Source: Actinomycetota bacterium (lineage in GTDB: Bacteria; Actinomycetota; Acidimicrobiia; Acidimicrobiales; Ilumatobacteraceae). Taken from it: a stretch of DNA of 64,000 nt. Below, in pieces: positions 1 to 64,000 of this stretch. The notes under the pieces were generated by a model. That model saw nothing but the letters and a program-made list of their open reading frames with translations, had not been told where the DNA came from and searched no databases. Each line of letters opens with the position of its first letter. The stretch's first letter is position 1. A program made the translations under genes and the position numbers. The stretch lies in NCBI GenBank assembly GCA_009702045.1, contig WLIV01000002.1, forward strand, positions 62,001 through 126,000, written 5' to 3'.

Positions 1-710
1 CGCTTGCGCATCACCAGCACCGTCTGCACACGCAACAGTTCGTCGAACGCAAGACGCCGACGAGCACGTTCCTTCTCCCCCATCGACTCGGGCAGGTGGA
101 TGCTCCGCAATGCCTCGTGTCGGGCGATGAGGCCGAGCCGTTCGCGCACATCGGCGGGTACGGGGTCGGCGATACCGCGAGGCTCGCACCGCTTCAGTGC
201 GTCCTCCACCCATCCGGCGATCTCCCACGTGCTGAGCCCCGTCTTCTCGCTCTGCGGGTAGATCGGCACGATGCGGCCAGTGCGGTCGCCGATGAGGTCG
301 ACAACCGGGTTCGTCATCTGCAACCCACCGCGGTACACGTCGGCCTTGCCGAAGAGCGCGATCTGAAGCCCCTCGCGCAGCTGTTTCTCGCGCCACGGTT
401 GGTTGAAGAACACGACGTGGAAACGGCCGCTGCCATCGCCGACCAACGCTTCGACGATCGAACGCCGATTCCGTCCGATGCGCTTGTCGACGCTGCGCAC
501 AGTGACGAGCACCAACGCTTCCTGACCCGCCCGCAGATCGCTGACACGGCACTCATCGGTGCGGTCGACCCAACGCCGAGGATATGTCGTGACCAGGTCG
601 AGGACGTTCTCAATGCCCATCTCGCGCAGGGCAGCGAGTTTCTTGTCGCCAACCCCCTTCAACCGATCCACACCGAGCGCTGACAGTTCGCGAAAGGTGA
701 GCGCTGTCAT
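1..710 (-). CDS. recG: ATP-dependent DNA helicase RecG, N-terminal part (gene cut by window edge)
   Basis: The visible 236 codons encode the N-terminal wedge/OB region of RecG, the branch-migrating helicase that remodels stalled forks and Holliday junctions. Visible marks are GVGDKK near the start, TYPRRWVDR, FFNQPWREKQL, then PIYPQSEKTGL and LPESMGEKERARRRLAFDELL, which is the standard linker into the helicase core. The motor domains lie outside the window. The ATG at 710 lies 10 bases after the stop of the DAK2-domain gene, so the two are probably cotranscribed. That is the usual rpmB-DAK2-recG neighbourhood. Confidence 0.95.
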   Translation of the reverse strand, partial: MTALTFRELSALGVDRLKGVGDKKLAALREMGIENVLDLVTTYPRRWVDRTDECRVSDLRAGQEALVLVTVRSVDKRIGRNRRSIVEALVGDGSGRFHVVFFNQPWREKQLREGLQIALFGKADVYRGGLQMTNPVVDLIGDRTGRIVPIYPQSEKTGLSTWEIAGWVEDALKRCEPRGIADPVPADVRERLGLIARHEALRSIHLPESMGEKERARRRLAFDELLRVQTVLVMRK

Positions 711-720
711 CGCCAACGCG

Positions 721-2430
721 TCACTCGACGCCGAAGAGGTACGGGTACAGCGGCTGCCCGCCGCGGTGCACTTCCACCTGCACGCCGGGACGGTGCTCGT
801 CGAGCCATGCCTGGATCACGTCGGTGTGCCCTGCGGTGGCGTCGAGACCCTCGATGACCGTGACGATCTCGCGACCCGGGGCCACGAGTAGATCGAGCAG
901 CGCAACCGTGGCGCCGTCGAGCGTGCCACTGACAGCGACGATGCCGTTGGGGAGATGGTGAGCGCCGCGCACGAGGCCGATCCAGTCGCCCTCAGCAATC
1001 GGGCCGGCGTTGCTGTTCGTTGCCCGCACGGCCTGTGTGACCTCGCCGGTGGACACCGAGTCGGCTGCCTCGCTCATCTCGGCGGCGTTCGCCTCGGCAT
1101 CGATCTCAGGGTCGTACACCACCAGCGCGGCCAGCGCTTCAGCCATGGTCTCAGTGGGCACCACCAGCACGGTCTTGCCGGTAAGCGCGTCGAGCTGTTT
1201 GGCCACCGGAATGATGTTCTTGTTGTTCGGCAACACCACGACCTGCGTCGAGTTCACGGCTTCGACGGCTGCCAGCAACTCCGCAGTCGATGGGTTCAGC
1301 GTCTGACCGCCGGTGACCACACCCTGCACGCCCAGCTGACCGAACAGCTCGGACAGCCCGTCGCCACTGGACACCGCCACGATCGCGCAGGTGACCGGCG
1401 GCAGACCGGCCGTGGCCTTGTGCCCACCGCCGAGCGCGGCCTCGCGCTGATGGTGCTCTTCGGCGATCTCCTCAAACAGGTCGGTGATGCGGATCGTGCG
1501 CGGGCGACCACCGAGGTCGAGCGCCACCTCGATCGCGGCGCCGAGGTCGTTGGTGTGTACGTGGCAGTTCCAGATGCCATCGCCGCCGACGACCACGATG
1601 CTGTCGCCGATCTCACCCCAGGCCTCTTTGAACGACTGGATGAGTTCGTCGGGGAGGTCGAGGAAGTACATCACCTCATAGCGCAGTTCGCTGACATCGA
1701 CGCCGCTCTCGCTGTGCCGAAGGGCCACCGCTTCGAACTGGGCGACCGACAGACCCTCGAAATCCTCCGGCAGTGGCAACGGCACGCCGTCGACCACGTA
1801 CAGCGCAGAGTCGAGTAGTAGCAGGAACCCGGCACCTCCAGCGTCGACGACGCCTGCATCTTTCAACACGGGCAGCATCTCGGGCGTGCGGTCGAGGGCC
1901 GACTTCCCGGCGAGGCGAGCAGCGTGCAGCACACCCGACAATGTCGCCCCCTCACTGGCGGCGAGGTGGGCAGCATCTGCTGATTCGCGCACCACGGTGA
2001 GGATCGTTCCCTCGATCGGCTTCAGCACGGCCTGATATGCAGCGGCCGAGGCGGCCTTCAGGGCCTCGGCGACTTTCATCGCCGTAGCCCCTGAAGGAAA
2101 CGCATGAGGCGTGGCACCCTTCATCGTGCTGGCCAAGCCGCGCAGGATCTGGCTGAGGATCACGCCACTGTTCCCGCGGGCCCCCATCAGGCTGCCGTGG
2201 CTGATTGCGTCACAGGTCGCGTTCTGGCCATCGGCACCTTCGGTGTCGGCTCCAGCGAGTTCGGCCACGACCGCATCGAGGGTGCGGGCCATATTCGTGC
2301 CGGTGTCGCCATCGGGCACCGGGTACACGTTCAGCCGGTTGATCCCGGCGGCGTGGGCCTTCATCGTGTCGCGGAACGTGATGACCGTGTCGCGCAGCGC
2401 ACGATGGTTGAGGTGTTCCAATGCGGTCAC
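721..2430 (-). CDS. DAK2-domain (FakA/YloV-type) kinase-like protein
   Basis: 569 aa. The N-terminal DAK2 nucleotide-binding domain has the hallmark [14 protein letters not shown] at about residues 34-47 (Mg-ATP binding aspartates) and [13 protein letters not shown] near residue 200. The C-terminal half resembles the FakA region that works with DegV-type fatty-acid-binding proteins. By family this is a fatty-acid kinase subunit or relative; no fakB lies in the window, so substrate is uncertain. I chose GTG 2430 because TAGTGT ends 7 bases upstream with no ribosome site, and because homologous sequence starts at about [13 protein letters not shown]. An in-frame ATG at 2490 would add 20 unconserved residues. 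It is divergent from rpmB and followed by recG. Confidence 0.85.
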
Positions 2431-2437
2431 GGCCGCC

Positions 2438-2443
2438 ACACTA
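2438..2443 (-). promoter_or_regulatory. Probable leaderless -10 hexamer for the DAK2 gene
   Basis: TAGTGT on the minus strand, 7 bases before GTG 2430. It decides the start against the upstream in-frame ATG at 2490. Confidence 0.5.
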
Positions 2444-2530
2444 CTGACGGCACCGCCGAGGTGGGCGCTCAGGAAACCCGCTGATAGCATCTCTGCGCTC
2501 GTTGAGATCGCTCCCGGAAGAAGTTACGAC

Positions 2531-2722
2531 ATGGCAGCAGTATGTGAAGTCTGTGGCAAAGGCCCCTCGTTTGGTATGAGCGTTTCGCACTCGCACCGTC
2601 GCACCAAGCGCCGCTGGAGTCCGAACATCCAGCGGGTGAAGGCCCTCGTCGGCGGTTCGCCGAAGCGGTTGCACGTGTGCACCGGCTGCATCAAGAGCGG
2701 CAAGATCGTCAAGGCTGGCTGA
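2531..2722 (+). CDS. rpmB: 50S ribosomal protein bL28, zinc-binding form
   Basis: 63 aa, the usual size. It begins [20 protein letters not shown] and ends in [16 protein letters not shown]. Two CxxC pairs (CEVC, CTGC) make it the C+ zinc-binding type, which is normally the zinc-replete form. The ATG at 2531 is preceded by GGAAGAAG, a plausible Shine-Dalgarno sequence, unlike many leaderless genes nearby. It is divergent from the DAK2 gene and is followed 8 bases later by a cold-shock-like gene, probably on the same transcript. No C-minus paralogue is seen here. Confidence 0.95.
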
Positions 2723-2730
2723 GTTCTGCC

Positions 2731-2952
2731 GTGCAGGGCGTCATCAAGAGCTACGACCCGGTGTCGGGTGACGGCATCGTCGTCCGCGATACCGACCTGA
2801 AGGAACTCGACCTCGCGGGGAACGCCCTCGACGGGTCGATCTTTCGCATGCTCCGCCAGGGGCAGCGAGTGATCTTTGTCCTCGACGCCGACGGCCGGGC
2901 CACCACCCTGCGCCTCGGGAGCGAGATCGATATGGAAACGCCCGGCCACTGA
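2731..2952 (+). CDS. Small cold-shock-domain-like (OB-fold) protein
   Basis: 73 aa from GTG 2731. It starts [20 protein letters not shown], which matches the first two strands of a cold-shock/S1-like OB fold (G-x-I-K-x-Y...G-x-G-I-I), and later has [21 protein letters not shown] as the closing strands. Classical RNP1 aromatics (GYGFI) are not conserved, so nucleic-acid binding is inferred. It lies 8 bases after rpmB. Its stop codon lies inside the loop of the following terminator hairpin. Confidence 0.7.
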
Positions 2953-2968
2953 GGTCGGGCTTTTCTGT
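2940..2968 (+). terminator. Rho-independent terminator after the rpmB transcript
   Basis: GCCCGGCC (2940-2947), loop ACTGA, GGTCGGGC (2953-2960), then TTTT. The 8-bp stem has one G-U pair. The loop contains the TGA stop (2950-2952) of the cold-shock-like gene. Confidence 0.75.
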
Positions 2969-3064
2969 TTCCTGGCACATGTTTGCCAGAATCCGTTACG
3001 ACAACTTCGCGACCTGCACCATCCCCCGTGCGGCAACCGTGGATCGAGAGAGGGAGTTCCCCGC

Positions 3065-4852
3065 ATGACCGGAACCACGACGAATGCCCGTTTGCAGCAA
3101 TGGGTCGCCGACTGGGCAGAAGTGTTCCAGCCCACCGACGTCTATTGGTGCGACGGCTCGGCGGAGGAGTACGAAACGCTCTGCCAGGGTCTGGTCGACA
3201 GCGGCACGTTCACCAAGCTCGACGAGGCCAAGCGGCCCAACAGCTACTGGGCGCACAGCGATCCGGGCGACGTCGCCCGTGTCGAGGATCGCACGTACAT
3301 CTGCAGCGACAGCGCTGCTGACGCCGGCCCCACCAACAACTGGCGCGACCCCTCCGAGATGCGCGCCGAGATGACCAAGCTCTATGCGGGCGCGATGAAG
3401 GGCCGCCGCTTGTACGTCGTGCCCTTCAGCATGGGTCCGCTCGGTTCGCCGATCGCCCACATCGGCGTGCAGCTCACCGACAGCGCCTACGTCGCCGTCA
3501 GCATGCGCATCATGACCCGCATGGGCCAGGGTGCGCTCGACGTACTCGGCAACAGCGATTGGGTGCCGTGTCTGCACTCGGTGGGTGCCCCCCTCCAAGC
3601 GGGTCAGGCCGACTCGTCGTGGCCGTGCAACCCCGACAACAAGTACATCGTGCACTTCCCCACCACCCGCGAAATCTGGAGCTACGGCTCGGGCTACGGC
3701 GGCAACGCACTCCTCGGCAAGAAGTGTTTCGCATTGCGCATCGCCTCGGTGATGGCTCGCGATGCCGGCTGGCTGGCCGAGCACATGCTCATCCTCAAGC
3801 TCACCAACCCGGCGGGCGAGTCGAAGTTCATCGCCGCCGCATTCCCCAGCGCCTGTGGCAAGACCAACCTGGCGATGCTCGTGCCCACGATCCCGGGCTG
3901 GACGGCCGAAACCATTGGCGACGACATCTGCTGGATGAAGTACGGCCCCGACGGCCGCTTGTACGCGATCAACCCCGAGGCCGGTTTCTTCGGCGTGGCC
4001 CCCGGCACCGGCTGGGACACCAACGCCAACGCGATGCACAGCCTGTGGGGCAACAGCATCTTCACCAACACCGCACTCACCGCTGACGGCGATGTGTGGT
4101 GGGAAGGGATGAGCGACGACAAGCCCGCTCATGCCACCGACTGGAAGGGCAACCCCTGGACGGCCGAAACCGAGTCGCCTGCCGCCCACCCGAACGCCCG
4201 CTTCACCGCTCCCGCTGCACAGTGCCCGTCGATCGCTCCCGAGTGGCAAGACCCCGCCGGTGTGCCGATCAGCGCGATCCTGTTCGGTGGCCGTCGCCGC
4301 ACCACGGTGCCGTTGGTGACCCAGGCGTTCGACTGGACGCACGGCACGTTCCTCGGCTCGATCATGGCCAGCGAGACCACCGCCGCCCAGCAGGGCGCCG
4401 TTGGCAACCTGCGCTTCGACCCAATGGCGATGCTGCCCTTCTGCGGCTACAACATGGCCGACTACTTCGCCCACTGGCTGAAGGTCGGCGCCGCCAGCGC
4501 ACCGGAGAAGCTCCCACAGATCTTCTTCGTCAACTGGTTCCGCCGTGACGACAACGGCCGCTTCCTGTGGCCCGGCTACGGCGAGAACAGCCGCGTGCTG
4601 AAGTGGGTGTTCGAGCGGGTCGCTGGCACGGTCGATGCCGTCGAGACGCCCATCGGCTACTTGCCGGCTCCCGGCACGCTGGACATCAGCGGACTCGACG
4701 TCGACCAGGCCGACCTCGACACGCTGCTCTCGGTGGATTCCGATGGTTGGAAGCTGGCACTGCCGCAGATCGAGGCGCACTACGCCCAGTTCGGCGAGAA
4801 CCTGCCGGCAGCGCTCACCACGCAACTGGCCAAGCTGACCGCCGCGCTGTAA
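3065..4852 (+). CDS. pckG: Phosphoenolpyruvate carboxykinase (GTP)
   Basis: 595 aa, full length for the GTP-dependent family. It interconverts oxaloacetate plus GTP with PEP, CO2 and GDP (gluconeogenesis/anaplerosis). FPSACGKTN at about residues 260-268 is the kinase-1a loop with the reactive cysteine typical of GTP enzymes. [12 protein letters not shown] (about 405) and NWFRRD (about 489) are further family marks. The ATG at 3065 follows GAGAGGGAG, a good ribosome site. It is monocistronic: a terminator lies upstream and inverted repeats downstream. Confidence 0.97.
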
Positions 4853-4860
4853 CCGGCTTC

Positions 4861-4930
4861 TGGGAAGGACCCTTCCCAACCACTCAACTGGGAAGCTCCA
4901 GTCTCGGAATCCGGGACCAGGGCTTCCCAG
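4861..4930 (+). terminator. Inverted repeats between convergent pckG and a membrane-protein gene
   Basis: TGGGAAGG (4861-4868) pairs with CCTTCCCA (4871-4878). A second pair, CTGGGAAGC (4888-4896) and GCTTCCCAG (4922-4930), encloses 25 bases. All four arms share the core TGGGAAG or its complement, so alternative pairings are possible. There is no T-tract. A bidirectional transcript end is likely but not proven. Confidence 0.45.
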
Positions 4931-4963
4931 TTGCGCGTTTGGGGACGCCGCGGCGCGACCCGA

Positions 4964-5350
4964 TCAGCGGTTGGCGGCGACGAGCATCGCCCGGATGCCC
5001 AGACCCATCACGAACAGGCTGCCAAAGCCGTAGAGGAAGTACAGGCGGTGCTTCATCTGGAACCGGTAGCTGTAGATGATTGCGACAGCGATGATCGCCA
5101 CGAAGCCGTAGAACGCGTGGAACTGCGGCAATGGCACCTTGTAACGCCCCACCAGGATGGCCCCGAGCGTGACCTGCACGAACACAGTGCCCTCGGCGAG
5201 ACCGATGAACCACCACAACGCACGTGTGCGCAAGACCGGCAGCCAGTTGGCGGCGAGGGCCCACAGCCCGGCCAGCCCGTTGCCGATGATGACCACCCAG
5301 GCCCACCCGTGGTGAATGTTGAGCGTGGTACTGAGGCCCGAGGCGAACAT
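4964..5350 (-). CDS. Small integral membrane protein, four predicted helices
   Basis: 128 aa, not recognised. Hydrophobic stretches fit about four transmembrane helices (WAWVVIIGNGLAGLWALA; WWFIGLAEGTVFVQVTLGAI; FHAFYGFVAIIAVAIIYSY; LYFLYGFGSLFVMGLGI). Histidines and aromatics at membrane edges (NIHHGW, QFHAFYG, MKHRLYF) could bind a cofactor, which is speculation. ATG 5350 lies 10 bases after the stop of the upstream lipoprotein gene; a GTG/ATG further upstream would overlap that gene. It is the last gene of a five-gene minus-strand operon. Confidence 0.7.
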   Translation of the reverse strand: MFASGLSTTLNIHHGWAWVVIIGNGLAGLWALAANWLPVLRTRALWWFIGLAEGTVFVQVTLGAILVGRYKVPLPQFHAFYGFVAIIAVAIIYSYRFQMKHRLYFLYGFGSLFVMGLGIRAMLVAANR

Positions 5351-5360
5351 CAGGTGGAAT

Positions 5361-6056
5361 CTACTCGCCACACCCCGCACCACCCACGAACGAGATCACT
5401 TGATCTGTCGCGGCGGTGCCGGTGAGAAAGCCGCTGAGGCCGTCCTCGATGAAGAACGTCGGGCCGGAAAGTTCGTCGGCAGGGTTGACGACCACGTCGG
5501 GGTACACGGCTTGGAGGTCGTGCACGCTCGACCCGACACCGATCGTGCCTTCGGTCTGCAGCCCCCATGGGTCGATGTCGATACCCTCAGCCGGGCCGTA
5601 GGTGTACGACGCAAAATGGCGCAGACCAGACGCTGCCGGCGACTCGTCGCTGAACACCAGCGACAGATCGTGCCAGCGCACGAAGCGCACCACCGTGCCC
5701 GAACACGCCACGCCGGACGCTGCCGGGTCGACCCAGCCGCTGTCGTTGTTGGGATCGCCCAGGATCGACGAGACGTAGCTGAGCACACCGTCCACGCCGG
5801 CACCGAACAACGCATCACCCAGACCGTTGGGCAGCAGGTTGAGTCCGACGATCAGTGGGTGCGTGGTGGTGGACTGCGGAGTCGTGGTGCTCGTGGACGA
5901 TGAAGTCGTCGTGCCCGCAGTGCTGTCGACCGGGACGGTGCCGTCGGCCACCGACGAGGTGGAGGTGGTTCCGGTACTGGAGGATCCCCCACTACACGCG
6001 GCGACGACCAATGACGTGGCCAAGAGCAGGACGACGAGGGAACGGCGGGACGTCAT
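5361..6056 (-). CDS. Secreted lipoprotein with Thr/Ser-rich linker
   Basis: 231 aa. It begins MTSRRSLVVLLLATSLVVAACSGG: positive N-terminus, hydrophobic core and lipobox VAAC with the acylated Cys. A low-complexity Ser/Thr stretch follows, then a compact domain of about 150 residues with two cysteines (GVACSG, GAGCGE) that could form a disulfide. Function is unknown. ATG 6056 is preferred over an upstream ATG because it gives a proper signal peptide and stays clear of the upstream gene. It sits between a histidine phosphatase gene and a small membrane protein gene. Confidence 0.75.
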   Translation of the reverse strand: MTSRRSLVVLLLATSLVVAACSGGSSSTGTTSTSSVADGTVPVDSTAGTTTSSSTSTTTPQSTTTHPLIVGLNLLPNGLGDALFGAGVDGVLSYVSSILGDPNNDSGWVDPAASGVACSGTVVRFVRWHDLSLVFSDESPAASGLRHFASYTYGPAEGIDIDPWGLQTEGTIGVGSSVHDLQAVYPDVVVNPADELSGPTFFIEDGLSGFLTGTAATDQVISFVGGAGCGE

Positions 6057-6085
6057 GGGCCAGAGTCTGCCAGCAGAAGTGCGGC

Positions 6086-6640
6086 TCAACGGATCAGCGT
6101 GTCGGCTTCGTGGCCGCCTTCGACGAGGTGCAGCGAGCCGTCCGCACCCACGTCCATGATGGTGACCGAACAGTTGTCGAGGCTACGTATGACCATTCGG
6201 TCGTCGCCGATCGCCGAACCGATCACGGCGTTGATCGCGACGAAGTGACTGAACACCACAGTGTCCGCGGGCATCGCCGCCACCGCAGCCGCCACAGAGT
6301 CGCGATACGCCGTGTAGCGCTCATCGAGCGCCGACCAACTGCCCGCCATCGCCGCGCGCAACCACTCGACGCGGTCGGCCATCGCCACACCCTCGGGTGA
6401 CGGTATCTCGGCCACCAGTGGCTCGATCGTGGGCGTTGCCCGCCACACCGTCGCCAGCGGGAACGCGGTCTGTTGGCACCGCAACAAGGGCGAGGTCACC
6501 ACCGTCAGCGGGCCGAGTGGCCGCAGGCGTCCGGCAACGGCCAACGCCTGGGACCGCCCCAGATCGTCGAGCGGCGGATCGGGGTCGACATCCCAACCGG
6601 CTGCCGCACGCCCGTGGCGCACGAGGTAGATGCGCGTCAC
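6086..6640 (-). CDS. Histidine phosphatase family protein (phosphoglycerate-mutase-like)
   Basis: 184 aa. YLVRHGR near the N-terminus is the RHG catalytic motif. SPLLRCQQTA supplies the second phosphate-binding Arg, and VVFSHFVAINAVIG carries the second catalytic His. Substrate is not predictable. GTG 6640 overlaps the preceding TGA as GTGA, the classic coupling arrangement; an alternative GTG at 6652 would overlap by 16 bases. It is third in the 8612-4964 operon, after a PIG-L hydrolase. Confidence 0.85.
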   Translation of the reverse strand: MTRIYLVRHGRAAAGWDVDPDPPLDDLGRSQALAVAGRLRPLGPLTVVTSPLLRCQQTAFPLATVWRATPTIEPLVAEIPSPEGVAMADRVEWLRAAMAGSWSALDERYTAYRDSVAAAVAAMPADTVVFSHFVAINAVIGSAIGDDRMVIRSLDNCSVTIMDVGADGSLHLVEGGHEADTLIR

Positions 6641-7440
6641 TCGAACAGCCACCCGTCACGGAGCGCATGCGTGGCACCCTTGCGGATGAACCACTCGGTG
6701 CCGAACGCGAACTTGAAGGCCTCGTCGGGAAGCGACATGAAGAACCCTGCGTCGGTGACCTGACTGCGATGACACGTGATCGATGCCTTCTTCGTCATGA
6801 CGTACTCGCTGACGTCGACACGATGGGTGATCTCGCGCTCAGGAGTTCCCATCGGATTGCCGTCGTCGGCCGGGTCGTCCGGGTTCCACTCCTCACCCTC
6901 GGGCTGCGGGTTGATGCCTTGGCTACGAGCCTCATCGAAGAAGCGCTTCATCTCGTCACGGTTCATCGTCGCCTCGAACACCGCCGGGGTGCCAGCAATC
7001 TCCGCAGCGCGGTGGCCCACCGTGTGCACTTTGATGTGGTCGGGGTGCCCATAGTTGCCGTGCCAGTCGTAGACCGTCAGCACATCGACGGACTCCTCAC
7101 GCAGGATGGCCGCCAGCGCGGTAGCGGCCTCCTCGAGCGGCGCCTGCACGAACGAGCGCGGATGATCGTTCTGCTCCCAGCCGGTCATCCCGCTATCGGC
7201 ATAGTCGAGCCACACCAGACGGTGCACACCCAACACATCGGCCGAACGGGCCGCCTCGGCGCGGCGACGATCGACGAGCGTTTCGCCCCGTGCCAGGTCG
7301 GCGGGGATCTCACCGTGGTCGCCGTTGGTGGCGATCACGAGCACCACTCGGTGCCCTTCGGCGACCGCACGAGCGATCGTGCCACCGGTGGAGATGCTCT
7401 CGTCGTCGGGATGAGCGTGGAAGCAGAGCAGCGTGCCCAT
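6637..7440 (-). CDS. PIG-L family deacetylase (mycothiol S-conjugate amidase/MshB-like)
   Basis: 267 aa. MGTLLCFHAHPDDES opens the protein: HPDDE is the zinc/catalytic signature (H10, D12, D13), completed by NYGHPDHIKVH about 130 residues later. Actinobacterial relatives hydrolyse GlcNAc-Ins or mycothiol conjugates; the length and C-terminal extension are closer to amidase Mca than to short PIG-L proteins, but I cannot separate them by eye. The start ATG overlaps the upstream stop as TGATG, so translation is coupled to the CoA racemase gene. Confidence 0.85.
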   Translation of the reverse strand: MGTLLCFHAHPDDESISTGGTIARAVAEGHRVVLVIATNGDHGEIPADLARGETLVDRRRAEAARSADVLGVHRLVWLDYADSGMTGWEQNDHPRSFVQAPLEEAATALAAILREESVDVLTVYDWHGNYGHPDHIKVHTVGHRAAEIAGTPAVFEATMNRDEMKRFFDEARSQGINPQPEGEEWNPDDPADDGNPMGTPEREITHRVDVSEYVMTKKASITCHRSQVTDAGFFMSLPDEAFKFAFGTEWFIRKGATHALRDGWLFE

Positions 7441-8612
7441 CAGGCGCCAGTGGGAGGAGCGTCGATGACGGCACCGTTGGCGATGAGCGCAGCAGCGCGA
7501 TCGTCGGCGAAACCCCAACCCAACAACACCTCACGTGAGTGCTCGCCGGGATGCGCCGGCAGAGTCCCCAGTTCGGGCTTGGTGCGTGAGAAGCGAGGCG
7601 CTGGCGCTGGCTGCTCAGCACCGCTCACGGTCACGAACGTGCCGCGCTCCACCATGTGCGGGTGTTCGAGCGCTTCGTCCATGTCGAGCACGGGGGCGAA
7701 GCACACATCGGTCATCTCCATCTCGGCGCACCACTCGTCGCGGGTCTTGGCCAAGAACACATCGCGCAGACGGTTCTTGAGATGCGGCCAGTTGTTGCGC
7801 TCGTGCTGATTCAGGAACTCGGCGTCCTGCGACAGGCCGGTGCGGCGCAGCAGCTCGGCGTAGAACTGCGGCTCGATCGAGCCGATAGAGATGTACTTGC
7901 CGTCGGCGCACTCGTAGGTGTCGTAGAAGTGCGCACCGCAGTCGAGCATGTTCTCGCCAGGGGTCTTGGGGTTGAACAGACCCATGTTGCGCCACGCCCA
8001 GGTGAACATGTTGAGCACCGCCGACCCGTCCACCATCGCGGTGTCGACGATCTGACCCTTGCCGCTCTTGGCGGCGTCGAGCAACGCACACACGACGCCG
8101 AAGGCGAGGAACATACCCCCGCCGCCGAAGTCGCCGATCAGGTTCATCGGGGCGAGCGGGCGCTCGCCCGGACGGCGCACTTGGCCGAGCACGCCCGACA
8201 GCGAGATGTAGTTGATGTCGTGCCCCGCCGCCATCGCGTACGGCCCTTCCTGACCCCACCCGGTCATCCGGCCATAGACCAGCTTCGGATTGCGGGCCAT
8301 GCAGACGTCGGGCCCGATACCCAGCCGCTCCATCACGCCGGGTCGGTAGCCCTCGAGCAGGATGTCGGCCTGATCGGCCAACTGCAGGAAGGTCTCCACA
8401 CCCTCGGGGTGCTTGAGGTCGAGCGCGATGTTCTTACGACCGCGCAACATTGTGTCGGCGTTCGGCGCAGTTGGCGCCGGGCCACGCACCGACTGCGACT
8501 TTTCCACACGAATGACTTCCGCCCCCATGTCGGCAAGCAGCATCGCGGCGAACGGTCCCGGTCCGAGGCCGGCGAGTTCGATGACTTTGTAACCAGAAAG
8601 GGGTCCAGACAT
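7440..8612 (-). CDS. Family III CoA-transferase, alpha-methylacyl-CoA racemase type
   Basis: 390 aa. It inverts the alpha-methyl stereocentre of branched acyl-CoAs so beta-oxidation can proceed. GHDINYISLSG (H131) and NLIGDFGGGGM (D161) match the His/Asp acid-base pair of mycobacterial MCR, including their 30-residue spacing. The N-terminal LSGYKVIELAGLGPGPFAAM is the CaiB/BaiF Rossmann start. It is the first gene of an operon ending at 4964 and is divergent from an M23 lipoprotein. Confidence 0.9.
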   Translation of the reverse strand: MSGPLSGYKVIELAGLGPGPFAAMLLADMGAEVIRVEKSQSVRGPAPTAPNADTMLRGRKNIALDLKHPEGVETFLQLADQADILLEGYRPGVMERLGIGPDVCMARNPKLVYGRMTGWGQEGPYAMAAGHDINYISLSGVLGQVRRPGERPLAPMNLIGDFGGGGMFLAFGVVCALLDAAKSGKGQIVDTAMVDGSAVLNMFTWAWRNMGLFNPKTPGENMLDCGAHFYDTYECADGKYISIGSIEPQFYAELLRRTGLSQDAEFLNQHERNNWPHLKNRLRDVFLAKTRDEWCAEMEMTDVCFAPVLDMDEALEHPHMVERGTFVTVSGAEQPAPAPRFSRTKPELGTLPAHPGEHSREVLLGWGFADDRAAALIANGAVIDAPPTGA

Positions 8613-8663
8613 GCCTGTGTTTTAGTACGGCAGCCGCAATGCCGTGTCATCGGCCCCGCTGAG

Positions 8664-8669
8664 TACGAT
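8664..8669 (+). promoter_or_regulatory. Probable leaderless -10 hexamer of the M23 lipoprotein gene
   Basis: TACGAT, 7 bases before ATG 8677, no ribosome site. It selects ATG 8677 over an in-frame ATG at 8644. Confidence 0.5.
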
Positions 8670-8676
8670 CCCACCG

Positions 8677-9378
8677 ATGTGGCGACGCGCCCGCTGGGCG
8701 ACCCTCCTGCTCGCCTGCTCGTTGGCGGCCTGCTCCGACAGCGGATCGACGTCCACCACGACCGAGAGCACCGTCGCCAGCACCACGACGGCCGCTGCCA
8801 GCACCAGCACCAGCACCAGCACCAGCAGCAGCACGACCCTCCCGCCGGAGCCGCATCGCGTGTTCCCTGTGCAGGATGCTGCGCACAGCAGCTTCGCCGA
8901 CGAACACCACGACTACCCCGCGGCCGACATCTTCACCGCCCACGGGTGCGGGGCGCCGCTCGTCGCTCCGGTCGACGGTGTCGTGCTGGAGGTCAACCGA
9001 GTCGACGAGTACAAGGGCGGCGCCGGCGGTCCGGCAACGCGCGGTGGCATCTCGCTGGCCATTCGCGGCAACGACGGGGTGCGCTACTACATGGCCCACT
9101 TTCGGGCGCTGGAGGAGTTCCTCGCCCCCGGCCTGGCGATCACCGCCGGCACCGTCGTCGGCCAGATGGGGCGCACCGGACGGGCTGGCGCCTGCCATCT
9201 GCACTTTGCGCTGTCACCGATCTGTCCCAACCCGGACTGGTGGGTACGACGCGGGGCGATCTGGCCGCAGCGTTATCTGCGCGACTGGAAACAAGGTATC
9301 GAGACCTCACCCGCCGCTGAGATCCAGCAATGGTCGGCGGCCAACCCCGACATCTGCAGTACGCCAGCGACGAACTAG
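8677..9378 (+). CDS. M23 (LytM) family peptidase, lipoprotein
   Basis: 233 aa. Lipobox LAAC with Cys19 anchors it outside the membrane. Residues about 22-55 are almost only Ser and Thr, encoded by ACC/AGC-type repeats (about 8770-8835), a flexible linker. The M23 domain follows: HHDYPAADI (His78, Asp84 as zinc ligands), APVDGVVLEV, and HLHFAL supplying the HxH. This is a probable cell-wall endopeptidase with active-site residues present. Its TAG stop shares the CTAG at 9375-9378 with the convergent hydrolase gene. Confidence 0.85.
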   Translation: MWRRARWATLLLACSLAACSDSGSTSTTTESTVASTTTAAASTSTSTSTSSSTTLPPEPHRVFPVQDAAHSSFADEHHDYPAADIFTAHGCGAPLVAPVDGVVLEVNRVDEYKGGAGGPATRGGISLAIRGNDGVRYYMAHFRALEEFLAPGLAITAGTVVGQMGRTGRAGACHLHFALSPICPNPDWWVRRGAIWPQRYLRDWKQGIETSPAAEIQQWSAANPDICSTPATN

Positions 9379-10256
9379 CTCGCCAGGCGAGTGTGGTTCA
9401 AGATCGCACCGGTAAGCATCGGCCACAGCGGTTCGGGCATGTCGTGGCCCATGTCGGCGACGAACAGCAGGTGTGCACCCGGGATCAGTTCAGCGGTGCG
9501 GAACCCACCGCTGGGGGTGATCAGTGTGTCGTCACGGCCGTGGATGACCAGCGTGGGCACCGCGAGCGCCTGCAGACCCTCGGTGCGGCGGCCGCTGGCG
9601 TAGATCGCGGCCAGTTGCCGCGGGCTGCCCGCTGGGTAGAACGAGCGGTCGAAGTCGCGGGCCGCGTTTCGCTTCACCAGCGCTTCGTCGCGGTACTTCT
9701 TCGACTGCCACACCATCCACGTCGGGGCGGACGCGATGTACTCGTCGCGGTTCGTGGGTGCCGGGGCGAAGATCGCCTCCGCAGCTTCCGCTGACGGCTG
9801 GCCGACCTCGATCTCCCCCGGCTGGCTCATCACCGAGACCAGCGAGATCACGCGCGGCGAGTGCTCGATCGCGACCGTCTGCGCGATCATGCCGCCCATC
9901 GATGCGCCGAGCACGTGTGCCCGTTCGATACCGAGATGATCGAGCAACCCAATGGCGTCGGCCGCCATGTCGCTCAGCGTGTACGGCACCGGCGGCGGCG
10001 GCGCGTCAGCGAACGCAGCCGCCATGACGGCGCCGAGATCGACTTCAGCCCCGTCGAGTTTTGTGGACAGGCCGCAGTCGCGGTTGTCGAAACGAATGAC
10101 GTAGTGACCACCAGCGGCAAGCAGGCCGCAGAACTGTGCGTCCCAGGCCGTGAGCTGTGCAGAGAACCCCATGATCAAGAGGAGCGCAGGGTCGGTCGGC
10201 GAGCCGAACGTCTCATACTCGAGTTCCATACCGGTACTGACAAGGGCGCGGGGCAT
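9375..10256 (-). CDS. Alpha/beta hydrolase
   Basis: 293 aa. The nucleophile elbow is GASMGG (Ser119); the acid is in VIHGRDDTL and the base in DMGHD. RFDNRDCGLSTK follows the usual post-beta4 segment of the AB-hydrolase/TAP esterase group. Small-molecule ester or lactone hydrolysis is likely; the substrate is not predictable. It is divergent from an LLM oxidoreductase across 43 bases that carry a perfect palindrome, so joint control is plausible. Confidence 0.85.
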   Translation of the reverse strand: MPRALVSTGMELEYETFGSPTDPALLLIMGFSAQLTAWDAQFCGLLAAGGHYVIRFDNRDCGLSTKLDGAEVDLGAVMAAAFADAPPPPVPYTLSDMAADAIGLLDHLGIERAHVLGASMGGMIAQTVAIEHSPRVISLVSVMSQPGEIEVGQPSAEAAEAIFAPAPTNRDEYIASAPTWMVWQSKKYRDEALVKRNAARDFDRSFYPAGSPRQLAAIYASGRRTEGLQALAVPTLVIHGRDDTLITPSGGFRTAELIPGAHLLFVADMGHDMPEPLWPMLTGAILNHTRLAS

Positions 10257-10262
10257 CCGCGC

Positions 10263-10268
10263 AGGTTA
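10263..10268 (-). promoter_or_regulatory. Probable leaderless -10 hexamer of the alpha/beta hydrolase gene
   Basis: TAACCT on the minus strand, 6 bases before ATG 10256. Confidence 0.45.
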
Positions 10269-10270
10269 AC

Positions 10271-10282
10271 GGTGGCGCCACC
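10271..10282. promoter_or_regulatory. Perfect 12-base palindrome between divergent -10 hexamers
   Basis: GGTGGCGCCACC lies exactly between the minus-strand -10 (10263-10268) and the plus-strand -10 (10286-10291). It is a candidate operator; no regulator gene is adjacent. Confidence 0.4.
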
Positions 10283-10285
10283 CAC

Positions 10286-10291
10286 TAGCTT
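10286..10291 (+). promoter_or_regulatory. Probable leaderless -10 hexamer of the LLM oxidoreductase gene
   Basis: TAGCTT, 8 bases before ATG 10300. Confidence 0.4.
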
Positions 10292-10299
10292 CGATCGGC

Positions 10300-11199
10300 A
10301 TGACGATCTTCGGAGTGCACGTGGGGTTGCAGCACACCAGCGCAGACGAGTTGCGCAGCGTGTGGCGACGGGTGGAGGAACTCGGCTTCGGCTGGATCAG
10401 CGTGTGGGACCACTTCTACGGCGCGACCGGCAAACCCGATGACGCCGAGTGTCTGGAAGCTGTAGCAATGCACGCGGCGCTCGCGTGCACTACCAGCCGC
10501 GTGGAGGTCGGTTCGCTGGTCTACAGCATCGGCTACCGCCACCCGGCGGTGTTGGCCAAGGCGATCACCACCATCGATCAGCTCAGCGGTGGTCGAGCAG
10601 CAATGGGTATCGGCGCAGGCTGGGCCAAGGTGGAGTACAACGCCTACGGCATCGAGTTCCCCAACGTGAAGACACGCATGGACCAACTTGAGGAAGGGAT
10701 CCAGTGTCTGCGCGGGTTGTTGCACCAGGAGGTCACCGACTTCGACGGGCAGTGGTTCCAGCTCACGAACGCACGGAACGAACCGCGCCCGGTGCAGGCC
10801 AAGTTGCCGATCTGGGTCGGCGGCGGAGGCGAGCAGCGCACACTGAAGATCGCCGCCAAGTACGCCGACGGGTGGAACGTTCCGTTCATCGCTCCCGAGT
10901 TGTTCGCACACAAGAACCAGGTGCTCGACCAGCACTGCGCGACCGTGGGACGCGAGCCCAGCGAGATCCGGCGGGCGATCAACCTCGGCCTGGCGTTCAC
11001 CGAGGACAGCCTGCAGCAACAGTTCGGCGCAATCGCCGACAGTGTGCGGCCGGGTGTCCTCACCGGAAGTCACCAACAAGTGATCGACCGCATCGGCCGC
11101 TACGTCGAAGCTGGCGCCCAGCAGGTGAACATTGCCCTACGCGCGCCCTTCGACCTCGAGGTGCTCGAACAGTTCAGCCAGCTGCTGCAGCTCAGCTGA
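10300..11199 (+). CDS. LLM-class (probably F420-dependent) oxidoreductase
   Basis: 299 aa luciferase-like monooxygenase fold. Visible marks: ISVWDHFYG, VGSLVYSIGYRHPAVLAKA, the glycine turn GRAAMGIGAGWAKVEY and PIWVGGGGEQRTLKIAAKYADGWN. This subgroup in Actinomycetota normally uses F420; cofactor choice here is inference. Substrate unknown. It is divergent from an alpha/beta hydrolase and convergent with a PH-domain gene. Confidence 0.85.
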   Translation: MTIFGVHVGLQHTSADELRSVWRRVEELGFGWISVWDHFYGATGKPDDAECLEAVAMHAALACTTSRVEVGSLVYSIGYRHPAVLAKAITTIDQLSGGRAAMGIGAGWAKVEYNAYGIEFPNVKTRMDQLEEGIQCLRGLLHQEVTDFDGQWFQLTNARNEPRPVQAKLPIWVGGGGEQRTLKIAAKYADGWNVPFIAPELFAHKNQVLDQHCATVGREPSEIRRAINLGLAFTEDSLQQQFGAIADSVRPGVLTGSHQQVIDRIGRYVEAGAQQVNIALRAPFDLEVLEQFSQLLQLS

Positions 11200-11220
11200 G
11201 TTGGCTCAAGCTGAGGCGGA

Positions 11221-11856
11221 TCAGCCCAGCAAACGCTGCTTCTGCGCGTCGAACTCTGCTTGCGACAGCGTGCCGCGCTGCAGCATTCCTTCGAGCCGCT
11301 CGAGCTGTTCGGTGACATCGCCGGTCAGCGCTTTGGTGGTCGCGGCCGCCGCGTATCCGCCGCGACGCATGGCCAGACCCTCCATCTGCGCATGCACGAG
11401 GTTCTGCACCTGATCCGGATGGCGGATATCGGTGAAACGCTGCTGGCCGTCCTCGCCGCCGGACTCGATGAGCAAGTCGCCGGCGCCGAGCATCCGCTCG
11501 AAGATGCTCTGGTTGAAGTTGACGTTGTTCACGCGCTCGAGCGGGATCTCGATACCGCTCTTGGCGATGACGCCCTGGCGGAAGATCAGCCGCTGCGAGG
11601 TGATGACGAAGTTGGTAGTGACCCATTTCGAGTAGCGGCCGATGAGCCACAGCGCAGCGACAACCAACAGAGCGATCACGACATAGCCGAGCCCCTTTCG
11701 GGCATTCGAACCACCGTCGGTCTGTGTGAGCGTCACGATGCCCAGGACGATGGCGCCCAGCAACGACAGCGCTGGCTCGGCGAAGTACCACCAGTGCGGG
11801 TGCATGTCGAGCGCGATGGTCTCGTTGGCGTTGAGATTCTTCTTCGGGTACGGCAT
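11221..11856 (-). CDS. Membrane protein with bacterial PH domain and C-terminal SHOCT motif
   Basis: 211 aa. Two hydrophobic segments (YFAEPALSLLGAIVLGIVTL; GYVVIALLVVAALWLIG) precede a YdbS-like PH domain (VTTNFVITSQRLIFRQGVIAK, IPLERVNNVNFNQSIFERMLGAGDLLIE). The end, EQLERLEGMLQRGTLSQAEFDAQKQRLL, is a SHOCT helix pair. Role unknown; such proteins are thought to be membrane-stress or scaffolding factors. ATG 11856 is supported by TATTCT (11863-11868) 6 bases upstream. It is divergent from the UvrD-like gene across 43 bases. Confidence 0.8.
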   Translation of the reverse strand: MPYPKKNLNANETIALDMHPHWWYFAEPALSLLGAIVLGIVTLTQTDGGSNARKGLGYVVIALLVVAALWLIGRYSKWVTTNFVITSQRLIFRQGVIAKSGIEIPLERVNNVNFNQSIFERMLGAGDLLIESGGEDGQQRFTDIRHPDQVQNLVHAQMEGLAMRRGGYAAAATTKALTGDVTEQLERLEGMLQRGTLSQAEFDAQKQRLLG

Positions 11857-11862
11857 GTCCCG

Positions 11863-11868
11863 AGAATA
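11863..11868 (-). promoter_or_regulatory. Probable leaderless -10 hexamer of the PH-domain gene
   Basis: TATTCT on the minus strand, 6 bases before ATG 11856. Confidence 0.45.
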
Positions 11869-11886
11869 GCCTTCGCACGCACCCTC

Positions 11887-11892
11887 TATCGT
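11887..11892 (+). promoter_or_regulatory. Probable leaderless -10 hexamer of the UvrD-like helicase gene
   Basis: TATCGT, 7 bases before GTG 11900. It overlaps the alternative GTG at 11891, arguing for the later start. Confidence 0.45.
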
Positions 11893-11899
11893 GTGCCCC

Positions 11900-13729
11900 G
11901 TGAGCACCCTGTTGTCCGGCCTCGATCCGCAGCAGGTGGAGGCCGTCACCACCCGGGCCGCGCCACTGGCCATCGTGGCCGCCGCCGGCTCGGGCAAGAC
12001 CACCGTGCTCACCCGACGCATCGCTCACCGCGTCGCTGAGGGCAGCGCACTCCCCCAGCACGTCCTGGCGCTGACGTTCACCCGCGACGCTGCGGCCGAA
12101 CTGCGTCGACGTCTCCGCCGACTCGATATCCGCGAGCAGATTGATGCCGGCACGTTCCATGCCGTTGCCCTGCGCCTGCTCCGCGATCGGGCGCTGGGAC
12201 GGAACGCTCCGGCGCCGCAACTGGCGGGCGACCGACTGCGGTTGATGCGCGAGTGTGTCACTCAGCTGCAGCTGACCTGTGAGCCCTACGGCGCGATGGC
12301 CGATCTCGACTGGGCCCGTGCCCGGCTGATCGCACCCGACCGTTACGAATCCGCCATCCGCGCAGAACGGCGACGCAGCAGCGTGCCCGCCGCACGCTTT
12401 GCCGATCTTGCCGAGGCCTACGCGCGCCTGAAGCAACGCCGAGGGGTAGTTGACTTCGATGATCTGTTGCACCAGACGCTGACTGCTTTGCAGACCGACA
12501 CCGCGTGGGCCGAGGGTGTGCGCTGGCGCTACCGACACTTCTTCGTCGACGAAGTGCAAGACCTCAACCCGTTACAGCACACCGTGTTGGAGGCGCTCCG
12601 CGACGGTCGCCCCGACCTGTGCCTGGTGGGCGACCCGCGGCAGGCCATCTACGGCTGGAACGGAGCCGACCCGTCCACCCTGGCGGAGGTAGAACTCCGC
12701 TATCCCGGAGTCACGGTGGTGCACCTCGGGTCGAACTACCGATGCTCTCCGCAGGTCGTACGGGCTGCAGCAGCCGTGCTCTCCGCCGCCGGCCAACACG
12801 ACGATGCCCAGAGCCGGCAACCCTCGGCCACCGCAGTCGCGGTGCTGCCGTTCCCCGACGAACATGCCGAAGCCGACGCGGTGGCACGTCGGGTGCGCGA
12901 CATGATGCACCATCGCTCGGGCAGCGAGCTGGCGGTGATGGCACGCACCAACGAGCAGCTCACCGTGCTCGGTGCGGCGCTCACCCGCTACGGCATCAAC
13001 ACTGAACGCTCCGCTGGCCGTTCACCGCTCGATACGGCACTCGCCAACGCGCACCGCTGCACGAACCGCGATCAACTCGCGAGTTGGGTCGACGCCGTGT
13101 TGCTCGATGGCGACGACGTCGCCCGCCGCGTCGCGCACGAGGCCGACCGCTTCCTGTCCTCCGGCGAACCAGGGTCGTTCAGGGCGTGGCTGGAGGCCCG
13201 CACCCCATTCGACGACCTCGAACCCGACGATCGTCGCGAGTCGGTGTCGCTGCTGACGTTCCATGCCGCCAAGGGACGCGAATGGTGGGGTGTGGTGGTG
13301 TGCGGCGCCGAGGACGGACTGATTCCACACGCCAGCGCCTCGTCCACTGCGCAACTCGCCGAAGAGGCCCGCCTGTTCTACGTGGCCATCACCCGTGCGG
13401 CCCACGACCTCACGATCACCCACGCGAGCAGCCGCCATGGCAAGCCCACCGCACCCAGCCGGTGGCTCGCTGCGGTCGCCGCCAGCGGTGCAGGCGACGA
13501 GGTCGTGGTGCCTCCCACCCGCCCCATCAGCGTTGCCGATCCGTTGGCTGCGTTGCACGACTGGCGGGCGGCGATCGCCCGCGCATCGGGCCAACCAGAT
13601 ACGTCGGTGTGCACTGATCGTGTGCTGCGGTCGCTGGCCGCCGAGCCCCCGACCTCTGCCGCGGAACTGGCCCAGCGCCTGGGCATCACCGAAACCGCCG
13701 CTGCCCGGCTGCGACCTTTGCCGATCTAG
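11900..13729 (+). CDS. UvrD-like superfamily 1 DNA helicase with C-terminal HRDC-like domain
   Basis: 609 aa. All SF1A motifs are readable: AAAGSGKTTVLTRRI (I), ALTFTRDAAAEL (Ia), FFVDEVQDLNP (II), LVGDPRQAIYGWNGADP (III), NYRCSPQVV (IV), LLTFHAAKGREWWGVVV (V), LFYVAITRA (VI). The last 60 residues (DPLAALHDWRAAIARASG...LRPLPI) look like an HRDC domain, as in mycobacterial UvrD2. It is about 90 residues shorter than UvrD2 because the 2B region between motifs IV and V is reduced. A role in repair unwinding is expected. Its TAG stop is shared with convergent xthA through CTAG 13726-13729. Confidence 0.85.
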   Translation: MSTLLSGLDPQQVEAVTTRAAPLAIVAAAGSGKTTVLTRRIAHRVAEGSALPQHVLALTFTRDAAAELRRRLRRLDIREQIDAGTFHAVALRLLRDRALGRNAPAPQLAGDRLRLMRECVTQLQLTCEPYGAMADLDWARARLIAPDRYESAIRAERRRSSVPAARFADLAEAYARLKQRRGVVDFDDLLHQTLTALQTDTAWAEGVRWRYRHFFVDEVQDLNPLQHTVLEALRDGRPDLCLVGDPRQAIYGWNGADPSTLAEVELRYPGVTVVHLGSNYRCSPQVVRAAAAVLSAAGQHDDAQSRQPSATAVAVLPFPDEHAEADAVARRVRDMMHHRSGSELAVMARTNEQLTVLGAALTRYGINTERSAGRSPLDTALANAHRCTNRDQLASWVDAVLLDGDDVARRVAHEADRFLSSGEPGSFRAWLEARTPFDDLEPDDRRESVSLLTFHAAKGREWWGVVVCGAEDGLIPHASASSTAQLAEEARLFYVAITRAAHDLTITHASSRHGKPTAPSRWLAAVAASGAGDEVVVPPTRPISVADPLAALHDWRAAIARASGQPDTSVCTDRVLRSLAAEPPTSAAELAQRLGITETAAARLRPLPI

Positions 13730-14496
13730 GCCAGGTCGACGAGCACCGGTGCGTGGTCGGACGGCAACGTACCCTTGCGCGCGTTGCGGTCGACGATCGC
13801 GAACGCGCAGCGCTGGGCCACAGATGGTGTGCCGAGCACGAGATCGATGCGCATACCGCGGCCCTGGTGAAAGTCTCCGGCGCGGTAGTCCCACCAGCTG
13901 TAGAGCTTGCCCTCGGCGTGGTGCATGCGAAACAGGTCGGTCATCCCCCAGTCGCACAACGCTGCCAGCTCGGCACGCTCGGCCGGGCTGACATGTGTGC
14001 CACCGACCAACTTCTTCGGGTCGTACACGTCGAGATCGGTGGGGGCGATGTTGAAGTCGCCAGCAACCACCACTTGATCGTCTGGCGTTCCCTGTGCCGC
14101 CACATGGGCACGCAACCGGGCCATCCACCGCAGCTTGTACTGGTAGTGCTCGTGGTCGAGCGACCGACCGTTGGGCACGTACACGCTGCTGACCCGCACG
14201 CCCCCGCACACGGCGGTGATGAGGCGAGCCTCGGCATCCGGTTCGGCGCCATCAGCGAAGTTGGCCACCACATCGGAGAGGCCGACCTTAGAGAGGATTG
14301 CGACACCGTTCCACTGACCCTGCCCGTGGTGCGCGCTCTCATAACCAAGCGACGCGAACGTCAGCCCGGGGAACGCGTCGTCGGACATCTTGGTCTCCTG
14401 TAGGCACACCACATCTGGCTGTACATCGGTCAGCCACTCCTCGACACGCGCCAGACGCGCCTTCAACGAGTTGACGTTCCAGGTAGCGATACGCAC
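13726..14496 (-). CDS. xthA: Exodeoxyribonuclease III (AP endonuclease)
   Basis: 256 aa, full length for the ExoIII branch of the EEP fold. MRIATWNVNSLKARL with CLQETKM gives the metal-binding Asn and Glu. VAGDFNIAPTDLDVYDP, RGMRIDLVLG and LPSDHAPVLVDL carry the catalytic Asp/Asn/His set. It nicks abasic sites in base-excision repair. It starts at a GTG 12 bases after the stop of the NYN-S1 gene, so both are probably one transcript. Confidence 0.95.
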   Translation of the reverse strand: MRIATWNVNSLKARLARVEEWLTDVQPDVVCLQETKMSDDAFPGLTFASLGYESAHHGQGQWNGVAILSKVGLSDVVANFADGAEPDAEARLITAVCGGVRVSSVYVPNGRSLDHEHYQYKLRWMARLRAHVAAQGTPDDQVVVAGDFNIAPTDLDVYDPKKLVGGTHVSPAERAELAALCDWGMTDLFRMHHAEGKLYSWWDYRAGDFHQGRGMRIDLVLGTPSVAQRCAFAIVDRNARKGTLPSDHAPVLVDLA

Positions 14497-14508
14497 AGCG
14501 ATCGCCGC

Positions 14509-15786
14509 TTACTTCGCGGTGCGAGCGCGTCGCGGCGCGGTCGCCGCCGGGGCGGGCACCGCCTTCTGCGCAGCCTTCTTGACCGGCGCGGCCTTCTTCA
14601 CCGGCACCGCCTTCTTCACCGGAACAGCCGTCTTCACCGGCACAGCCGTCTTCACCGGCACCGCCTTCTTGACTGGGGCGGCTGCCACCTTCTTGACCGG
14701 TGCGGCGACCTTCTTGGGCGCAGCCACCTTCTTGGTTGCTGCAACCTTCTTCGGCGACACTGCCTTCTTGGTCGCTGTCACCTGCTTCGAGGCCGCCGGA
14801 GTCACGGGTGCGGGCACCACGGGCGCCGCAGCGGCCTTCTTGCGCGTGCCGCCACGCTTGGCCGGCGCCGCCGGGGCAACGGCATTACCAACACCGGGAA
14901 TTGCCAGATCGATGCTGCGCTTGGCCGGCACGAAGGTGTCCACCACGAGCGTCACCGATTCTCCGACCTTCATGAACTCGCGAGCGCTACGCGGGGCCGG
15001 ATCGGCCATCAGTCGCAGCGGCACATACCCCATGACCTCACCGATGCGCACGTAGGCGCCGTGCGATGAGTAGTGGTCGACGATTGCGTTCACGCTGGTA
15101 CCCACGGGGTGGACGCCCACGAACGTGAGGAACGTGAGCAACTCGTTCACGGTGCTGCGCGGGGCCTGGGCAACGTCTCTGTCCGGAGCCTTCTCCGCGG
15201 CGGGTGCGCGGTGACCGCGCTCCTTGACCACCTTGGCCGGTCCGGGCGGCGGTGCCTTGGGCACCGGCATCGGACGACTGCTCTCGGGACTGCCGACGCG
15301 CACGGTCTCGTCGCCCGCCTTCGAGCCACGCTTGCGCTTGGCCTCGCTCATTACCTTGCGGCTGAGCGGCCCGCGCACGGGCAGACGGTTGACGAACACC
15401 CAACCAACATGCGGCACAGGTTTGCCGCCGATGAGACGACCCTCGTCGAACAGCCAGTCGTACTGACCGTGGAACTCCTGGAAGCTGTCGTTCGACAGGA
15501 TGGTTGCCTTGGCCTTGTTGGCGATGCTCAGCACGAACGCATCGCCACGTCCGATGGCACCGGCCGGGGGCGCGACGAGCTCGTTGTTGGCGACCGCGTC
15601 GTCGAACTCCGTGCTTTCCTTGGAGTCGATGCGGTGACCGAACGTGGCATCGACGACAACAGTGATGAGCGCATCAGGGTGCTCGTCCATGAACGCGAGC
15701 ACGGCTTCGTTCAGTTGTTTGAGACTCGGGAGGGTGCGCCCTTCGGTGGCGATGTTCGACCCGTCGACGACGACATGTTCAGGCAT
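14509..15786 (-). CDS. NYN/PIN-type RNase domain plus S1-like domain plus Lys/Pro/Ala-rich tail
   Basis: 425 aa with an uncommon three-part layout. Residues 1-135 are a Zc3h12a/NYN-like PIN nuclease: VVVDGSNIATEG (Asp8), VVVDATFGHRI (Asp46), GRGDAF (Asp82), LSNDSF (Asp100). Residues about 135-210 are charged and low-complexity. Residues about 213-297 resemble an S1 RNA-binding OB fold (VGTSVNAIVDHYSSHGAYVRI...KRSIDLAI). Residues about 303-425 are a basic tail of KKVAAP/KKAVPVKTA-type repeats like a histone-H1-like tail. An RNase held on RNA by S1 and tail is inferred. It is upstream of xthA and divergent from a HAD gene across 25 bases. Confidence 0.75.
   Translation of the reverse strand: MPEHVVVDGSNIATEGRTLPSLKQLNEAVLAFMDEHPDALITVVVDATFGHRIDSKESTEFDDAVANNELVAPPAGAIGRGDAFVLSIANKAKATILSNDSFQEFHGQYDWLFDEGRLIGGKPVPHVGWVFVNRLPVRGPLSRKVMSEAKRKRGSKAGDETVRVGSPESSRPMPVPKAPPPGPAKVVKERGHRAPAAEKAPDRDVAQAPRSTVNELLTFLTFVGVHPVGTSVNAIVDHYSSHGAYVRIGEVMGYVPLRLMADPAPRSAREFMKVGESVTLVVDTFVPAKRSIDLAIPGVGNAVAPAAPAKRGGTRKKAAAAPVVPAPVTPAASKQVTATKKAVSPKKVAATKKVAAPKKVAAPVKKVAAAPVKKAVPVKTAVPVKTAVPVKKAVPVKKAAPVKKAAQKAVPAPAATAPRRARTAK
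14560..14770 (-). repeat. Imperfect tandem repeats coding a basic Lys/Val/Pro/Ala tail
   Basis: Repeated codon blocks such as ACCGGCACnGCCTTCTTC on the plus strand encode KKAVPVK and KKVAAP units. Near-identical 24-base units at about 14590-14670 suggest recent slippage expansion. Confidence 0.7.
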
Positions 15787-15795
15787 ACGCGAGGC

Positions 15796-15805
15796 AGCCT
15801 ACGAT
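15796..15805. promoter_or_regulatory. Overlapping divergent -10 hexamers in a 25-base intergenic space
   Basis: Minus-strand TAGGCT (15796-15801) lies 9 bases before ATG 15786. Plus-strand TACGAT (15800-15805) lies 6 bases before GTG 15812. The hexamers overlap by two bases, so both promoters cannot easily be occupied together. Confidence 0.45.
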
Positions 15806-15811
15806 GCCCGG

Positions 15812-16447
15812 GTGAAGAAAGCCGTCCTCTGGGACTTCGGTGGGGTCATCCTCAGCAGTCCATTCGAAGCATTCAACCATTACGAGTCCGAGCACGGTGT
15901 GCCGCTCGACCACATCCGCACCGTCAACGCAACCGACCCGCACGACAACGCGTGGGCGCGGCTGGAGCGCAGCGAAGTGTCGCCCGCCGAGTTCGACCGC
16001 CAGTTCGCCGACGAGTCCGAGGCCCTCGGGCACCGCGTTCCAGGTGCACACGTGCTCGGTCTCCTCAGCGGCACGATCCGTCCCGAGATGGTCGCGCTGC
16101 TCGATCAGGTGAAAGCAGCCGGCTACAAGGTGGCATGCCTCACCAACAACATGTCGCTGCCGCGCGCAGACCCAGAGCGCGAAGCGGCGTTGGCTGCGGT
16201 GATGGCCCGCTTCGACGCAGTGGTCGAGAGCGCCAAGGTTGGCGTGCGCAAGCCAGAGGTGCGCTTCTACGAGATCGCCTGCGATTTGCTGCAGGTGCAA
16301 CCGAGCGAGTGCATCTTCCTCGACGACCTGGGCATCAACCTCAAGCCGGCCGCGGCCATGGGGATGACCACGATCAAGGTGCTCAACGCGGCCCAGGCCA
16401 TCGCTGACCTCTCGGCACTGCTCGGATTCGACGCTGGAGGCGAATGA
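15812..16447 (+). CDS. HAD-superfamily hydrolase
   Basis: 211 aa. WDFGGVILSSPF near the start is HAD motif I, but in the form D-F-G-G, where the second Asp (the general acid of phosphatases) is replaced by Gly. Motif II is CLTNNMS; Lys lies in VGVRKPEVRFYEIAC and motif IV in CIFLDDLGINLKPAAAMGM. It resembles the N-terminal domain of ACAD10/epoxide hydrolase. GTG 15812 is set by the TACGAT hexamer. It overlaps the downstream membrane-protein gene by ATGA. Confidence 0.8.
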   Translation: MKKAVLWDFGGVILSSPFEAFNHYESEHGVPLDHIRTVNATDPHDNAWARLERSEVSPAEFDRQFADESEALGHRVPGAHVLGLLSGTIRPEMVALLDQVKAAGYKVACLTNNMSLPRADPEREAALAAVMARFDAVVESAKVGVRKPEVRFYEIACDLLQVQPSECIFLDDLGINLKPAAAMGMTTIKVLNAAQAIADLSALLGFDAGGE

Positions 16448-18090
16448 AGGCAGGTCGCCGGTTACCGGTACTGCGGGAGTGGCTCGCAGTGATGGGCACA
16501 TGGTGCGTCGGCGCGTTTGTGTTCTTCCATCAGGTGCTCAGCTCCGGGTTCGAACGCCTCACTGGCGATCCCGGTGACGCCCGGCTGATCACGCTGCTGC
16601 ACGAACACTGGCTGGAGGTGCTGCGCGGCAATCAAAGTTGGCGGTCGCCGAACTTCTTCCATCCGCTGACGAACACCCTTGGCTTGTCCGACACGTTCGT
16701 GCTCGACGAGGTGCTCTACGCGCCGCTGCGGTTGATCGGGCTCGATCGCTACCTGGCGACCCAGTGGATGCTCATACTGATGAGCCTCATCGGATTCGTC
16801 GGTTGTTATCGCGTGTGTTCTCATCTCATCGGCGTACAGCGCGGAGCGGCGATCGCGTGTGCCTACGTGTTCACGTTCGCCAACAACCTCGCGATCCAAG
16901 CAGGCCATCTCCAGTTGTTCTCCGTGTATTGGGTGCCGCTCATCATCCTCGTTGGCGCCCGCATGTTCAACGCTTCCACGCGCCGCAGCCAGTCGTCATG
17001 GGCAGCGCTCACCGGATTGCTGCTCGGGCTACTCGTCTACTCCACGTTCTACATCGGGTGGTTCACGTTGTTGGCCGCCACGATGTTCACCCTGAGGATG
17101 ACCGTGCACCTGCGCACCCGCCTCCCCGAACGTCCGGTGCGCACGCTGGCCATTCGCTGTTGGCGGCCGATCGCTGCCGGTGCCGCCGGCGTTACCGTCG
17201 TCATGGTTCCGTTCGCGTTCACGTATCTTCCGACCCTCGACCGCACGGGCGGCCGCAGCTTCAACGAAGTCGCGGCCCTGTCACCCACGATCGCCGAACT
17301 GTTCAACGTCGGCGACAAGAACGTCGTCTGGGGCCCCCTCCTGACGTGGCTCTCGGGCGACGCAGCCAGACTGCGGAATGTCGAGACCAGCACTGCGATC
17401 ACGCCGCTGCTCTTCGCTGCCATCGTCGTCTGTGCGGCGCTCATCGCACGACGATGCAAGGGCGACACTTCGGTGCGCACTGCGGCGGCGCGGTCGCTAC
17501 TGACCGTGGCGCTGATCTTCATCGTGCTGCCGGTGAGAATCAGCAACTTCTCCCTGTGGCGCGCCGTCTGGATGTTCGTTCCCGGGGCGCGTGCGTTACG
17601 CGCTATCGACCGGATCCAGATCGTCACCGGCCTGCTTGCGGTGTTGGCCATCGCCACCAGTGCCGTAGTGCTCGGATCCGGTGAGCGAGGGCCGACACAC
17701 CGAACGCCACGACTACTGCTGGTAGCCGGTTTGCTCCTCGCGTTCGAACAATGGAACGTCGGTCACCATGCTCAAGTGCACCACAGGGCGGAAGTGGCGC
17801 TGATCCGCGACGCACCCAAACCCCCGACGACATGCCACAGTTTTGTGATCCTGCCGACCGAGCCCACGTCCGATGTGGTGCGCAACATTGACGCGATGAT
17901 CATCGCCCAGACCTGGCGACTCCCCACTGCGAACGGGTACTCCGGCGGAACCCCAGCGTTCTGGGATCTCGCGCCATCGGCCGAGAACTATGTGGACCGG
18001 GTGCGCCGCTGGAGCAGATACCACTCGCTGACGGACGTGTGCGCGTACGACCCGGCAGCCCACAGTTGGGCTACCGGGACGTTCACCTGA
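16444..18090 (+). CDS. Polytopic membrane protein, GT-C-like
   Basis: 548 aa with about 11 hydrophobic segments. After the first helix comes an acidic extracytoplasmic loop, GDPGDARLITLLHEHWLE, reminiscent of the DD/DE loop of GT-C lipid-linked glycosyltransferases; NFFHPLTNTLGLSD also recurs in that group. The C-terminal 120 residues are soluble. Transfer of a lipid-linked sugar is plausible but not proven. It overlaps the HAD gene by 4 bases. Its TGA directly abuts the TCA stop of convergent kgd. Confidence 0.7.
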   Translation: MKAGRRLPVLREWLAVMGTWCVGAFVFFHQVLSSGFERLTGDPGDARLITLLHEHWLEVLRGNQSWRSPNFFHPLTNTLGLSDTFVLDEVLYAPLRLIGLDRYLATQWMLILMSLIGFVGCYRVCSHLIGVQRGAAIACAYVFTFANNLAIQAGHLQLFSVYWVPLIILVGARMFNASTRRSQSSWAALTGLLLGLLVYSTFYIGWFTLLAATMFTLRMTVHLRTRLPERPVRTLAIRCWRPIAAGAAGVTVVMVPFAFTYLPTLDRTGGRSFNEVAALSPTIAELFNVGDKNVVWGPLLTWLSGDAARLRNVETSTAITPLLFAAIVVCAALIARRCKGDTSVRTAAARSLLTVALIFIVLPVRISNFSLWRAVWMFVPGARALRAIDRIQIVTGLLAVLAIATSAVVLGSGERGPTHRTPRLLLVAGLLLAFEQWNVGHHAQVHHRAEVALIRDAPKPPTTCHSFVILPTEPTSDVVRNIDAMIIAQTWRLPTANGYSGGTPAFWDLAPSAENYVDRVRRWSRYHSLTDVCAYDPAAHSWATGTFT

Positions 18091-21000
18091 TCAAAGATCG
18101 CGAAACGTATCGTCCATCAGGTCGGCGAGTTCCTGATCGTGGATCGCCTTCGTACCGGTGGCCGGGCTGCCGCTGCCGATACGACTGACGACACGAAGGT
18201 CGTAGCCCTGCTCCTTGATCTTCCAGAAGCGGGCCTCAATGAAGCGCCACGGGCCCATGTTGTCGGGCTCTTCCTGGAGCCACACGACCTGCTTGGCATT
18301 CGAGTACGACGCCAGCACCTCGCGCATGCGGTCACCGGGGAACGGATACAACTGCTCGACGCGCACGATCGCGACCGGAGCATTGCGCTTGCCGCGCTCG
18401 CTGATCGCGTCCCACGCCACCTTGCCACTGCAGAACACCACGCGCTGCACCGCATTGCGATCGGTGATGAACGGATCGTCGAGCACCTCTTCGAATGAGC
18501 CGTGCGTGAGGGCCTCGACCGGCGAACGGCTCTCCTTCATCCGCAGGGGTGCCTTCGGCGTGAACAGCACCAGTGGCTTGCGCACTTCGCGGCGCACCTG
18601 CCGACGCAGCAGGTGGAAGTACTGGCCAGCGGTCGTGGCATTGCACACCTGGATGTTGTCGTCGGCGCACAGGGTGAGGAACCGCTCGATGCGGGCCGAA
18701 CTGTGCTCGGGTCCCTGACCTTCGAAGCCATGCGGCAACAGCAGCACGAGGCTGTTCTCCTGACCCCACTTGTCCTCTGCCGCCACCAGGTACTGGTCGA
18801 TGATGATCTGCGCGCCGTTGATGAAGTCGCCGAACTGGGCTTCCCACATCACCAGTGCTTCCTTGTTCTCGTGCGAGTAGCCGTACTCGAACCCGAGTGC
18901 TGCGTACTCGCTGAGCAAGCTGTCGTACACCCACATACTGGCCTTCTTGGTGGGCAGCGTTGCGAGCGGGATCCAGACGTCCTCGTTCTCGTAGTCGACG
19001 AGCGCAGCATGGCGCTGGCTGAACGTGCCACGACGACTGTCTTCACCGGCCAGACGCACAGGTGTGCCCTCGCTGAGCAGCGAGCCCAATGCCAACAGTT
19101 CAGCAGCGGCCCATTCGAGTTCGCCAGCCTCGTGGTACATCTTCGAACGGGTCTCGAACTGACGGACCAACTTCGGATGCGGTGTGAAGCCGTCCGGGTA
19201 GGCAGTGAAGTGATCGAAGATCGAGTCGAGCAGCGCGCGGTCAACGCCGGTCTCGACATGCGGGCGCACGCCCATCGGCTTTGGTGGCTTGGCCACCTTC
19301 ACGGTTGCCGGCGCTTCTGCACGTGCTTGGTCGAGCGAGACCTGCAGCTTCTGCTGGAAGTCCGCCAACGCGCCTTCTGCCTCGTCGACGGTGATGTCGC
19401 CGCGCTTGACCAACGCCTCGACATACAGCTTGCGCACGCTGCGCCGCTCGGCGATCGCCTTGTACATCAGCGGCTGGGTGTAGCTGGGGTCGTCTCCCTC
19501 GTTGTGACCATGGCGGCGGTAGCACACCATGTCGATGACGACGTCCTTGTGGAACTTCTGGCGGTACTCGAACGACAACTCCGCGACGCGGACGCATGCC
19601 TCTGGATCGTCGCCGTTGACGTGGAAGATCGGCGCCTGCACGGTCTTGGCCACATCGCTGCAGTAGAGGCTGCTGCGCGAGTGGCGCGGGCTGGTGGTGA
19701 ACCCGATCTGGTTGTTGATGATCAGGTGGATGGTGCCACCGACGCGATAGCCGGAAATATCGCTCATCGCCAGGCACTCGGCCACGATGCCCTGACCAGC
19801 GAACGCGGCGTCACCGTGGATGAGGATCGGCAACGACGGGAAGGAGTACGGCGGATCGATACCGTCCTGGATCGCGCGCACGATACCCAACACGATCGGG
19901 TCGACCGTCTCGAGGTGGCTGGGGTTCGCGGCCAACTCGACACGGATGGACTCGCCGCGCAAACCCTCGTAGGTGCCAGTTGCACCGAGGTGGTACTTCA
20001 CATCGCCAGACCCCTGCACGGAGCTGGGGTCGACATGACCCTCGAACTCCTTGAAAATCTGGTCGTAGCTCTTTCCCACAATGTTCGCCAACACGTTCAG
20101 GCGGCCACGGTGGGCCATACCCAATACCGCCGAGTCGAGTCCGGCATCGGCCGCCATCGACAGCACCTGGTCGAGCACCGGGATGGCGCTCTCGGCACCT
20201 TCGAGGCCGAACCGCTTCGTGCCCACGTACTTCGTCGCCAAGAACTTCTCGAAGGCCTCAGCCGCGTTCAGTCGCTCAACGACTCGCCGCTTGCGCTCCT
20301 TGGTGACCTCGTACTTGACACCTTCGACCTTGCTCTGGATCCAGCGCTGCTCGGCAGTGTCCTGAATGTGCATGTACTCGACGCCGATCGTGCGGCAGTA
20401 CGCGTCGCGCAGCGTGTCGAGCAGATCGCCCAACGTCTGACGCTCCTTGCCGCCAACCCCACCAACGAGGAATTCGCGATCAAGATCCCAAATGGTGAGG
20501 CCGTACGTGGCGGGGTCGAGTTCGGGCGGCATGGTGGGGTGCTGCCAGCGCAACGGGTCGAGGTCGGCGATGAGGTGACCGCGTACGCGGTGCACGCGGA
20601 TGAGCGTGGCCACCTGCATCTGCTTGTGCAGCATCGCCTGCTCACTGTTCAACGAACTGGAGTCGACCTGCCATTCGATCGACGCGTACGGCACGTCGAG
20701 GCTGCGGAACACATCCTCGTAGAAGCCGTGCTCACCGAGCAGCAGTTCGTGCACTCGCTTCAGGAACATGCCGCTCTCAGCACCCTGCACGATGCGGTGG
20801 TCGTAGGTGCTGGTGACCGTGACGACCTTGCTGACCCCGAGCGCTCCCAGGGTGCGTTGATCGGCACCCTGGAACTCGGCCGGGTAGTCGATGCTGCCGA
20901 CGCCGACGATGACACCCTGACCGGGCATCAGACGCGGCACGCTCTGAACGGTGCCAATGGTTCCCGGGTTGGTGAGCGAAATGGTGGCACCCTGGAAGTC

Positions 21001-21675
21001 GCTGACGGCGAGCTTGTTGGTCTTCACCTTGCGCACGAGGTCTTCGTACGCCGCCAGGAACCCGGCGAAATCGAGCGTGTCGCACTCACGGAGCACCGGC
21101 ACCACCAGCGTGCGACTGCCGTCGGCCTTGGCGACGTCGACCGCGAGGCCCATGCTGACGTGCGGGTGACGGATGAGGCGCGGCTTGCCGTCGGCACCCA
21201 CGGCGTAGCTGTTGTTCATGTTCGGCACTTCGTCGGCGATCGCGCGCACGATCGCGTAACCGATGAGGTGCGTGAAGCTGACCTTGCCCTGGCCGCTGCG
21301 AATGCGGTAGCTGTTGATGACCGAGCGGTTCACCTCGAGCAACTTTGCCGGGATGTTGCGGAAGCTGGTGGCGGTGGGCACCGTCAGGCTTCGCTCCATG
21401 TTCGCGGCGATGGCGACTCCGGCGCCGCGAATCGGCTCCCCGGGCTCGTCACCTGCGACGGCAACAGGTGCAGCGGTCGCCGCCGCAGAACCCGCTGCCG
21501 GCGGCACCGACGGAACCGTCACGACGGGAGCCTGCACGAGGGGTTTGTAGTCGTCGAAGAACTCTCGCCACGTGGGGCTGACAGAGTCGGGGTCCGAACG
21601 GAACTGCTCGAACATCTCTTCGACGAGCCACGAGTTGGCGCCGAAGCTGGCCGCAGGTGTTTCTGGGGTAGTCAC
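18091..21675 (-). CDS. kgd: Multifunctional 2-oxoglutarate decarboxylase/dehydrogenase (E1 with fused E2-like domain)
   Basis: 1194 aa, the fused actinobacterial type. An N-terminal E1 segment (NSWLVEEMFEQFRSDPDSV) is followed by an Ala/Pro linker and an E2-like acyltransferase core ending in TYDHRIVQG (His293). There is no lipoyl domain, as in KGD/OdhA. The ThDP-dependent E1 follows: GMAHRGRLNVLANI, HGDAAFAGQGIVAE, NNQIGFTTSP and a C-terminal transketolase-like part. It links 2-oxoglutarate to succinyl-CoA or succinic semialdehyde in the TCA cycle. GTG 21675 has TACAGT (21684-21689) 8 bases upstream. Confidence 0.97.
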   Translation of the reverse strand: MTTPETPAASFGANSWLVEEMFEQFRSDPDSVSPTWREFFDDYKPLVQAPVVTVPSVPPAAGSAAATAAPVAVAGDEPGEPIRGAGVAIAANMERSLTVPTATSFRNIPAKLLEVNRSVINSYRIRSGQGKVSFTHLIGYAIVRAIADEVPNMNNSYAVGADGKPRLIRHPHVSMGLAVDVAKADGSRTLVVPVLRECDTLDFAGFLAAYEDLVRKVKTNKLAVSDFQGATISLTNPGTIGTVQSVPRLMPGQGVIVGVGSIDYPAEFQGADQRTLGALGVSKVVTVTSTYDHRIVQGAESGMFLKRVHELLLGEHGFYEDVFRSLDVPYASIEWQVDSSSLNSEQAMLHKQMQVATLIRVHRVRGHLIADLDPLRWQHPTMPPELDPATYGLTIWDLDREFLVGGVGGKERQTLGDLLDTLRDAYCRTIGVEYMHIQDTAEQRWIQSKVEGVKYEVTKERKRRVVERLNAAEAFEKFLATKYVGTKRFGLEGAESAIPVLDQVLSMAADAGLDSAVLGMAHRGRLNVLANIVGKSYDQIFKEFEGHVDPSSVQGSGDVKYHLGATGTYEGLRGESIRVELAANPSHLETVDPIVLGIVRAIQDGIDPPYSFPSLPILIHGDAAFAGQGIVAECLAMSDISGYRVGGTIHLIINNQIGFTTSPRHSRSSLYCSDVAKTVQAPIFHVNGDDPEACVRVAELSFEYRQKFHKDVVIDMVCYRRHGHNEGDDPSYTQPLMYKAIAERRSVRKLYVEALVKRGDITVDEAEGALADFQQKLQVSLDQARAEAPATVKVAKPPKPMGVRPHVETGVDRALLDSIFDHFTAYPDGFTPHPKLVRQFETRSKMYHEAGELEWAAAELLALGSLLSEGTPVRLAGEDSRRGTFSQRHAALVDYENEDVWIPLATLPTKKASMWVYDSLLSEYAALGFEYGYSHENKEALVMWEAQFGDFINGAQIIIDQYLVAAEDKWGQENSLVLLLPHGFEGQGPEHSSARIERFLTLCADDNIQVCNATTAGQYFHLLRRQVRREVRKPLVLFTPKAPLRMKESRSPVEALTHGSFEEVLDDPFITDRNAVQRVVFCSGKVAWDAISERGKRNAPVAIVRVEQLYPFPGDRMREVLASYSNAKQVVWLQEEPDNMGPWRFIEARFWKIKEQGYDLRVVSRIGSGSPATGTKAIHDQELADLMDDTFRDL

Positions 21676-21683
21676 GTCGATCG

Positions 21684-21689
21684 ACTGTA
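21684..21689 (-). promoter_or_regulatory. Probable leaderless -10 hexamer of kgd
   Basis: TACAGT on the minus strand, 8 bases before GTG 21675. Confidence 0.45.
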
Positions 21690-21774
21690 GTTGCGCCGAC
21701 CCTTCGCGCCCCTGATCTGTGCATCTCGTCGTTCGTCACAGCAACCGACATGCCCAGCGTCACATCTCAGATCC

Positions 21775-21804
21775 TTGCATTTCCGAAGTATTGACTTGTA
21801 TATT
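21775..21804 (+). promoter_or_regulatory. Promoter of the cupredoxin lipoprotein gene
   Basis: TTGCAT (21775-21780), an 18-base spacer, then TATATT (21799-21804), 7 bases before ATG 21812. It is the only site here with both hexamers close to consensus. The transcript should start at or next to the ATG. Confidence 0.6.
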
Positions 21805-21811
21805 TGCCGCC

Positions 21812-22210
21812 ATGAGCTCCACGGTCTCCACCCGCATCTCGGCAGTCGTTCTCGGTGTCAGCCTCGCGATGTTGGCCGCATGTGGCGGCAGCGGTAGCAC
21901 TGCCGGAACGGTTCCGGCCGATGCCGACGTCACCGTGCGGGCGAAGGAAGGCCTCGTGTGGGACGCCAAGTCCTACACAGCGACGTCACACGATGGAACA
22001 GTCATTCTCTACGGAGTCAACGACTCCGGTCTCGCGCACAACCTGCACATCGTCGACAAGGACGACAAGGACGTCACCACTGGCATCGACCTCGCCGGGA
22101 GTGGATCCAGCGGCACGATGACACTGACGGTGGCCCCAGGCGAGTATCGCATCGTCTGCAAAATCCCCGGCCACTCGGGCACGATGAACGCAACCCTCAC
22201 CGTCAACTAG
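21812..22210 (+). CDS. Cupredoxin-like lipoprotein
   Basis: 132 aa. The signal peptide ends in the lipobox LAAC. The mature part is a plastocyanin-like blue-copper fold: AHNLHIV supplies the first His, and IVCKIPGHSGTM supplies the Cys, His and Met of a type-1 copper site. It is a probable periplasmic electron carrier or copper binder. ATG 21812 follows a clear promoter with no 5' leader. Its last codons are duplicated downstream as a 14-base tandem array. Confidence 0.85.
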   Translation: MSSTVSTRISAVVLGVSLAMLAACGGSGSTAGTVPADADVTVRAKEGLVWDAKSYTATSHDGTVILYGVNDSGLAHNLHIVDKDDKDVTTGIDLAGSGSSGTMTLTVAPGEYRIVCKIPGHSGTMNATLTVN

Positions 22211-22266
22211 GCACCGTCAACTAGGCACCGTCAACTCGGCACCGTCAACTCGGCACCGTCAAGCAG
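22198..22266 (+). repeat. Tandem 14-base repeat copying the end of the cupredoxin gene
   Basis: The unit GCACCGTCAACTAG (or CTCG) occurs about five times: 22198-22210 (partial, carrying the native stop), 22211-22224, 22225-22238, 22239-22252 and 22253-22266 (degenerate). The first copy is the gene's own LTVN-stop codons. Confidence 0.9.
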
Positions 22267-22275
22267 GTCGACGGG

Positions 22276-22836
22276 TCAGTCGCGTCCGAGCGCTGCTTGG
22301 AGGCGGTCGGTCCAATCCACGTCTTCGGTGCTACCACCCGCGGCGTGAATCTCGTCGCGCTGTCGGGAAAGCTCCCGCGCTGCCTGCTCCACTTGTTCAG
22401 TGAGCACCTGCTCGGCGATCACACTGCGGAGATGGCTCGCCAGCGCGGGGCTGGCGCCACCGGTGCTGACCGCGGCCACCACCGGACCGCGGCGAGTGAC
22501 AGCGGGCAGGATGAAACTGCAGTTGGACGGGTCGTCAGCGCTGTTCACCCACACCCCGAGTGCAGTGGCGGACGCGGCCACTCGCGCATTGACCTGCGGG
22601 TCGTCCGTGGCGGTCATCACCAGACGAAAGCCGGCACAGTCGTCGTCAGCAAATGGACGCAGCCACACTGCGGAAACCTGCGCCGCCAGCTCGGGACGCA
22701 CCACCGGCGCCACCACCGTGAGCCGAGCACCAGCGGCGAGCAAGCCAGCAGCCTTGCGGGACGCGATCTGTCCGCCGCCGACCAGCAGCACGGGAACGTC
22801 GCCAAGATCGAGGAACACCGGGTAGCCAAAGGTCAC
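22276..22836 (-). CDS. Precorrin-2 dehydrogenase / sirohydrochlorin ferrochelatase (CysG N-terminal domain)
   Basis: 186 aa. The Rossmann start VFLDLGDVPVLLVGGGQIASRK, plus VMTATDDPQVNARVA and VNSADDPSNCSFILPAV, are typical of Met8/SirC/CysG-N. With cobA (23576) it completes uroporphyrinogen III to siroheme, the sulfite/nitrite reductase cofactor. GTG 22836 is preferred: TAGTCT (22843-22848) ends 6 bases upstream. GTG 22842 would abut that hexamer. It is divergent from cysH. Confidence 0.88.
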   Translation of the reverse strand: MTFGYPVFLDLGDVPVLLVGGGQIASRKAAGLLAAGARLTVVAPVVRPELAAQVSAVWLRPFADDDCAGFRLVMTATDDPQVNARVAASATALGVWVNSADDPSNCSFILPAVTRRGPVVAAVSTGGASPALASHLRSVIAEQVLTEQVEQAARELSRQRDEIHAAGGSTEDVDWTDRLQAALGRD

Positions 22837-22872
22837 GTTCACAGACTACCCGACGGCAATTTCTATTTACCT

Positions 22873-22885
22873 GATCAACTTGGTC
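22873..22885. promoter_or_regulatory. Imperfect inverted repeat in the shared cysH/siroheme promoter
   Basis: GATCAA, C, TTGGTC (arms match at 5 of 6 positions) lies between the two divergent -10 hexamers (22843-22848 minus, 22897-22902 plus). It is a candidate sulfur-responsive operator. Confidence 0.3.
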
Positions 22886-22896
22886 GTGATTCCTGC

Positions 22897-22902
22897 TAAC
22901 GT
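22897..22902 (+). promoter_or_regulatory. Probable leaderless -10 hexamer of cysH
   Basis: TAACGT, 6 bases before GTG 22909. Confidence 0.45.
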
Positions 22903-22908
22903 CACCCC

Positions 22909-23565
22909 GTGCTCTCGTCGCTCACCATCCCCTCCACCCTCGACACCCTGCACCCGGGCGACGTGGTGAAGTGGGCTGCCGAGCAGTTCGGCGCACAGAA
23001 CCTGGTCGTCACCGCCAGCTTTCAGGACGCGACGCTGGTGCACGTGGCCGCCACTGCAGTCCCCGGTATCGAGATCGTGCTGCTCGACACCCAGTACCTG
23101 TTCGCCGAAACTCAATGGTTTGCGGACCAGTTGACCGAGCGGTACGACCTCAACCTGCGCATCGTGCGTCCGCTCCCCGATGTGCAGCCCGACAACCAGT
23201 GGCAAACCGACGTCGACGGCTGCTGCAACCGCCGCAAGGTCGAACCGCTGTCCCGAGCCATCGACGGCAAGCGGGCATGGATCAGCGGAGTGCGCCGGGC
23301 GGACAGCCCCACTCGTGCCAATTCAGCGGTCGCGGCCTACGACCTCGGTCGCGGCCTGGTGAAGGTGAACCCATTGGTGATGATGACCGATGCCGACGTC
23401 GAGTTGTACGCGCAGCTGCATGAGCTCCCTACTCACCCGTTGGTCGACAAGGGCTATGCCAGCATCGGCTGCTGGCCATGTACCCGCCCGGTTGCACCCG
23501 GTGAAGACGCACGCTCCGGACGCTGGGCCGGCGACACCAAGACCGAATGCGGTCTGCACCTGTAA
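22909..23565 (+). CDS. cysH: Adenylyl-sulfate (APS) reductase
   Basis: 218 aa. It reduces APS to sulfite with thioredoxin. Cys105-Cys106 (DGCCNRRK) and Cys188/Cys191 (GCWPC) form the CC...CxxC ligand set for a [4Fe-4S] cluster, which marks APS rather than PAPS reductases. Cys214 in ECGLHL is the catalytic thiol. SFQDATLVHVA matches the P-loop-like binding site. It is followed 10 bases later by cobA, coupling sulfite production to siroheme synthesis. No sulfite reductase lies in the window. Confidence 0.95.
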   Translation: MLSSLTIPSTLDTLHPGDVVKWAAEQFGAQNLVVTASFQDATLVHVAATAVPGIEIVLLDTQYLFAETQWFADQLTERYDLNLRIVRPLPDVQPDNQWQTDVDGCCNRRKVEPLSRAIDGKRAWISGVRRADSPTRANSAVAAYDLGRGLVKVNPLVMMTDADVELYAQLHELPTHPLVDKGYASIGCWPCTRPVAPGEDARSGRWAGDTKTECGLHL

Positions 23566-23575
23566 GGATGCACAC

Positions 23576-24313
23576 GTGACCGTACGTGTGGCCCTCGTGG
23601 GTGCCGGCCCCGGCGACCCCGACCTACTCACCGTGCGCGCCGCGCGTCTGCTGGCGGAGGCCGATGTCGTGGTCTACGACGCGCTCGTCGGCGATGGTGT
23701 GCTGGCGCTCGCGCCTGCCACGGCAGAGCTGATCGATGTGGGCAAACGCCCCGGAGCCGGTGTGGCCCAGGATCTGATCAACGTGTTGCTGGTGAGCTTG
23801 GCGCGCGAGGGCAAGCGCGTCGTGCGCCTGAAAGGTGGCGACCCGTTCGTGTTCGGTCGCGGCGGCGAGGAGTCGGTGGCATTGGCCGAAGCCGGCATCG
23901 CCTGCGAGATCGTCCCCGGTATCACCTCGGCGATCGCCGCACCGGCGGCGGCCGGCATTCCCGTGACGTACCGCGGGCTGTCGGCGTCGTTCACGGTGGT
24001 CACCGGTCATCGTCAGCACGGCGAGACGCCCGTCAACTGGAACGCACTCGCGCAGACCGGTGGCACCATCGTGGTGTTGATGGGTGTTGCCCAGCGTGGC
24101 GAGATCGCGACGGCGCTCATGTCCGGCGGCCTCTCGGGCGACACACCCGTCGCTGCTGTCGGCAAAGCCACCACCGGCGACCAGACCGTCGTGCGCTGCC
24201 GCCTGGCCGACCTGGCCGCCACACCGGTGCAGGCACCGGCCACCATCGTGATCGGCGCGGTTGCCGCGCTCGACGTCGCGGCCCTCGCCCGGGCCACGAC
24301 CCACCAGTCCTGA
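23576..24313 (+). CDS. cobA: Uroporphyrinogen-III C-methyltransferase
   Basis: 245 aa single-domain SUMT, which methylates uroporphyrinogen III twice with SAM to precorrin-2. VALVGAGPGDPDLLTVRA at the start and VRLKGGDPFVFGRGGEE are the two signature motifs; VPGITSAIAAPAAAGIPVTYRG follows as expected. GTG 23576 has AGGA 5-8 bases upstream. It is the second gene after cysH and feeds the divergent precorrin-2 dehydrogenase. Confidence 0.95.
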   Translation: MTVRVALVGAGPGDPDLLTVRAARLLAEADVVVYDALVGDGVLALAPATAELIDVGKRPGAGVAQDLINVLLVSLAREGKRVVRLKGGDPFVFGRGGEESVALAEAGIACEIVPGITSAIAAPAAAGIPVTYRGLSASFTVVTGHRQHGETPVNWNALAQTGGTIVVLMGVAQRGEIATALMSGGLSGDTPVAAVGKATTGDQTVVRCRLADLAATPVQAPATIVIGAVAALDVAALARATTHQS

Positions 24314-24330
24314 CCCCGCTCACCCGCGCG

Positions 24331-24369
24331 TCTGGGTCACCGCTCAGACGTTGTGGGCGGTGACCCAGA
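24331..24369. terminator. Strong hairpin between convergent cobA and membrane-protein gene
   Basis: TCTGGGTCACCGC (24331-24343) and GCGGTGACCCAGA (24357-24369) are perfectly complementary over 13 bases with a 13-base loop. No T-tract follows on the plus strand. A second hairpin (GGCCGC 24404-24409 / GCGGCC 24423-24428) lies nearer the minus-strand gene and is followed on that strand by a T-rich stretch. Confidence 0.55.
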
Positions 24370-24456
24370 AGCTCGGAAACGGGGGCCAGCGAAAACGGCA
24401 GCAGGCCGCCCCCCGAAGGAGAGCGGCCCGCATGACTGCCGGTGAGGCGACACGGC

Positions 24457-25239
24457 TTACGCCTTGAGGAACACCTCGGTGAGAATCAGGAAGATCGCCC
24501 ACAAGCCGAAACTTGCGATGAGCACGTTCTTGACGGGGCCGTCGTACAGCTTGTTGAGGCCCTTGTTCGCGGCCGTCTTCCACGGCAGCAGGCCGAGGGC
24601 GTTCAGCTCCAGCACTGCGATGAGCACGATCGCGATGCCCCAATAGGCGCCCATGTTGCCCGAGCTGACGTTGACGCCGATGCGCTGCGAGTGGCCCTTG
24701 TAGACCATGAAGAACAGCATGCTGATCGAGAACAGAGTGTTCTGACGGCTGGCCATCAGCGCCTTGCGGCCGGCAGCCGGGGCGGCGGGGTTGGCCTCGC
24801 CGCCGGCGAGCACGTTCGCGGCGTTGGCGAGCACGACCTTCTGGTTGCGCCAGATGACGCCCCACACGTTGAGCATCATGATCGTGCCGAGCAGCATGCC
24901 CGTGCTAATTGCGATGCCGCCGGCGTTCTTGCCGAAGTCGTTCGCGAAGTAGTCCTTGGTGATACCGGTGATCATGATGCCGGTGAGGAAGGTACCGACC
25001 GCGGCCCAACGGAACCACCACAGTGCCTTGCGGGCCACCTTGTCGATCGCGATGTTGCGCGCCTTGGCGCCGATCTCCTTGTGCGGCTCAGCCTCGAACT
25101 GGGCGAAGGCCGGAACCTGCACGAAGTTGAAGTAGTACAGCAGGCCGATCCACGTGACACCGGCCAAGATGTGCAACCAACGGAACCCGAAGGCACCGAG
25201 CGACGCCCTGCTGAAGAACCCTGTGTATTCTGCGAGCAC
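24457..25239 (-). CDS. Membrane protein resembling the urate-oxidase PuuD membrane domain
   Basis: 260 aa with about seven transmembrane helices. FRWLHILAGVTWIGLLYYFNFVQVPAF near the N-terminus is typical of the PuuD-type Urate_ox_N family. ALWWFRWAAVGTFLTGIMI, NVWGVIWRNQKVVLANA and MLFFMVYKGH follow. The C-terminal cytochrome c domain of full PuuD is absent, so enzymatic urate oxidation is doubtful. GTG 25239 is chosen because GAGAGGGG sits 8 bases upstream, a leadered start. It is convergent with cobA. Confidence 0.75.
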   Translation of the reverse strand: MLAEYTGFFSRASLGAFGFRWLHILAGVTWIGLLYYFNFVQVPAFAQFEAEPHKEIGAKARNIAIDKVARKALWWFRWAAVGTFLTGIMITGITKDYFANDFGKNAGGIAISTGMLLGTIMMLNVWGVIWRNQKVVLANAANVLAGGEANPAAPAAGRKALMASRQNTLFSISMLFFMVYKGHSQRIGVNVSSGNMGAYWGIAIVLIAVLELNALGLLPWKTAANKGLNKLYDGPVKNVLIASFGLWAIFLILTEVFLKA

Positions 25240-25348
25240 TTTCAGTACCCCTCTCTTGTGAAAACAAACTGAGTCTGAACGTAGCACCCTTGCGGCGGCA
25301 ATCGGTGAACTGTGTATGGACACGGTGCCATTAGCCTGCGTAACCGAC

Positions 25349-27025
25349 ATGGCTCACGAATTCATTTACACCTGTTACAAGCTGGCCCGCTTCTACCCGC
25401 CCGATCGCACGGTGCTGGAGAACATCTCGCTGTCGTTCTACCCAGGCGCCAAGATCGGCGTGCTCGGCTCGAACGGCGCCGGTAAGTCCAGCCTGCTGCG
25501 CATCATGGCCGGCCTCGACGATGGCTACAGCGGCGAGGCGCGCCTCACGCCCGGCTTCACGGTCGGCTACCTGGCGCAGGAACCGCAGCTCGACCCGAAC
25601 AAGGATGTGAAGGGCAACGTGATGGACGGCGTCGCTGCCGTCCAGGGCCTGATCGATCGCTACAACGAAGTCATGGGCATGTGGGCCGACCCCGATGCCG
25701 ACTACGAGAAGGTCGGCGCGCTGCAAGCCGATCTGGAAGACAAGATCGCCGCTACCGACGCATGGAGCCTCGAGCGCAACGTCGAGATCGCAATGGACGC
25801 ACTGCGCTGTCCGCCGGACGACGCCGACGTCACGTTGTTGTCCGGCGGCGAGCGCCGCCGCGTGGCGCTGTGCCGCCTACTGCTCAGCCACCCCGACCTG
25901 CTGCTGCTCGACGAACCCACCAACCACCTCGATGCGGAGAGTGTCGATTGGCTCGAGCGTTTCCTGCAGGAGTACACCGGCACCGTCGTGGCCATCACTC
26001 ACGACCGCTACTTCCTCGACAACGTGGCCAAGTGGATCCTGGAGCTGGACCGCGGCCGCGGGATCCCGTTCGAGGGCAATTACTCCAGCTGGCTGGAACA
26101 GAAGCAGGAGCGTCTGGCCAAGGAAGAAAAGGCCAGCGACGCCAAGCGCCGCACACTGGAGCGCGAGCTCGAGTGGGTGCGCATGTCGCCCAAGGCCCGT
26201 CAGTCGAAGGGCAAGGCCCGTCTGGCGGCCTACGACAAGCTGCAGCAAGAGGCCGAGGCTGCCGAGCGCGGGCCGGACAAGCTGGAGATCACGATCCCCG
26301 TGGGCAAACGCCTCGGCGACACCGTCATCGAAGTGCAGAACGTACGCAAGGGCTTCGGCGACCGACTGCTGGTGGAAGACCTGTCGTTCTCGCTGCCCAA
26401 GGCCGGCATCGTCGGCATCATCGGCCCCAACGGTGCCGGTAAGACCACGCTGTTCAAGATGCTCACCGGTCAAGAAGCCACCGACTCGGGAACCGTCACT
26501 GTCGGCGAGACCGTGGAGTTGGCCTACGTGGATCAGAGCCGCGACGCGCTCGACCCAGAAGCGTCGGTGTACGAAGAGATCACCGGCGGTGTCGAACACA
26601 TGAAGGTCGGCAACCGCGAAATCCACGGCCGCGCCTATTGCGCAAGCTTCAACTTCAAGGGTGCCGACCAGCAGAAGAAGGTCGGCGAGTTGTCCGGCGG
26701 CGAGCGCAACCGCGTGCACCTGGCCAAGGTGCTCAAGAGCGGCGGCAACGTACTGCTGCTCGACGAACCCACCAACGACCTCGACGTCGACACCCTGCGA
26801 GCGCTGGAAACGGCGCTCGACAACTTCCCCGGTTGCGCTGTGGTCATCAGCCACGACCGTTGGTTCCTCGACCGCATCGCCACCCATGTGCTGGCGTTCG
26901 AGGGCGACAGTCAGGTGCGCTGGTTCGAGGGCAACTTCAGCGAGTACGAGGCGTGGCGTCACAAGGAACTGGGCTCGTCGGCCGATCAACCGCACCGCAT
27001 CAAGTACAAGCCGCTGGCACGCTGA
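25349..27025 (+). CDS. ettA: Energy-dependent translational throttle protein EttA (ABC-F ATPase)
   Basis: 558 aa. It opens [20 protein letters not shown], the conserved EttA start, which fixes ATG 25349 against ATG 25316. Two ATPase cassettes are complete: [29 protein letters not shown], then [28 protein letters not shown]. The linker helices carry [22 protein letters not shown] and the [15 protein letters not shown] segment that contacts P-site tRNA. It gates the first elongation step by ADP/ATP ratio. Confidence 0.95.
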
Positions 27026-27026
27026 C

Positions 27027-27335
27027 ATGGCCAAGCGATGGATCCCGAAGGTGTGCGCGGCGATCTTCGTCGCGGGTATCGCCGGCATCATCATCGCCAG
27101 CGTCAACGGCAACAACGCTGGGGTGATCCTCACGATCGGTCTCATCATCGTGCTCGCCGCAGTTGCGTTCCTCACGATGTCGGCGCTGGATCTCCAACAC
27201 GGCCGCATCGATGCGTTCGGGGAAGTGGCCGCGGAACAGCTCGAGGCACAGGTCATGACGCTGGTGGCGACTGGCGCTCCGGAAGAGCAAGTACGGGCAC
27301 TCGTCCGCGACGCGATGCGCGCCGGACGCCGGTGA
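27027..27335 (+). CDS. Small two-helix membrane protein
   Basis: 102 aa, not recognised. It begins MAKRWIPKV; two hydrophobic helices follow (AAIFVAGIAGIIIASVNG, GVILTIGLIIVLAAVAFLTMSALDL), then a charged C-terminal helix with EEQVRALVRDAMRAGRR. ATG 27027 is one base after the ettA stop, so it is cotranscribed and probably coupled. Confidence 0.7.
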   Translation: MAKRWIPKVCAAIFVAGIAGIIIASVNGNNAGVILTIGLIIVLAAVAFLTMSALDLQHGRIDAFGEVAAEQLEAQVMTLVATGAPEEQVRALVRDAMRAGRR

Positions 27336-27345
27336 CTGAGTTGCT

Positions 27346-27385
27346 GAGCGACCGAGCGACCGAGCGACCGAGTGACTAAGTGACC
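27346..27385 (+). repeat. Five tandem 8-base units before and into cysQ
   Basis: GAGCGACC occurs exactly at 27346-27353, 27354-27361 and 27362-27369, then degenerates to GAGTGACT and AAGTGACC. The GTG start of cysQ at 27380 lies inside the last unit. Confidence 0.85.
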
Positions 27386-28144
27386 GACACCGCCGAACTG
27401 GCCGAGGACGACCACCAACTTGCCATCCGCCTCGCGGTCGAAGCCGGTCGGCTGCTGGTCGCGCTGCGCGCGGAACTGACGCAGCGGGGCAAGCCGTCCT
27501 GGCAGATCATGGACACCGGCGACATGGCCAGCCACCACTTCCTGCTTGATGCGCTCACCGAGTTGCGCCCCGACGACGCCGTGCTCTCTGAGGAGGGCGT
27601 GGAAGACCCACGGCGGTTCGTCACCGACCGGGTCTGGATTGTCGACCCGCTCGACGGCACGAACGAGTTCGGCGAGCGCGGCCGCTCCGACTGGGCGGTG
27701 CATGTAGCGCTGTGGTCGGGTAACCGCCTGAGTGCCGGTGCAGTCAGCCTGCCGGCGATGGACCTCGTGTTCGCCACCGACCCCGCCCCGGTGCTGCCGC
27801 CGATGATCCGCGAGCGGCCACGTCTGGTCACCAGCCGCAACCGCAACCCACATTCGGCCGTACAGATCGCGAACGCGCTCGGCTGCGACGCGATCCGCCT
27901 CGGCTCAGCCGGGGCCAAGGCAATGGCCGTGGTGGTGGGTGAGGCCGATATCTACGTGCACGACGGCGGCATGTACCAGTGGGACAGCGCCGCACCAGCG
28001 GCCGTGGCCCTGGCCGCCGGACTCCACGTCAGCCGTATCGATGGCTCACCGATGGTGTTCAACGCCCGCGACCCGTGGCTGCCCGACCTGTTGATCTGCC
28101 GCAAGGAGTACGCCGCCGGCGCGCTCCACGCAATGCGCCGCTGA
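27380..28144 (+). CDS. cysQ: 3'(2'),5'-bisphosphate nucleotidase (inositol-monophosphatase family)
   Basis: 254 aa. Li-sensitive phosphatase fold: LSEEGVED, WIVDPLDGTNEFG (metal-binding Asp cluster) and MYQWDSAAPAAVALAAG. Actinobacterial CysQ removes the 3' phosphate of PAP/PAPS, which fits the APS-reductase pathway encoded nearby. An inositol- or fructose-bisphosphatase role is the main alternative. The GTG start at 27380 lies within an 8-base repeat array. The gene is downstream of ettA and the small membrane protein. Confidence 0.8.
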   Translation: MTDTAELAEDDHQLAIRLAVEAGRLLVALRAELTQRGKPSWQIMDTGDMASHHFLLDALTELRPDDAVLSEEGVEDPRRFVTDRVWIVDPLDGTNEFGERGRSDWAVHVALWSGNRLSAGAVSLPAMDLVFATDPAPVLPPMIRERPRLVTSRNRNPHSAVQIANALGCDAIRLGSAGAKAMAVVVGEADIYVHDGGMYQWDSAAPAAVALAAGLHVSRIDGSPMVFNARDPWLPDLLICRKEYAAGALHAMRR

Positions 28145-28333
28145 CGATCGCTGGCGGCACATCAGCGAGCAACTGGTGTGGTGTCATCGCCCCGGACGAC
28201 GACCCCATCACGCGCAAGGCCTGCGGGAACAATGTCTCCGACGGTCGCACAGCGACCGTACCCACCAACTCATCCGTCGGTGACATCATGCCCGCGCGGT
28301 GCGGAGTGCGTCATTTCACAGCATCATGCACCC

Positions 28334-29926
28334 ATGACCGTGCGCGACGATCGCCAATGGGCCGCATTCACCGAGGAAGGCCCGTGGTCGCTCGATCGCG
28401 ACTCCATTCGCTGGGCACCGCTGGCCCCTCAACTGCGCGCTGCTGCCCGCGCCGAGGTGCCCGAACTCACCCGTGAACGCAAGGTGCCGCCCGGTCAGCG
28501 TGTCTTCGTGGTGGTGCGCACGCTGGCGACTGCCGTACTGCCATGGTTGTGGCGCAAGCGCCGCGGTCGCTACGCCACGATCGAGGCCGGACGTTCCGAC
28601 ATCTCCAAACGCCTCCGCGTCGCTGCGGAGCACCTCGGGCCGACCTACATCAAACTCGGGCAGATCATCTCCAGCGGCGAGGGTCTGTTCCCCGCCGAAC
28701 TGGTCGACGAGTTCAAGAAGTGCCGCGACCAGGTTCCTGCCGAGCCGTTCGACGTCGTACGTGTCGTGGTCGAAGCCGACCTGGGTGCCCGCCTCGAGGA
28801 CGTCTTCGCCTCGTTCGACCGCACACCACTCGCAGCGGCATCCATCGCTCAGGTGCATGCCGCAACGTTGCTCACGGGCGAAGAGGTGGTGGTCAAGGTG
28901 CAGCGGCCCAGCGTGGCCGGCCTGGTGCGCCACGACCTGAAGGTGATGGCCTGGATCGCTCCCTTCCTCGTGGGGCGGATCCCGATCGCCTCGCTGGCCA
29001 ACCCGCCCGCGTTGGTGGAGTTGTTCGCCGAGACGATCGTCGAGGAACTCGACTTCCGCATGGAAGCGGCCAACATGGTCGATGTCGCGGCGATGCTGCA
29101 CGAGCTGGGCAACCACGGCTACGTGGTCCCACGTCCGCACCCCACGCTGGTGACGCGCCGCGTGTTGGTGATGCAGCGACTGCACGGCTTCAACTTCGAC
29201 GACGTCGTCGGCATGAAGGAAGCCGGGATCGACACCGAAGAGGTCGTACGCACTGCGATGGTCGCCTTGATGGAGGGCGCGATGGTCTACGGCGTGTTCC
29301 ACGGCGACCTGCACGGCGGCAACCTGTTCGTCATGGCCGACGGTCGCACGGCACTGCTCGACTTCGGCATTGTTGGCCGTCTCAGCAGCGAGCGTCGTCT
29401 GGCGTTCCTGCGCCTGATGATCTCGGCCACCACGAACGACCTCACCGGCCAGATGGCCGCGATGCGCGACCTCGGAGCGCTCCCCGCCGACACCGATCTC
29501 GCCGCGGTGATCAAAGACCTGCGCCTCGATCAGGCCACTGTCGACCCCACCACGCTCACGGGCGAGGAACTGGTGGCGGAAGTGCAGCGGGTCGTGAAGA
29601 GCCTGCTGGGCTACGGCGCACGGTTGCCCAAGGAGCTGATGCTCTACGTGAAGAACATGGTGTTCCTCGACGGGGCGATGGCCCGCCTGGCACCCGACCT
29701 CGACCTGCTGGCCGAGATTGCCAAGATCTCGATGATGTTCGCCGAACGCCACGGTGAACGTCTCGCCCGCGACCTCGGCATCGAGGCTTCCTCGGTTGAG
29801 CTGAACATGGACAGCGTCAAGGCCGGGTTCGGTGTCGACTCGTCGACGGAGCAACTCACCTACCGCGAACTGCAAGCCCGCCGCGAGTTGATCCAGAAGC
29901 GTATGCGCGACCACGTCGGTCGCTAG
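28334..29926 (+). CDS. ABC1/UbiB-family atypical kinase
   Basis: 530 aa. The family's KxGQ motif is seen as PTYIKLGQIISS, followed by AAASIAQVHAATL (A-rich loop replacing the P-loop), EELDFRMEAANM, FHGDLHGGNLF and LLDFGIVGRL (catalytic and metal-binding residues). UbiB-type proteins support quinone or isoprenoid lipid metabolism; the substrate here is unknown. ATG 28334 has CATCAT 6 bases upstream, a weaker version of the local -10. The 189 bases before it contain no gene I can support. Confidence 0.85.
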   Translation: MTVRDDRQWAAFTEEGPWSLDRDSIRWAPLAPQLRAAARAEVPELTRERKVPPGQRVFVVVRTLATAVLPWLWRKRRGRYATIEAGRSDISKRLRVAAEHLGPTYIKLGQIISSGEGLFPAELVDEFKKCRDQVPAEPFDVVRVVVEADLGARLEDVFASFDRTPLAAASIAQVHAATLLTGEEVVVKVQRPSVAGLVRHDLKVMAWIAPFLVGRIPIASLANPPALVELFAETIVEELDFRMEAANMVDVAAMLHELGNHGYVVPRPHPTLVTRRVLVMQRLHGFNFDDVVGMKEAGIDTEEVVRTAMVALMEGAMVYGVFHGDLHGGNLFVMADGRTALLDFGIVGRLSSERRLAFLRLMISATTNDLTGQMAAMRDLGALPADTDLAAVIKDLRLDQATVDPTTLTGEELVAEVQRVVKSLLGYGARLPKELMLYVKNMVFLDGAMARLAPDLDLLAEIAKISMMFAERHGERLARDLGIEASSVELNMDSVKAGFGVDSSTEQLTYRELQARRELIQKRMRDHVGR

Positions 29927-29936
29927 TCACGGTGAC

Positions 29937-29942
29937 TAGGGT
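29937..29942 (+). promoter_or_regulatory. Probable leaderless -10 hexamer of nucS
   Basis: TAGGGT, 8 bases before GTG 29951, just after the stop of the UbiB-type kinase gene. Confidence 0.4.
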
Positions 29943-29950
29943 CGGCCCCC

Positions 29951-30610
29951 GTGCGTCTCGTTGTTGCCCGTTGCACTGTCGACTACCGAGGTCGGCTCGA
30001 TGCCCATCTGCCCGAAGCCGTGCGCCTGATCATGGTGAAGGCCGACGGCTGCGTCGCGATTCATGCCGACGGCGGTGCATACAAGCCGCTCAACTGGATG
30101 AACGCACCGAACACGATCACCGACAACGGTGATCACTGGATCGTGCTCAACCCCAAAGGTGAACAGCTGACGATCACGCTGCTGGAGATCGTGCACGATA
30201 CGGCACACGAGTTCGGCGACGACCCGGGCCTGCAGAAGGACGGCGTCGAGGCCCACCTGCAGGAACTGCTGGCGGCGTCACCCCACGCCATCGAAGACGG
30301 TCTGACGCTCGTGCGTCGCGAATACCCGACGGCAATCGGCCCGATCGACCTCGTCTGCCGCGACACCACCGGACAGGTGGTGGCCATCGAGGTCAAACGT
30401 CGTGGAGATATCGACGGCGTCGAGCAACTCGCCCGCTACATCGAGCGGCTGCACCTCGACTCGTCGCTCGGCGCGGTGCGCGGCGTGTTCGTCGCGCAGT
30501 CGGTGAAGCCGCAGGCGAAGGTGCTGGCCGAGGCCCGCGGCTTCCGCGTCGTCGAGGTCGACTACGACGAGCTGCGCGGCATGCGCCCGGACGAGCTTCG
30601 CCTGTTCTGA
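29951..30610 (+). CDS. nucS: Mismatch-specific endonuclease NucS (EndoMS)
   Basis: 219 aa. The N-terminal domain ([28 protein letters not shown]) and C-terminal RecB-like nuclease domain are both present. Catalytic residues read GPIDLVC (Asp133) and AIEVKRRG (Glu147, Lys149), then the QLARYIERL helix. In Actinomycetota NucS replaces MutS/MutL for mismatch repair with the beta clamp. The C-terminus ends RPDELRLF, the usual clamp-binding-type tail. Confidence 0.95.
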
Positions 30611-30623
30611 GCAAGTGAAGAAG

Positions 30624-30629
30624 TAGCGT
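30624..30629 (+). promoter_or_regulatory. Probable leaderless -10 hexamer of manA
   Basis: TAGCGT, 6 bases before ATG 30636. Confidence 0.45.
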
Positions 30630-30635
30630 CCAGCC

Positions 30636-31682
30636 ATGCGAACCGTCACCGGAGTCGTGCAGCACTATGCGTGGGGCGACCTGTATTCGCTCCCCCGCTT
30701 GCTGCACACCGAGCCCGATGGCAGCCCATGGGCCGAGTGGTGGCTGGGCACTCACCCCGGCGGCCCCGCACAACTGGACGATGGCACTCCCCTGTCCGCC
30801 GTAGCCGGCGATCTGCCGTATCTGTTGAAGCTGTTGGCCGCCGCCGAGCCGCTGTCGTTGCAGACGCACCCAGACGCGCTCACGGCCCAGCAGGGCTACC
30901 TCCGCGAGCACGCCGCCGCCATCGCCGTCGACGACCCGCGGCGCATCTACCGCGACCCGTTCGCCAAACCCGAACTGCTGTGCGCGATTTCACCGTTCGA
31001 CGCGTTGTGCGGCTTCCGCCCGGCGGCTGTCACCGATCTGCTCCTGCGCAGCATCGGCGCCACCGGGTTGGCCGACGAGCTGCGCGAGCACGGCTTGCAG
31101 GCCACCGTCGCTGCGCTCTACCGCGGCACGATCCCCACGGCACCGACGATCGCTGCCTGCCGGGCCAACGCAACGCCCGAGTGCAGTGTCGTTGCAGATC
31201 TCGACCGGCGCTACCCCGGCGAGCCGAGCGTTGTGGTGGCGCTCCTGCTCAACCTGGTGCATCTGCATCCCGGTGAAGCCATCTTCCTCGGACCCGGCAA
31301 CCTGCACGCCTATCTGCTCGGTACCGGCGTGGAGGTCATGGGGGCCAGCGACAACGTCGTACGTGGCGGCTTGACCCCCAAACATGTCGACGTGGAGGAA
31401 CTGCTGACGGTGCTGAGCTTCGAACCGCTCGCCGACCCGGTGGTGCGGCCCGTGCAGGTGGACGAGTTCCGTTACCGCTACCCCACCCCTGGCGCGCGGT
31501 TTGAACTGTGGCGCTTCGAGGTGGATGGTCCGCTGCCACACACCGCCACCGGCCGCGAGTTGGCTGTGTGCACCGACGGCGATGCGTCGCCACTCAGCCG
31601 GGGCGAGTCGGCGTACCTCGCCCCCGGCGAGAGCGTGGAGTTCGACGGGTTCTGCACCGTGTACCTCGTAGCGGAGCGCTAG
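30636..31682 (+). CDS. manA: Mannose-6-phosphate isomerase, class I
   Basis: 348 aa. Interconverts fructose-6-P and mannose-6-P for mannosylated glycans. Zinc ligands are in SLQTHPD (Gln, His), KPEL (Glu) and the late His of GPGNLHAYLLGTGVEVM; SDNVVRGGLTPKHVDVEEL is the type-I signature. WAEWWLGTHPGGPA opens the active site. Its TAG stop shares CTAG 31679-31682 with the convergent phosphorylase gene. Confidence 0.95.
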   Translation: MRTVTGVVQHYAWGDLYSLPRLLHTEPDGSPWAEWWLGTHPGGPAQLDDGTPLSAVAGDLPYLLKLLAAAEPLSLQTHPDALTAQQGYLREHAAAIAVDDPRRIYRDPFAKPELLCAISPFDALCGFRPAAVTDLLLRSIGATGLADELREHGLQATVAALYRGTIPTAPTIAACRANATPECSVVADLDRRYPGEPSVVVALLLNLVHLHPGEAIFLGPGNLHAYLLGTGVEVMGASDNVVRGGLTPKHVDVEELLTVLSFEPLADPVVRPVQVDEFRYRYPTPGARFELWRFEVDGPLPHTATGRELAVCTDGDASPLSRGESAYLAPGESVEFDGFCTVYLVAER

Positions 31683-32437
31683 AGACGCACGACGGTGTCG
31701 AGCGCGAGGTCGAGCAAGCGATCGCGTGCGCTGGTCTGTGTGTCCCAGTGGCGGTGGTCCCATTCAGCTGCGCTGACATCGTCGCCGGCGTACAGCAGCT
31801 GACCGTAGGTTGCGCCACGGAACGCCGCACAGGCAAACATTGCCGACGCTTCCATATCGACCACCAGACAGCCCTGTTCGCGCCGCCGTGCCACCTTGGC
31901 CGGGGTCTCACGGAAGAACGCATCGGTGGTCCAGACCAGCCCGCGATCGTGGGGCACACCGGCCTCGGTGAGTACATCATCGATCGCCGCCAGTGCCCGC
32001 GGGTGCGGCGCCACCTCAACATCGAACGGTGCGTAGTGATAGCTGGTGCCTTCGTCGCGCACGGCGCCGGTGGGCACGATGACATGGCCGACATCGAACC
32101 CCGACTTGACGATGCCCGCACCACCGCAGCCGATGATCTGCGTGGCCCCAAGGGCAATCACGACCTCCAGCGAACTGACGGCAGCCGGTGCACCAACGCC
32201 GGGGCTGACGAGCGCGACCGGTGTGCCCCGATGTTCGATCACACAGATCGGGTGGTCGCCGTGTTCGAACGGCACGGCGTGAATGGGTTCGATACCTGCG
32301 GTGCGGTCGCGCACGACGTTGCCGAACCAGCACATCACCGCATGACGGGGGAAGCCCAGCGGCGCGCGATGGATGGATGGGTTGATGACCGCGTCGGGCG
32401 ACGGGTCGAACTCGAACAACGGAACGTGGACCGTCAT
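31679..32437 (-). CDS. Nucleoside phosphorylase family protein (PNP/UDP phosphorylase-like)
   Basis: 252 aa. Family marks: VALVSPGVGAPAAVSSLEVVIALG, IIGCGGAGIV, HVIVPTGAVRDEGTSYHY, and EQGCLVVDMEASAMFACAAFRG, the sugar-binding MEAS loop. The phosphate-binding Arg pattern and DEGTS resemble uridine phosphorylase; exact base specificity is open. ATG 32437 overlaps the ispG stop as ATGA, placing it last in the rpsB-to-ispG cluster. Confidence 0.85.
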   Translation of the reverse strand: MTVHVPLFEFDPSPDAVINPSIHRAPLGFPRHAVMCWFGNVVRDRTAGIEPIHAVPFEHGDHPICVIEHRGTPVALVSPGVGAPAAVSSLEVVIALGATQIIGCGGAGIVKSGFDVGHVIVPTGAVRDEGTSYHYAPFDVEVAPHPRALAAIDDVLTEAGVPHDRGLVWTTDAFFRETPAKVARRREQGCLVVDMEASAMFACAAFRGATYGQLLYAGDDVSAAEWDHRHWDTQTSARDRLLDLALDTVVRL

Positions 32438-33651
32438 GCGCCAGCCACCGTCTTGCGGATCTCGACGATCTTCTCGTGTGAGTGATTCGCGTCCATGCCC
32501 TGTTCGCCGAGTGCACGGTCGCGGTCCTTGGCGGCTTCGCGCTCGGCGATCGTGGTGTCGGCGCGGGCGATGGCCGCCTCGGTGCCGTGCTCGTGGATGA
32601 ACTCAGCCCACTCCACGAGCGCCTCGACCATCTCGCTCTCGGGGATCACGGCGACGTTGCGACCTTTCACGAACAGGTGGCCACGCTTGTTGCCGGCGGC
32701 GATACCGAGATCAGCCTCGCGAGCCTCACCCGGACCGTTGACGACACAACCCATCACGGCGACTTGCAGCGGCAGCTTGCGCTCACCGAACGCTTGCATC
32801 GCCCGGTTGGCGATGTCGATCACGTCAACCTCGGCGCGGCCGCAGGATGGGCAGGCGATGAGGTCGACGTTCTTGCGTTCGCGCAGTCCCAGCGCCTCGA
32901 GCAGTTGGCGGCCAGCTTTGGCTTCCTCCACCGGGTCGGCGGTGAGGCTGTAGCGGATGGTGTCGCCGATGCCCTCCAGCAGCAGGGTGGCGATACCAGC
33001 CGTGGCCTTCAGCAGACCGCCCGGCAGGGGCCCGGCCTCGGTGACTCCGAGGTGCAGCGGGGCGTCGGTGACGTCGGCCAACTGGCGGTAGGCGTCCACC
33101 ATCATCGGCACGTTGGAGGCCTTCACGCTGATCTTGTAATCGGTGAAGCCAACTTCGTCGAAGAACGAGATCTCGTGCAGCGCGCTCTCGACCATCGCCT
33201 CCGGCTTGAGACCGTCGTACTTCACATACAGCGAGGGGTCGAGCGACCCGCCGTTCACACCGATACGGATCGACAAGTTGCGATCCTTGGCTTCGCTGGC
33301 CACGGCCTTGATGTGCTCGGGTTTGCGGATGTTGCCCGGGTTCAAGCGCAGGCCGTGCACACCGGCTTCCATCGCTGCCAGCGCCATCTTGTACTGATGG
33401 TGGATGTCGGCGATCACCGGAATCGGCGAACGAGGAACGATCTGCGCCAGACCCTCGGCGGCTTCGGTCTCGTTGCACGTGCAGCGCACGATGTCGCAGC
33501 CCGCCGCTGCCAGCGCATAGATCTGCTGCAGCGTGCCCTCCACATCGGAGGTCTTGGTGGTGGTCATCGATTGCACCGTGATCGGCGCGCCGCCACCGAC
33601 GGCAACCTTGCCCACATGGATCTGGCGTGTGTTGCGTCGTTCGAAGCTCAC
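32434..33651 (-). CDS. ispG: 4-hydroxy-3-methylbut-2-enyl diphosphate synthase (IspG/GcpE)
   Basis: 405 aa. It makes HMBPP in the MEP isoprenoid pathway with a [4Fe-4S] cluster: ligands in CPSCGR and VMGCVVNGPGEA plus a distal Glu. The N-terminal TIM barrel starts VSFERRNTRQIHVG and has ITVQSMTTTKTSD and RCTCNETEAAEG. GTG 33651 matches where homology begins. It follows the site-2 protease gene by 26 bases; dxr is two genes upstream. Confidence 0.96.
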   Translation of the reverse strand: MSFERRNTRQIHVGKVAVGGGAPITVQSMTTTKTSDVEGTLQQIYALAAAGCDIVRCTCNETEAAEGLAQIVPRSPIPVIADIHHQYKMALAAMEAGVHGLRLNPGNIRKPEHIKAVASEAKDRNLSIRIGVNGGSLDPSLYVKYDGLKPEAMVESALHEISFFDEVGFTDYKISVKASNVPMMVDAYRQLADVTDAPLHLGVTEAGPLPGGLLKATAGIATLLLEGIGDTIRYSLTADPVEEAKAGRQLLEALGLRERKNVDLIACPSCGRAEVDVIDIANRAMQAFGERKLPLQVAVMGCVVNGPGEAREADLGIAAGNKRGHLFVKGRNVAVIPESEMVEALVEWAEFIHEHGTEAAIARADTTIAEREAAKDRDRALGEQGMDANHSHEKIVEIRKTVAGA

Positions 33652-33677
33652 GCCCGCCAGTGTGCCAGGTGAACGGC

Positions 33678-34916
33678 CTAGTTCTTGATCGTGTCGAGGT
33701 ACAGCCCGGTGAGGAACATGAACGCGATGAGGGCCAGACACACCGCGGCCACCGGCATCAGCTTGTTGACGTCGGCGAAGTATCGACGATTGCGACGTGA
33801 ACGAATGCGCTCGTAGGTGGCGATGGCGGCGTGGCCACCGTCGAGCGGTAGCAGCGGGAACATGTTGAACACGCCCACCGAGACGTTGACCGCGGCGAGC
33901 AAGCTGAGGATGCCCGCCCATCCGTCGAACTTGCCGACATCGGAGCTCATCTGCGTGGCCCCGACGATCGTGCCCGGACGCGATGACGCATCCTTGTTCG
34001 TGCCCACCAGGTGGCCGTAGACGCTCACCGGGTTGAGCACCTTGGCGACACCTTGCACGGCTTGACCAACGCCGACGAACAAGTCCTTGGGACCTTGCAC
34101 GAGCGCGTCGAACAACCCGACAGCGACCCGATCCTCCGTAGTGGGCGAGACACCGAGGAAGCCCTGCACCTTGTCGGTGACGCTGGGGTTCTGCTGCAGG
34201 ACCGGTTGCGTCGTCATCGTGATGCCGTCACGCAGGATGACGATGGTGAGCGACGCGCCAGGCGCTGTGGCGGCGAGGATGTCGCGCATGCGGTCAGCGT
34301 CACGCATCGCCTCGCCGTCGATCGACACCACCAGATCGCCCGGCAACAGCCCGGCCTTGGCGGCGGGCGAATCGGCCACGATGCGTGCCAGATGCACATC
34401 GTTCGTGTCCTGCACCCGACCGGCGAATGCGTAGACGGGCACGATGATCGCGAACGCGATGATCAGGTGCATGACCGAACCGGCGGTGATCACCCACATC
34501 CGCCGGGCGTAGGTGCCTTGACGGTACGTCTGCCCCTCGTCCTCGGGGGCCACCTCGTCGACGTTGGTCATGCCGATGATCTTCACGAAGCCGCCGAGCG
34601 GGATTGCCCTCACGCCGTACTCGACGCCATTGCGGTGAATGCTCCACACCCGCGAGCCGAACCCGAGGAAGAACTGAGTGGCCTTCATCCCGCTGCGGCG
34701 GGCAGTCCAGAAGTGGCCCAGCTCGTGCAGCATGATCGACACTGCCAGTCCGAGCACGAACACCAACATCCACGGGTTCGTCCAACCGAGGAACGCGAAC
34801 AGCGCCACCCAGGCCAACGTTCCGATGACCATCGTCGAGGGTTCGGCCTTCTCTGGCACGACGGCGGACTGCGTGCCCCCCGAGACGACCTCTTGTTTGA
34901 GCTTCAACAGACTCAT
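33678..34916 (-). CDS. Site-2 protease, M50 family (RseP/Rip1-like)
   Basis: 412 aa intramembrane metalloprotease. HELGHFWTARRSG gives the HExxH zinc site in the first helices. LGGFVKIIGM is the family loop. A PDZ domain (DVHLARIVADSPAAKAGLLPGDLVVSI) follows, then NMFPLLPLDGGH (third zinc ligand Asp). It is expected to cleave anti-sigma factors or membrane remnants. ATG 34916 overlaps the dxr stop by ATGA. Confidence 0.93.
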   Translation of the reverse strand: MSLLKLKQEVVSGGTQSAVVPEKAEPSTMVIGTLAWVALFAFLGWTNPWMLVFVLGLAVSIMLHELGHFWTARRSGMKATQFFLGFGSRVWSIHRNGVEYGVRAIPLGGFVKIIGMTNVDEVAPEDEGQTYRQGTYARRMWVITAGSVMHLIIAFAIIVPVYAFAGRVQDTNDVHLARIVADSPAAKAGLLPGDLVVSIDGEAMRDADRMRDILAATAPGASLTIVILRDGITMTTQPVLQQNPSVTDKVQGFLGVSPTTEDRVAVGLFDALVQGPKDLFVGVGQAVQGVAKVLNPVSVYGHLVGTNKDASSRPGTIVGATQMSSDVGKFDGWAGILSLLAAVNVSVGVFNMFPLLPLDGGHAAIATYERIRSRRNRRYFADVNKLMPVAAVCLALIAFMFLTGLYLDTIKN

Positions 34917-36055
34917 CTGGGCAGCACCTCCTGGGCAACCACACGCGCACGGGCGTCGGCGGCCACGATGTCGTCCACCGTGGAATCGGCGCTGGGTTCA
35001 TAGCGCTCAAGGGTGGCTTCGTTGACTTCGGCAATCTGATGCCAGCGGATGCGACCTTGCAGGAACGCGTCGACTGCCACCTCGTTCGCCGCGCTCAGCC
35101 AGGCCGGCGCGGTGCTGCCCAGACGCCCAGCCGCGTAGGCGAGCGGGAGGCAGCGGAACGTGGCCGTGTCGGGCGGTTCGAAGTCGAGCCGACGAAGTGT
35201 GCTCCAATCAATACGCCCGAACGGTGTGCCGATCCGTGCCGGATACGCCAGCGCGTAGCCAATTGGGAGCCGCATATCGGGCATCGACAACTGCGCAATC
35301 GTGCTGCCGTCGGTGAACTCGGCCATCGAGTGCACCACGCTCTGCGGGTGCACCACGACTTCGATCAGGTCGTACGGCGTGCCGAACAGCTCGTGCGCCT
35401 CGATGACCTCGAGTCCCTTGTTCATCAGCGTGCTGGAGTCGATGGTGATCTTCGGCCCCATCTTCCAGGTGGGATGGGCCAGTGCCTGCTCGACGGCCAC
35501 CTCGGCAAGGTCGTCGGCCGTACGGCCACGGAACGGGCCCCCGCTGGCGGTGATCACCAGCCGCGACAGCTCACGGTCGGGGAACGCCGATGATCGCAAG
35601 CACTGGTGCACTGCGCAGTGCTCGCTGTCGACTGGAACCAGCTCGGCACCGGGAACCGAACGCAATGGCTGCACCACCGGGGCACCGGCGATCAAGCTTT
35701 CCTTGTTGGCCAACGCCAGTCGCTTGCCCGCCCGCAGTGTGCGCACCGTTACCTGCAGACCGGCGAAACCGACGACAGCGTTCACCACCACGTCGGCAGG
35801 CTGCACGAGGTCGGCGAAGTCGGCGACCACTTCCGCGAATGGCAGGGCCGCGGCGACCTCCGCGCGGCGCGACGGGTCGGCGACCGCGACCACCTGCGGG
35901 CGGAACTCGAGTGCTTGTTGGATCAGCACCTCGACGGAGGAGCCGACGCCGAGCGCAACGACCTCGTAGCGTCCCGCTTCCGCACGAACCACTTCGAGGG
36001 TCTGTGTGCCGATGGAACCGGAGGATCCGGCGATGGCGACGCGTACGGGACTCAT
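34913..36055 (-). CDS. dxr: 1-deoxy-D-xylulose 5-phosphate reductoisomerase
   Basis: 380 aa. NADPH-binding GSSGSIGTQTLEVV at the N-terminus; LANKESLIAGAP, VPVDSEHCAVHQCL and TASGGPFRG line the metal and fosmidomycin site; HPTWKMGPKITIDSSTLMNKGLE follows. It converts DXP to MEP, the committed step of this isoprenoid pathway, and lies two genes from ispG in one operon. The space to cdsA is 33 bases. Confidence 0.97.
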   Translation of the reverse strand: MSPVRVAIAGSSGSIGTQTLEVVRAEAGRYEVVALGVGSSVEVLIQQALEFRPQVVAVADPSRRAEVAAALPFAEVVADFADLVQPADVVVNAVVGFAGLQVTVRTLRAGKRLALANKESLIAGAPVVQPLRSVPGAELVPVDSEHCAVHQCLRSSAFPDRELSRLVITASGGPFRGRTADDLAEVAVEQALAHPTWKMGPKITIDSSTLMNKGLEVIEAHELFGTPYDLIEVVVHPQSVVHSMAEFTDGSTIAQLSMPDMRLPIGYALAYPARIGTPFGRIDWSTLRRLDFEPPDTATFRCLPLAYAAGRLGSTAPAWLSAANEVAVDAFLQGRIRWHQIAEVNEATLERYEPSADSTVDDIVAADARARVVAQEVLPR

Positions 36056-36088
36056 GACGTCAGAGAGTCTGTCAGCGCCGAGGCGGAG

Positions 36089-37504
36089 TTACTTGGCAGC
36101 CCAGGGCTGCAGGTACACCATCAGGAAGTACACCGCCGGCATGACGAACAAGAAGCCGTCAAACCGATCGAGCACGCCGCCGTGACCCTTGATGATCGAA
36201 CCGAAGTCCTTCACATCGAGGTTGCGCTTGAACATGCTCTCGGTGAGATCGCCGATCGGCGCCATGATCGCAATGGTGAGGCCCAGCAGCAGCAGGTGAC
36301 CCGTGGAGGGCCAGGTGTCGCTCTTGCCGGCCATCCCGATCAGCAACATCGCGCCGAGTGTCATCACAGCACCGCCGAGGAACCCCTCGACGCTCTTGTT
36401 CGGGCTGATCCATGGCCGCAGCGGTGTGCGCCCGACTGCGCTGCCCACGAACAATGCACCGACGTCGTTGGCGACCACACCGATGGCCAACAGGCACAGT
36501 GTGTCGGTGCCGATGTTGCGGCCGCCGGGAATGTTGGAGTACGCCAAGATGCCTGCGCCGAACGACCCGAGGACGCCGATCCAGGTGATACCCAGCGAGG
36601 TGATCGCCATGTTCGGCATCGGGTTCGAGTCGAGGCCTGGGGCGCCGACGAACGTGACTGCACATGCGGCGAAGGCGAAGAACACCACCAACGGCAACGC
36701 GCCGACTCCGTAGTGGTACACCGCTGCGGGTGCAGCGACACAGGCCATGATGCCGGGGATGAACGCTGGCTGATACCCCTTCTCGCGTACCCGGTCGAAG
36801 TACTCCACTGCGGCGAGTCCGAGCACGAGCACAACGATGACCGCCACCACCCAGGGCTTGGTCTTCAAGGCCAGAATGAACACGACTGCGAGCACCAGGC
36901 CAACACCGATGGCGGTGGGCATGTCGCGTCCCTTGGTGCCGCCGACCGACTTGCCGCGCGAACCACGGCCCGATGCGCCAGGCGCGCTGGGACGCATGGG
37001 ACGAGGACCACGCGCGCCGGGCTCACCCGGTCGCGGGCGGCGGGCCTGCGACATGGGTCGCGACATCGTGCCATCGGTGGGGTCGGTGCCGATCTGGATA
37101 CGACCGGGCTCGCGGCGCACCGGCGCAGGCTCTTCGAACGGAATCGGCTCGCCGAAGCGTGATTCCTCGTCCGCCGCTTCCGCCTCGAACACCGGTGCCA
37201 GGTCGTCGAGGTCGTCGAACGTTGCGTTCACCCGGGTCGGCTCAGGGTTGGTCGGCTCATCGCTCCACGCGGGCGCCTGCCCGGAGAAGGACGACCAGAC
37301 ATCGAGGTCTGCATCGGGCTCTTGCGCGCTCTGGAACACCTGTGGCATGTCACCCGTTGGCGGTTCCGTCCAATGCGGCAACGCGCCGGTGTCGTTGCCG
37401 AACGAGATGCGCCCACTGCGGTCGCTGCCTCCCTCATCGGCGAACAACGGCGGCCCGAAATCGTCGTCCTCATTTTCTCGCCTACGCCACGGATCGTCAG
37501 TCAT
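36089..37504 (-). CDS. cdsA: Phosphatidate cytidylyltransferase with long disordered N-terminal extension
   Basis: 471 aa. The catalytic domain is in the last 270 residues, with about eight helices and the CdsA signature SMFKRNLDVKDFGSIIKGHGG, DRFDG. It makes CDP-diacylglycerol from phosphatidate and CTP. The first 200 residues are acidic, then Pro/Arg/Gly-rich (MSRPMSQARRPRPGEPGARG, RPMRPSAPGASGRGSRG), absent from textbook CdsA but seen in some actinobacteria. ATG 37504 is retained because no good internal start precedes the first helix. Confidence 0.93.
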   Translation of the reverse strand: MTDDPWRRRENEDDDFGPPLFADEGGSDRSGRISFGNDTGALPHWTEPPTGDMPQVFQSAQEPDADLDVWSSFSGQAPAWSDEPTNPEPTRVNATFDDLDDLAPVFEAEAADEESRFGEPIPFEEPAPVRREPGRIQIGTDPTDGTMSRPMSQARRPRPGEPGARGPRPMRPSAPGASGRGSRGKSVGGTKGRDMPTAIGVGLVLAVVFILALKTKPWVVAVIVVLVLGLAAVEYFDRVREKGYQPAFIPGIMACVAAPAAVYHYGVGALPLVVFFAFAACAVTFVGAPGLDSNPMPNMAITSLGITWIGVLGSFGAGILAYSNIPGGRNIGTDTLCLLAIGVVANDVGALFVGSAVGRTPLRPWISPNKSVEGFLGGAVMTLGAMLLIGMAGKSDTWPSTGHLLLLGLTIAIMAPIGDLTESMFKRNLDVKDFGSIIKGHGGVLDRFDGFLFVMPAVYFLMVYLQPWAAK

Positions 37505-37546
37505 TGGGAAAAGCCTCCTCGATCATTGTCTGCTCGAACAGGTCGA

Positions 37547-38104
37547 TCAGACTTCCAGCAGCTCTTGCTCTTTGCGCCCGAAGGCCCTGTCAATCAACTC
37601 CACGTGCTCGTGCGTGATCTTTTCCAGTTCCTTCTCTGCGCGCTCGAGTTCGTCGGCAGAGATCGCACTGGCCTTCTCTGCGGCCTCGAGGTGCTTACGC
37701 GCATCACGGCGCACATTTCGTACAGCGATGCGACCGTCTTCGGACATGTGCTTGACGATCTTCACGTATTCCTTGCGCCGCTCCTCGGTCAGCGAGGGGA
37801 AGTTCAAGCGGATGACGACACCATCGTTGCTGGGGTTGATCCCCAGGTCGCTGTCGCGGATGGCACGCTCGATGGCGGGCATGGTGGCCCGGTCGTGCGG
37901 CTTGACGAGGAGCTGTCGGGCCTCAGGAACCTGGAAGCCGGCGAGCTGCAGCAGCGGAACGTGCGAGCCGTAGTACTCGACGAGCAACTTCTCTACGAGG
38001 GCAGGGGTTGCACGGCCAGTCCGCACGGTCGTGAACTGCGACTGCACGTGCTCAACTGCTTTGTCCATCTTCTCGAGCGCGTCGAGGATCGTTTCATCAG
38101 TCAC
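37547..38104 (-). CDS. frr: Ribosome recycling factor
   Basis: 185 aa from GTG 38104, the exact usual length of RRF. It splits post-termination ribosomes with EF-G. RTGRATPALVEKLLVEYYG, QLLVKPHDRATMPAIERAIRDSDLGINPSNDG and RRDARKHLEAAEK are hallmark segments. TACGAT (38111-38116) ends 6 bases upstream, indicating its own leaderless promoter inside the rpsB-tsf-pyrH-frr cluster. An upstream ATG at 38131 would precede that hexamer and is unlikely. Confidence 0.97.
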   Translation of the reverse strand: MTDETILDALEKMDKAVEHVQSQFTTVRTGRATPALVEKLLVEYYGSHVPLLQLAGFQVPEARQLLVKPHDRATMPAIERAIRDSDLGINPSNDGVVIRLNFPSLTEERRKEYVKIVKHMSEDGRIAVRNVRRDARKHLEAAEKASAISADELERAEKELEKITHEHVELIDRAFGRKEQELLEV

Positions 38105-38110
38105 GGCTTC

Positions 38111-38116
38111 ATCGTA
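38111..38116 (-). promoter_or_regulatory. Probable leaderless -10 hexamer of frr
   Basis: TACGAT on the minus strand, 6 bases before GTG 38104. The start it implies gives the canonical 185-residue RRF. Confidence 0.55.
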
Positions 38117-38158
38117 CCGACCCAAGAGCACGTGTGCCGTGCATAGGGACTCCCGCGC

Positions 38159-38884
38159 TTAGCGGTCGCAGATGATCGTGCCGACAGAATCACCGCGCAG
38201 GATCGCTTGCAGCGCACCCGGGCCTTCCATGTCGAACACAACGATCGGGATCTTGTTGTCGCGGCAGAACGCAATAGCGGTGGCATCCATCACCTTGAGG
38301 TCCTTCGTCATGACCTCGATGTAGCTCACCTCTTCGTACTTCTTGGCCGTGGGCACCAACCGTGGGTCGGCGTCGTACACGCCGTCGACTCCAGAATGCG
38401 TGCCCTTCAGCAGCGCATCTGCGTCGATCTCGGCAGCACGCAACGCGGCCGCAGTGTCGGTGGTGAAGAACGGGTTGCCAGTACCGGCGGCGAAGATGAC
38501 GACGCGGCCCTTCTCCAGGTGCCGCATGGCGCGCCGACGGATGTACGGCTCGGCGATGCGCGGCATCTCGATCGCGCTCTGCACGCGTGTGTCCTGTCCG
38601 TTGCGCTCGAGCGCGTCCTGCAGCGCGAGCGCGTTCATGACGGTACCGAGCATGCCGATGTGGTCGCTCTGTGTGGCGTCCATCCCGGTCATGGCACCCT
38701 GGCGACCCCGCCAGAAGTTGCCGCCACCAACGACGACGACGACGTCGACACCCATCTCCCGGACGGCGATGATCTCCTTCGCCGTCAGGTCGAGGGTGTC
38801 ACCATCAAGGCCATACCCAGACGGGCCGGCCAAGGCCTCCCCCGACGGTTTGAAGACGATGCGCTTCCACCGGGGGGAGGTCAT
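38159..38884 (-). CDS. pyrH: UMP kinase
   Basis: 241 aa amino-acid-kinase fold. RIVFKPSGEALAG (phosphate-binding Lys), VVVVGGGNFWRGR, MDATQSDHIGMLGTVMNALALQDALE and FAAGTGNPFFTTDTAAALRA are family-defining. It phosphorylates UMP for pyrimidine nucleotide supply. It lies 5 bases after tsf in the universal rpsB-tsf-pyrH-frr order. Confidence 0.97.
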   Translation of the reverse strand: MTSPRWKRIVFKPSGEALAGPSGYGLDGDTLDLTAKEIIAVREMGVDVVVVVGGGNFWRGRQGAMTGMDATQSDHIGMLGTVMNALALQDALERNGQDTRVQSAIEMPRIAEPYIRRRAMRHLEKGRVVIFAAGTGNPFFTTDTAAALRAAEIDADALLKGTHSGVDGVYDADPRLVPTAKKYEEVSYIEVMTKDLKVMDATAIAFCRDNKIPIVVFDMEGPGALQAILRGDSVGTIICDR

Positions 38885-38889
38885 GAGAA

Positions 38890-39678
38890 TCAGCCGATCT
38901 CGACTTGGGCGTACTTCACAACGGCGGCCGAGCCGATGAGCTGAGTGATGCTCAACTTGTCGTCCTTGGCGTACGGCTGCTCGAGCAGCGCAACATCCTT
39001 GAAGAAGCCGTTCAGGCGACCTTCGACGATCTTGGGCAGCGCCGCTTCCGGCTTGCCCTCGTTTCGGCTGAGGGCCTCGAGCGTGGCCTTCTCGTGGGCC
39101 ACGACGTCGGCGGGAACGTCGGCGCGGCTGAGGTACTTCGGACGAGCGAAGCCGATGTGCACGGCGACATCGTGAGCGAGCTCCTTCGTGGCGCCCGACA
39201 TTTCGACGAGCACGGCGTTGATACCGCGGCCACCCTGCTGGTGCAAGTAACTGTCGATCATGTTGCCGGCAGCGGCCTCGATGCGGATGACTTCGCCGAG
39301 CTCGATCTTTTCCTTCAGCGTGATCTTCAGGTCGTCGAGGATTGCCGCCCGCTCGGCCACTGCGGCCTCACCCTTGGCGACGACCAGCTTCACCAGTTCG
39401 GCAGCCTCGGCCTTGAACAGCTCACTGGAAGCGACGAAGTCGGTCTCCGACTTGAGCTTGACGATTGCGCCGACATTGCCCTCGATGAGCAGGGCCACGA
39501 GGCCCTGGGTGTTCTCGCGGTCGTCGCGCTTGGCGCTGGCTGCGAGGCCCTTCTCACGAAGCCACTGCTTGGAGGTTTCCATGTCGCCGTCGTTGGCCTC
39601 GAGGGCCTTCTTGGCGTCCATCATGCCCGCGCCAGTTGCCTGGCGGAGCGCCTGTACGTCCTTGGCGGTGAATGCCAT
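38890..39678 (-). CDS. tsf: Translation elongation factor Ts
   Basis: 262 aa. FTAKDVQALRQATGAGMMDAKKAL is the N-terminal UBA module, and the TDFVASSELF motif contacts EF-Tu. It recycles EF-Tu-GDP to GTP. The C-terminal coiled-coil region is short, as in other Actinomycetota. It lies 6 bases after rpsB. Confidence 0.97.
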   Translation of the reverse strand: MAFTAKDVQALRQATGAGMMDAKKALEANDGDMETSKQWLREKGLAASAKRDDRENTQGLVALLIEGNVGAIVKLKSETDFVASSELFKAEAAELVKLVVAKGEAAVAERAAILDDLKITLKEKIELGEVIRIEAAAGNMIDSYLHQQGGRGINAVLVEMSGATKELAHDVAVHIGFARPKYLSRADVPADVVAHEKATLEALSRNEGKPEAALPKIVEGRLNGFFKDVALLEQPYAKDDKLSITQLIGSAAVVKYAQVEIG

Positions 39679-39684
39679 TCTTGA

Positions 39685-40569
39685 TCAGCCTTCTGCCGGG
39701 GTTTCAGTTTCGGTGTCGGTGTCGGTGGCGACTGCAGCAGCCGCTACGCGAGCATCGCGCTCGGCCTGAGCAGCAGCTGCCTGACGGCGGGCGTCGGCCT
39801 GCGCGGTAGCGAAGGCAGCCTCGTCCTCAGCGGTGCGCTTGGCCACCGGGGCGGCCTGCGGGGCGGCCTGCGGGTTGCGCTTGTTGGCGATGTAGCGGCC
39901 CTCGAGCACGGCCTCGGCGATGACGTGGCACATCAGTGCGTTGGCACGGATGGCGTCGTCGTTACCGGGGATCGGGAACTGGATCACGTCGGGGTCGACG
40001 TTGGTGTCGACGACGGCGATCACCGGGATCTTCAGCTTGTTGGCCTCGGTGACGGCGATGTGCTCCTTCTTCGTGTCGAGCACGAAGATGGCGTCCGGGC
40101 GCTTGCCCATGTTGCGAATACCGCCGAGGTTCTTCTGCAGCTTCTCGAGTTCACGGCTGAGCAGGAGAGCTTCCTTCTTCGGCATCGCCTCGAACTCGCC
40201 GGCGATGCGCATGCGCTCGTACTCCTGCATCTTGGCGACGCGCTTGGAGATCGTCTCGAAGTTGGTGAGCATTCCGCCGAGCCAACGCTCGTTGATGTAG
40301 TGCATGTTGCACTTCTCGGAATACGTGCGCACGGGGTCCTGCGCCTGCTTCTTGGTACCGATGAAGAGAATCGTGCCGCCCTTGGCGGACAGATCGCGAA
40401 CGAACGAGTACGCGGCTTCAGCGCGCTGCATCGTCTGCTCGAGGTCGATGATGTAGATACCGTTGCGCTCACCGAAGATGAAACGCTTCATCTTCGGGTT
40501 CCAACGGCGGGTCTGGTGGCCGAAGTGAACTCCGGCTTCCAACATCTGGCGCATCGTGACGACAGCCAT
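39685..40569 (-). CDS. rpsB: 30S ribosomal protein uS2
   Basis: 294 aa. [22 protein letters not shown] and IIDLEQTM begin the protein; [10 protein letters not shown] and DTNVDPD follow. The last 50 residues are an Ala/Gln-rich acidic tail ([15 protein letters not shown]... ending TPAEG), longer than E. coli S2 and usual in this phylum. The ATG at 40569 has a strong AGGAGAGGA site (40579-40587) and a structured leader, unlike most genes here. Confidence 0.97.
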
Positions 40570-40640
40570 GGTGTGTGCTCCTCTCCTGCGGTTGCGGTAC
40601 ACGTTCCCGAGCGCCGAGGCGACCGCAGGTGGGAACGTGC
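40570..40640 (-). promoter_or_regulatory. Structured rpsB mRNA leader
   Basis: Read on the minus strand, GCACGTTCCC (40640-40631) pairs with GGGAACGTG (40608-40600) over 9 bp, enclosing 22 bases with a small nested CGC/GCG stem. The Shine-Dalgarno AGGAGAGGA (40587-40579) follows 12 bases later. It is a candidate S2 autoregulatory leader; regulation itself is inferred. Confidence 0.5.
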
Positions 40641-40681
40641 GTGAGATTCGGCCGTTCGGGACGAACGACCGCCGATAGATG

Positions 40682-41182
40682 CTATCGGGCTGATCTCCCG
40701 GTCGCGACGCTGGCCGGGCACAGCAGATGGGTCGCCACAGGCCGCCGTGCGGTGCCGTCGCGGGGCACCAATCGGGCTGCAGCACGCCACTGTGCGAGCG
40801 ACGGGGTTGGGTCGACCGCCATGGCACCACGACGCCACCCGAAGTACAGCCGACCAGTGCTGTGCGCCACGATCTGTCCGCTTTGCACCCACTGCCCCTC
40901 ATGCACGACCAACGCGGTAACGAACCCGTACGTGGCCGCCAAACCGTCGGGCTGACGCACCACGACGTACCCGGTGCCGGCCACTCGCCCAGCGAACGTG
41001 ACCGTGCCGGCAGCCACGGCGGTGACCGGGGTGCCGGGCGACGTGACGTACTCGAGACCCCGATGGCCGGCGCAGTAGCGGCAGGCCGGCGCTCGGAACG
41101 GCACCGAAACGGGAGCCTGAACGGGTGGCGACAGGCAGCCACCGATGACCGACATCATCGCCACCACCAACGCGGCGATCAT
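40682..41182 (-). CDS. M23-like lipoprotein with degenerate active site
   Basis: 166 aa. The signal peptide [16 protein letters not shown] ends in a lipobox (IGGC). The LytM fold is visible ([46 protein letters not shown]) but zinc ligands are lost: the usual H...D is HRGLEY and the usual HxH is LYFGWR. It is therefore probably an inactive EnvC/NlpD-type activator or wall binder. It follows whiG by 22 bases and precedes rpsB; M23 genes are often found there in this phylum. Confidence 0.8.
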
Positions 41183-41204
41183 GCCGCCGCGCCCGCGAGG
41201 AGGG

Positions 41205-41957
41205 TCAGGCGACGCCGGTGGCGCTGAGGCGCGAACGGAGGTGCAACACGGCTTTGGTGTGGATCTGCGAGACACGGCTCTCGGTGACACCGAGCACCGT
41301 GCCGATCTCGGCCAGGGTGAGTCCTTCGTCGTAGTACAGCGTCAGCACGAGTTTTTCCCGTTCGGGCAACCGTCGCACCTCCACCTTCACCAGTCGCTTG
41401 ACCTCGTTCTCCTCCACCACCGCGGAGGGCGAGTCGGGAACATCGCCGGTCAACGCTCGCGGTTCGGCACCGGCAACGAGGGCGCGGTCCAGCGGACCGA
41501 CGGTGGTGGACGCAATCGACGCCAGCCACTTCTCGAGCTCGGGTTTGGTGAGCTTCAGATGCTCGGCCAATTCCACATCGGTGGGTGCACGACCGTGACG
41601 GTGTTCCAGGTTTTGGAACGCATTCTCCACTTCGCGGGCCCGACTGCGCACCGAACGCGGCACCCAGTCGAGTGAGCGCAGACCGTCGAAGACCGCGCCG
41701 CGAATACGCGGTACCGCAAAGGTCTCGAACTTCACGCCGCGCTCGGGATCGAACCGCTCGACAGCATCGATGAGGCCGAACACGCCATAGCTGACGAGGT
41801 CGCCAGGATCCACGCTGCTGGGCAAGCCGGCACCGACACGACCAGCGACGAACTTCACCAACGGCGAATAGTGAACAATGATCCGGTCGCGCGCGACTGG
41901 GTCGCGACGATCGAACCAACGCTCCCAACACTGTTCGAGGTCGAGTTCGCCTCTCAT
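41205..41957 (-). CDS. whiG: RNA polymerase sigma factor, WhiG/FliA (group 3) family
   Basis: 250 aa. Region 2: [57 protein letters not shown]; region 3: [19 protein letters not shown]; region 4: [28 protein letters not shown]. Position between xerC and rpsB matches actinobacterial whiG, though no flagellar or sporulation genes are in view. ATG 41957 overlaps the xerC stop as ATGA. Confidence 0.9.
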
Positions 41958-42877
41958 GCCCGGGGGTGCGCTTCTGCGTAGGCGTCGCGCAACAGGTGGT
42001 TGCTGACGTGGGTGTATCGCTGTGTGGTGGCCACGTTTGCGTGACCCAACAGTTCCTGCACTGAGCGGAGATCGGCGCCACCGTCGAGCAGGTGCGTCGC
42101 AAACGTGTGTCGCAACGCATGCGGATGTGTGGGCCGCGGCGATCTGCGATCGATGATGCGCCGGACGTCGCGCGGGGTGAGGCGCACTCCGCGTTCGTTG
42201 CCGAACAACGCATCGCCGGCTTGGGCGGCCACCACATCGCGACGGAGTTGCAACCATGCGCGCAGCGACTGGACCGCAGGCTTGCCCAGCGGAACGCGCC
42301 GCTGCTTGGCACCCTTCCCCCACACCGTGGCTGCACCAGCAACGAGATCGAGCGAGGCGACGTCGAGACCGCAGAGTTCGGCGACGCGCATTCCACTGGC
42401 GTAGAGGGTCTCCAACACGGCGTCGTCCCGAAGCCTGCGCCACTCGGCCTCATCGGCCATCGGGGCACTCTCGAGAAGTGTCGAGATGTCGTCATGGTCG
42501 AGCACTCTGGGCAGTCGCCCGTCGCCAGCAGGTGCTCGCAGCGACACACTGGGGTCGCTGGCCAACGCACCTGTGCGGCGCTGATGCGCGAAGTATCGGC
42601 GGAGCGCGGAGACCTTGCGGGCAATGGTGCGCTTGGCGAAACCGTTCGTGGTGAGGGCCGCGACATACCGCCGAAGCACCAGGCGATCCACAGCATCTGG
42701 GGCACTGACATCCTGGGCGTGGGCCCAGTCGACGAAGGCGTGCACGTCGCTGCCGTAGGCGCTGACAGTGTGCTCGGAGCTATTGGTGAGCGACGACAGG
42801 AACGCATCCAGATGCCACGAAGCCAGCACCTCCGACGGCGCGGGCGAAGGCGCGAGAGACGAGCGGTGGCCAGGCAT
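41954..42877 (-). CDS. xerC: Tyrosine recombinase XerC
   Basis: 307 aa. N-terminal SAM-like core-binding domain ([20 protein letters not shown]), then the catalytic domain with Arg in [14 protein letters not shown], Lys in [40 protein letters not shown] (His and Tyr). It resolves chromosome dimers with XerD at dif. Housekeeping context (dprA upstream, whiG downstream) argues against a mobile integrase. ATG 42877 has TACTCT 8 bases upstream; an earlier ATG at 42952 is not supported. Confidence 0.92.
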
Positions 42878-42885
42878 TGCCACAC

Positions 42886-42891
42886 AGAGTA
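42886..42891 (-). promoter_or_regulatory. Probable leaderless -10 hexamer of xerC
   Basis: TACTCT on the minus strand, 8 bases before ATG 42877, in the 28-base gap after dprA. Confidence 0.45.
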
Positions 42892-42905
42892 TTCGAAGAA
42901 CCTGC

Positions 42906-44033
42906 TCATAACGGTGAACCCACACATTCGAACCATCCGTCGGCCTGCGCAACCCACCCTGCGGACTCGAGTCGCGCGAGCCCCATCGCGACCTCCACGA
43001 GTCCGTGCCCCAGTGCTAACGCCACCCCATCGATGGTGCGCGGTTCGCGCTGCAGCTCGCGGTAGATCGGAATATCGTCGCCACGGGGTCGGGCCCGCAG
43101 ATCGGCCGGCACCAGTGCCGAGCGCCCGTGTTGGTACGACAGATGGATGAGTACATCGTCTGGCCCGGTGATGGGGATCGCTCCGTCCTGGATCAGGCGG
43201 TTCACCCCGACCGATGAACGTCGACCCACCGGACCGGGCACTGCCATCACCGGGATATCGCGTTCGATCGCGTCAGCGGCAGTGAGCAACGAACCACCTC
43301 GTTCACGCGACTCGACCACCAGAACCGCCTCCGACAGCGCCGCCACGATGCGATTGCGTAACGGGAATCGAAACGCCTCTGGCGGCGTGCCGGGCGGCGA
43401 TTCGGTGAGCAACAGCCCGCAGTCGGCCACTGCATTCCACAGATCTCTGTGCTCGCGCGGGTAGACGACATCGAGTCCGGATGCCACCACCCCGATCGGC
43501 CGCCCTTCCCCCTCGGCCGCCAGCGTGCCGTAGTGCGCGCAACCATCGATGCCGCGGGCCAACCCCGACACCACATGCACCCCTGCCGCGCCCAACCCAT
43601 GCCCGAGGTCGCGTGCCGCCTGCCGACCGCCGGCAGTGGCGTTACGGGTACCCACCACCGCGATCCGCCGACCGGCCAACAACCCGAGGTCGCCAAGAAC
43701 GAACAGCACCGGCGGCGGCAGTGGGTCGTGCAGTAGGCACCCTGGGTACGAGTGCGAACCCTGCAACACGACCTGGACACCAAGGTCGGAACAGTGCTGC
43801 CATACCTGTTCGGGCGGTCGCTCGTCGGTACATCGTCGCCACGCGGCGCGCACCTCCGAGCGCGCCAGCACCTGTGCGATCGGGCCGCGTGCCGGAGTGA
43901 CGCCACACGCGACCGCCCACGCTTCCTCCGGTGTGTGGTGGCGCAACAAGGCACCCATGCGGTTCACGCTCATGTTGCGGAAGCCCGCCAGCGCGGCAAC
44001 GTAGGCCTCGGGCGGCAGCAGTCCGGCGTTCAT
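42906..44033 (-). CDS. dprA: DNA-processing protein DprA
   Basis: 375 aa. The Rossmann core reads [41 protein letters not shown] and [14 protein letters not shown], with [35 protein letters not shown] as the ssDNA/RecA-loading segment. A C-terminal winged-helix follows. DprA loads RecA on incoming ssDNA. ATG 44033 overlaps the comM stop by ATGA, so they are coupled. Confidence 0.95.
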
Positions 44034-45562
44034 GCGGCGCGCACCCGAGAGGTGACCGACAGCCGCACACGCATTTGCAATGCCATCACCACGTGCTCGT
44101 CGAGTACCAGCTCGTCGGCGCGTGCCAGGTCGGCCAGGGTGCGGGCCACGCGACGGATGCGGTGATAGCCACGGCCAGTGAGCCGTTCGGCCTCCAGTTC
44201 CTCGCGTAACCGCACGCGGGCCGCAGGGTGCAGCGGCGCCAGTTCGTCGAGCAGCGATGGCGGGATGGATGCCGTGCTCATACCGATGCGCTCGACACTG
44301 CGCCGACGGGCCTCCGCCACTCGCCCGGCCACGACCGCCGTGGGCTCGCCGCCACCGGTGGCCAACAGGTCGTCGACCGCTGACCGGGCCACGCCCACAC
44401 GAAGATCGAAGCGGTCGAGCAATGGACCGGACAGCCGGCGCAGATACCGCAGCCGGGCCGCGTCGTCGCACTCGCAACTTCCCGGTTGCCCACCGCCGCA
44501 GGGGCACGGGTTGGTGGCGGCGATCAGCAGGAAGCGAGCCGGCAGGCTGGCCGACGCGCGAGCCCTGGCGAGACGGATGACCCCTTCCTCCAGCGGTTGT
44601 CGCAGACCATCGAGCACCGCTGGTGCGAACTCGCCCAACTCATCCAAAAACAATACTCCGCCATGCGCTAACGAGATTTCGCCCGGACGCAGCGACGTGC
44701 TGCCACCGCCCACGAGCGAGACCATCGAGCTGCTGTGGTGCGGCGCCCGGAACGGCGGCCGCACCACCAAGCCACCAGCTGGCAGGCGCACACCAGCGGC
44801 CGAGTGCACCATCGTGGCCTCCAGCGAGGTGGCCCGGGAGAGCTCGGGCAGCAACCCACCCAGTCGCTGGGCGAGCATCGTCTTGCCCGACCCTGGTGGG
44901 CCGACGAGCAGCAGATGGTGTCCGCCCGCTGCAGCGACCTCCAGTGCTAACCGGGCCGTCGGCTGACCGCGCACATCGGCAAGGTCGGGCGGTGGCTCCT
45001 CGTAGTCGCACAGCTCACCATCGGGCGGATCGGGCCACGGCGACTCGCCGTTGAGCGCGTGCACTACCTCGTACAAGCAGCGGGCAACCCGCACACCCTC
45101 CCCTACCACACCCTGCGCCTCGCGGAAGCTGCCAACCGGCACCACTGGCCGCACCACGCCGGGGTCGATCGCCGGGCACATCGCGGCAACCATCGGTGCC
45201 ACCCCGCTCACACTGCGCAGGCTGCCATCGAGACCGAGTTCACCCACAAACCCCATCCCTTCGAGGGACGCGAGATCCACCTGCTCGCTTGCCGCCAGAA
45301 AGCCGATAGCGATGGCCAGATCGAGGCCAGAACCGCCTTTGCGTTGGCTGCTAGGAGCAAGATTGACGGTGACCCGGCACGACGGCCAGCGCAACCCGCT
45401 GGACAACACTGCGGCACGCACCCGGTCGCGCGACTCGCGACATGCTTCGTCGGGCAGACCCACGATCTGGAACGCAGGTAACCCCGTGGACACGTGAACT
45501 TCCACGGTGACCGGGCGACCTTCGACACCGAACACCGTGGCAGAACGAACTGCGGCGAGCAT
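44030..45562 (-). CDS. comM: YifB/ComM family Mg-chelatase-like AAA+ ATPase
   Basis: 510 aa. An N-terminal Lon-protease-like domain (VEVHVSTGLPAFQIVGLPDEACRESRDRV) precedes AAA+ motifs GPPGSGKTMLAQRLGGLLP (Walker A) and GGVLFLDELGEF (Walker B), ATNPCPCGG and a C-terminal Mg-chelatase domain. ComM promotes branch migration during transformation. It has a real GGAGGTGG ribosome site (45569-45576). The yraN/rnhB genes often upstream are missing. Confidence 0.93.
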   Translation of the reverse strand: MLAAVRSATVFGVEGRPVTVEVHVSTGLPAFQIVGLPDEACRESRDRVRAAVLSSGLRWPSCRVTVNLAPSSQRKGGSGLDLAIAIGFLAASEQVDLASLEGMGFVGELGLDGSLRSVSGVAPMVAAMCPAIDPGVVRPVVPVGSFREAQGVVGEGVRVARCLYEVVHALNGESPWPDPPDGELCDYEEPPPDLADVRGQPTARLALEVAAAGGHHLLLVGPPGSGKTMLAQRLGGLLPELSRATSLEATMVHSAAGVRLPAGGLVVRPPFRAPHHSSSMVSLVGGGSTSLRPGEISLAHGGVLFLDELGEFAPAVLDGLRQPLEEGVIRLARARASASLPARFLLIAATNPCPCGGGQPGSCECDDAARLRYLRRLSGPLLDRFDLRVGVARSAVDDLLATGGGEPTAVVAGRVAEARRRSVERIGMSTASIPPSLLDELAPLHPAARVRLREELEAERLTGRGYHRIRRVARTLADLARADELVLDEHVVMALQMRVRLSVTSRVRAA

Positions 45563-45682
45563 GACACGCCACCTCCGACGAACTCAGCAGCGCACGACGC
45601 GCCAGCGGACGAGGGAGGGAACGGCAGCCGGTTCCCCAACGGGTTGCAGCGGAACATATCGGGTCACACCCGGATCACCACT

Positions 45683-45702
45683 CCGCGAACTCGGATTCGC
45701 GG
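45683..45702. other. Short hairpin in the comM/lipoprotein divergent gap
   Basis: CCGCGAA (45683-45689), loop CTCGGA, TTCGCGG (45696-45702). The 180-base gap between divergent comM and the lipoprotein gene otherwise shows no gene. It could be an operator or a leader structure. Confidence 0.3.
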
Positions 45703-45742
45703 GTGCCGCCGATCGGCAGCGATCAGCTGAGAGAATCACCCG

Positions 45743-46165
45743 GTGAATCCGCCGGCCCGCCTCCTTGCGCGCGTCACCGCGCTGGGGCTGGCACTCAGTC
45801 TCGGTCCGGTGCTGGCCGCCTGCGGTGGGGACGCGGCCCAGCGCACCGAAGCCCACTACTGCACGGTGGTGGGCGAGCACCTCGTCGACCTCAGCCAGCC
45901 CACGATCTCCACCCCGGCGGACGTGAAGCGCGTGTTGAATGCCTGGAAGGCTGTCTCGGCCACCGCCCCGCTCGCGGTGCAGCCCGAATGGGAAGCCGTG
46001 ATCCGCAGCATGGAGACCGCCGCCACCGTCGACCCGAACGACCCCGCGTCCGTGCAGAAGGTCGCCGATACAGCCCGCTCCAGCGAACAGGCTGCCAACC
46101 GTGTGCTCAACTACACCATGGAACGCTGCGGCGCCCAGATCGGCACACCGGCAGCAGCCCCCTGA
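45743..46165 (+). CDS. Small secreted lipoprotein
   Basis: 140 aa, not recognised. Signal peptide MNPPARLLARVTALGLALSL then lipobox LAACGG. The mature part is mostly helical with two cysteines (HYCTVVG, MERCGAQ) that may pair. GTG 45743 has GAGAAT 6 bases upstream, a weak -10. A Tat-exported protein gene follows 19 bases later. Confidence 0.7.
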   Translation: MNPPARLLARVTALGLALSLGPVLAACGGDAAQRTEAHYCTVVGEHLVDLSQPTISTPADVKRVLNAWKAVSATAPLAVQPEWEAVIRSMETAATVDPNDPASVQKVADTARSSEQAANRVLNYTMERCGAQIGTPAAAP

Positions 46166-46184
46166 CGCGTGAGGAACGGCGGAC

Positions 46185-47210
46185 ATGCAGGAACACGACG
46201 ACACCTCGGCCGAACCCGCCGACGCTTCATCGCGAACGAGTCGGCGCATGCTCATGTCCGCGTTCGGCGCAGCATTCGTCGGAGCAGCGGTGGCGACGCC
46301 GGAGCACGCAGACGCGGCGAGCGGAGCGATGCTCTACGGCACCACCAACGACGCCGGGGGATCAGACACCGTGCTGACCGAGAACTCTGACCTCGGCCAG
46401 ACACTCCGCGTGCAGAACACCGGCATTGGCGGCGCACTCGTCGCCGCCGGCGGCGTCAACGGGTGGGGTGCGGTCGCCAGCGGAAGAGGCGGCCTGTACG
46501 CCGACGGGCACGACTTCGGCGCCAGCGTGAACATTCCCGACTCCGCGGATCCTGTCAACGGGTACGCATTGCGGGCGTTCTCGAACGGGGCTGCGCCCGC
46601 CGTAGTCGCGACATGCGACCACGGCCCTGCGGTGCGCGCGTCCAGCGGCTCGCAACAGCCCCTGATACTCGAACCGAACATCCTTCAGGGCCAGAGCTCT
46701 CCCCCCGACACTGCCGCCGAGGCTGGAACCCTCTACATGGACCACCGCGGACGTCTGCTGCTCTGCGTCGCCAGCGGGCACCCGGGCACGTGGCGCATCA
46801 TCGGAGCGAACGCGTCAGCTGGATCGTGGTTTCCCCTCACGCCGGGGCGCGTGCACGACTCCCGCGCCGGAATCCGCATCGCCCCCAACCAGGTCACCAC
46901 CGTCTTCGTCGGCGACTCATACACGTCCAGCGGGGCGATCGACGTCTCCGGCTTCGTCCCGCTCGGTGCGACGGCGGTGTCCTTCAACCTCACCCTCACG
47001 CAGACGGTCGGCTCCGGCTATCTCGCGGTCCTCCCGGGCGATGTGTCCACATCCGCCACTTCCACCATCAACTGGTTCGCCACCGGGCAGACGTTCGCCA
47101 ACGCGTCGTTGTGCAAGCTCGACGCTCAGTTGAACCTGAACGTTCGCTGCGGCGGCCCGGCCGGCTCGGGCACCCACTTCATCGTGGATGTCACCGGCTA
47201 CTACATGTGA
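46185..47210 (+). CDS. Tat-exported protein with C-terminal GYY/GYF-type beta domain
   Basis: 341 aa. The twin-arginine signal is SRRMLM (residues 19-24) followed by a weak hydrophobic stretch, so export of a folded protein is likely. Residues 50-210 contain Gly/Ala-rich beta segments (GGALVAAGGVNGWGAVASG, GTLYMDHRGRLLLCVA) like phage-tail or pectate-type repeats. Residues 214-341 form the domain WFPLTPGRVHDSRAG... ending FIVDVTGYYM, also found three times in the sortase-fused protein at 57977-59764. Function unknown; an envelope or surface role is inferred. Confidence 0.75.
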   Translation: MQEHDDTSAEPADASSRTSRRMLMSAFGAAFVGAAVATPEHADAASGAMLYGTTNDAGGSDTVLTENSDLGQTLRVQNTGIGGALVAAGGVNGWGAVASGRGGLYADGHDFGASVNIPDSADPVNGYALRAFSNGAAPAVVATCDHGPAVRASSGSQQPLILEPNILQGQSSPPDTAAEAGTLYMDHRGRLLLCVASGHPGTWRIIGANASAGSWFPLTPGRVHDSRAGIRIAPNQVTTVFVGDSYTSSGAIDVSGFVPLGATAVSFNLTLTQTVGSGYLAVLPGDVSTSATSTINWFATGQTFANASLCKLDAQLNLNVRCGGPAGSGTHFIVDVTGYYM

Positions 47211-47213
47211 CGG

Positions 47214-47807
47214 TCAGACGATCTCGCCACGCTTGACGATGACCTTGTCGACCAGGCCGTAGGCCTTGGCGTCGTCGGCGGTGAACCAACGGTCGCGCTC
47301 GCTGTCGGCCTGGATCTTCTCCAGCGTCTGACCCGAGTGGTGAGCGATGAGCTCGGCCATGCGCCGCTTGGTATACGCGAGCTGCTCGGCCTGGATGGCG
47401 ATGTCGGTGGCCTGGCCACGAAGGCCGGCCAACGGCTGGTGCATCATGATGCGGGCGTTCGGCAGCGTGTAGCGCTTGCCGGTCGCGCCAGCGGTGAGCA
47501 GGAACTGGCCCATGCTGGCAGCCATACCCATGCACACGGTGGCGATATCGCAGCTGACGAACTGCATCGTGTCGTAGATCGCCATACCGGCAGTCACCGA
47601 ACCGCCGGGGCTGTTGATGTACAGCCAGATGTCGGCGTTGGGGTCTTCACCTTCGAGGTACAGCAGCTGCGCGCAGATCTGGTTGGCGATGTCGTCGTTG
47701 ACATCGGTACCGAGCATGACCACCCGGTTCTTGAGCAGGCGGTTGAACACGTCGAGCCGAGGATCCATGCCGGAGTCGAGCGCCATGGGACGAGTGGTGT
47801 CGGTCAT
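47214..47807 (-). CDS. clpP: ATP-dependent Clp protease proteolytic subunit
   Basis: 197 aa. Catalytic triad Ser98 (GMAASMG), His123 (MMHQPLAG), Asp172 (ERDRWF). [19 protein letters not shown] is the oxyanion loop. It degrades proteins with ClpX/ClpC. ATG 47807 is preferred because TAGCGT (47816-47821) ends 8 bases upstream; an alternative GTG at 47834 would place that hexamer inside the gene. It is a lone clpP here; no clpX or second clpP is adjacent. Confidence 0.93.
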
Positions 47808-47815
47808 GGGACGAA

Positions 47816-47825
47816 ACGCTATCGT
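47816..47825. promoter_or_regulatory. Overlapping divergent hexamers of clpP and carbonic anhydrase
   Basis: Minus-strand TAGCGT (47816-47821) precedes ATG 47807 by 8 bases. Plus-strand TATCGT (47820-47825) precedes ATG 47837 by 11 bases. They overlap by two bases in a 29-base gap. Confidence 0.4.
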
Positions 47826-47836
47826 GCCGTACACCT

Positions 47837-48343
47837 ATGACCGACGAGGGCTTCCGACCGAACACCGATGAATTGCTGCGACACAACGAGCAGTACGTCG
47901 AGCAGTTCTCCGACGGAGACCTCGCCCTGCGCCCACAGCGCCATCTGGCGATCGTGGCCTGTATGGACAGCCGCATGGACATCTTCCAGATGCTCGGACT
48001 GGGGCACGGTGAGGCGCACATCGTGCGCAACGCCGGCGGCGTCATCACCGACGATGTGATCCGCTCGCTGGTGCTCTCGCAGCGACTGCTGGGTACGCGA
48101 GAGATCATCCTCATCCACCACACGAACTGCGGGCTCCAGACCATCACCGAGGACGCCTTCAAGGCCGAGCTCGAGGCCGAGATCGGGATGAAGCCGTGGT
48201 GGTCGCTGGAGTGCTTCGTCGATCCGTACGCCGACACGCGCCAGAGCATCAACCGACTGCTGCACAGCCCGTTCATCCAGCACAAGGACCACATCCGCGG
48301 GTTCGTGTACGACGTGCACGACGGCCGCCTGCACGAGGTGTGA
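47837..48343 (+). CDS. Beta-class carbonic anhydrase
   Basis: 168 aa. Zinc ligands Cys42 (ACMDSRMD), His95 and Cys98 (HHTNCGL), with the Asp44/Arg46 dyad. VRNAGGVITDDVIRSL is the usual active-site loop. The size matches the short actinobacterial beta-CA group. It interconverts CO2 and bicarbonate. It is divergent from clpP; its TGA is two bases from the stop of the convergent HNH gene. Confidence 0.92.
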   Translation: MTDEGFRPNTDELLRHNEQYVEQFSDGDLALRPQRHLAIVACMDSRMDIFQMLGLGHGEAHIVRNAGGVITDDVIRSLVLSQRLLGTREIILIHHTNCGLQTITEDAFKAELEAEIGMKPWWSLECFVDPYADTRQSINRLLHSPFIQHKDHIRGFVYDVHDGRLHEV

Positions 48344-48345
48344 GT

Positions 48346-49740
48346 TCAGGTCAGCAGTTCACCGGCGCCCACTGACACGAGGCCGGGTGGGCCGCCCCGC
48401 CCGGCGTGTTCCGGGCCGGCGGTTCGTGGGAACCGCCATGGGTCGATCCAGGGCTGCTCGGAGAAGAGGCAGGTGAGCGCCATGTCGAGGTCGAGTCGGT
48501 CGCCGATCCACTGGCAGCGGCCGTCGTCCACGCCGCGACCGTGGGCGGCGACGTCGGAGTCGTTCCCCGTCGTCAGCGTTGGTGTGGGCCGGATGATCCG
48601 GCCATCGGGAAGGTGGAACTCGATGCCCTCGTCGGTGCCGACGGCGATCCAGCCTCCTTCGTGCAGAAGGTGATGGTGGTACCGACAGGTGAGCCCAAGG
48701 TTGACGGTGGAGTTCGTGCCTCCCTTCCCACGGTGCTGGAAGTGGTGGATCTCCGCCCGACCGCGACGGCCACAACCCGGCACCGTGCAACAGCGGTCGC
48801 GGGCCAGAATCAACCGACGAAGCCGACCGCGGATGACGCTGGCACGGGAGGAGATGCCGGACACCTCACCATTGCTCGCATGCAGGACGCGCTCCGCGTA
48901 CGCGTCGCACGACAGGCGCTCCGCGGTTGCCGGCGACACCGCCAACGGGGTGCCCACCGAGTCGCCGATGCCGTCGATCTCACACATTCCCTCGCCCACG
49001 TGGAGCTGTACCAGGAACCGCGGCGCGCTACTGAGCCGCTCGCCGTCCTCGGCGGCCACGGCGACCTCCGCCATCGCCACCGCTGCATCGGCGAGTCGCG
49101 CCTGGCGAGAGAGGATGTGCCCGTCGACGTCGGGCGTGGGCGGTGCGGCGAAGGTCTCCACCGCCGAGAGGAACGCCACGCCGGGCTCAGTGGGCACCGT
49201 CATGGTGATGGTGATCGTGCCGTTGTCGTTGAGTCGATGCGTCAGCCCGCGCCCCGCCCATGCCGCACGGTCGTGGGCTGCGTGGTCGTGGGCACCGTCG
49301 GATTTCGGAGTGGCCCGCCGGTACGCCGCGACGATGCGTTCGACATGGTTCGTGGTGCCGGCCAACGCCATGTCGACCAGGCTGTGCTCGGTCTCGGCCA
49401 CGACCACACGAGTGATCGCCCGCACCTTCGAGTAAGACAGATGGCCGAGGCGCATCGCCGACGAGATGAGCGGGAACTGAGTGAGGGCCTGAGCGACCCG
49501 CACTTTGTCGCGAGCGGTACGCGCATCCAGCCCGACCTGCCACACCAGCCAATGGACACACGAGTTGCAGCCCCACAGCTCCCACCCGAGCCGCCGGTCG
49601 AACTCGGCCAGCTGCAGCAGCCAGGTGTGCTCGGCGGCCGTCAGGTTGGCGGCGCCTTGACACAACTCGGCCTCGAGCCGTTCGAGCGGCATGTCGGAGA
49701 GGTCGGGGATTTCATCGATGGTGTCGGTTGCAGTTCCCAT
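48346..49740 (-). CDS. DUF222 (13E12-type) protein with C-terminal HNH nuclease domain
   Basis: 464 aa. The helical DUF222 region covers residues about 20-300 (LAEFDRRLGWELWGCNSCVHWL, LSYSKVRAITRVV). The HNH domain follows: CTVPGCGRRGRAEIHHFQHRGKGG, NLGLTCRYHHHLLHEGGW, with paired cysteines. These proteins occur in multiple copies in Actinomycetota and may be mobile or self-spreading; nuclease activity here is inferred. Start choice is ATG 49740 or the in-frame ATG 49749; CAGAAT 7 bases before 49740 is a weak -10. Confidence 0.85.
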   Translation of the reverse strand: MGTATDTIDEIPDLSDMPLERLEAELCQGAANLTAAEHTWLLQLAEFDRRLGWELWGCNSCVHWLVWQVGLDARTARDKVRVAQALTQFPLISSAMRLGHLSYSKVRAITRVVVAETEHSLVDMALAGTTNHVERIVAAYRRATPKSDGAHDHAAHDRAAWAGRGLTHRLNDNGTITITMTVPTEPGVAFLSAVETFAAPPTPDVDGHILSRQARLADAAVAMAEVAVAAEDGERLSSAPRFLVQLHVGEGMCEIDGIGDSVGTPLAVSPATAERLSCDAYAERVLHASNGEVSGISSRASVIRGRLRRLILARDRCCTVPGCGRRGRAEIHHFQHRGKGGTNSTVNLGLTCRYHHHLLHEGGWIAVGTDEGIEFHLPDGRIIRPTPTLTTGNDSDVAAHGRGVDDGRCQWIGDRLDLDMALTCLFSEQPWIDPWRFPRTAGPEHAGRGGPPGLVSVGAGELLT

Positions 49741-49804
49741 GAACCGCATTCTGACGAAGGGGTGTTGCAGAGAAACTGGGTCCGGAGGCGGAGCGCTCAC
49801 GCAC

Positions 49805-51096
49805 TCATCGGCGAATGCCGCTGAACACGACCGCCACGCGTTCATCGGGTTGCACTGCGTCGTGCAGTCGCAGCAGACCGGCCAGACCGGCGGTGCCGGT
49901 AGCGCTGGCTTCGATGCCCGTGCTGGCGCACCCCAGCTCATTGGCTCGCAGCACATCGACCTCGGCCACCACCACGGGGGAACCGTCGCTACGGGACATG
50001 GCACCGAGCACCGGCAGCCAGTCGTAGGTCTCGTCGTCGAGAATGCCGTCTGCGGCGGAGTCGCCCACGAGCTCCCACGGCCACATGCACTCCGCCCAGT
50101 GATCGGCAGCGGCAGCCGCACCGCCGAACTGCTGCGATCGCTGCCAGGCCCGATCGAGCGGCGCGCACGACACGGTCTGCACCGCGTGCAGCCGAGGCAT
50201 CGAGCCGCCCATCGCCAGGCCGTCGGCGACGCACGCCGCAAAGGCACCGCCGCCCACCTGCACGAACACCCGGTCGAGTGGCAGACCAGCCAGCTGCGTG
50301 GCCATTTCCCAGCCAATGGTGCGACCACCGTCGAGGCACCACGCGTTCTCCGGACCCTGCACGCTGAACGGCACCGCGCCCGCCGAGACGGCTTCACGGA
50401 ACCGGTGCACGCACGGATCGCCCGGAGGGTCGCTGGCCAGCCGCGGGCACTCCACCACCTGCGCCCCCAACTCCCCCAGCCTTTTCGTCACGTGGGGATT
50501 CGCCGAGACGGGAACGAAGACATGGATCGGCCAGCCGACAGCGGCCGCAAGCGTGCTGGCGGCAATGGCAGCATTGCCGCACGAGGCGATGGCCAACGCC
50601 GGGCGTTCCGCCGTCGACGTCCACGGCGCCAGACCCGCTCGTTCCGCAGTGACGAGATGCAACAGGATGCTGAACAGGTGACGGGCCTTGTGGCTACCAC
50701 CCACGTTGTGTGTCTCGTCCTTCACCCATACTCCGCCCTCGGCGGCGAACCCGAGCGCGTCGCTGAGCGCGTCGGACCGCGCAAAGGGGGTCGTGACGAA
50801 ACCGTGGCCTTGCACCGCTGCCACGCGGTCATCGAGATCGGCCGCCAGTGCGGCACGCGCGGCATCGCTCAGGCCCGCGGCCGCAGCGAACCCATCCCAC
50901 GCGAGGAACCGGCGGAAGCCGAGGAACGGGTTGGCCTCGCTGCTGGAACGCAACGGCTCGACCCCCTGCTGCAACCGCAGTGCATGGCGACGATCGGCGG
51001 AGGTGGAGTTGGGGCAGCGCCACGAGAACGGCACCGAGATGTCGACCGTGGCGCCGCACACGCCGCACATCCAGCCGGTGACGAGCGGCGCGGACA

Positions 51097-51097
<1 letters not shown>
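49805..51097 (-). CDS. PLP-dependent fold-type-II enzyme, threonine-synthase-like, with N-terminal zinc ribbon
   Basis: 430 aa. GWMCGVCGATVDIS...RCPN gives at least three cysteines of a zinc ribbon, as in actinobacterial threonine synthases. The PLP lysine lies in KDETHNVGGSHKARH. IASCGNAAIAASTLAAAVG binds phosphate, and FVQVGGGAFAACVADG is the second glycine loop. It is not the housekeeping threonine synthase by context. ATG 51097 overlaps the upstream stop as TGATG, so it is coupled to the second PLP enzyme. The reaction is unknown. Confidence 0.8.
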
Positions 51098-52628
<1,531 letters not shown>

Positions 52629-52638
<10 letters not shown>

Positions 52639-53369
52639 GTTTGACATTTTGTCAAAGCGAGAGCCCTTTCGCGCCCATACCCCTTCACGAAGTAGTCGCT
52701 TTCGTAATCGCTAGGCTCCCACGCATCCCCGCCATCGCTGCCGATCTGTCCGGTGCCAAGCGCCGCATCATCGAGCGGCTCAAGCGCGCCGACACAGCAA
52801 CTGCGCCTGAACTGGCCGCCGAGTTCGGTCTCACCGACACTGCGATTCGCCAGCACCTCGAGGCGCTGGAGACCGCCGAACTCGTCGAGCGTGTCATCGC
52901 CCCCAGCACCGGTCGCGGCCGGCCGCCCGTGCACTGGCGTTTAGCAGCGTCGGCCAGTTCGTTGTTCGCCGACCGCCACAGCGACCTCACCGTCGAACTG
53001 ATCGCCAGCATCCGCAGCGCACTCGGCGAGGACGCGCTGCAACAAGTGGTCCGCACTCGCGCCGAGCGTCAGCTGGCGAACTACCAGAAGGTGCTCGCCG
53101 ACCTCCCCACCGTCACGGAGAAGGTGCACCGCATCGCCGAACTGCGCAGTGCCGAGGGCTACCTCGCGGAGGCCATCGACGGAGTCGGGGAGGTCACGCT
53201 CGTTGAGCATCACTGCCCCATCCGTGGTGCGGCCGACTCGTGTTCGGGTCTGTGCAGCGCCGAACTGGACCTGTTCCAGAAGGCCGTCGGCCCCGAGGCG
53301 ACCGTTGCGCGTGAGCAGCATCTGCTCGACGGCGGCCAACGCTGCGCCTACCGCATCACGCTGAAGTAA
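52629..53369 (+). CDS. SufR/DeoR-type winged-helix regulator with C-terminal Cys cluster
   Basis: 246 aa if read from ATG 52629. Residues 43-105 are a winged helix ([51 protein letters not shown]). The C-terminus has Cys196, 205, 209 and 239 (HHCPIRG, SCSGLC, QRCAYRI), the iron-sulfur/metal sensing pattern of SufR-like repressors. ATG 52629 puts the operator inside the coding region and adds 40 non-conserved residues. Starts at ATC 52725 (behind TAGGCT) or CTG 52746 would give the normal family length. I give the widest frame and flag the start as unresolved. Confidence 0.75.
52640..52656. promoter_or_regulatory. Perfect palindromic operator over the PLP-operon promoter
   Basis: TTTGACA, TTT, TGTCAAA: 7-base arms with a 3-base centre. 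It covers the minus-strand -10 candidate CAAAAT (52646-52651) and lies between the PLP operon and the divergent SufR-like gene. It is the strongest operator candidate in the window. Confidence 0.6.
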
Positions 53370-53372
53370 TCC

Positions 53373-54038
53373 TCAGACTCGCTGGAACTCCTCGGGCGCC
53401 AGCGTGCTGGGTCCGACATGCGCATCGAGCCAACCGGTGAGATCAGCTGCGTCCTGCCACACACCGATCAGCTTCGGCACCGCCTGCTTGGTGTGCATCC
53501 ACTTCGCCACCGGCCACTGCTTGCTGACGAACAACCCCTTGCGGCGCAACAGTTCGATACGCGGGTGGTCTCTGGCGAACCCACGTGGTGCGGTCTTCAA
53601 CGACGAGATTGAGCCCACGGTCAGACCCTTCTGCTCCGCCGCTCGCGCCAGCGCGACCAGCTCGTTACCCGTGGCCTCAGCATCGATTGCGGAGCGGAAC
53701 CGTTCGAGCTGATCACTACGCATGTCGTAGTAGCCCGCACCGGTCAACAATCCAGCGGCGTTGATCTGCACGTAGTACCAGGTGCCGCTCTCGCTCTCGC
53801 CTGCCGCCCCAGCGGCGTCCTTGTACGGCGTCTTGTCCTTGGCGAAGCGCACATCGCGATACGGCCGGAACATCTGCAGCGGGCCGTACTCGCCGATGGC
53901 TTCCACGAACTCCTCCACCGGCCGCTTCACCGCCTGTTCGTAGACCTGCTTGTTGGCCTGCCAGAACGGTCGCGAGTTGTCGGCCGAGAGCCGTTCATAG
54001 AAATCGAATGCCGCTGCCGGAAATCCGCTGAACGCCAT
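53373..54038 (-). CDS. DUF2461-family protein
   Basis: 221 aa. Family marks: FDFYERLSADNSRPFWQANKQVYEQ, PYRDVRFAKDKTPYKDAAGA, YYVQINAAGLLTGAGYYDM. Function is not known for the family. ATG 54038 has TAGAGT (54046-54051) 7 bases upstream. It is convergent with the SufR-like gene and divergent from the tRNA-like gene. Confidence 0.85.
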   Translation of the reverse strand: MAFSGFPAAAFDFYERLSADNSRPFWQANKQVYEQAVKRPVEEFVEAIGEYGPLQMFRPYRDVRFAKDKTPYKDAAGAAGESESGTWYYVQINAAGLLTGAGYYDMRSDQLERFRSAIDAEATGNELVALARAAEQKGLTVGSISSLKTAPRGFARDHPRIELLRRKGLFVSKQWPVAKWMHTKQAVPKLIGVWQDAADLTGWLDAHVGPSTLAPEEFQRV

Positions 54039-54045
54039 AGGAGCG

Positions 54046-54070
54046 ACTCTAGGCGCGGTGCCAGTAGCGT
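54046..54070. promoter_or_regulatory. Divergent -10 hexamers of the DUF2461 gene and the tRNA
   Basis: Minus-strand TAGAGT (54046-54051) serves ATG 54038. Plus-strand TAGCGT (54065-54070) ends 11 bases before the tRNA 5' end at 54082. Confidence 0.4.
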
Positions 54071-54081
54071 TTTGCTCCGTC

Positions 54082-54154
54082 GCCGACGTAGCCCAATGGC
54101 AGAGGCACGGCGTTTAGGGCGCCGTCAGTGAGAGTTCGAGTCTCTCCGTCGGCA
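54082..54154 (+). tRNA. tRNA with anticodon UAG (Leu-type) but short variable loop
   Basis: 73 nt. Acceptor GCCGACG (54082-54088) pairs perfectly with CGTCGGC (54147-54153). The D arm is GCC...GGC (54091-54106). Anticodon stem CGGCG/CGCCG surrounds loop TTTAGGG, giving UAG at 54115-54117. The variable loop is only TCAGT (54125-54129). The T stem is GAGAG/CTCTC with loop TTCGAGT. Discriminator A, no encoded CCA. UAG reads CUN leucine codons, but bacterial tRNA-Leu normally has a long variable arm, so identity is uncertain. ATG of the next gene begins at 54156. Confidence 0.8.
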
Positions 54155-54155
54155 C

Positions 54156-54848
54156 ATGCTCATCGATGTCCAGTTCTCATCGGGCCACAATGACTTTCCG
54201 CGCCTGCTCGACGCGGTGTTGCAGGCTGAGGCCGACGGCTACGACACCACCTGGGTGCTCGACCACTTCGACGGAGCGATGGTGGGCGGCGACCGCGATG
54301 TACTCGAGTGCTTCACGCTGCTGGGCGCGCTTGCCGTCGGGACCAGCACGATCAAGCTGGGTTCACTGGTGGCCAACGTGACCAACCGCCACGCGGCGCT
54401 CTTGGCGCTCGCCGCAAACAGCACTCAACGCATCAGCAACGGTCGCTTCACACTCGGTATCGGGGCAGGCGCCGCACCCGACACACCCTGGTCGCGCGAG
54501 CACCGCGAGCGCGGCATCCCGATTATGCCGGCGCTCGCCGATCGGCATGCCAATGTCGTACACAACATCCAGGTCGTTCGCGCGACCGCCGATCCGATGC
54601 CGATCATCATCGGTGTCAATAGCGTCGAGTTGGCGGTCATCGCCGGGCATCACGCCGACGGCGTGAACATCCGCCTCAGCAGCCCGCACTCGGGCCGTTA
54701 CCTCGCCGCCGCACGCGAGGCCGCCGGCGACAAACCATTCGACTGCAGCGGGTGGGCACCGATCGACGACACAGCGTCACAGGACAAGGCCTACGAGTTG
54801 GGCCTCGATCGGCTGATCATGTCGCGTCTGCATTCACTCGACGACTGA
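54156..54848 (+). CDS. LLM-class oxidoreductase, short form
   Basis: 230 aa, about 60 residues shorter than usual. VLQAEADGYDTTWVLDHFDG, KLGSLVANVTNRHAALLALAANS, SNGRFTLGIGAGAAPDTPW and HADGVNIRLSS place it in the luciferase-like monooxygenase fold, probably F420 or flavin dependent. The ATG lies two bases after the tRNA discriminator. There is no room for a promoter or ribosome site, so expression probably depends on tRNA 3' processing leaving a near-leaderless mRNA. Confidence 0.8.
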   Translation: MLIDVQFSSGHNDFPRLLDAVLQAEADGYDTTWVLDHFDGAMVGGDRDVLECFTLLGALAVGTSTIKLGSLVANVTNRHAALLALAANSTQRISNGRFTLGIGAGAAPDTPWSREHRERGIPIMPALADRHANVVHNIQVVRATADPMPIIIGVNSVELAVIAGHHADGVNIRLSSPHSGRYLAAAREAAGDKPFDCSGWAPIDDTASQDKAYELGLDRLIMSRLHSLDD

Positions 54849-54854
54849 ACGCGC

Positions 54855-55457
54855 TCAGCCGGCACGTAGGGCAGCGACCAACGACTGGAACGCGCGCCCA
54901 CGGTGCGAGATGGCGTTCTTCTCGTGGTCCGACATCTGACTGAAGGTACGTTCGTTCGGCGTCCCGTCGGCGTCGTGGGAAGCGATGAACAACGGGTCGT
55001 AACCGAACCCGCGATCACCCCGCTCCTCGGTGGCGATGCTGCCTTCGCACACACCCTCCACCGACAGTTCGCGACCATCGGGCCACACCACCATCACGAC
55101 CGTACGAAAGCGAGCGGAGCGCGTGTCCGCGCCAACCATCGCGTGCAGCAGCTTTGATCGGTTCTCCGCATACGTCGCGTTCGGCCCGGCGTAATACGCA
55201 GTGTCGACACCGGGGTCGCCGTTCAGCGCGTCGACGAACAGACCCGTATCGTCGCTGACGGCCGGTAGCCCACTCGCCGCGCAGATCGCAGCGGCTTTCA
55301 ACCGTGCGTTGCCCTCCAGCGTGCCGGCGTCCTCCACGACCTCCGGCACGCCATCAGGGCGCGGCAGTAAGTCCACGACGCCCGCGAGGATGGCGGCGAT
55401 CTCCGCCACCTTGTGCGGGTTGGCCGACGCGCAGACCAGGCGCGGCACCTCACTCAT
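54855..55457 (-). CDS. rdgB: dITP/XTP pyrophosphatase (RdgB/HAM1)
   Basis: 200 aa. Opens MSEVPRLVCASANPHKVAEIAAIL; GNARLKAAAICAASGLPAVSDDTGLFVDAL and GFGYDPLFI, NAISHRGRAF are the family motifs. It hydrolyses non-canonical purine triphosphates. ATG 55457 is four bases after rph's stop; rph-rdgB is a common operon. Confidence 0.95.
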   Translation of the reverse strand: MSEVPRLVCASANPHKVAEIAAILAGVVDLLPRPDGVPEVVEDAGTLEGNARLKAAAICAASGLPAVSDDTGLFVDALNGDPGVDTAYYAGPNATYAENRSKLLHAMVGADTRSARFRTVVMVVWPDGRELSVEGVCEGSIATEERGDRGFGYDPLFIASHDADGTPNERTFSQMSDHEKNAISHRGRAFQSLVAALRAG

Positions 55458-55461
55458 CGGT

Positions 55462-56220
55462 TCAGCGTCCCAACACCTTGGGTGTCGGCGGTGTCGCCAG
55501 CACGTGCGCCTGCAGGTCGATGATCTGCGCGAGGCCGCCGGTGGCCAGACCCAGCAGTTGGTCGAGTTCGTCGCGGCTGAACGCTGCACCCTCGGCCGTG
55601 CCCTGCACCTCCACGAACTTCGGCTCGACACCGGGCTGGCCCAGCACGACAACGTTCATGTCGACCTCGGCGGTGCTGTCCTCCACGTATGGCAGGTCGA
55701 GCACCGGCACACCCTTCACGATGCCCACGCTGATCGCGGCGCAGAAGGAGTGCAACGGGTGCTGCTTGATCTCCTTCAACTGCACCAGCCGCGTGAGTGC
55801 ATCGTGTAGTGCCAAGTAGCCGCCACAGATGCTGGCGGTACGAGTGCCGCCATCGGCCTGCAGCACATCGCAGTCGACGATGATCTGCCGCTCGCCGAGC
55901 AACTTCATATCGCACGCGGCGCGCAGCGACCGGCCGATCAACCGCTGGATCTCGACCGTACGCCCACTCTGCTTGCCCTTGGCAGCCTCGCGATCAATGC
56001 GCTCAGGAGATGCTCCGGGGAGCATCGAGTACTCGGCCGTCACCCAGCCCTTGCCACTGTTCTTCATCCAGCGCGGTACACCCTCATCGATGCTGGCGGT
56101 GCACAACACGCGGGTCTTGCCGAAGCTCACCAGCACGCTGCCAGCAGCCATCTCGGTGTAGTCACGTTCGAAGGTGATCGTGCGGAGTTCGTTGTCGGCG
56201 CGGCCATCGGGGCGGGTCAT
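55462..56220 (-). CDS. rph: Ribonuclease PH
   Basis: 252 aa. It trims tRNA 3' ends phosphorolytically. [48 protein letters not shown] and [15 protein letters not shown] are signature segments; [16 protein letters not shown] carries the catalytic region. ATG 56220 has a GAAGGA site upstream. It is first in the pair with rdgB and follows murI by 34 bases, as in mycobacteria. Confidence 0.97.
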
Positions 56221-56254
56221 GGTGTTTCCTTCAGTGGGTCGTTCGGGTGGACAT

Positions 56255-57070
56255 TCATGTGTCGTGATGCCACTGAGCGGCGTCACGGAGTTCGGGGCCG
56301 AGCAGGCGACCACCAAGGTCGGCGAACCAGGAGATATCGCCGCTGGAGAGGAAACGATGTTGGGCAGGCTCGAGAGCTGCTGACGCGATGTCGCGCAGCA
56401 GTCCGGCGGCGCCGAGTCGATCGCGCACCACGAAGGCCGTCTCGTCGGCGCTGCTGACCAACGTGACCTCCGGGCCCATGACTTCGTGGATGACACGCGC
56501 GAGATACGGATAGTGCGTGCAACCCAGCAAGAGGGCGTCGACGTTGGCCTGCTTCACCGGGGCGAGCAGCCGCTCGGCCAGGATCGTGACATCATCGCCA
56601 CTGGTCTGCCCGCGCTCGACGAACTCGACGAAACCGGGGCACGCCGCAGCAGTGAGGGTCACTTCGACGTCGAGCGCCTCGACCTCGCGCTCGTAGGCGC
56701 CCGACGAGATCGTGCCAACCGTGCCGATGACGCCGATGCGGCCGCTGTGCGTCGCACTCACGAGCGCCCGCGCTCCGGGCGCCACGACGTCGAACACTGG
56801 CACCGGCATCTCGTGCTCGAGTTCATGCAGCGCAGCTGCCGAGGCGGTGTTGCAGGCGACCACGATGGCCTTCACATCGAAATCGTTCACCAGGCTCCAG
56901 GCCAACTGGTGGGCGAACTCGCGCACCTCGGTCTGCGGCCGCGGACCGTATGGGTACCGCCCGGTGTCGCCGATGTACACGAGGTGTTCGTTTGGCAGCA
57001 GGTCGATGACGGCGCGGGCCACGGTGAGCCCCCCGAAACCGCTGTCGAACATCCCGATCGGCCGATCCAT
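56255..57070 (-). CDS. murI: Glutamate racemase
   Basis: 271 aa. Makes D-glutamate for peptidoglycan. Two catalytic cysteines are visible: Cys73 in VVACNTASA and Cys183 in [22 protein letters not shown] and [13 protein letters not shown] begin the protein. TAGCCT (57079-57084) ends 8 bases before ATG 57070. Confidence 0.97.
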
Positions 57071-57078
57071 CGGAACCG

Positions 57079-57084
57079 AGGCTA
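57079..57084 (-). promoter_or_regulatory. Probable leaderless -10 hexamer of murI
   Basis: TAGCCT on the minus strand, 8 bases before ATG 57070. Confidence 0.45.
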
Positions 57085-57113
57085 ACGGCAGACGATGAAG
57101 TCGACCTTTCCTC

Positions 57114-57119
57114 TACGCT
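57114..57119 (+). promoter_or_regulatory. Probable leaderless -10 hexamer of the EamA transporter gene
   Basis: TACGCT, 6 bases before GTG 57126, divergent from the murI hexamer. Confidence 0.45.
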
Positions 57120-57125
57120 CCCTGC

Positions 57126-57962
57126 GTGCTGCTCGCCACCCTTCTCGCGCTCGGCGCAGCGGTGCTGCACGCCTCGTGGAACCTGGTCGCCAAACGCTCC
57201 AAGGGCGACATCTACATGGTGTTGTGGGCCCAGTTCTTCATGGGCGCGATGATTTCGCTGCCACTGATGATCGGGTACGAGTTGATCTGGGGTATGCCGT
57301 GGCAGGGCTACATGTGGGCGGGTGTCAGCGGCTGCATCCACCTGCCCTACGTATGGTTGCTTGCTCGCGCGTACACAGTGGGCGACTTCTCCGTCAGCTA
57401 CCCGGTCGCCCGCGGTGGCGGGGCCGCCATCGCCGCGATCTGCGGTGTCGTCTTTCTGCGCGACCACCTCACCACCTGGGAGATCGTCGGCATCTGCATC
57501 GTCGTCTGCGGCCTGGCACTGCTCGCCTACGGCGCAACCGGTGTCCACCTGGCGACCGCATTGCTGCTCGCGTGCGCGATCGGCCTCTATACGACATCCG
57601 ATGCGAAGGGCGCGCGCGTCACCGACAGCGTGGCCTACATCTTTGCGTCGTCGATGGGCACGATGACGAGCAACACGATCTTCGCCCTTGCCACCGGCCG
57701 CAAGCGCGAGATGGTGCAGACCTTGCGCTTGAACTGGCGCCGATCATCGATCACCGGCCTCGCGTCGTTGGTCACGTACGGCATGGTCCTCGTCGCAGTG
57801 CGCCACGCTCCCGTCGGCTATGTCACTGCGCTACGCGAGTCCAGTGTCGTGCTGGCTGCGTTGGCGGGTTGGAAGCTGCTGGGCGAAGGTGACCACCGTC
57901 GGCGACTCACCGCCGCGTTCGTGGTGTTCCTGGGTCTGCTGACGCTGGTGCTCGGCCGCTGA
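57126..57962 (+). CDS. EamA/DMT-family transporter
   Basis: 278 aa with ten hydrophobic helices in two halves, each ending in an EamA motif: VSYPVARGGGAAIAAICGVVFLRD, and VGYVTALRESSVVLAALAGWKLLGEGD. It is a likely exporter of small metabolites; substrate unknown. It begins at a GTG behind TACGCT and is divergent from murI. It interrupts an otherwise mycobacteria-like murI-to-cysM order. Confidence 0.85.
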   Translation: MLLATLLALGAAVLHASWNLVAKRSKGDIYMVLWAQFFMGAMISLPLMIGYELIWGMPWQGYMWAGVSGCIHLPYVWLLARAYTVGDFSVSYPVARGGGAAIAAICGVVFLRDHLTTWEIVGICIVVCGLALLAYGATGVHLATALLLACAIGLYTTSDAKGARVTDSVAYIFASSMGTMTSNTIFALATGRKREMVQTLRLNWRRSSITGLASLVTYGMVLVAVRHAPVGYVTALRESSVVLAALAGWKLLGEGDHRRRLTAAFVVFLGLLTLVLGR

Positions 57963-57976
57963 CCTGATCGAGCCGC

Positions 57977-59764
57977 TCACCCAGGCGTTTGGCCGACACC
58001 AATCATGCGCGCCGTGACGACGAATCGATAGGCGACACCGCCGGGTGCGCCATTGGCCTGCGAGCACGCGATGAGCTGCATGGTGCCGGTCGGCAAGAAG
58101 GCCAAAATTGCCTCGAGTAGCGAGAACTTGGGTCTAACTACCGCGACCTGCATGACGCGATAACGGAACCATTCACCCACGACGTTGCGCACGAAGAACA
58201 CGTCGCCGACAGCGAATGAGTTGATATAGCGGAACGGCCCTCCGTGCGAGGTGCGGTGACCGAAGATCATCGAATGCGCGGTGCCGGACACCGCTGCTTT
58301 CCATGTCCAGCTGGCGGCGGTGCCGGAGTTGGCGATGATCTCCGGATCGGGGCCGATGGCCACCGGCAACGAGACGTTCATCTGCGGCGCCAGGATCCAG
58401 CCGGCGTCGACCTCGGCCGGCGAAGGGTTCGCTGGCTTGGTGAGCGTCGCTGCAGCGGGCGTCCCCAGGTACCAGCCCTCCACATCGGCGATGATGTGCG
58501 CGCCGGCAAAGGTGTACACCGCCACCCCGCGGTTGCTCACCGGCACGATGGCGTGGTTGGCGATCGTCTGCGGCCACGCGGAGATGTTGAGATTGGATGT
58601 GAGGGGCTTGGCCGTGCCAGCGGCGTAGGCAGTGAGATAGCCGTAGTCCCATGGCGAGGTGGCGGTGAGGTTCACGACCGCGGCGGCGACGCTGGCTGCG
58701 CTTGGTGCATTCACCGTGAACTCGAACGTGCTGCCGTTCCACGGCGCCAGCGTCTGCGTATTGCGAGTGTCGAGGCGACGCTGGGGTACGCCGGGCACGA
58801 ACAGTCCATCAGTGGAAACGGCGGCACTAGCGCCCGTGAAATAGCCGACCACATCGACGATGAAGTTCCCACCCGTCTGGGAGAACACCTTGATCGATGG
58901 GTCGCTGTCCATGCGGACAATCGCCTGCGCTGCCCGAGTGGAAGCACCGGTGCGGTCGAGGTTCAGCGTGCTCGCGTCCGGATGAACGCTCTGACTCGAA
59001 CCGAACACCGTCCAGTACCCGGCGGAGCCATTGATGGCGGCGACCGACACCACGACCGCGAGCGCGTCGGCCGGGATGACGGCCGAACCCGTTCCGTTGG
59101 AGCCGCGCAGCGCCACCAGACGGGTCTCTCCCGCGCCGAACGCACCCGAGCCGCCGTAGTCGGGCCGAGTCTCATAGACGCGCTGGGCGCTGGGGAGGGG
59201 CACAAACCGGCCGCCGCCCACCGCACCAGCGGCAACCGTCGGGTCGACGGGTAAGTAGACGCCAAGGACATCAACGACGAAGTCGGCGTTCATCCCCGAA
59301 CTTCTCTTGACGCGGACCTTGCCCTCTGAGCCAGCGGCCGTGCCCAACTTGACGTGCGCCATGTTCGCCACGATGCAACCAGCGACGTTGCAGTTCGCCG
59401 TTGAGGCCAGCGGCAGCGCTTCACCGGCCGGATAGATGAGGACGTATCCCGAACCGGCGTTGTCGACAATCGCAAGGTTCACCACCACTGCAATGGCCGT
59501 GGCCGGTACCCCCGGAATCGCGCGGATGTTGATCTCGATCGTCTGCGCGTCAATCTGGGTGTACTGCTTCTGCGACGCCCCGGGCCGGGTGTCGGCGACG
59601 CGGTAGATGTCGGCCAACGGCTGGTATTTCGATGCTCCAGCCGGCAGCGCGGCGGAGGCCACGCTGGCTGGCATGGCCGGCATCGTCAACCCGACGCTGA
59701 CGAGCCCGACAACGACGAGCTCAACGCTCAGGCGACGTATTCTAGCTCCGTCGCAAAAAAGCAT
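57977..59764 (-). CDS. Secreted protein: three GYY/GYF beta domains fused to a C-terminal sortase
   Basis: 595 aa. A signal peptide (RRLSVELVVVGLVSVGLTMPA) is followed by three related domains at about 48-171, 185-310 and 320-433, each beginning FVPL/DTR-like and ending FVVDVLGVY, FIVDVVGYF or IIADVEGWY. Residues about 460-590 form a sortase core: MIFGHRTSHGG (His503), MQLIACSQANG (Cys567), YRFVV (Arg580), the full catalytic triad, closest to class E/F. There is no LPxTG in the protein. ATG 59764 has TAAGGT 6 bases upstream. A repeat-bearing sortase is unusual. Confidence 0.8.
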   Translation of the reverse strand: MLFCDGARIRRLSVELVVVGLVSVGLTMPAMPASVASAALPAGASKYQPLADIYRVADTRPGASQKQYTQIDAQTIEINIRAIPGVPATAIAVVVNLAIVDNAGSGYVLIYPAGEALPLASTANCNVAGCIVANMAHVKLGTAAGSEGKVRVKRSSGMNADFVVDVLGVYLPVDPTVAAGAVGGGRFVPLPSAQRVYETRPDYGGSGAFGAGETRLVALRGSNGTGSAVIPADALAVVVSVAAINGSAGYWTVFGSSQSVHPDASTLNLDRTGASTRAAQAIVRMDSDPSIKVFSQTGGNFIVDVVGYFTGASAAVSTDGLFVPGVPQRRLDTRNTQTLAPWNGSTFEFTVNAPSAASVAAAVVNLTATSPWDYGYLTAYAAGTAKPLTSNLNISAWPQTIANHAIVPVSNRGVAVYTFAGAHIIADVEGWYLGTPAAATLTKPANPSPAEVDAGWILAPQMNVSLPVAIGPDPEIIANSGTAASWTWKAAVSGTAHSMIFGHRTSHGGPFRYINSFAVGDVFFVRNVVGEWFRYRVMQVAVVRPKFSLLEAILAFLPTGTMQLIACSQANGAPGGVAYRFVVTARMIGVGQTPG

Positions 59765-59770
59765 GAAGGA

Positions 59771-59776
59771 ACCTTA
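59771..59776 (-). promoter_or_regulatory. Probable leaderless -10 hexamer of the sortase-fusion gene
   Basis: TAAGGT on the minus strand, 6 bases before ATG 59764. Confidence 0.45.
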
Positions 59777-59828
59777 ACAGTTTCGCTGGACCATCCTCAA
59801 GCGCGTGCGAACTCAGAACCGTGCAAAC

Positions 59829-60776
59829 TCAGAAGTAGATGATCGTCTCAGCGTTGGCCTCGGCCGCATCGAGGTCGTCGGTGTAGGCGCCCGTGCTGAG
59901 GTACTTCCATCCACCGTCGCAGACGATGAACACGATGACGCCTTGTTCGATCTCGCTGGCGACCTTGGCCGCACCGGCGAGCGCCGCGCCCGAGGAGATA
60001 CCGGCGAAAATTCCGCACTCGGCCACGAGGCGACGGGTCCATTCGATGGATTCGCGTGGGCGCACGACGCGCTTGCGATCGAGCAACTGCTGACCGTGCC
60101 ATGTGTCGAACAACGGCGGCACGTAGCCGTCGTCGAGGTTGCGCAAACCCTCCACCTTCTCGCCCAACGGTGGTTCGATGGCGATCACTTTGACGGTGGG
60201 CTTGTGTTCCTTCAGGAACGTGCCGGTGCCCATCAACGTGCCACTGGTGCCGAGGCCAGCGACGAAATGGGTGATCTCGGGGCAGTCGCGCAGGATCTCG
60301 GGACCGGTGCCCATGTAATGAGCACGAGGGTTGTTCTCGTTGCCGTACTGGTACAGAAAGCACCATTCGGGATGCTCGGCGGCGAGCGCCATCGCCCGCT
60401 TCACTGCGCCGTTGCTGCCCTCTTCACCGGGGGTGAAGATCACTTCGGCGCCGAACACCTCGAGCATCTGCCGGCGCTCGATCGACACGCTCGTGGGCAT
60501 CAGGATCTTGATCGGATGACCCTTCGACTGGGCAATGGCGGCGAGCGCGATACCCGTGTTGCCGGAGGAAGGCTCGATGATCGTCTGGCCCGGCGTCAGC
60601 GTGCCGTCGAGTTCCGCCTGCAGGATCATCTGCTTGGCGATGCGATCCTTCACCGAGCCGAACGGATTCTGGCTCTCCAGCTTGGCGATGATGCGCACTC
60701 GCGGGTTCGGCGAGAGACGGCTGACGTCGACCATCGGCGTGTTGCCGATGAGTTCCAGCACGTTCGTGGCGATCAT
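59829..60776 (-). CDS. cysM: O-phosphoserine/O-acetylserine sulfhydrylase CysM
   Basis: 315 aa PLP enzyme. PLP lysine Lys43 in NPFGSVKDRIA; SSGNTGIALAAIA binds substrate; AGLGTSGTLMGTG binds phosphate; GISSGAALAGA follows. With mec just upstream on the same strand it matches mycobacterial CysM, which uses the thiocarboxylated carrier CysO as sulfur donor, though no cysO lies between. The short 31-base gap suggests cotranscription with mec. Confidence 0.93.
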   Translation of the reverse strand: MIATNVLELIGNTPMVDVSRLSPNPRVRIIAKLESQNPFGSVKDRIAKQMILQAELDGTLTPGQTIIEPSSGNTGIALAAIAQSKGHPIKILMPTSVSIERRQMLEVFGAEVIFTPGEEGSNGAVKRAMALAAEHPEWCFLYQYGNENNPRAHYMGTGPEILRDCPEITHFVAGLGTSGTLMGTGTFLKEHKPTVKVIAIEPPLGEKVEGLRNLDDGYVPPLFDTWHGQQLLDRKRVVRPRESIEWTRRLVAECGIFAGISSGAALAGAAKVASEIEQGVIVFIVCDGGWKYLSTGAYTDDLDAAEANAETIIYF

Positions 60777-60807
60777 CCTGCTGCGTCCCCTATCCCGACC
60801 CGAGTGG

Positions 60808-61230
60808 TCAGGATTGTACCTGGGCGACGACGATCAGGACTTCCGAAATGGTGCCGTCGACGATCCGGAAACAACGCGCCTCAGGCGATTCGCGCTTCAG
60901 GCTGACGATCACGTACTCCCACGCCGGGTCGGGTGCCTGAGCTACATCAGTGGGGCTGGGATACGGCTCGCTGTGCGTGTGGCTGTGGAACACACCCAGC
61001 ACTTCGAGCCCATCGTCCTCGGCGGCGCGATCAGCAAGCATCAGTTCCTTGCCGGGAATCGCGTACACCTTCGCCGACGCCGCTTCGTTGGTACACGCCA
61101 CGAAGCGATGCACCTGGGTGCCCGAACCGACGAGCAGCCCACATGCTTCCAACGGGTACGCGTCGTACGCACACGCGATCATCTCCGCGTAGGCATCGCC
61201 GGGGAAGGTGAGCTCTGCATTCCCAGTCAT
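60808..61230 (-). CDS. mec: Mec: JAMM/Mov34 metalloprotease, CysO-cysteine hydrolase
   Basis: 140 aa. The JAMM motif is FHSHTHSEPYPSPTD: His82, His84 and Asp95 bind zinc, with Glu28 (YPLEACGLLVG) as the base. In mycobacteria it releases cysteine from the CysO carrier. AGGGTA reversed (TACCCT, 61240-61245) lies 9 bases upstream of ATG 61230. It is divergent from smpB and upstream of cysM. Confidence 0.92.
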   Translation of the reverse strand: MTGNAELTFPGDAYAEMIACAYDAYPLEACGLLVGSGTQVHRFVACTNEAASAKVYAIPGKELMLADRAAEDDGLEVLGVFHSHTHSEPYPSPTDVAQAPDPAWEYVIVSLKRESPEARCFRIVDGTISEVLIVVAQVQS

Positions 61231-61239
61231 CGCTCGGGA

Positions 61240-61255
61240 AGGGTACCGCTACCCT
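61240..61255. promoter_or_regulatory. Palindromic divergent promoter of mec and smpB
   Basis: AGGGTA (61240-61245), CCGC, TACCCT (61250-61255). Each arm is a -10 hexamer: TACCCT for mec on the minus strand (9 bases to ATG 61230) and TACCCT for smpB (8 bases to ATG 61264). Confidence 0.45.
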
Positions 61256-61263
61256 GTGCCCCC

Positions 61264-61761
61264 ATGGCGCCGCTCCGCGACCGCACCAACAAAGCGGGCA
61301 ACAAACTCATCGCGAGTAACCGCCGCGCGCACCGCGACTACGACATCATCGACTCCTTCGAGACGGGCATCGTGCTCAGCGGCAGCGAGGTCAAGTCGCT
61401 CCGCGAAGGGCACGCCCAGATCGCAGAGGCGTTCGCCCGCGTTCTCAACGGTCAGGTGTGGCTCGATGGTGTCCACATCCCGCCGTACCAGTTCGCTCAC
61501 GGCATCGGCGCCCACGACCCCGATCGTGCGCGCAAGCTGCTGATGCATCGCCGCGAGATCGACAAACTTGCCCACCAGATCGCGGTCGATCACCTCGCGC
61601 TGATCCCCCTCTCGCTGTACTTCAAGGAAGGGCGCGTCAAGGTGGAGTTGGGTATCGGCCGCGGCCGCAAGAAGTCCGACAAGCGCAACGCGCTCGCCGA
61701 ACGAGATGTGAAGATGGAGATGGCCAAGGCGCTCGGCCGCCAGGCCAAGGGACGCGACTGA
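61264..61761 (+). CDS. smpB: SsrA-binding protein SmpB
   Basis: 165 aa. Binds tmRNA in ribosome rescue. KLIASNRRAHRDYDIIDSFETGIVLSGSEVKSLREG begins the conserved barrel; LDGVHIPPYQFA and LIPLSLYFKEGRVKVELGIGRGRKKSDKR form the basic tail. No tmRNA gene is visible next to it. ATG 61264 is fixed by TACCCT 8 bases upstream. The stop overlaps the next start as TGATG. Confidence 0.97.
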   Translation: MAPLRDRTNKAGNKLIASNRRAHRDYDIIDSFETGIVLSGSEVKSLREGHAQIAEAFARVLNGQVWLDGVHIPPYQFAHGIGAHDPDRARKLLMHRREIDKLAHQIAVDHLALIPLSLYFKEGRVKVELGIGRGRKKSDKRNALAERDVKMEMAKALGRQAKGRD

Positions 61762-62537
61762 TGAGCAAGGTGGCCCTCGTGCGCCGGCCCAGCCCGCACA
61801 TGGCCGATGGCCTGGTCACCCACATCGATCGCAGCCCCGTCGACGCCGAGCTCGCGCTGCAACAGTGGCACGCGTACGTGGCGGCGTTACAGCAGTGCGG
61901 ATGGCACACCATCGAGGTTCCTGCCGCTCCTGATTGTCCCGACTCAGTGTTCGTCGAGGACACGATGGTGGTGTTCCGCGACCTCGCCGTGCTGGCCCGC
62001 CCCGGTGCCGGCGAACGCACACCTGAGGTACACGACGCGGCTGCGGCAGTCGTCGCGCTCGGCTACCGCACCGTGCAGATCGAAGCTCCCGGCACGCTCG
62101 ACGGCGGGGATGTCTTGAAGGTCGGCGACACCGTCTACGTAGGCCACGGCCGCCGCACGAACCTCGAAGGTATCGCTCAGTTGCGCGCGGCGCTCGAACC
62201 GTTGGGGGCTTCGGTCATCACGGTGCCGGTGAGCGCTGCACCGCACCTGAAGTCGACGGTCACGGCACTCCCCGACGGCACCGTGATCGGCTACGAACCC
62301 GTGGTCGACGACACCCACCTGTTTCCCCGTTTCCTTGGGGTACGTGAACCATCCGGCGCACACGTCGTGCTGCTGGGCGACGACCACGTACTGATGTCGT
62401 CCGACTGCCCGCGCACCGAAGTGTTGTTGCGGTCGGCCGGATTGATTCCCGTCGTCGTCGACATCTCCGAGTTCATCAAGCTGGCGGGCTGCGTGACGGG
62501 CCTCAGCGTGCGGTTGCGCGAAGCTCCAGGGTCATGA
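61761..62537 (+). CDS. Dimethylarginine dimethylaminohydrolase-like (amidinotransferase fold)
   Basis: 258 aa. The catalytic Cys244 lies in LAGCVTGLS, His162 in APHLKSTVTAL, and the acidic residues in VFVEDTMVV (Glu66/Asp67) and TLDGGDVLK. This fits N-omega-methylarginine hydrolase or an arginine deiminase relative. Partner or pathway genes are not evident. ATG 61761 overlaps the smpB stop by one base (TGATG); the gene downstream overlaps by ATGA. Confidence 0.85.
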   Translation: MSKVALVRRPSPHMADGLVTHIDRSPVDAELALQQWHAYVAALQQCGWHTIEVPAAPDCPDSVFVEDTMVVFRDLAVLARPGAGERTPEVHDAAAAVVALGYRTVQIEAPGTLDGGDVLKVGDTVYVGHGRRTNLEGIAQLRAALEPLGASVITVPVSAAPHLKSTVTALPDGTVIGYEPVVDDTHLFPRFLGVREPSGAHVVLLGDDHVLMSSDCPRTEVLLRSAGLIPVVVDISEFIKLAGCVTGLSVRLREAPGS

Positions 62538-63928
62538 CCACCACATCCTCGGGACGCCGCAGGGTGCTGGGCACGATCACCGAACCGGCCCGCCAGATCG
62601 ACGTCATCCACGACACCGACGTACTCGTCGTCGGCTCTGGCCCGGCGGGCCTCGCAGCAGCGCTCGCGGCCGCGCGGGCCGGTGTGCAGGTCACGCTCGT
62701 CGAACGCTTCGGTTGCTACGGCGGCAACATCACCACCGTCGGCGTGGAAGGTCTGGCGTGGTACCGCCACGAGCAGACCATCGAAGCCAACGGCATCGGC
62801 CGCGAGTACGAGACCCGTGCGCACGCGATGGGTGCGGCAGTGCCCGAGAGCCAGTCGCAGTCGTACGAGCTGGATGCCGAGGGTTTCAAGGTGGTGGCCG
62901 ATGTGCTGGTCGCCGAGGCCGGTGTCGAGGGCATGCTGCACCGCTCGTTCGTCGCGCCGATCTTGGACGGCGACGACGTCGTCGGCATCATCACCGAGTC
63001 GAAAGCCGGCCGCGAGGCCATCCGCGCCCGACGAGTGATCGACTGCACCGGCGACGCCGATGTGGCCCACCGCGCGGGTGCGCCGACCCACCTGACGCCG
63101 CGCGAGCAGACGATGGCCGCCTCAGTGATGTTCCATCTGGCGGGAGTGGACAAGCGCCGGTTCATGGACGGTGTCGCCGCCGACCCGCAGACCTACAAGG
63201 ACTGGGCCAGCGGCGGTTGGGACATCGAGACCGCCGGCAAAGAGGACGACATGTTCTCACCGTTCCTGTTGAAGCCGTTCCGCTCGGCGATCGACGCTGG
63301 AATCATCCCGGCGCACCTCACCACCATCGCCGGCACGTGGGGCGCGATCCACGACTCGGGTGAGTTGACCTACATGAACCTGGTGCACCTCGACGGCATC
63401 GATGGCACCGACCCCGACGACCTCACTCGTGGCGAGATCGAAGGACGACGCCAGGCGATGCACGCGATCGAAGCGCTGCGCCGCTACACCCCCGGGTGCG
63501 AGCAGGCACGCCTGCGCAACTTCGGGATGACCCTCGGCATCCGTGATTCACGCAAGATCGAGGCGGTCTACGACATGACCGAACACGATGTTCGCGAGCA
63601 GGCAAGGTTCGACGACTCGATCGGCATCTTCCCCGAGTTCCTCGATGGCTACGGCATCCTGATCCTGCCCACCACCGGCCGCTACTTCGCGCTCCCCTAT
63701 CGCAACTTGCTGCCGCAACGGGTGGGCAACCTGCTGGTGGCCGGACGGTCATCCGGCGGCGATCGAATCTCGCACGCAGCCACGCGCAACATGGGCTGCT
63801 GCGCTGTGCTGGGCCAAGGCGCCGGTATCGCTGCGGCCGTCTCGCTACACGATGGCGTCGGACTGCGCGAGGTCTCCATCACGCGGGTGCAGGCCGAGTT
63901 GCAGCGCCAAGGCGTCCGCTACACCTGA
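62534..63928 (+). CDS. FAD-dependent oxidoreductase
   Basis: 464 aa. DVLVVGSGPAGLAAALAAARAG is the FAD dinucleotide fold, VTLVERFGCYGGNIT binds the ribityl/adenine, VIDCTGDADVAHRAGA is the second FAD motif and LVAGRSSGGDRISHAATRNMGCCAVLGQGAG closes the site. It belongs to the FAD_oxidored group; substrate unknown. ATG 62534 overlaps the upstream stop as ATGA, so it is in the smpB operon. Confidence 0.85.
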   Translation: MTTTSSGRRRVLGTITEPARQIDVIHDTDVLVVGSGPAGLAAALAAARAGVQVTLVERFGCYGGNITTVGVEGLAWYRHEQTIEANGIGREYETRAHAMGAAVPESQSQSYELDAEGFKVVADVLVAEAGVEGMLHRSFVAPILDGDDVVGIITESKAGREAIRARRVIDCTGDADVAHRAGAPTHLTPREQTMAASVMFHLAGVDKRRFMDGVAADPQTYKDWASGGWDIETAGKEDDMFSPFLLKPFRSAIDAGIIPAHLTTIAGTWGAIHDSGELTYMNLVHLDGIDGTDPDDLTRGEIEGRRQAMHAIEALRRYTPGCEQARLRNFGMTLGIRDSRKIEAVYDMTEHDVREQARFDDSIGIFPEFLDGYGILILPTTGRYFALPYRNLLPQRVGNLLVAGRSSGGDRISHAATRNMGCCAVLGQGAGIAAAVSLHDGVGLREVSITRVQAELQRQGVRYT

Positions 63929-64000
63929 GCCGCGTCCCATGCCTCGCGGTAGCACCGCCCCCGGCAGCACCGCGTTTGAAGGCTCCCCCGCACTCCGTGC

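What the first reader, a model, noticed from the sequence alone, without database searches (positions are those of the whole stretch)
54082..54154. tRNA with leucine anticodon UAG but a class I (short) variable loop
All four stems pair well and the anticodon loop TTTAGGG places UAG at 34-36. The variable region is only five bases. Bacterial tRNA-Leu carries a long variable arm, so this gene breaks the rule. It may be a non-standard leucine tRNA, a tRNA charged with a different amino acid, or a tRNA-like regulator.
Basis: partly seen in the sequence, partly recalled or inferred. Interest (0 to 1): 0.72.

Follow-up and report, generated by a model that had tools for sequence, protein, structure and literature searches.

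The report
Short-armed leucine tRNA, sole CUA reader
This is a real leucine tRNA gene that lacks the long side arm that textbooks give bacterial leucine tRNAs; in this bacterium and about half of its examined family it stands where relatives keep the long-armed gene, and it is the only tRNA found for the leucine codon CUA.

Summary
In detail: window 54082-54154 (+) is a 73-nt tRNA with anticodon UAG, a 5-nt variable loop and A73. Of 45 distinct tRNAs read from its genome, only the four long-armed leucine tRNAs and this one combine A73, A14, A15, U48 and the leucine-type D-arm. No long-armed Leu(UAG) was found, so this is the only CUA reader found. CUA still means leucine: 56 of 86 aligned CUA codons match Leu in a relative, against 66.9% for CUG. 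Exact patterns in 221 family genomes give 109 with the short-armed gene, 62 with the long-armed one, none with both. Both forms share a neighbourhood, and a LeuRS tree needs at least six switches. Short-armed Leu(UAA) and Leu(CAA) show the same exclusivity in 149 genomes of the phylum (loops read), and phages carry such tRNAs. Reassignment, pseudogene and regulator readings are disfavoured. Charging by LeuRS and the route of replacement are inferred. A 2023 review passage says leucine tRNAs carry the long arm everywhere except animal mitochondria.

The parts
54082..54154 (+). class I (short variable loop) tRNA-Leu(UAG) gene, 73 nt, CCA not encoded (next bases C, ATG)
54091..54106 (+). leucine-type D-arm: 3-bp stem GCC/GGC, C13.A22 mismatch, loop with A14 A15, GG, C, A20a, GA, as in the long-armed tRNA-Leu genes of the same genome
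54115..54117 (+). anticodon UAG (reads CUA); followed by G37
54125..54129 (+). variable loop UCAGU, 5 nt (long-armed Leu(UAG) genes of relatives that were read: 11-15 nt); last base U48 faces A15
54154..54154 (+). discriminator A73, chief leucine identity base
   Evidence: identity set from PMC9976931 passages
54065..54070 (+). probable promoter -10 box TAGCGT, starting 17 bases before the tRNA; TANNNT in -24..-7 in 14 of 16 short-armed and 19 of 24 long-armed loci against 156 of 21,039 background windows
   Evidence: not tested by experiment
54156..54848 (+). luciferase-like (LLM) monooxygenase gene, one base between tRNA position 73 and its ATG; neighbour shared by short- and long-armed loci
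53373..54038 (-). DUF2461 gene, upstream neighbour shared by short- and long-armed loci
54855..55652 (-). rdgB/Ham1 gene, near tRNA-Leu(UAG) also in 5 of 6 genomes read from other families of the order (long-armed form)
51097..52647 (-). PLP-dependent enzyme (PALP) gene, neighbour shared by short- and long-armed loci

Best explanation
It is a working leucine tRNA and the cell's only found reader of CUA. SHOWN by sequence: a conserved, covarying cloverleaf; no other UAG-anticodon leucine tRNA found in the genome; CUA sites match leucine sites of a relative; the leucine identity bases are kept; the gene lies where relatives have the long-armed Leu(UAG) gene, and no genome examined was found to have both. 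INFERRED: the ordinary LeuRS, which in E. coli relies on A73 and the tertiary core (A15-U48, G18G19, A20a) and not on the anticodon or the long arm, charges it with leucine; the charged tRNA decodes CUA on ordinary ribosomes; and short-armed genes replaced long-armed ones (or the reverse) at this locus repeatedly, as members of a wider lineage of short-armed leucine tRNAs found in Actinomycetota and phages.
For: (1) 45 distinct tRNAs in the 99.45% complete genome: long-armed Leu CAA, CAG, GAG, UAA but no long-armed UAG; pattern searches for it also fail. (2) Only the five Leu tRNAs of 45 carry A73 + A14 + A15 + U48 + Leu D-arm, matching the published E. coli set (passages). (3) CUA: 56/86 Leu with X-masked query in 149 non-overlapping ORFs, CUG 66.9%, CUC 67.0%; Leu beats the next amino acid (Met) by 73 log units (first pass 134/214). 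(4) Exclusivity: 61 relatives, 17 short, 36 long, 0 both, 8 neither; 221 family genomes 109/62/0 both, 50 neither, 30.6 both expected if independent. Of 79 good genomes 39/32/0; of the 8 left, 4 have short-armed variants, 2 long-armed variants, 2 none found. Loop lengths were read in 42 of the 109 (all 5 nt) and 30 of the 62 (11-15 nt). (5) Same neighbourhood. (6) One LeuRS-strength match per tree genome in a capped list; the tree needs at least 6 changes of class; no LeuRS column separates the classes beyond shuffles.
Against: No charging, expression or ribosome data. Six changes on the tree cannot tell gains from losses, and a LeuRS tree stands in for a species tree. The minimum-energy fold mis-draws the D-arm. 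On core columns the gene is about as like the long-armed UAG genes (mean 0.71) as short-armed CAA (0.73) or UAA (0.68) genes, so descent from the short-armed lineage rather than local conversion is not proven. Three of 16 short-armed and 6 of 24 long-armed loci show none of the four marker neighbours in the short stretches read. Fisher expectations ignore relatedness.
Confidence: 0.92

Rival explanations
1. CUA reassignment: the class I body means another synthetase charges the tRNA, so that CUA means another amino acid, as with the yeast mitochondrial tRNA-Thr(UAG).
For: Class I body with UAG anticodon, and no competing Leu(UAG) found. Precedent in yeast mitochondria (passage).
Against: CUA columns match Leu like the other leucine codons; Leu is best by 73 log units. 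Leucine identity set complete. The next best hit of the short-armed Leu model in the genome, tRNA-Arg(UCU), scores 57.7 bits against 103.1 (the model was built with this gene among its rows), so it is no close copy of another isotype.
Confidence: 0.02
2. Local conversion: the short form arose from the resident long-armed Leu(UAG) gene by loss of the arm and compensating core changes (positions 9, 12, 13, 23, 26), without import.
For: Same locus, same flanks, same anticodon; core identity to long-armed UAG genes mean 0.71, best 0.77.
Against: The same D-arm signature is found with UAA, CAA, CAG and UAG anticodons in many Actinomycetota and in phages, which favours one lineage. At least six changes on the tree would need the same change set, or its reversal, many times.
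Confidence: 0.3
3. Accessory or phage-remnant tRNA, or tRNA-like regulator of the adjoining LLM gene, not a core decoder.
For: Phages carry class I Leu(UAG) genes; only one base separates the tRNA from the LLM start codon.
Against: No second UAG reader found in the genome; 0 of 221 genomes with both forms; the long-armed gene abuts the LLM gene in the same way in relatives; no other tRNA in the 64-kb window.
Confidence: 0.03
4. Assembly gap: the long-armed gene exists but is missing from the draft genome, and the short one is extra.
For: The genome is in 56 contigs.
Against: 99.45% complete; 0 of 221 genomes have both, including single-contig genomes G025 and G032 with the short form only.
Confidence: 0.01

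Closest known systems
Long-armed (class II) bacterial tRNA-Leu(UAG)
   Same: Anticodon, A73, A14, A15/U48, D-loop with A20a, 3-bp D-stem, chromosomal place
   Different: 5-nt variable loop instead of 11-15 nt; A9, C12-G23, C13, A26 core instead of G9, G12-C23, A or G at 13, G26 in the family's long-armed genes
Short-armed tRNA-Leu(UAG) in a phage-like tRNA cluster of the Mycobacterium mucogenicum clade (PMC6582537, passages read)
   Same: UAG anticodon with short variable loop in an actinobacterium
   Different: There it is an extra gene in a cluster thought to be horizontally acquired, beside a normal long-armed gene; here it is the only one found, single, at the locus of the ordinary gene
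Phage short-armed tRNA-Leu genes: Gordonia phage GodonK, viral contig L322
   Same: Same D-arm signature and UAG anticodon; GodonK 82.8% identical over the 85% of the gene that matched; L322 core identity 0.83, with the T-stem and loop unchanged
   Different: Phage-borne; GodonK's sits in a tRNA array; acceptor stems differ
Animal mitochondrial tRNA-Leu
   Same: Leucine tRNA without a long arm; the human one specified essentially by A73 and A14 (PMC9976931 passage)
   Different: Organelle; here a bacterium with a full-length bacterial LeuRS
Yeast mitochondrial tRNA-Thr(UAG) (PMC7609411 passage)
   Same: tRNA with UAG anticodon that takes over CUN codons in the absence of tRNA-Leu(UAG)
   Different: There it carries threonine and has an 8-nt anticodon loop; here CUA stays leucine and the loop has 7 nt

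Membership tests
tRNA (Rfam RF00005) | Cloverleaf scoring above the gathering score | tested here: met
   54.1 bits against 29; covariation
Leucine isoacceptor | Leucine anticodon (NAG or YAA) | tested here: met
   UAG
Leucine isoacceptor | Bacterial leucine identity set: A73, A14, A15-U48, G18G19, A20a | tested here: met
   set taken from passages of PMC9976931
Leucine isoacceptor | Its codon is read as leucine | tested here: met
   56 of 86 CUA sites Leu, like CUG; by alignment, not by peptides
Leucine isoacceptor | Charged by LeuRS | not testable with these tools
   needs an aminoacylation assay
Class II tRNA | Variable region of 10 nt or more (PMC7609411 passage) | tested here: not met
   5 nt
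Phage or prophage tRNA array | Several tRNA genes or phage genes close by | tested here: not met
   single tRNA in 64 kb; of ten ORFs scanned between 48.3 and 59.8 kb, eight match families not particular to phages and two match none; the rest of the window was not scanned
Reassigned CUN tRNA | Codon columns match another amino acid | tested here: not met

The most novel reading that the evidence does not exclude
Short- and long-armed tRNA-Leu act like exchangeable alleles of one core locus. A phage-borne lineage of short-armed leucine tRNAs has repeatedly displaced resident long-armed isoacceptors (UAG here, UAA and CAA elsewhere in Actinomycetota), with the same LeuRS serving either form. Escape from toxins or nucleases that read the long arm, or from mischarging by SerRS, could favour the swap (speculation).
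Probability: 0.3. Interest if true: 0.75.

Novelty: new variant of a known kind. Interest (0 to 1): 0.6.

Why it matters
[quoted passage not shown] Here a family shows repeated in-place switches of the only CUA tRNA found between the two structural classes, with sister genomes in opposite states. That gives natural pairs to test directly what the long arm is for: LeuRS, SerRS avoidance, modification, toxins and phage defence. It also matters for annotation, because isotype checks that expect the long arm could misname these genes.

Tried and rejected
Reassignment of CUA: tested in two passes and rejected. The second kept 149 non-overlapping ORFs of 393 at 40% identity and 80 columns or more.

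Copy of another isotype with a mutated anticodon: rejected; the next best match of the short-armed model in the genome is tRNA-Arg(UCU) at 57.7 bits against 103.1 (this gene was among the model's rows), and the identity set is that of leucine.

LeuRS adapted to the short form: no LeuRS column separates the classes beyond label shuffles (best 0.60; shuffled median 0.53, 95% point 0.67).

Core identity as a guide to origin was inconclusive. In that call the 5-nt loop of the genome and viral sets is nearly forced by the search pattern; the family sets are free of this. Pairwise global identity of flanks had too high a baseline to use. The neighbourhood comparison has no formal chance control.

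The patterns do not reach the variable loop, so loops were read afterwards: in 27 further family short-armed genes (27 of 27 at 5 nt), in the 33 places not read before (30 at 5 nt, 3 at 6 nt, all A73) and in 20 long-armed places (11-15 nt). One of the 33, in G323, is called tRNA-Phe(AAA) by ARAGORN with a shifted anticodon loop; I count it as UAA. Long-armed genes found by the phylum patterns were read in only a few places (8, besides those of this genome and its near relatives).

Literature: searches gave one paper describing a short-armed bacterial tRNA-Leu(UAG) (PMC6582537, passages) and one implying some short ones in Mycobacterium tuberculosis (PMC11541572, passages). I found no account of a short-armed form as sole isoacceptor or of in-place exchange; most papers of subscription journals are not held, so this is no proof of absence.

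Rows dropped: one search matched 20 of 61 genomes; G056 and G057 (short-armed UAA) and G055 (tRNA-Asn) are not counted as short-armed UAG. G016 (gene cut by contig ends) is counted but missing. Of the 8 'neither' in the 61, G037, G040, G045, G058 and G060 were not searched further. G004, G006, G008 and G009 lack a LeuRS match over the cut-off and are not in the tree; G011 was not asked for; G028's LeuRS is split and only its larger part was used.

Full report
WHAT IS THERE. Window 54082-54154 (+) is a 73-nt tRNA gene: ARAGORN calls tRNA-Leu(tag) and Rfam RF00005 matches over its full length with 54.1 bits. The anticodon loop is UUUAGGG, the variable loop UCAGU, the discriminator A73; CCA is not encoded. 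In an alignment of 17 short-armed leucine genes (16 distinct; own, relatives and one phage), 99.7% of cells in the 20 cloverleaf pairs are standard pairs and 13 pairs change on both sides, with 0 of 500 shuffles as high. A TANNNT box starts 17 bases upstream; such a box lies in -24..-7 of 14 of 16 short-armed and 19 of 24 long-armed loci, against 156 of 21,039 background windows. So the gene is real, selected and probably transcribed from its own promoter.

IT IS A LEUCINE TRNA. The genome is 99.45% complete; RF00005 finds 45 matches, and 45 distinct tRNAs were read. The other leucine tRNAs are long-armed CAA, CAG, GAG and UAA; no long-armed UAG was found by the family model or by patterns. 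Of the 45 only the five leucine tRNAs combine A73, A14, A15, U48 and the D-arm AA..GGYAGA with a 3-bp stem. A review gives A73, A15-U48, G18G19 and A20a as the E. coli leucine determinants and the long arm and anticodon as not crucial (PMC9976931, passages). Charging by LeuRS is therefore expected, not shown.

CUA STILL MEANS LEUCINE. About 0.86 Mb of this genome (795 kb of stretches and the window) was compared with 0.8 Mb of G035, a family member with the long-armed gene, with CUA masked as X in the query. In 149 non-overlapping ORFs, 56 of 86 CUA codons (65.1%) align with leucine, against 66.9% for CUG, 67.0% for CUC and 65.5% for UUG; leucine explains the CUA columns better than the next amino acid, methionine, by 73 log units (first pass with overlapping ORFs 134 of 214).

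SHORT OR LONG, NEVER BOTH. In 61 relatives a DNA search and a pattern search found the short-armed UAG gene in 17, the long-armed one in 36, both in 0, neither in 8. In 221 family genomes exact patterns gave 109 short, 62 long, 0 both, 50 neither; independence would give 30.6 with both. In the 79 genomes at least 90% complete and at most 5% contaminated the numbers are 39, 32 and 0, leaving 8. Looser searches of those 8 found short-armed variants in G021, G181, G190 and G197, long-armed variants in G024 and G233, and none in G026 and G232. The other 42 'neither' genomes were not re-searched. The patterns stop at the anticodon, so loops were read in samples: 42 of the 109 short (15, 27) all have 5 nt, and 30 of the 62 long (18, 12) have 11-15 nt. 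Fisher tests ignore relatedness.

SAME PLACE, MANY SWITCHES. Short- and long-armed genes sit among the same genes: DUF2461, a PALP enzyme, an LLM monooxygenase and rdgB. At least one of the four lies within the stretches read (1.9-6 kb) in 13 of 16 short-armed and 18 of 24 long-armed loci; in some the tRNA is flipped relative to rdgB. In both forms the LLM start codon can directly follow the tRNA...GGCAC|ATG in G000...CGCAC|ATG in G028. rdgB is near the long-armed gene also in 5 of 6 genomes read from other families of the order. On a LeuRS tree of 30 genomes (15 short, 15 long) the label changes at least 6 times even if only starred branches are trusted, for instance between G002 and G013 and between G001 and G003. 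LeuRS does not track the class: no column separates the groups beyond shuffles.

A WIDER LINEAGE. In 149 genomes drawn from the phylum, 35 have a short-armed leucine tRNA by pattern. By anticodon, short, long and both: UAA 23, 57, 0; CAA 11, 92, 0; UAG 5, 120, 0; neither pattern matched in 69, 46 and 24. All 39 short places were read: loops of 5 nt, three of 6 nt; ARAGORN names one of them (G323) Phe. So short-armed leucine tRNAs here look like core isoacceptors, not extras. Phages carry relatives: Gordonia phage GodonK has a UAG gene in a tRNA array, and viral contig L322, with ThyX- and MazG-like ORFs by my reading of the translations, has a UAG gene that differs from this one mainly in the acceptor stem.

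HOW IT MOST LIKELY WORKS. LeuRS binds A73 and the elbow and does not need the long arm; the charged tRNA then reads CUA like any other. The swap at one locus is most simply explained by replacement with a gene of the short-armed lineage, moved between cells directly or by phages, but core identities (mean 0.71 to long-armed UAG genes, 0.73 to short-armed CAA genes, 0.68 to short-armed UAA genes) do not rule out local conversion. Why a cell should gain is open; toxins that read a long variable loop, such as MenT3 on tRNA-Ser (PMC11541572, passages), or confusion with SerRS are possible pressures and are speculation.

WHAT IS KNOWN. PMC6582537 (passages) notes a short-armed tRNA-Leu(UAG) in a phage-like tRNA cluster of mycobacteria that also keep the normal gene. 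PMC11541572 (passage) names tRNA-Leu-2, -3 and -5 of M. tuberculosis as having a long loop, which implies short ones. [quoted passage not shown] The host is probably of the Ilumatobacteraceae (Acidimicrobiia), inferred from near-identical genes in MAGs titled Ilumatobacteraceae and Acidimicrobiaceae; the window's own record is unnamed.

VERDICT. Observation confirmed; a genuine leucine tRNA of a non-textbook structural class, sole CUA reader found, in place of the usual gene. New variant of a known kind.

Noticed in passing
window 54154-54156; also L083 (G028) and L092 (G003): The start codon of the LLM monooxygenase gene lies directly at the 3' end of tRNA-Leu(UAG), in short- and long-armed loci alike, so 3' processing of the tRNA would leave an almost leaderless mRNA.
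   Followed up: partly
G032, G025, G029, G026, G101; L481 (G026), L485 (G021): Other family members have a short-armed tRNA-Leu(CAA); G032, G025 and G029 have it together with the short-armed UAG gene.
   Followed up: partly
L477-L479 (G181, G190, G197) and L549-L555 (genus g51): A second short-armed Leu(UAG) type in genus g51 with variable loop GTGTT or ATGTT and A9 or G9, resembling the Leu(CAA) gene of Gordonia phage GodonK (L093:2692-2766).
   Followed up: no
L322 around 2303-2375: Phage contig whose Leu(UAG) gene equals that of family member G019 (L037) except for the acceptor stem.
   Followed up: partly
L174 (Myxococcales MAG), L106, L108, L122, L164, L171: Short-armed leucine tRNA signatures in contigs titled as other phyla; whether they are prophage or core genes was not examined.
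   Followed up: no
L460 (G024), L475 (G233), L586 (G316): Long-armed Leu(UAG) genes with GGCATAC instead of GGCAGAC in the D-loop.
   Followed up: no
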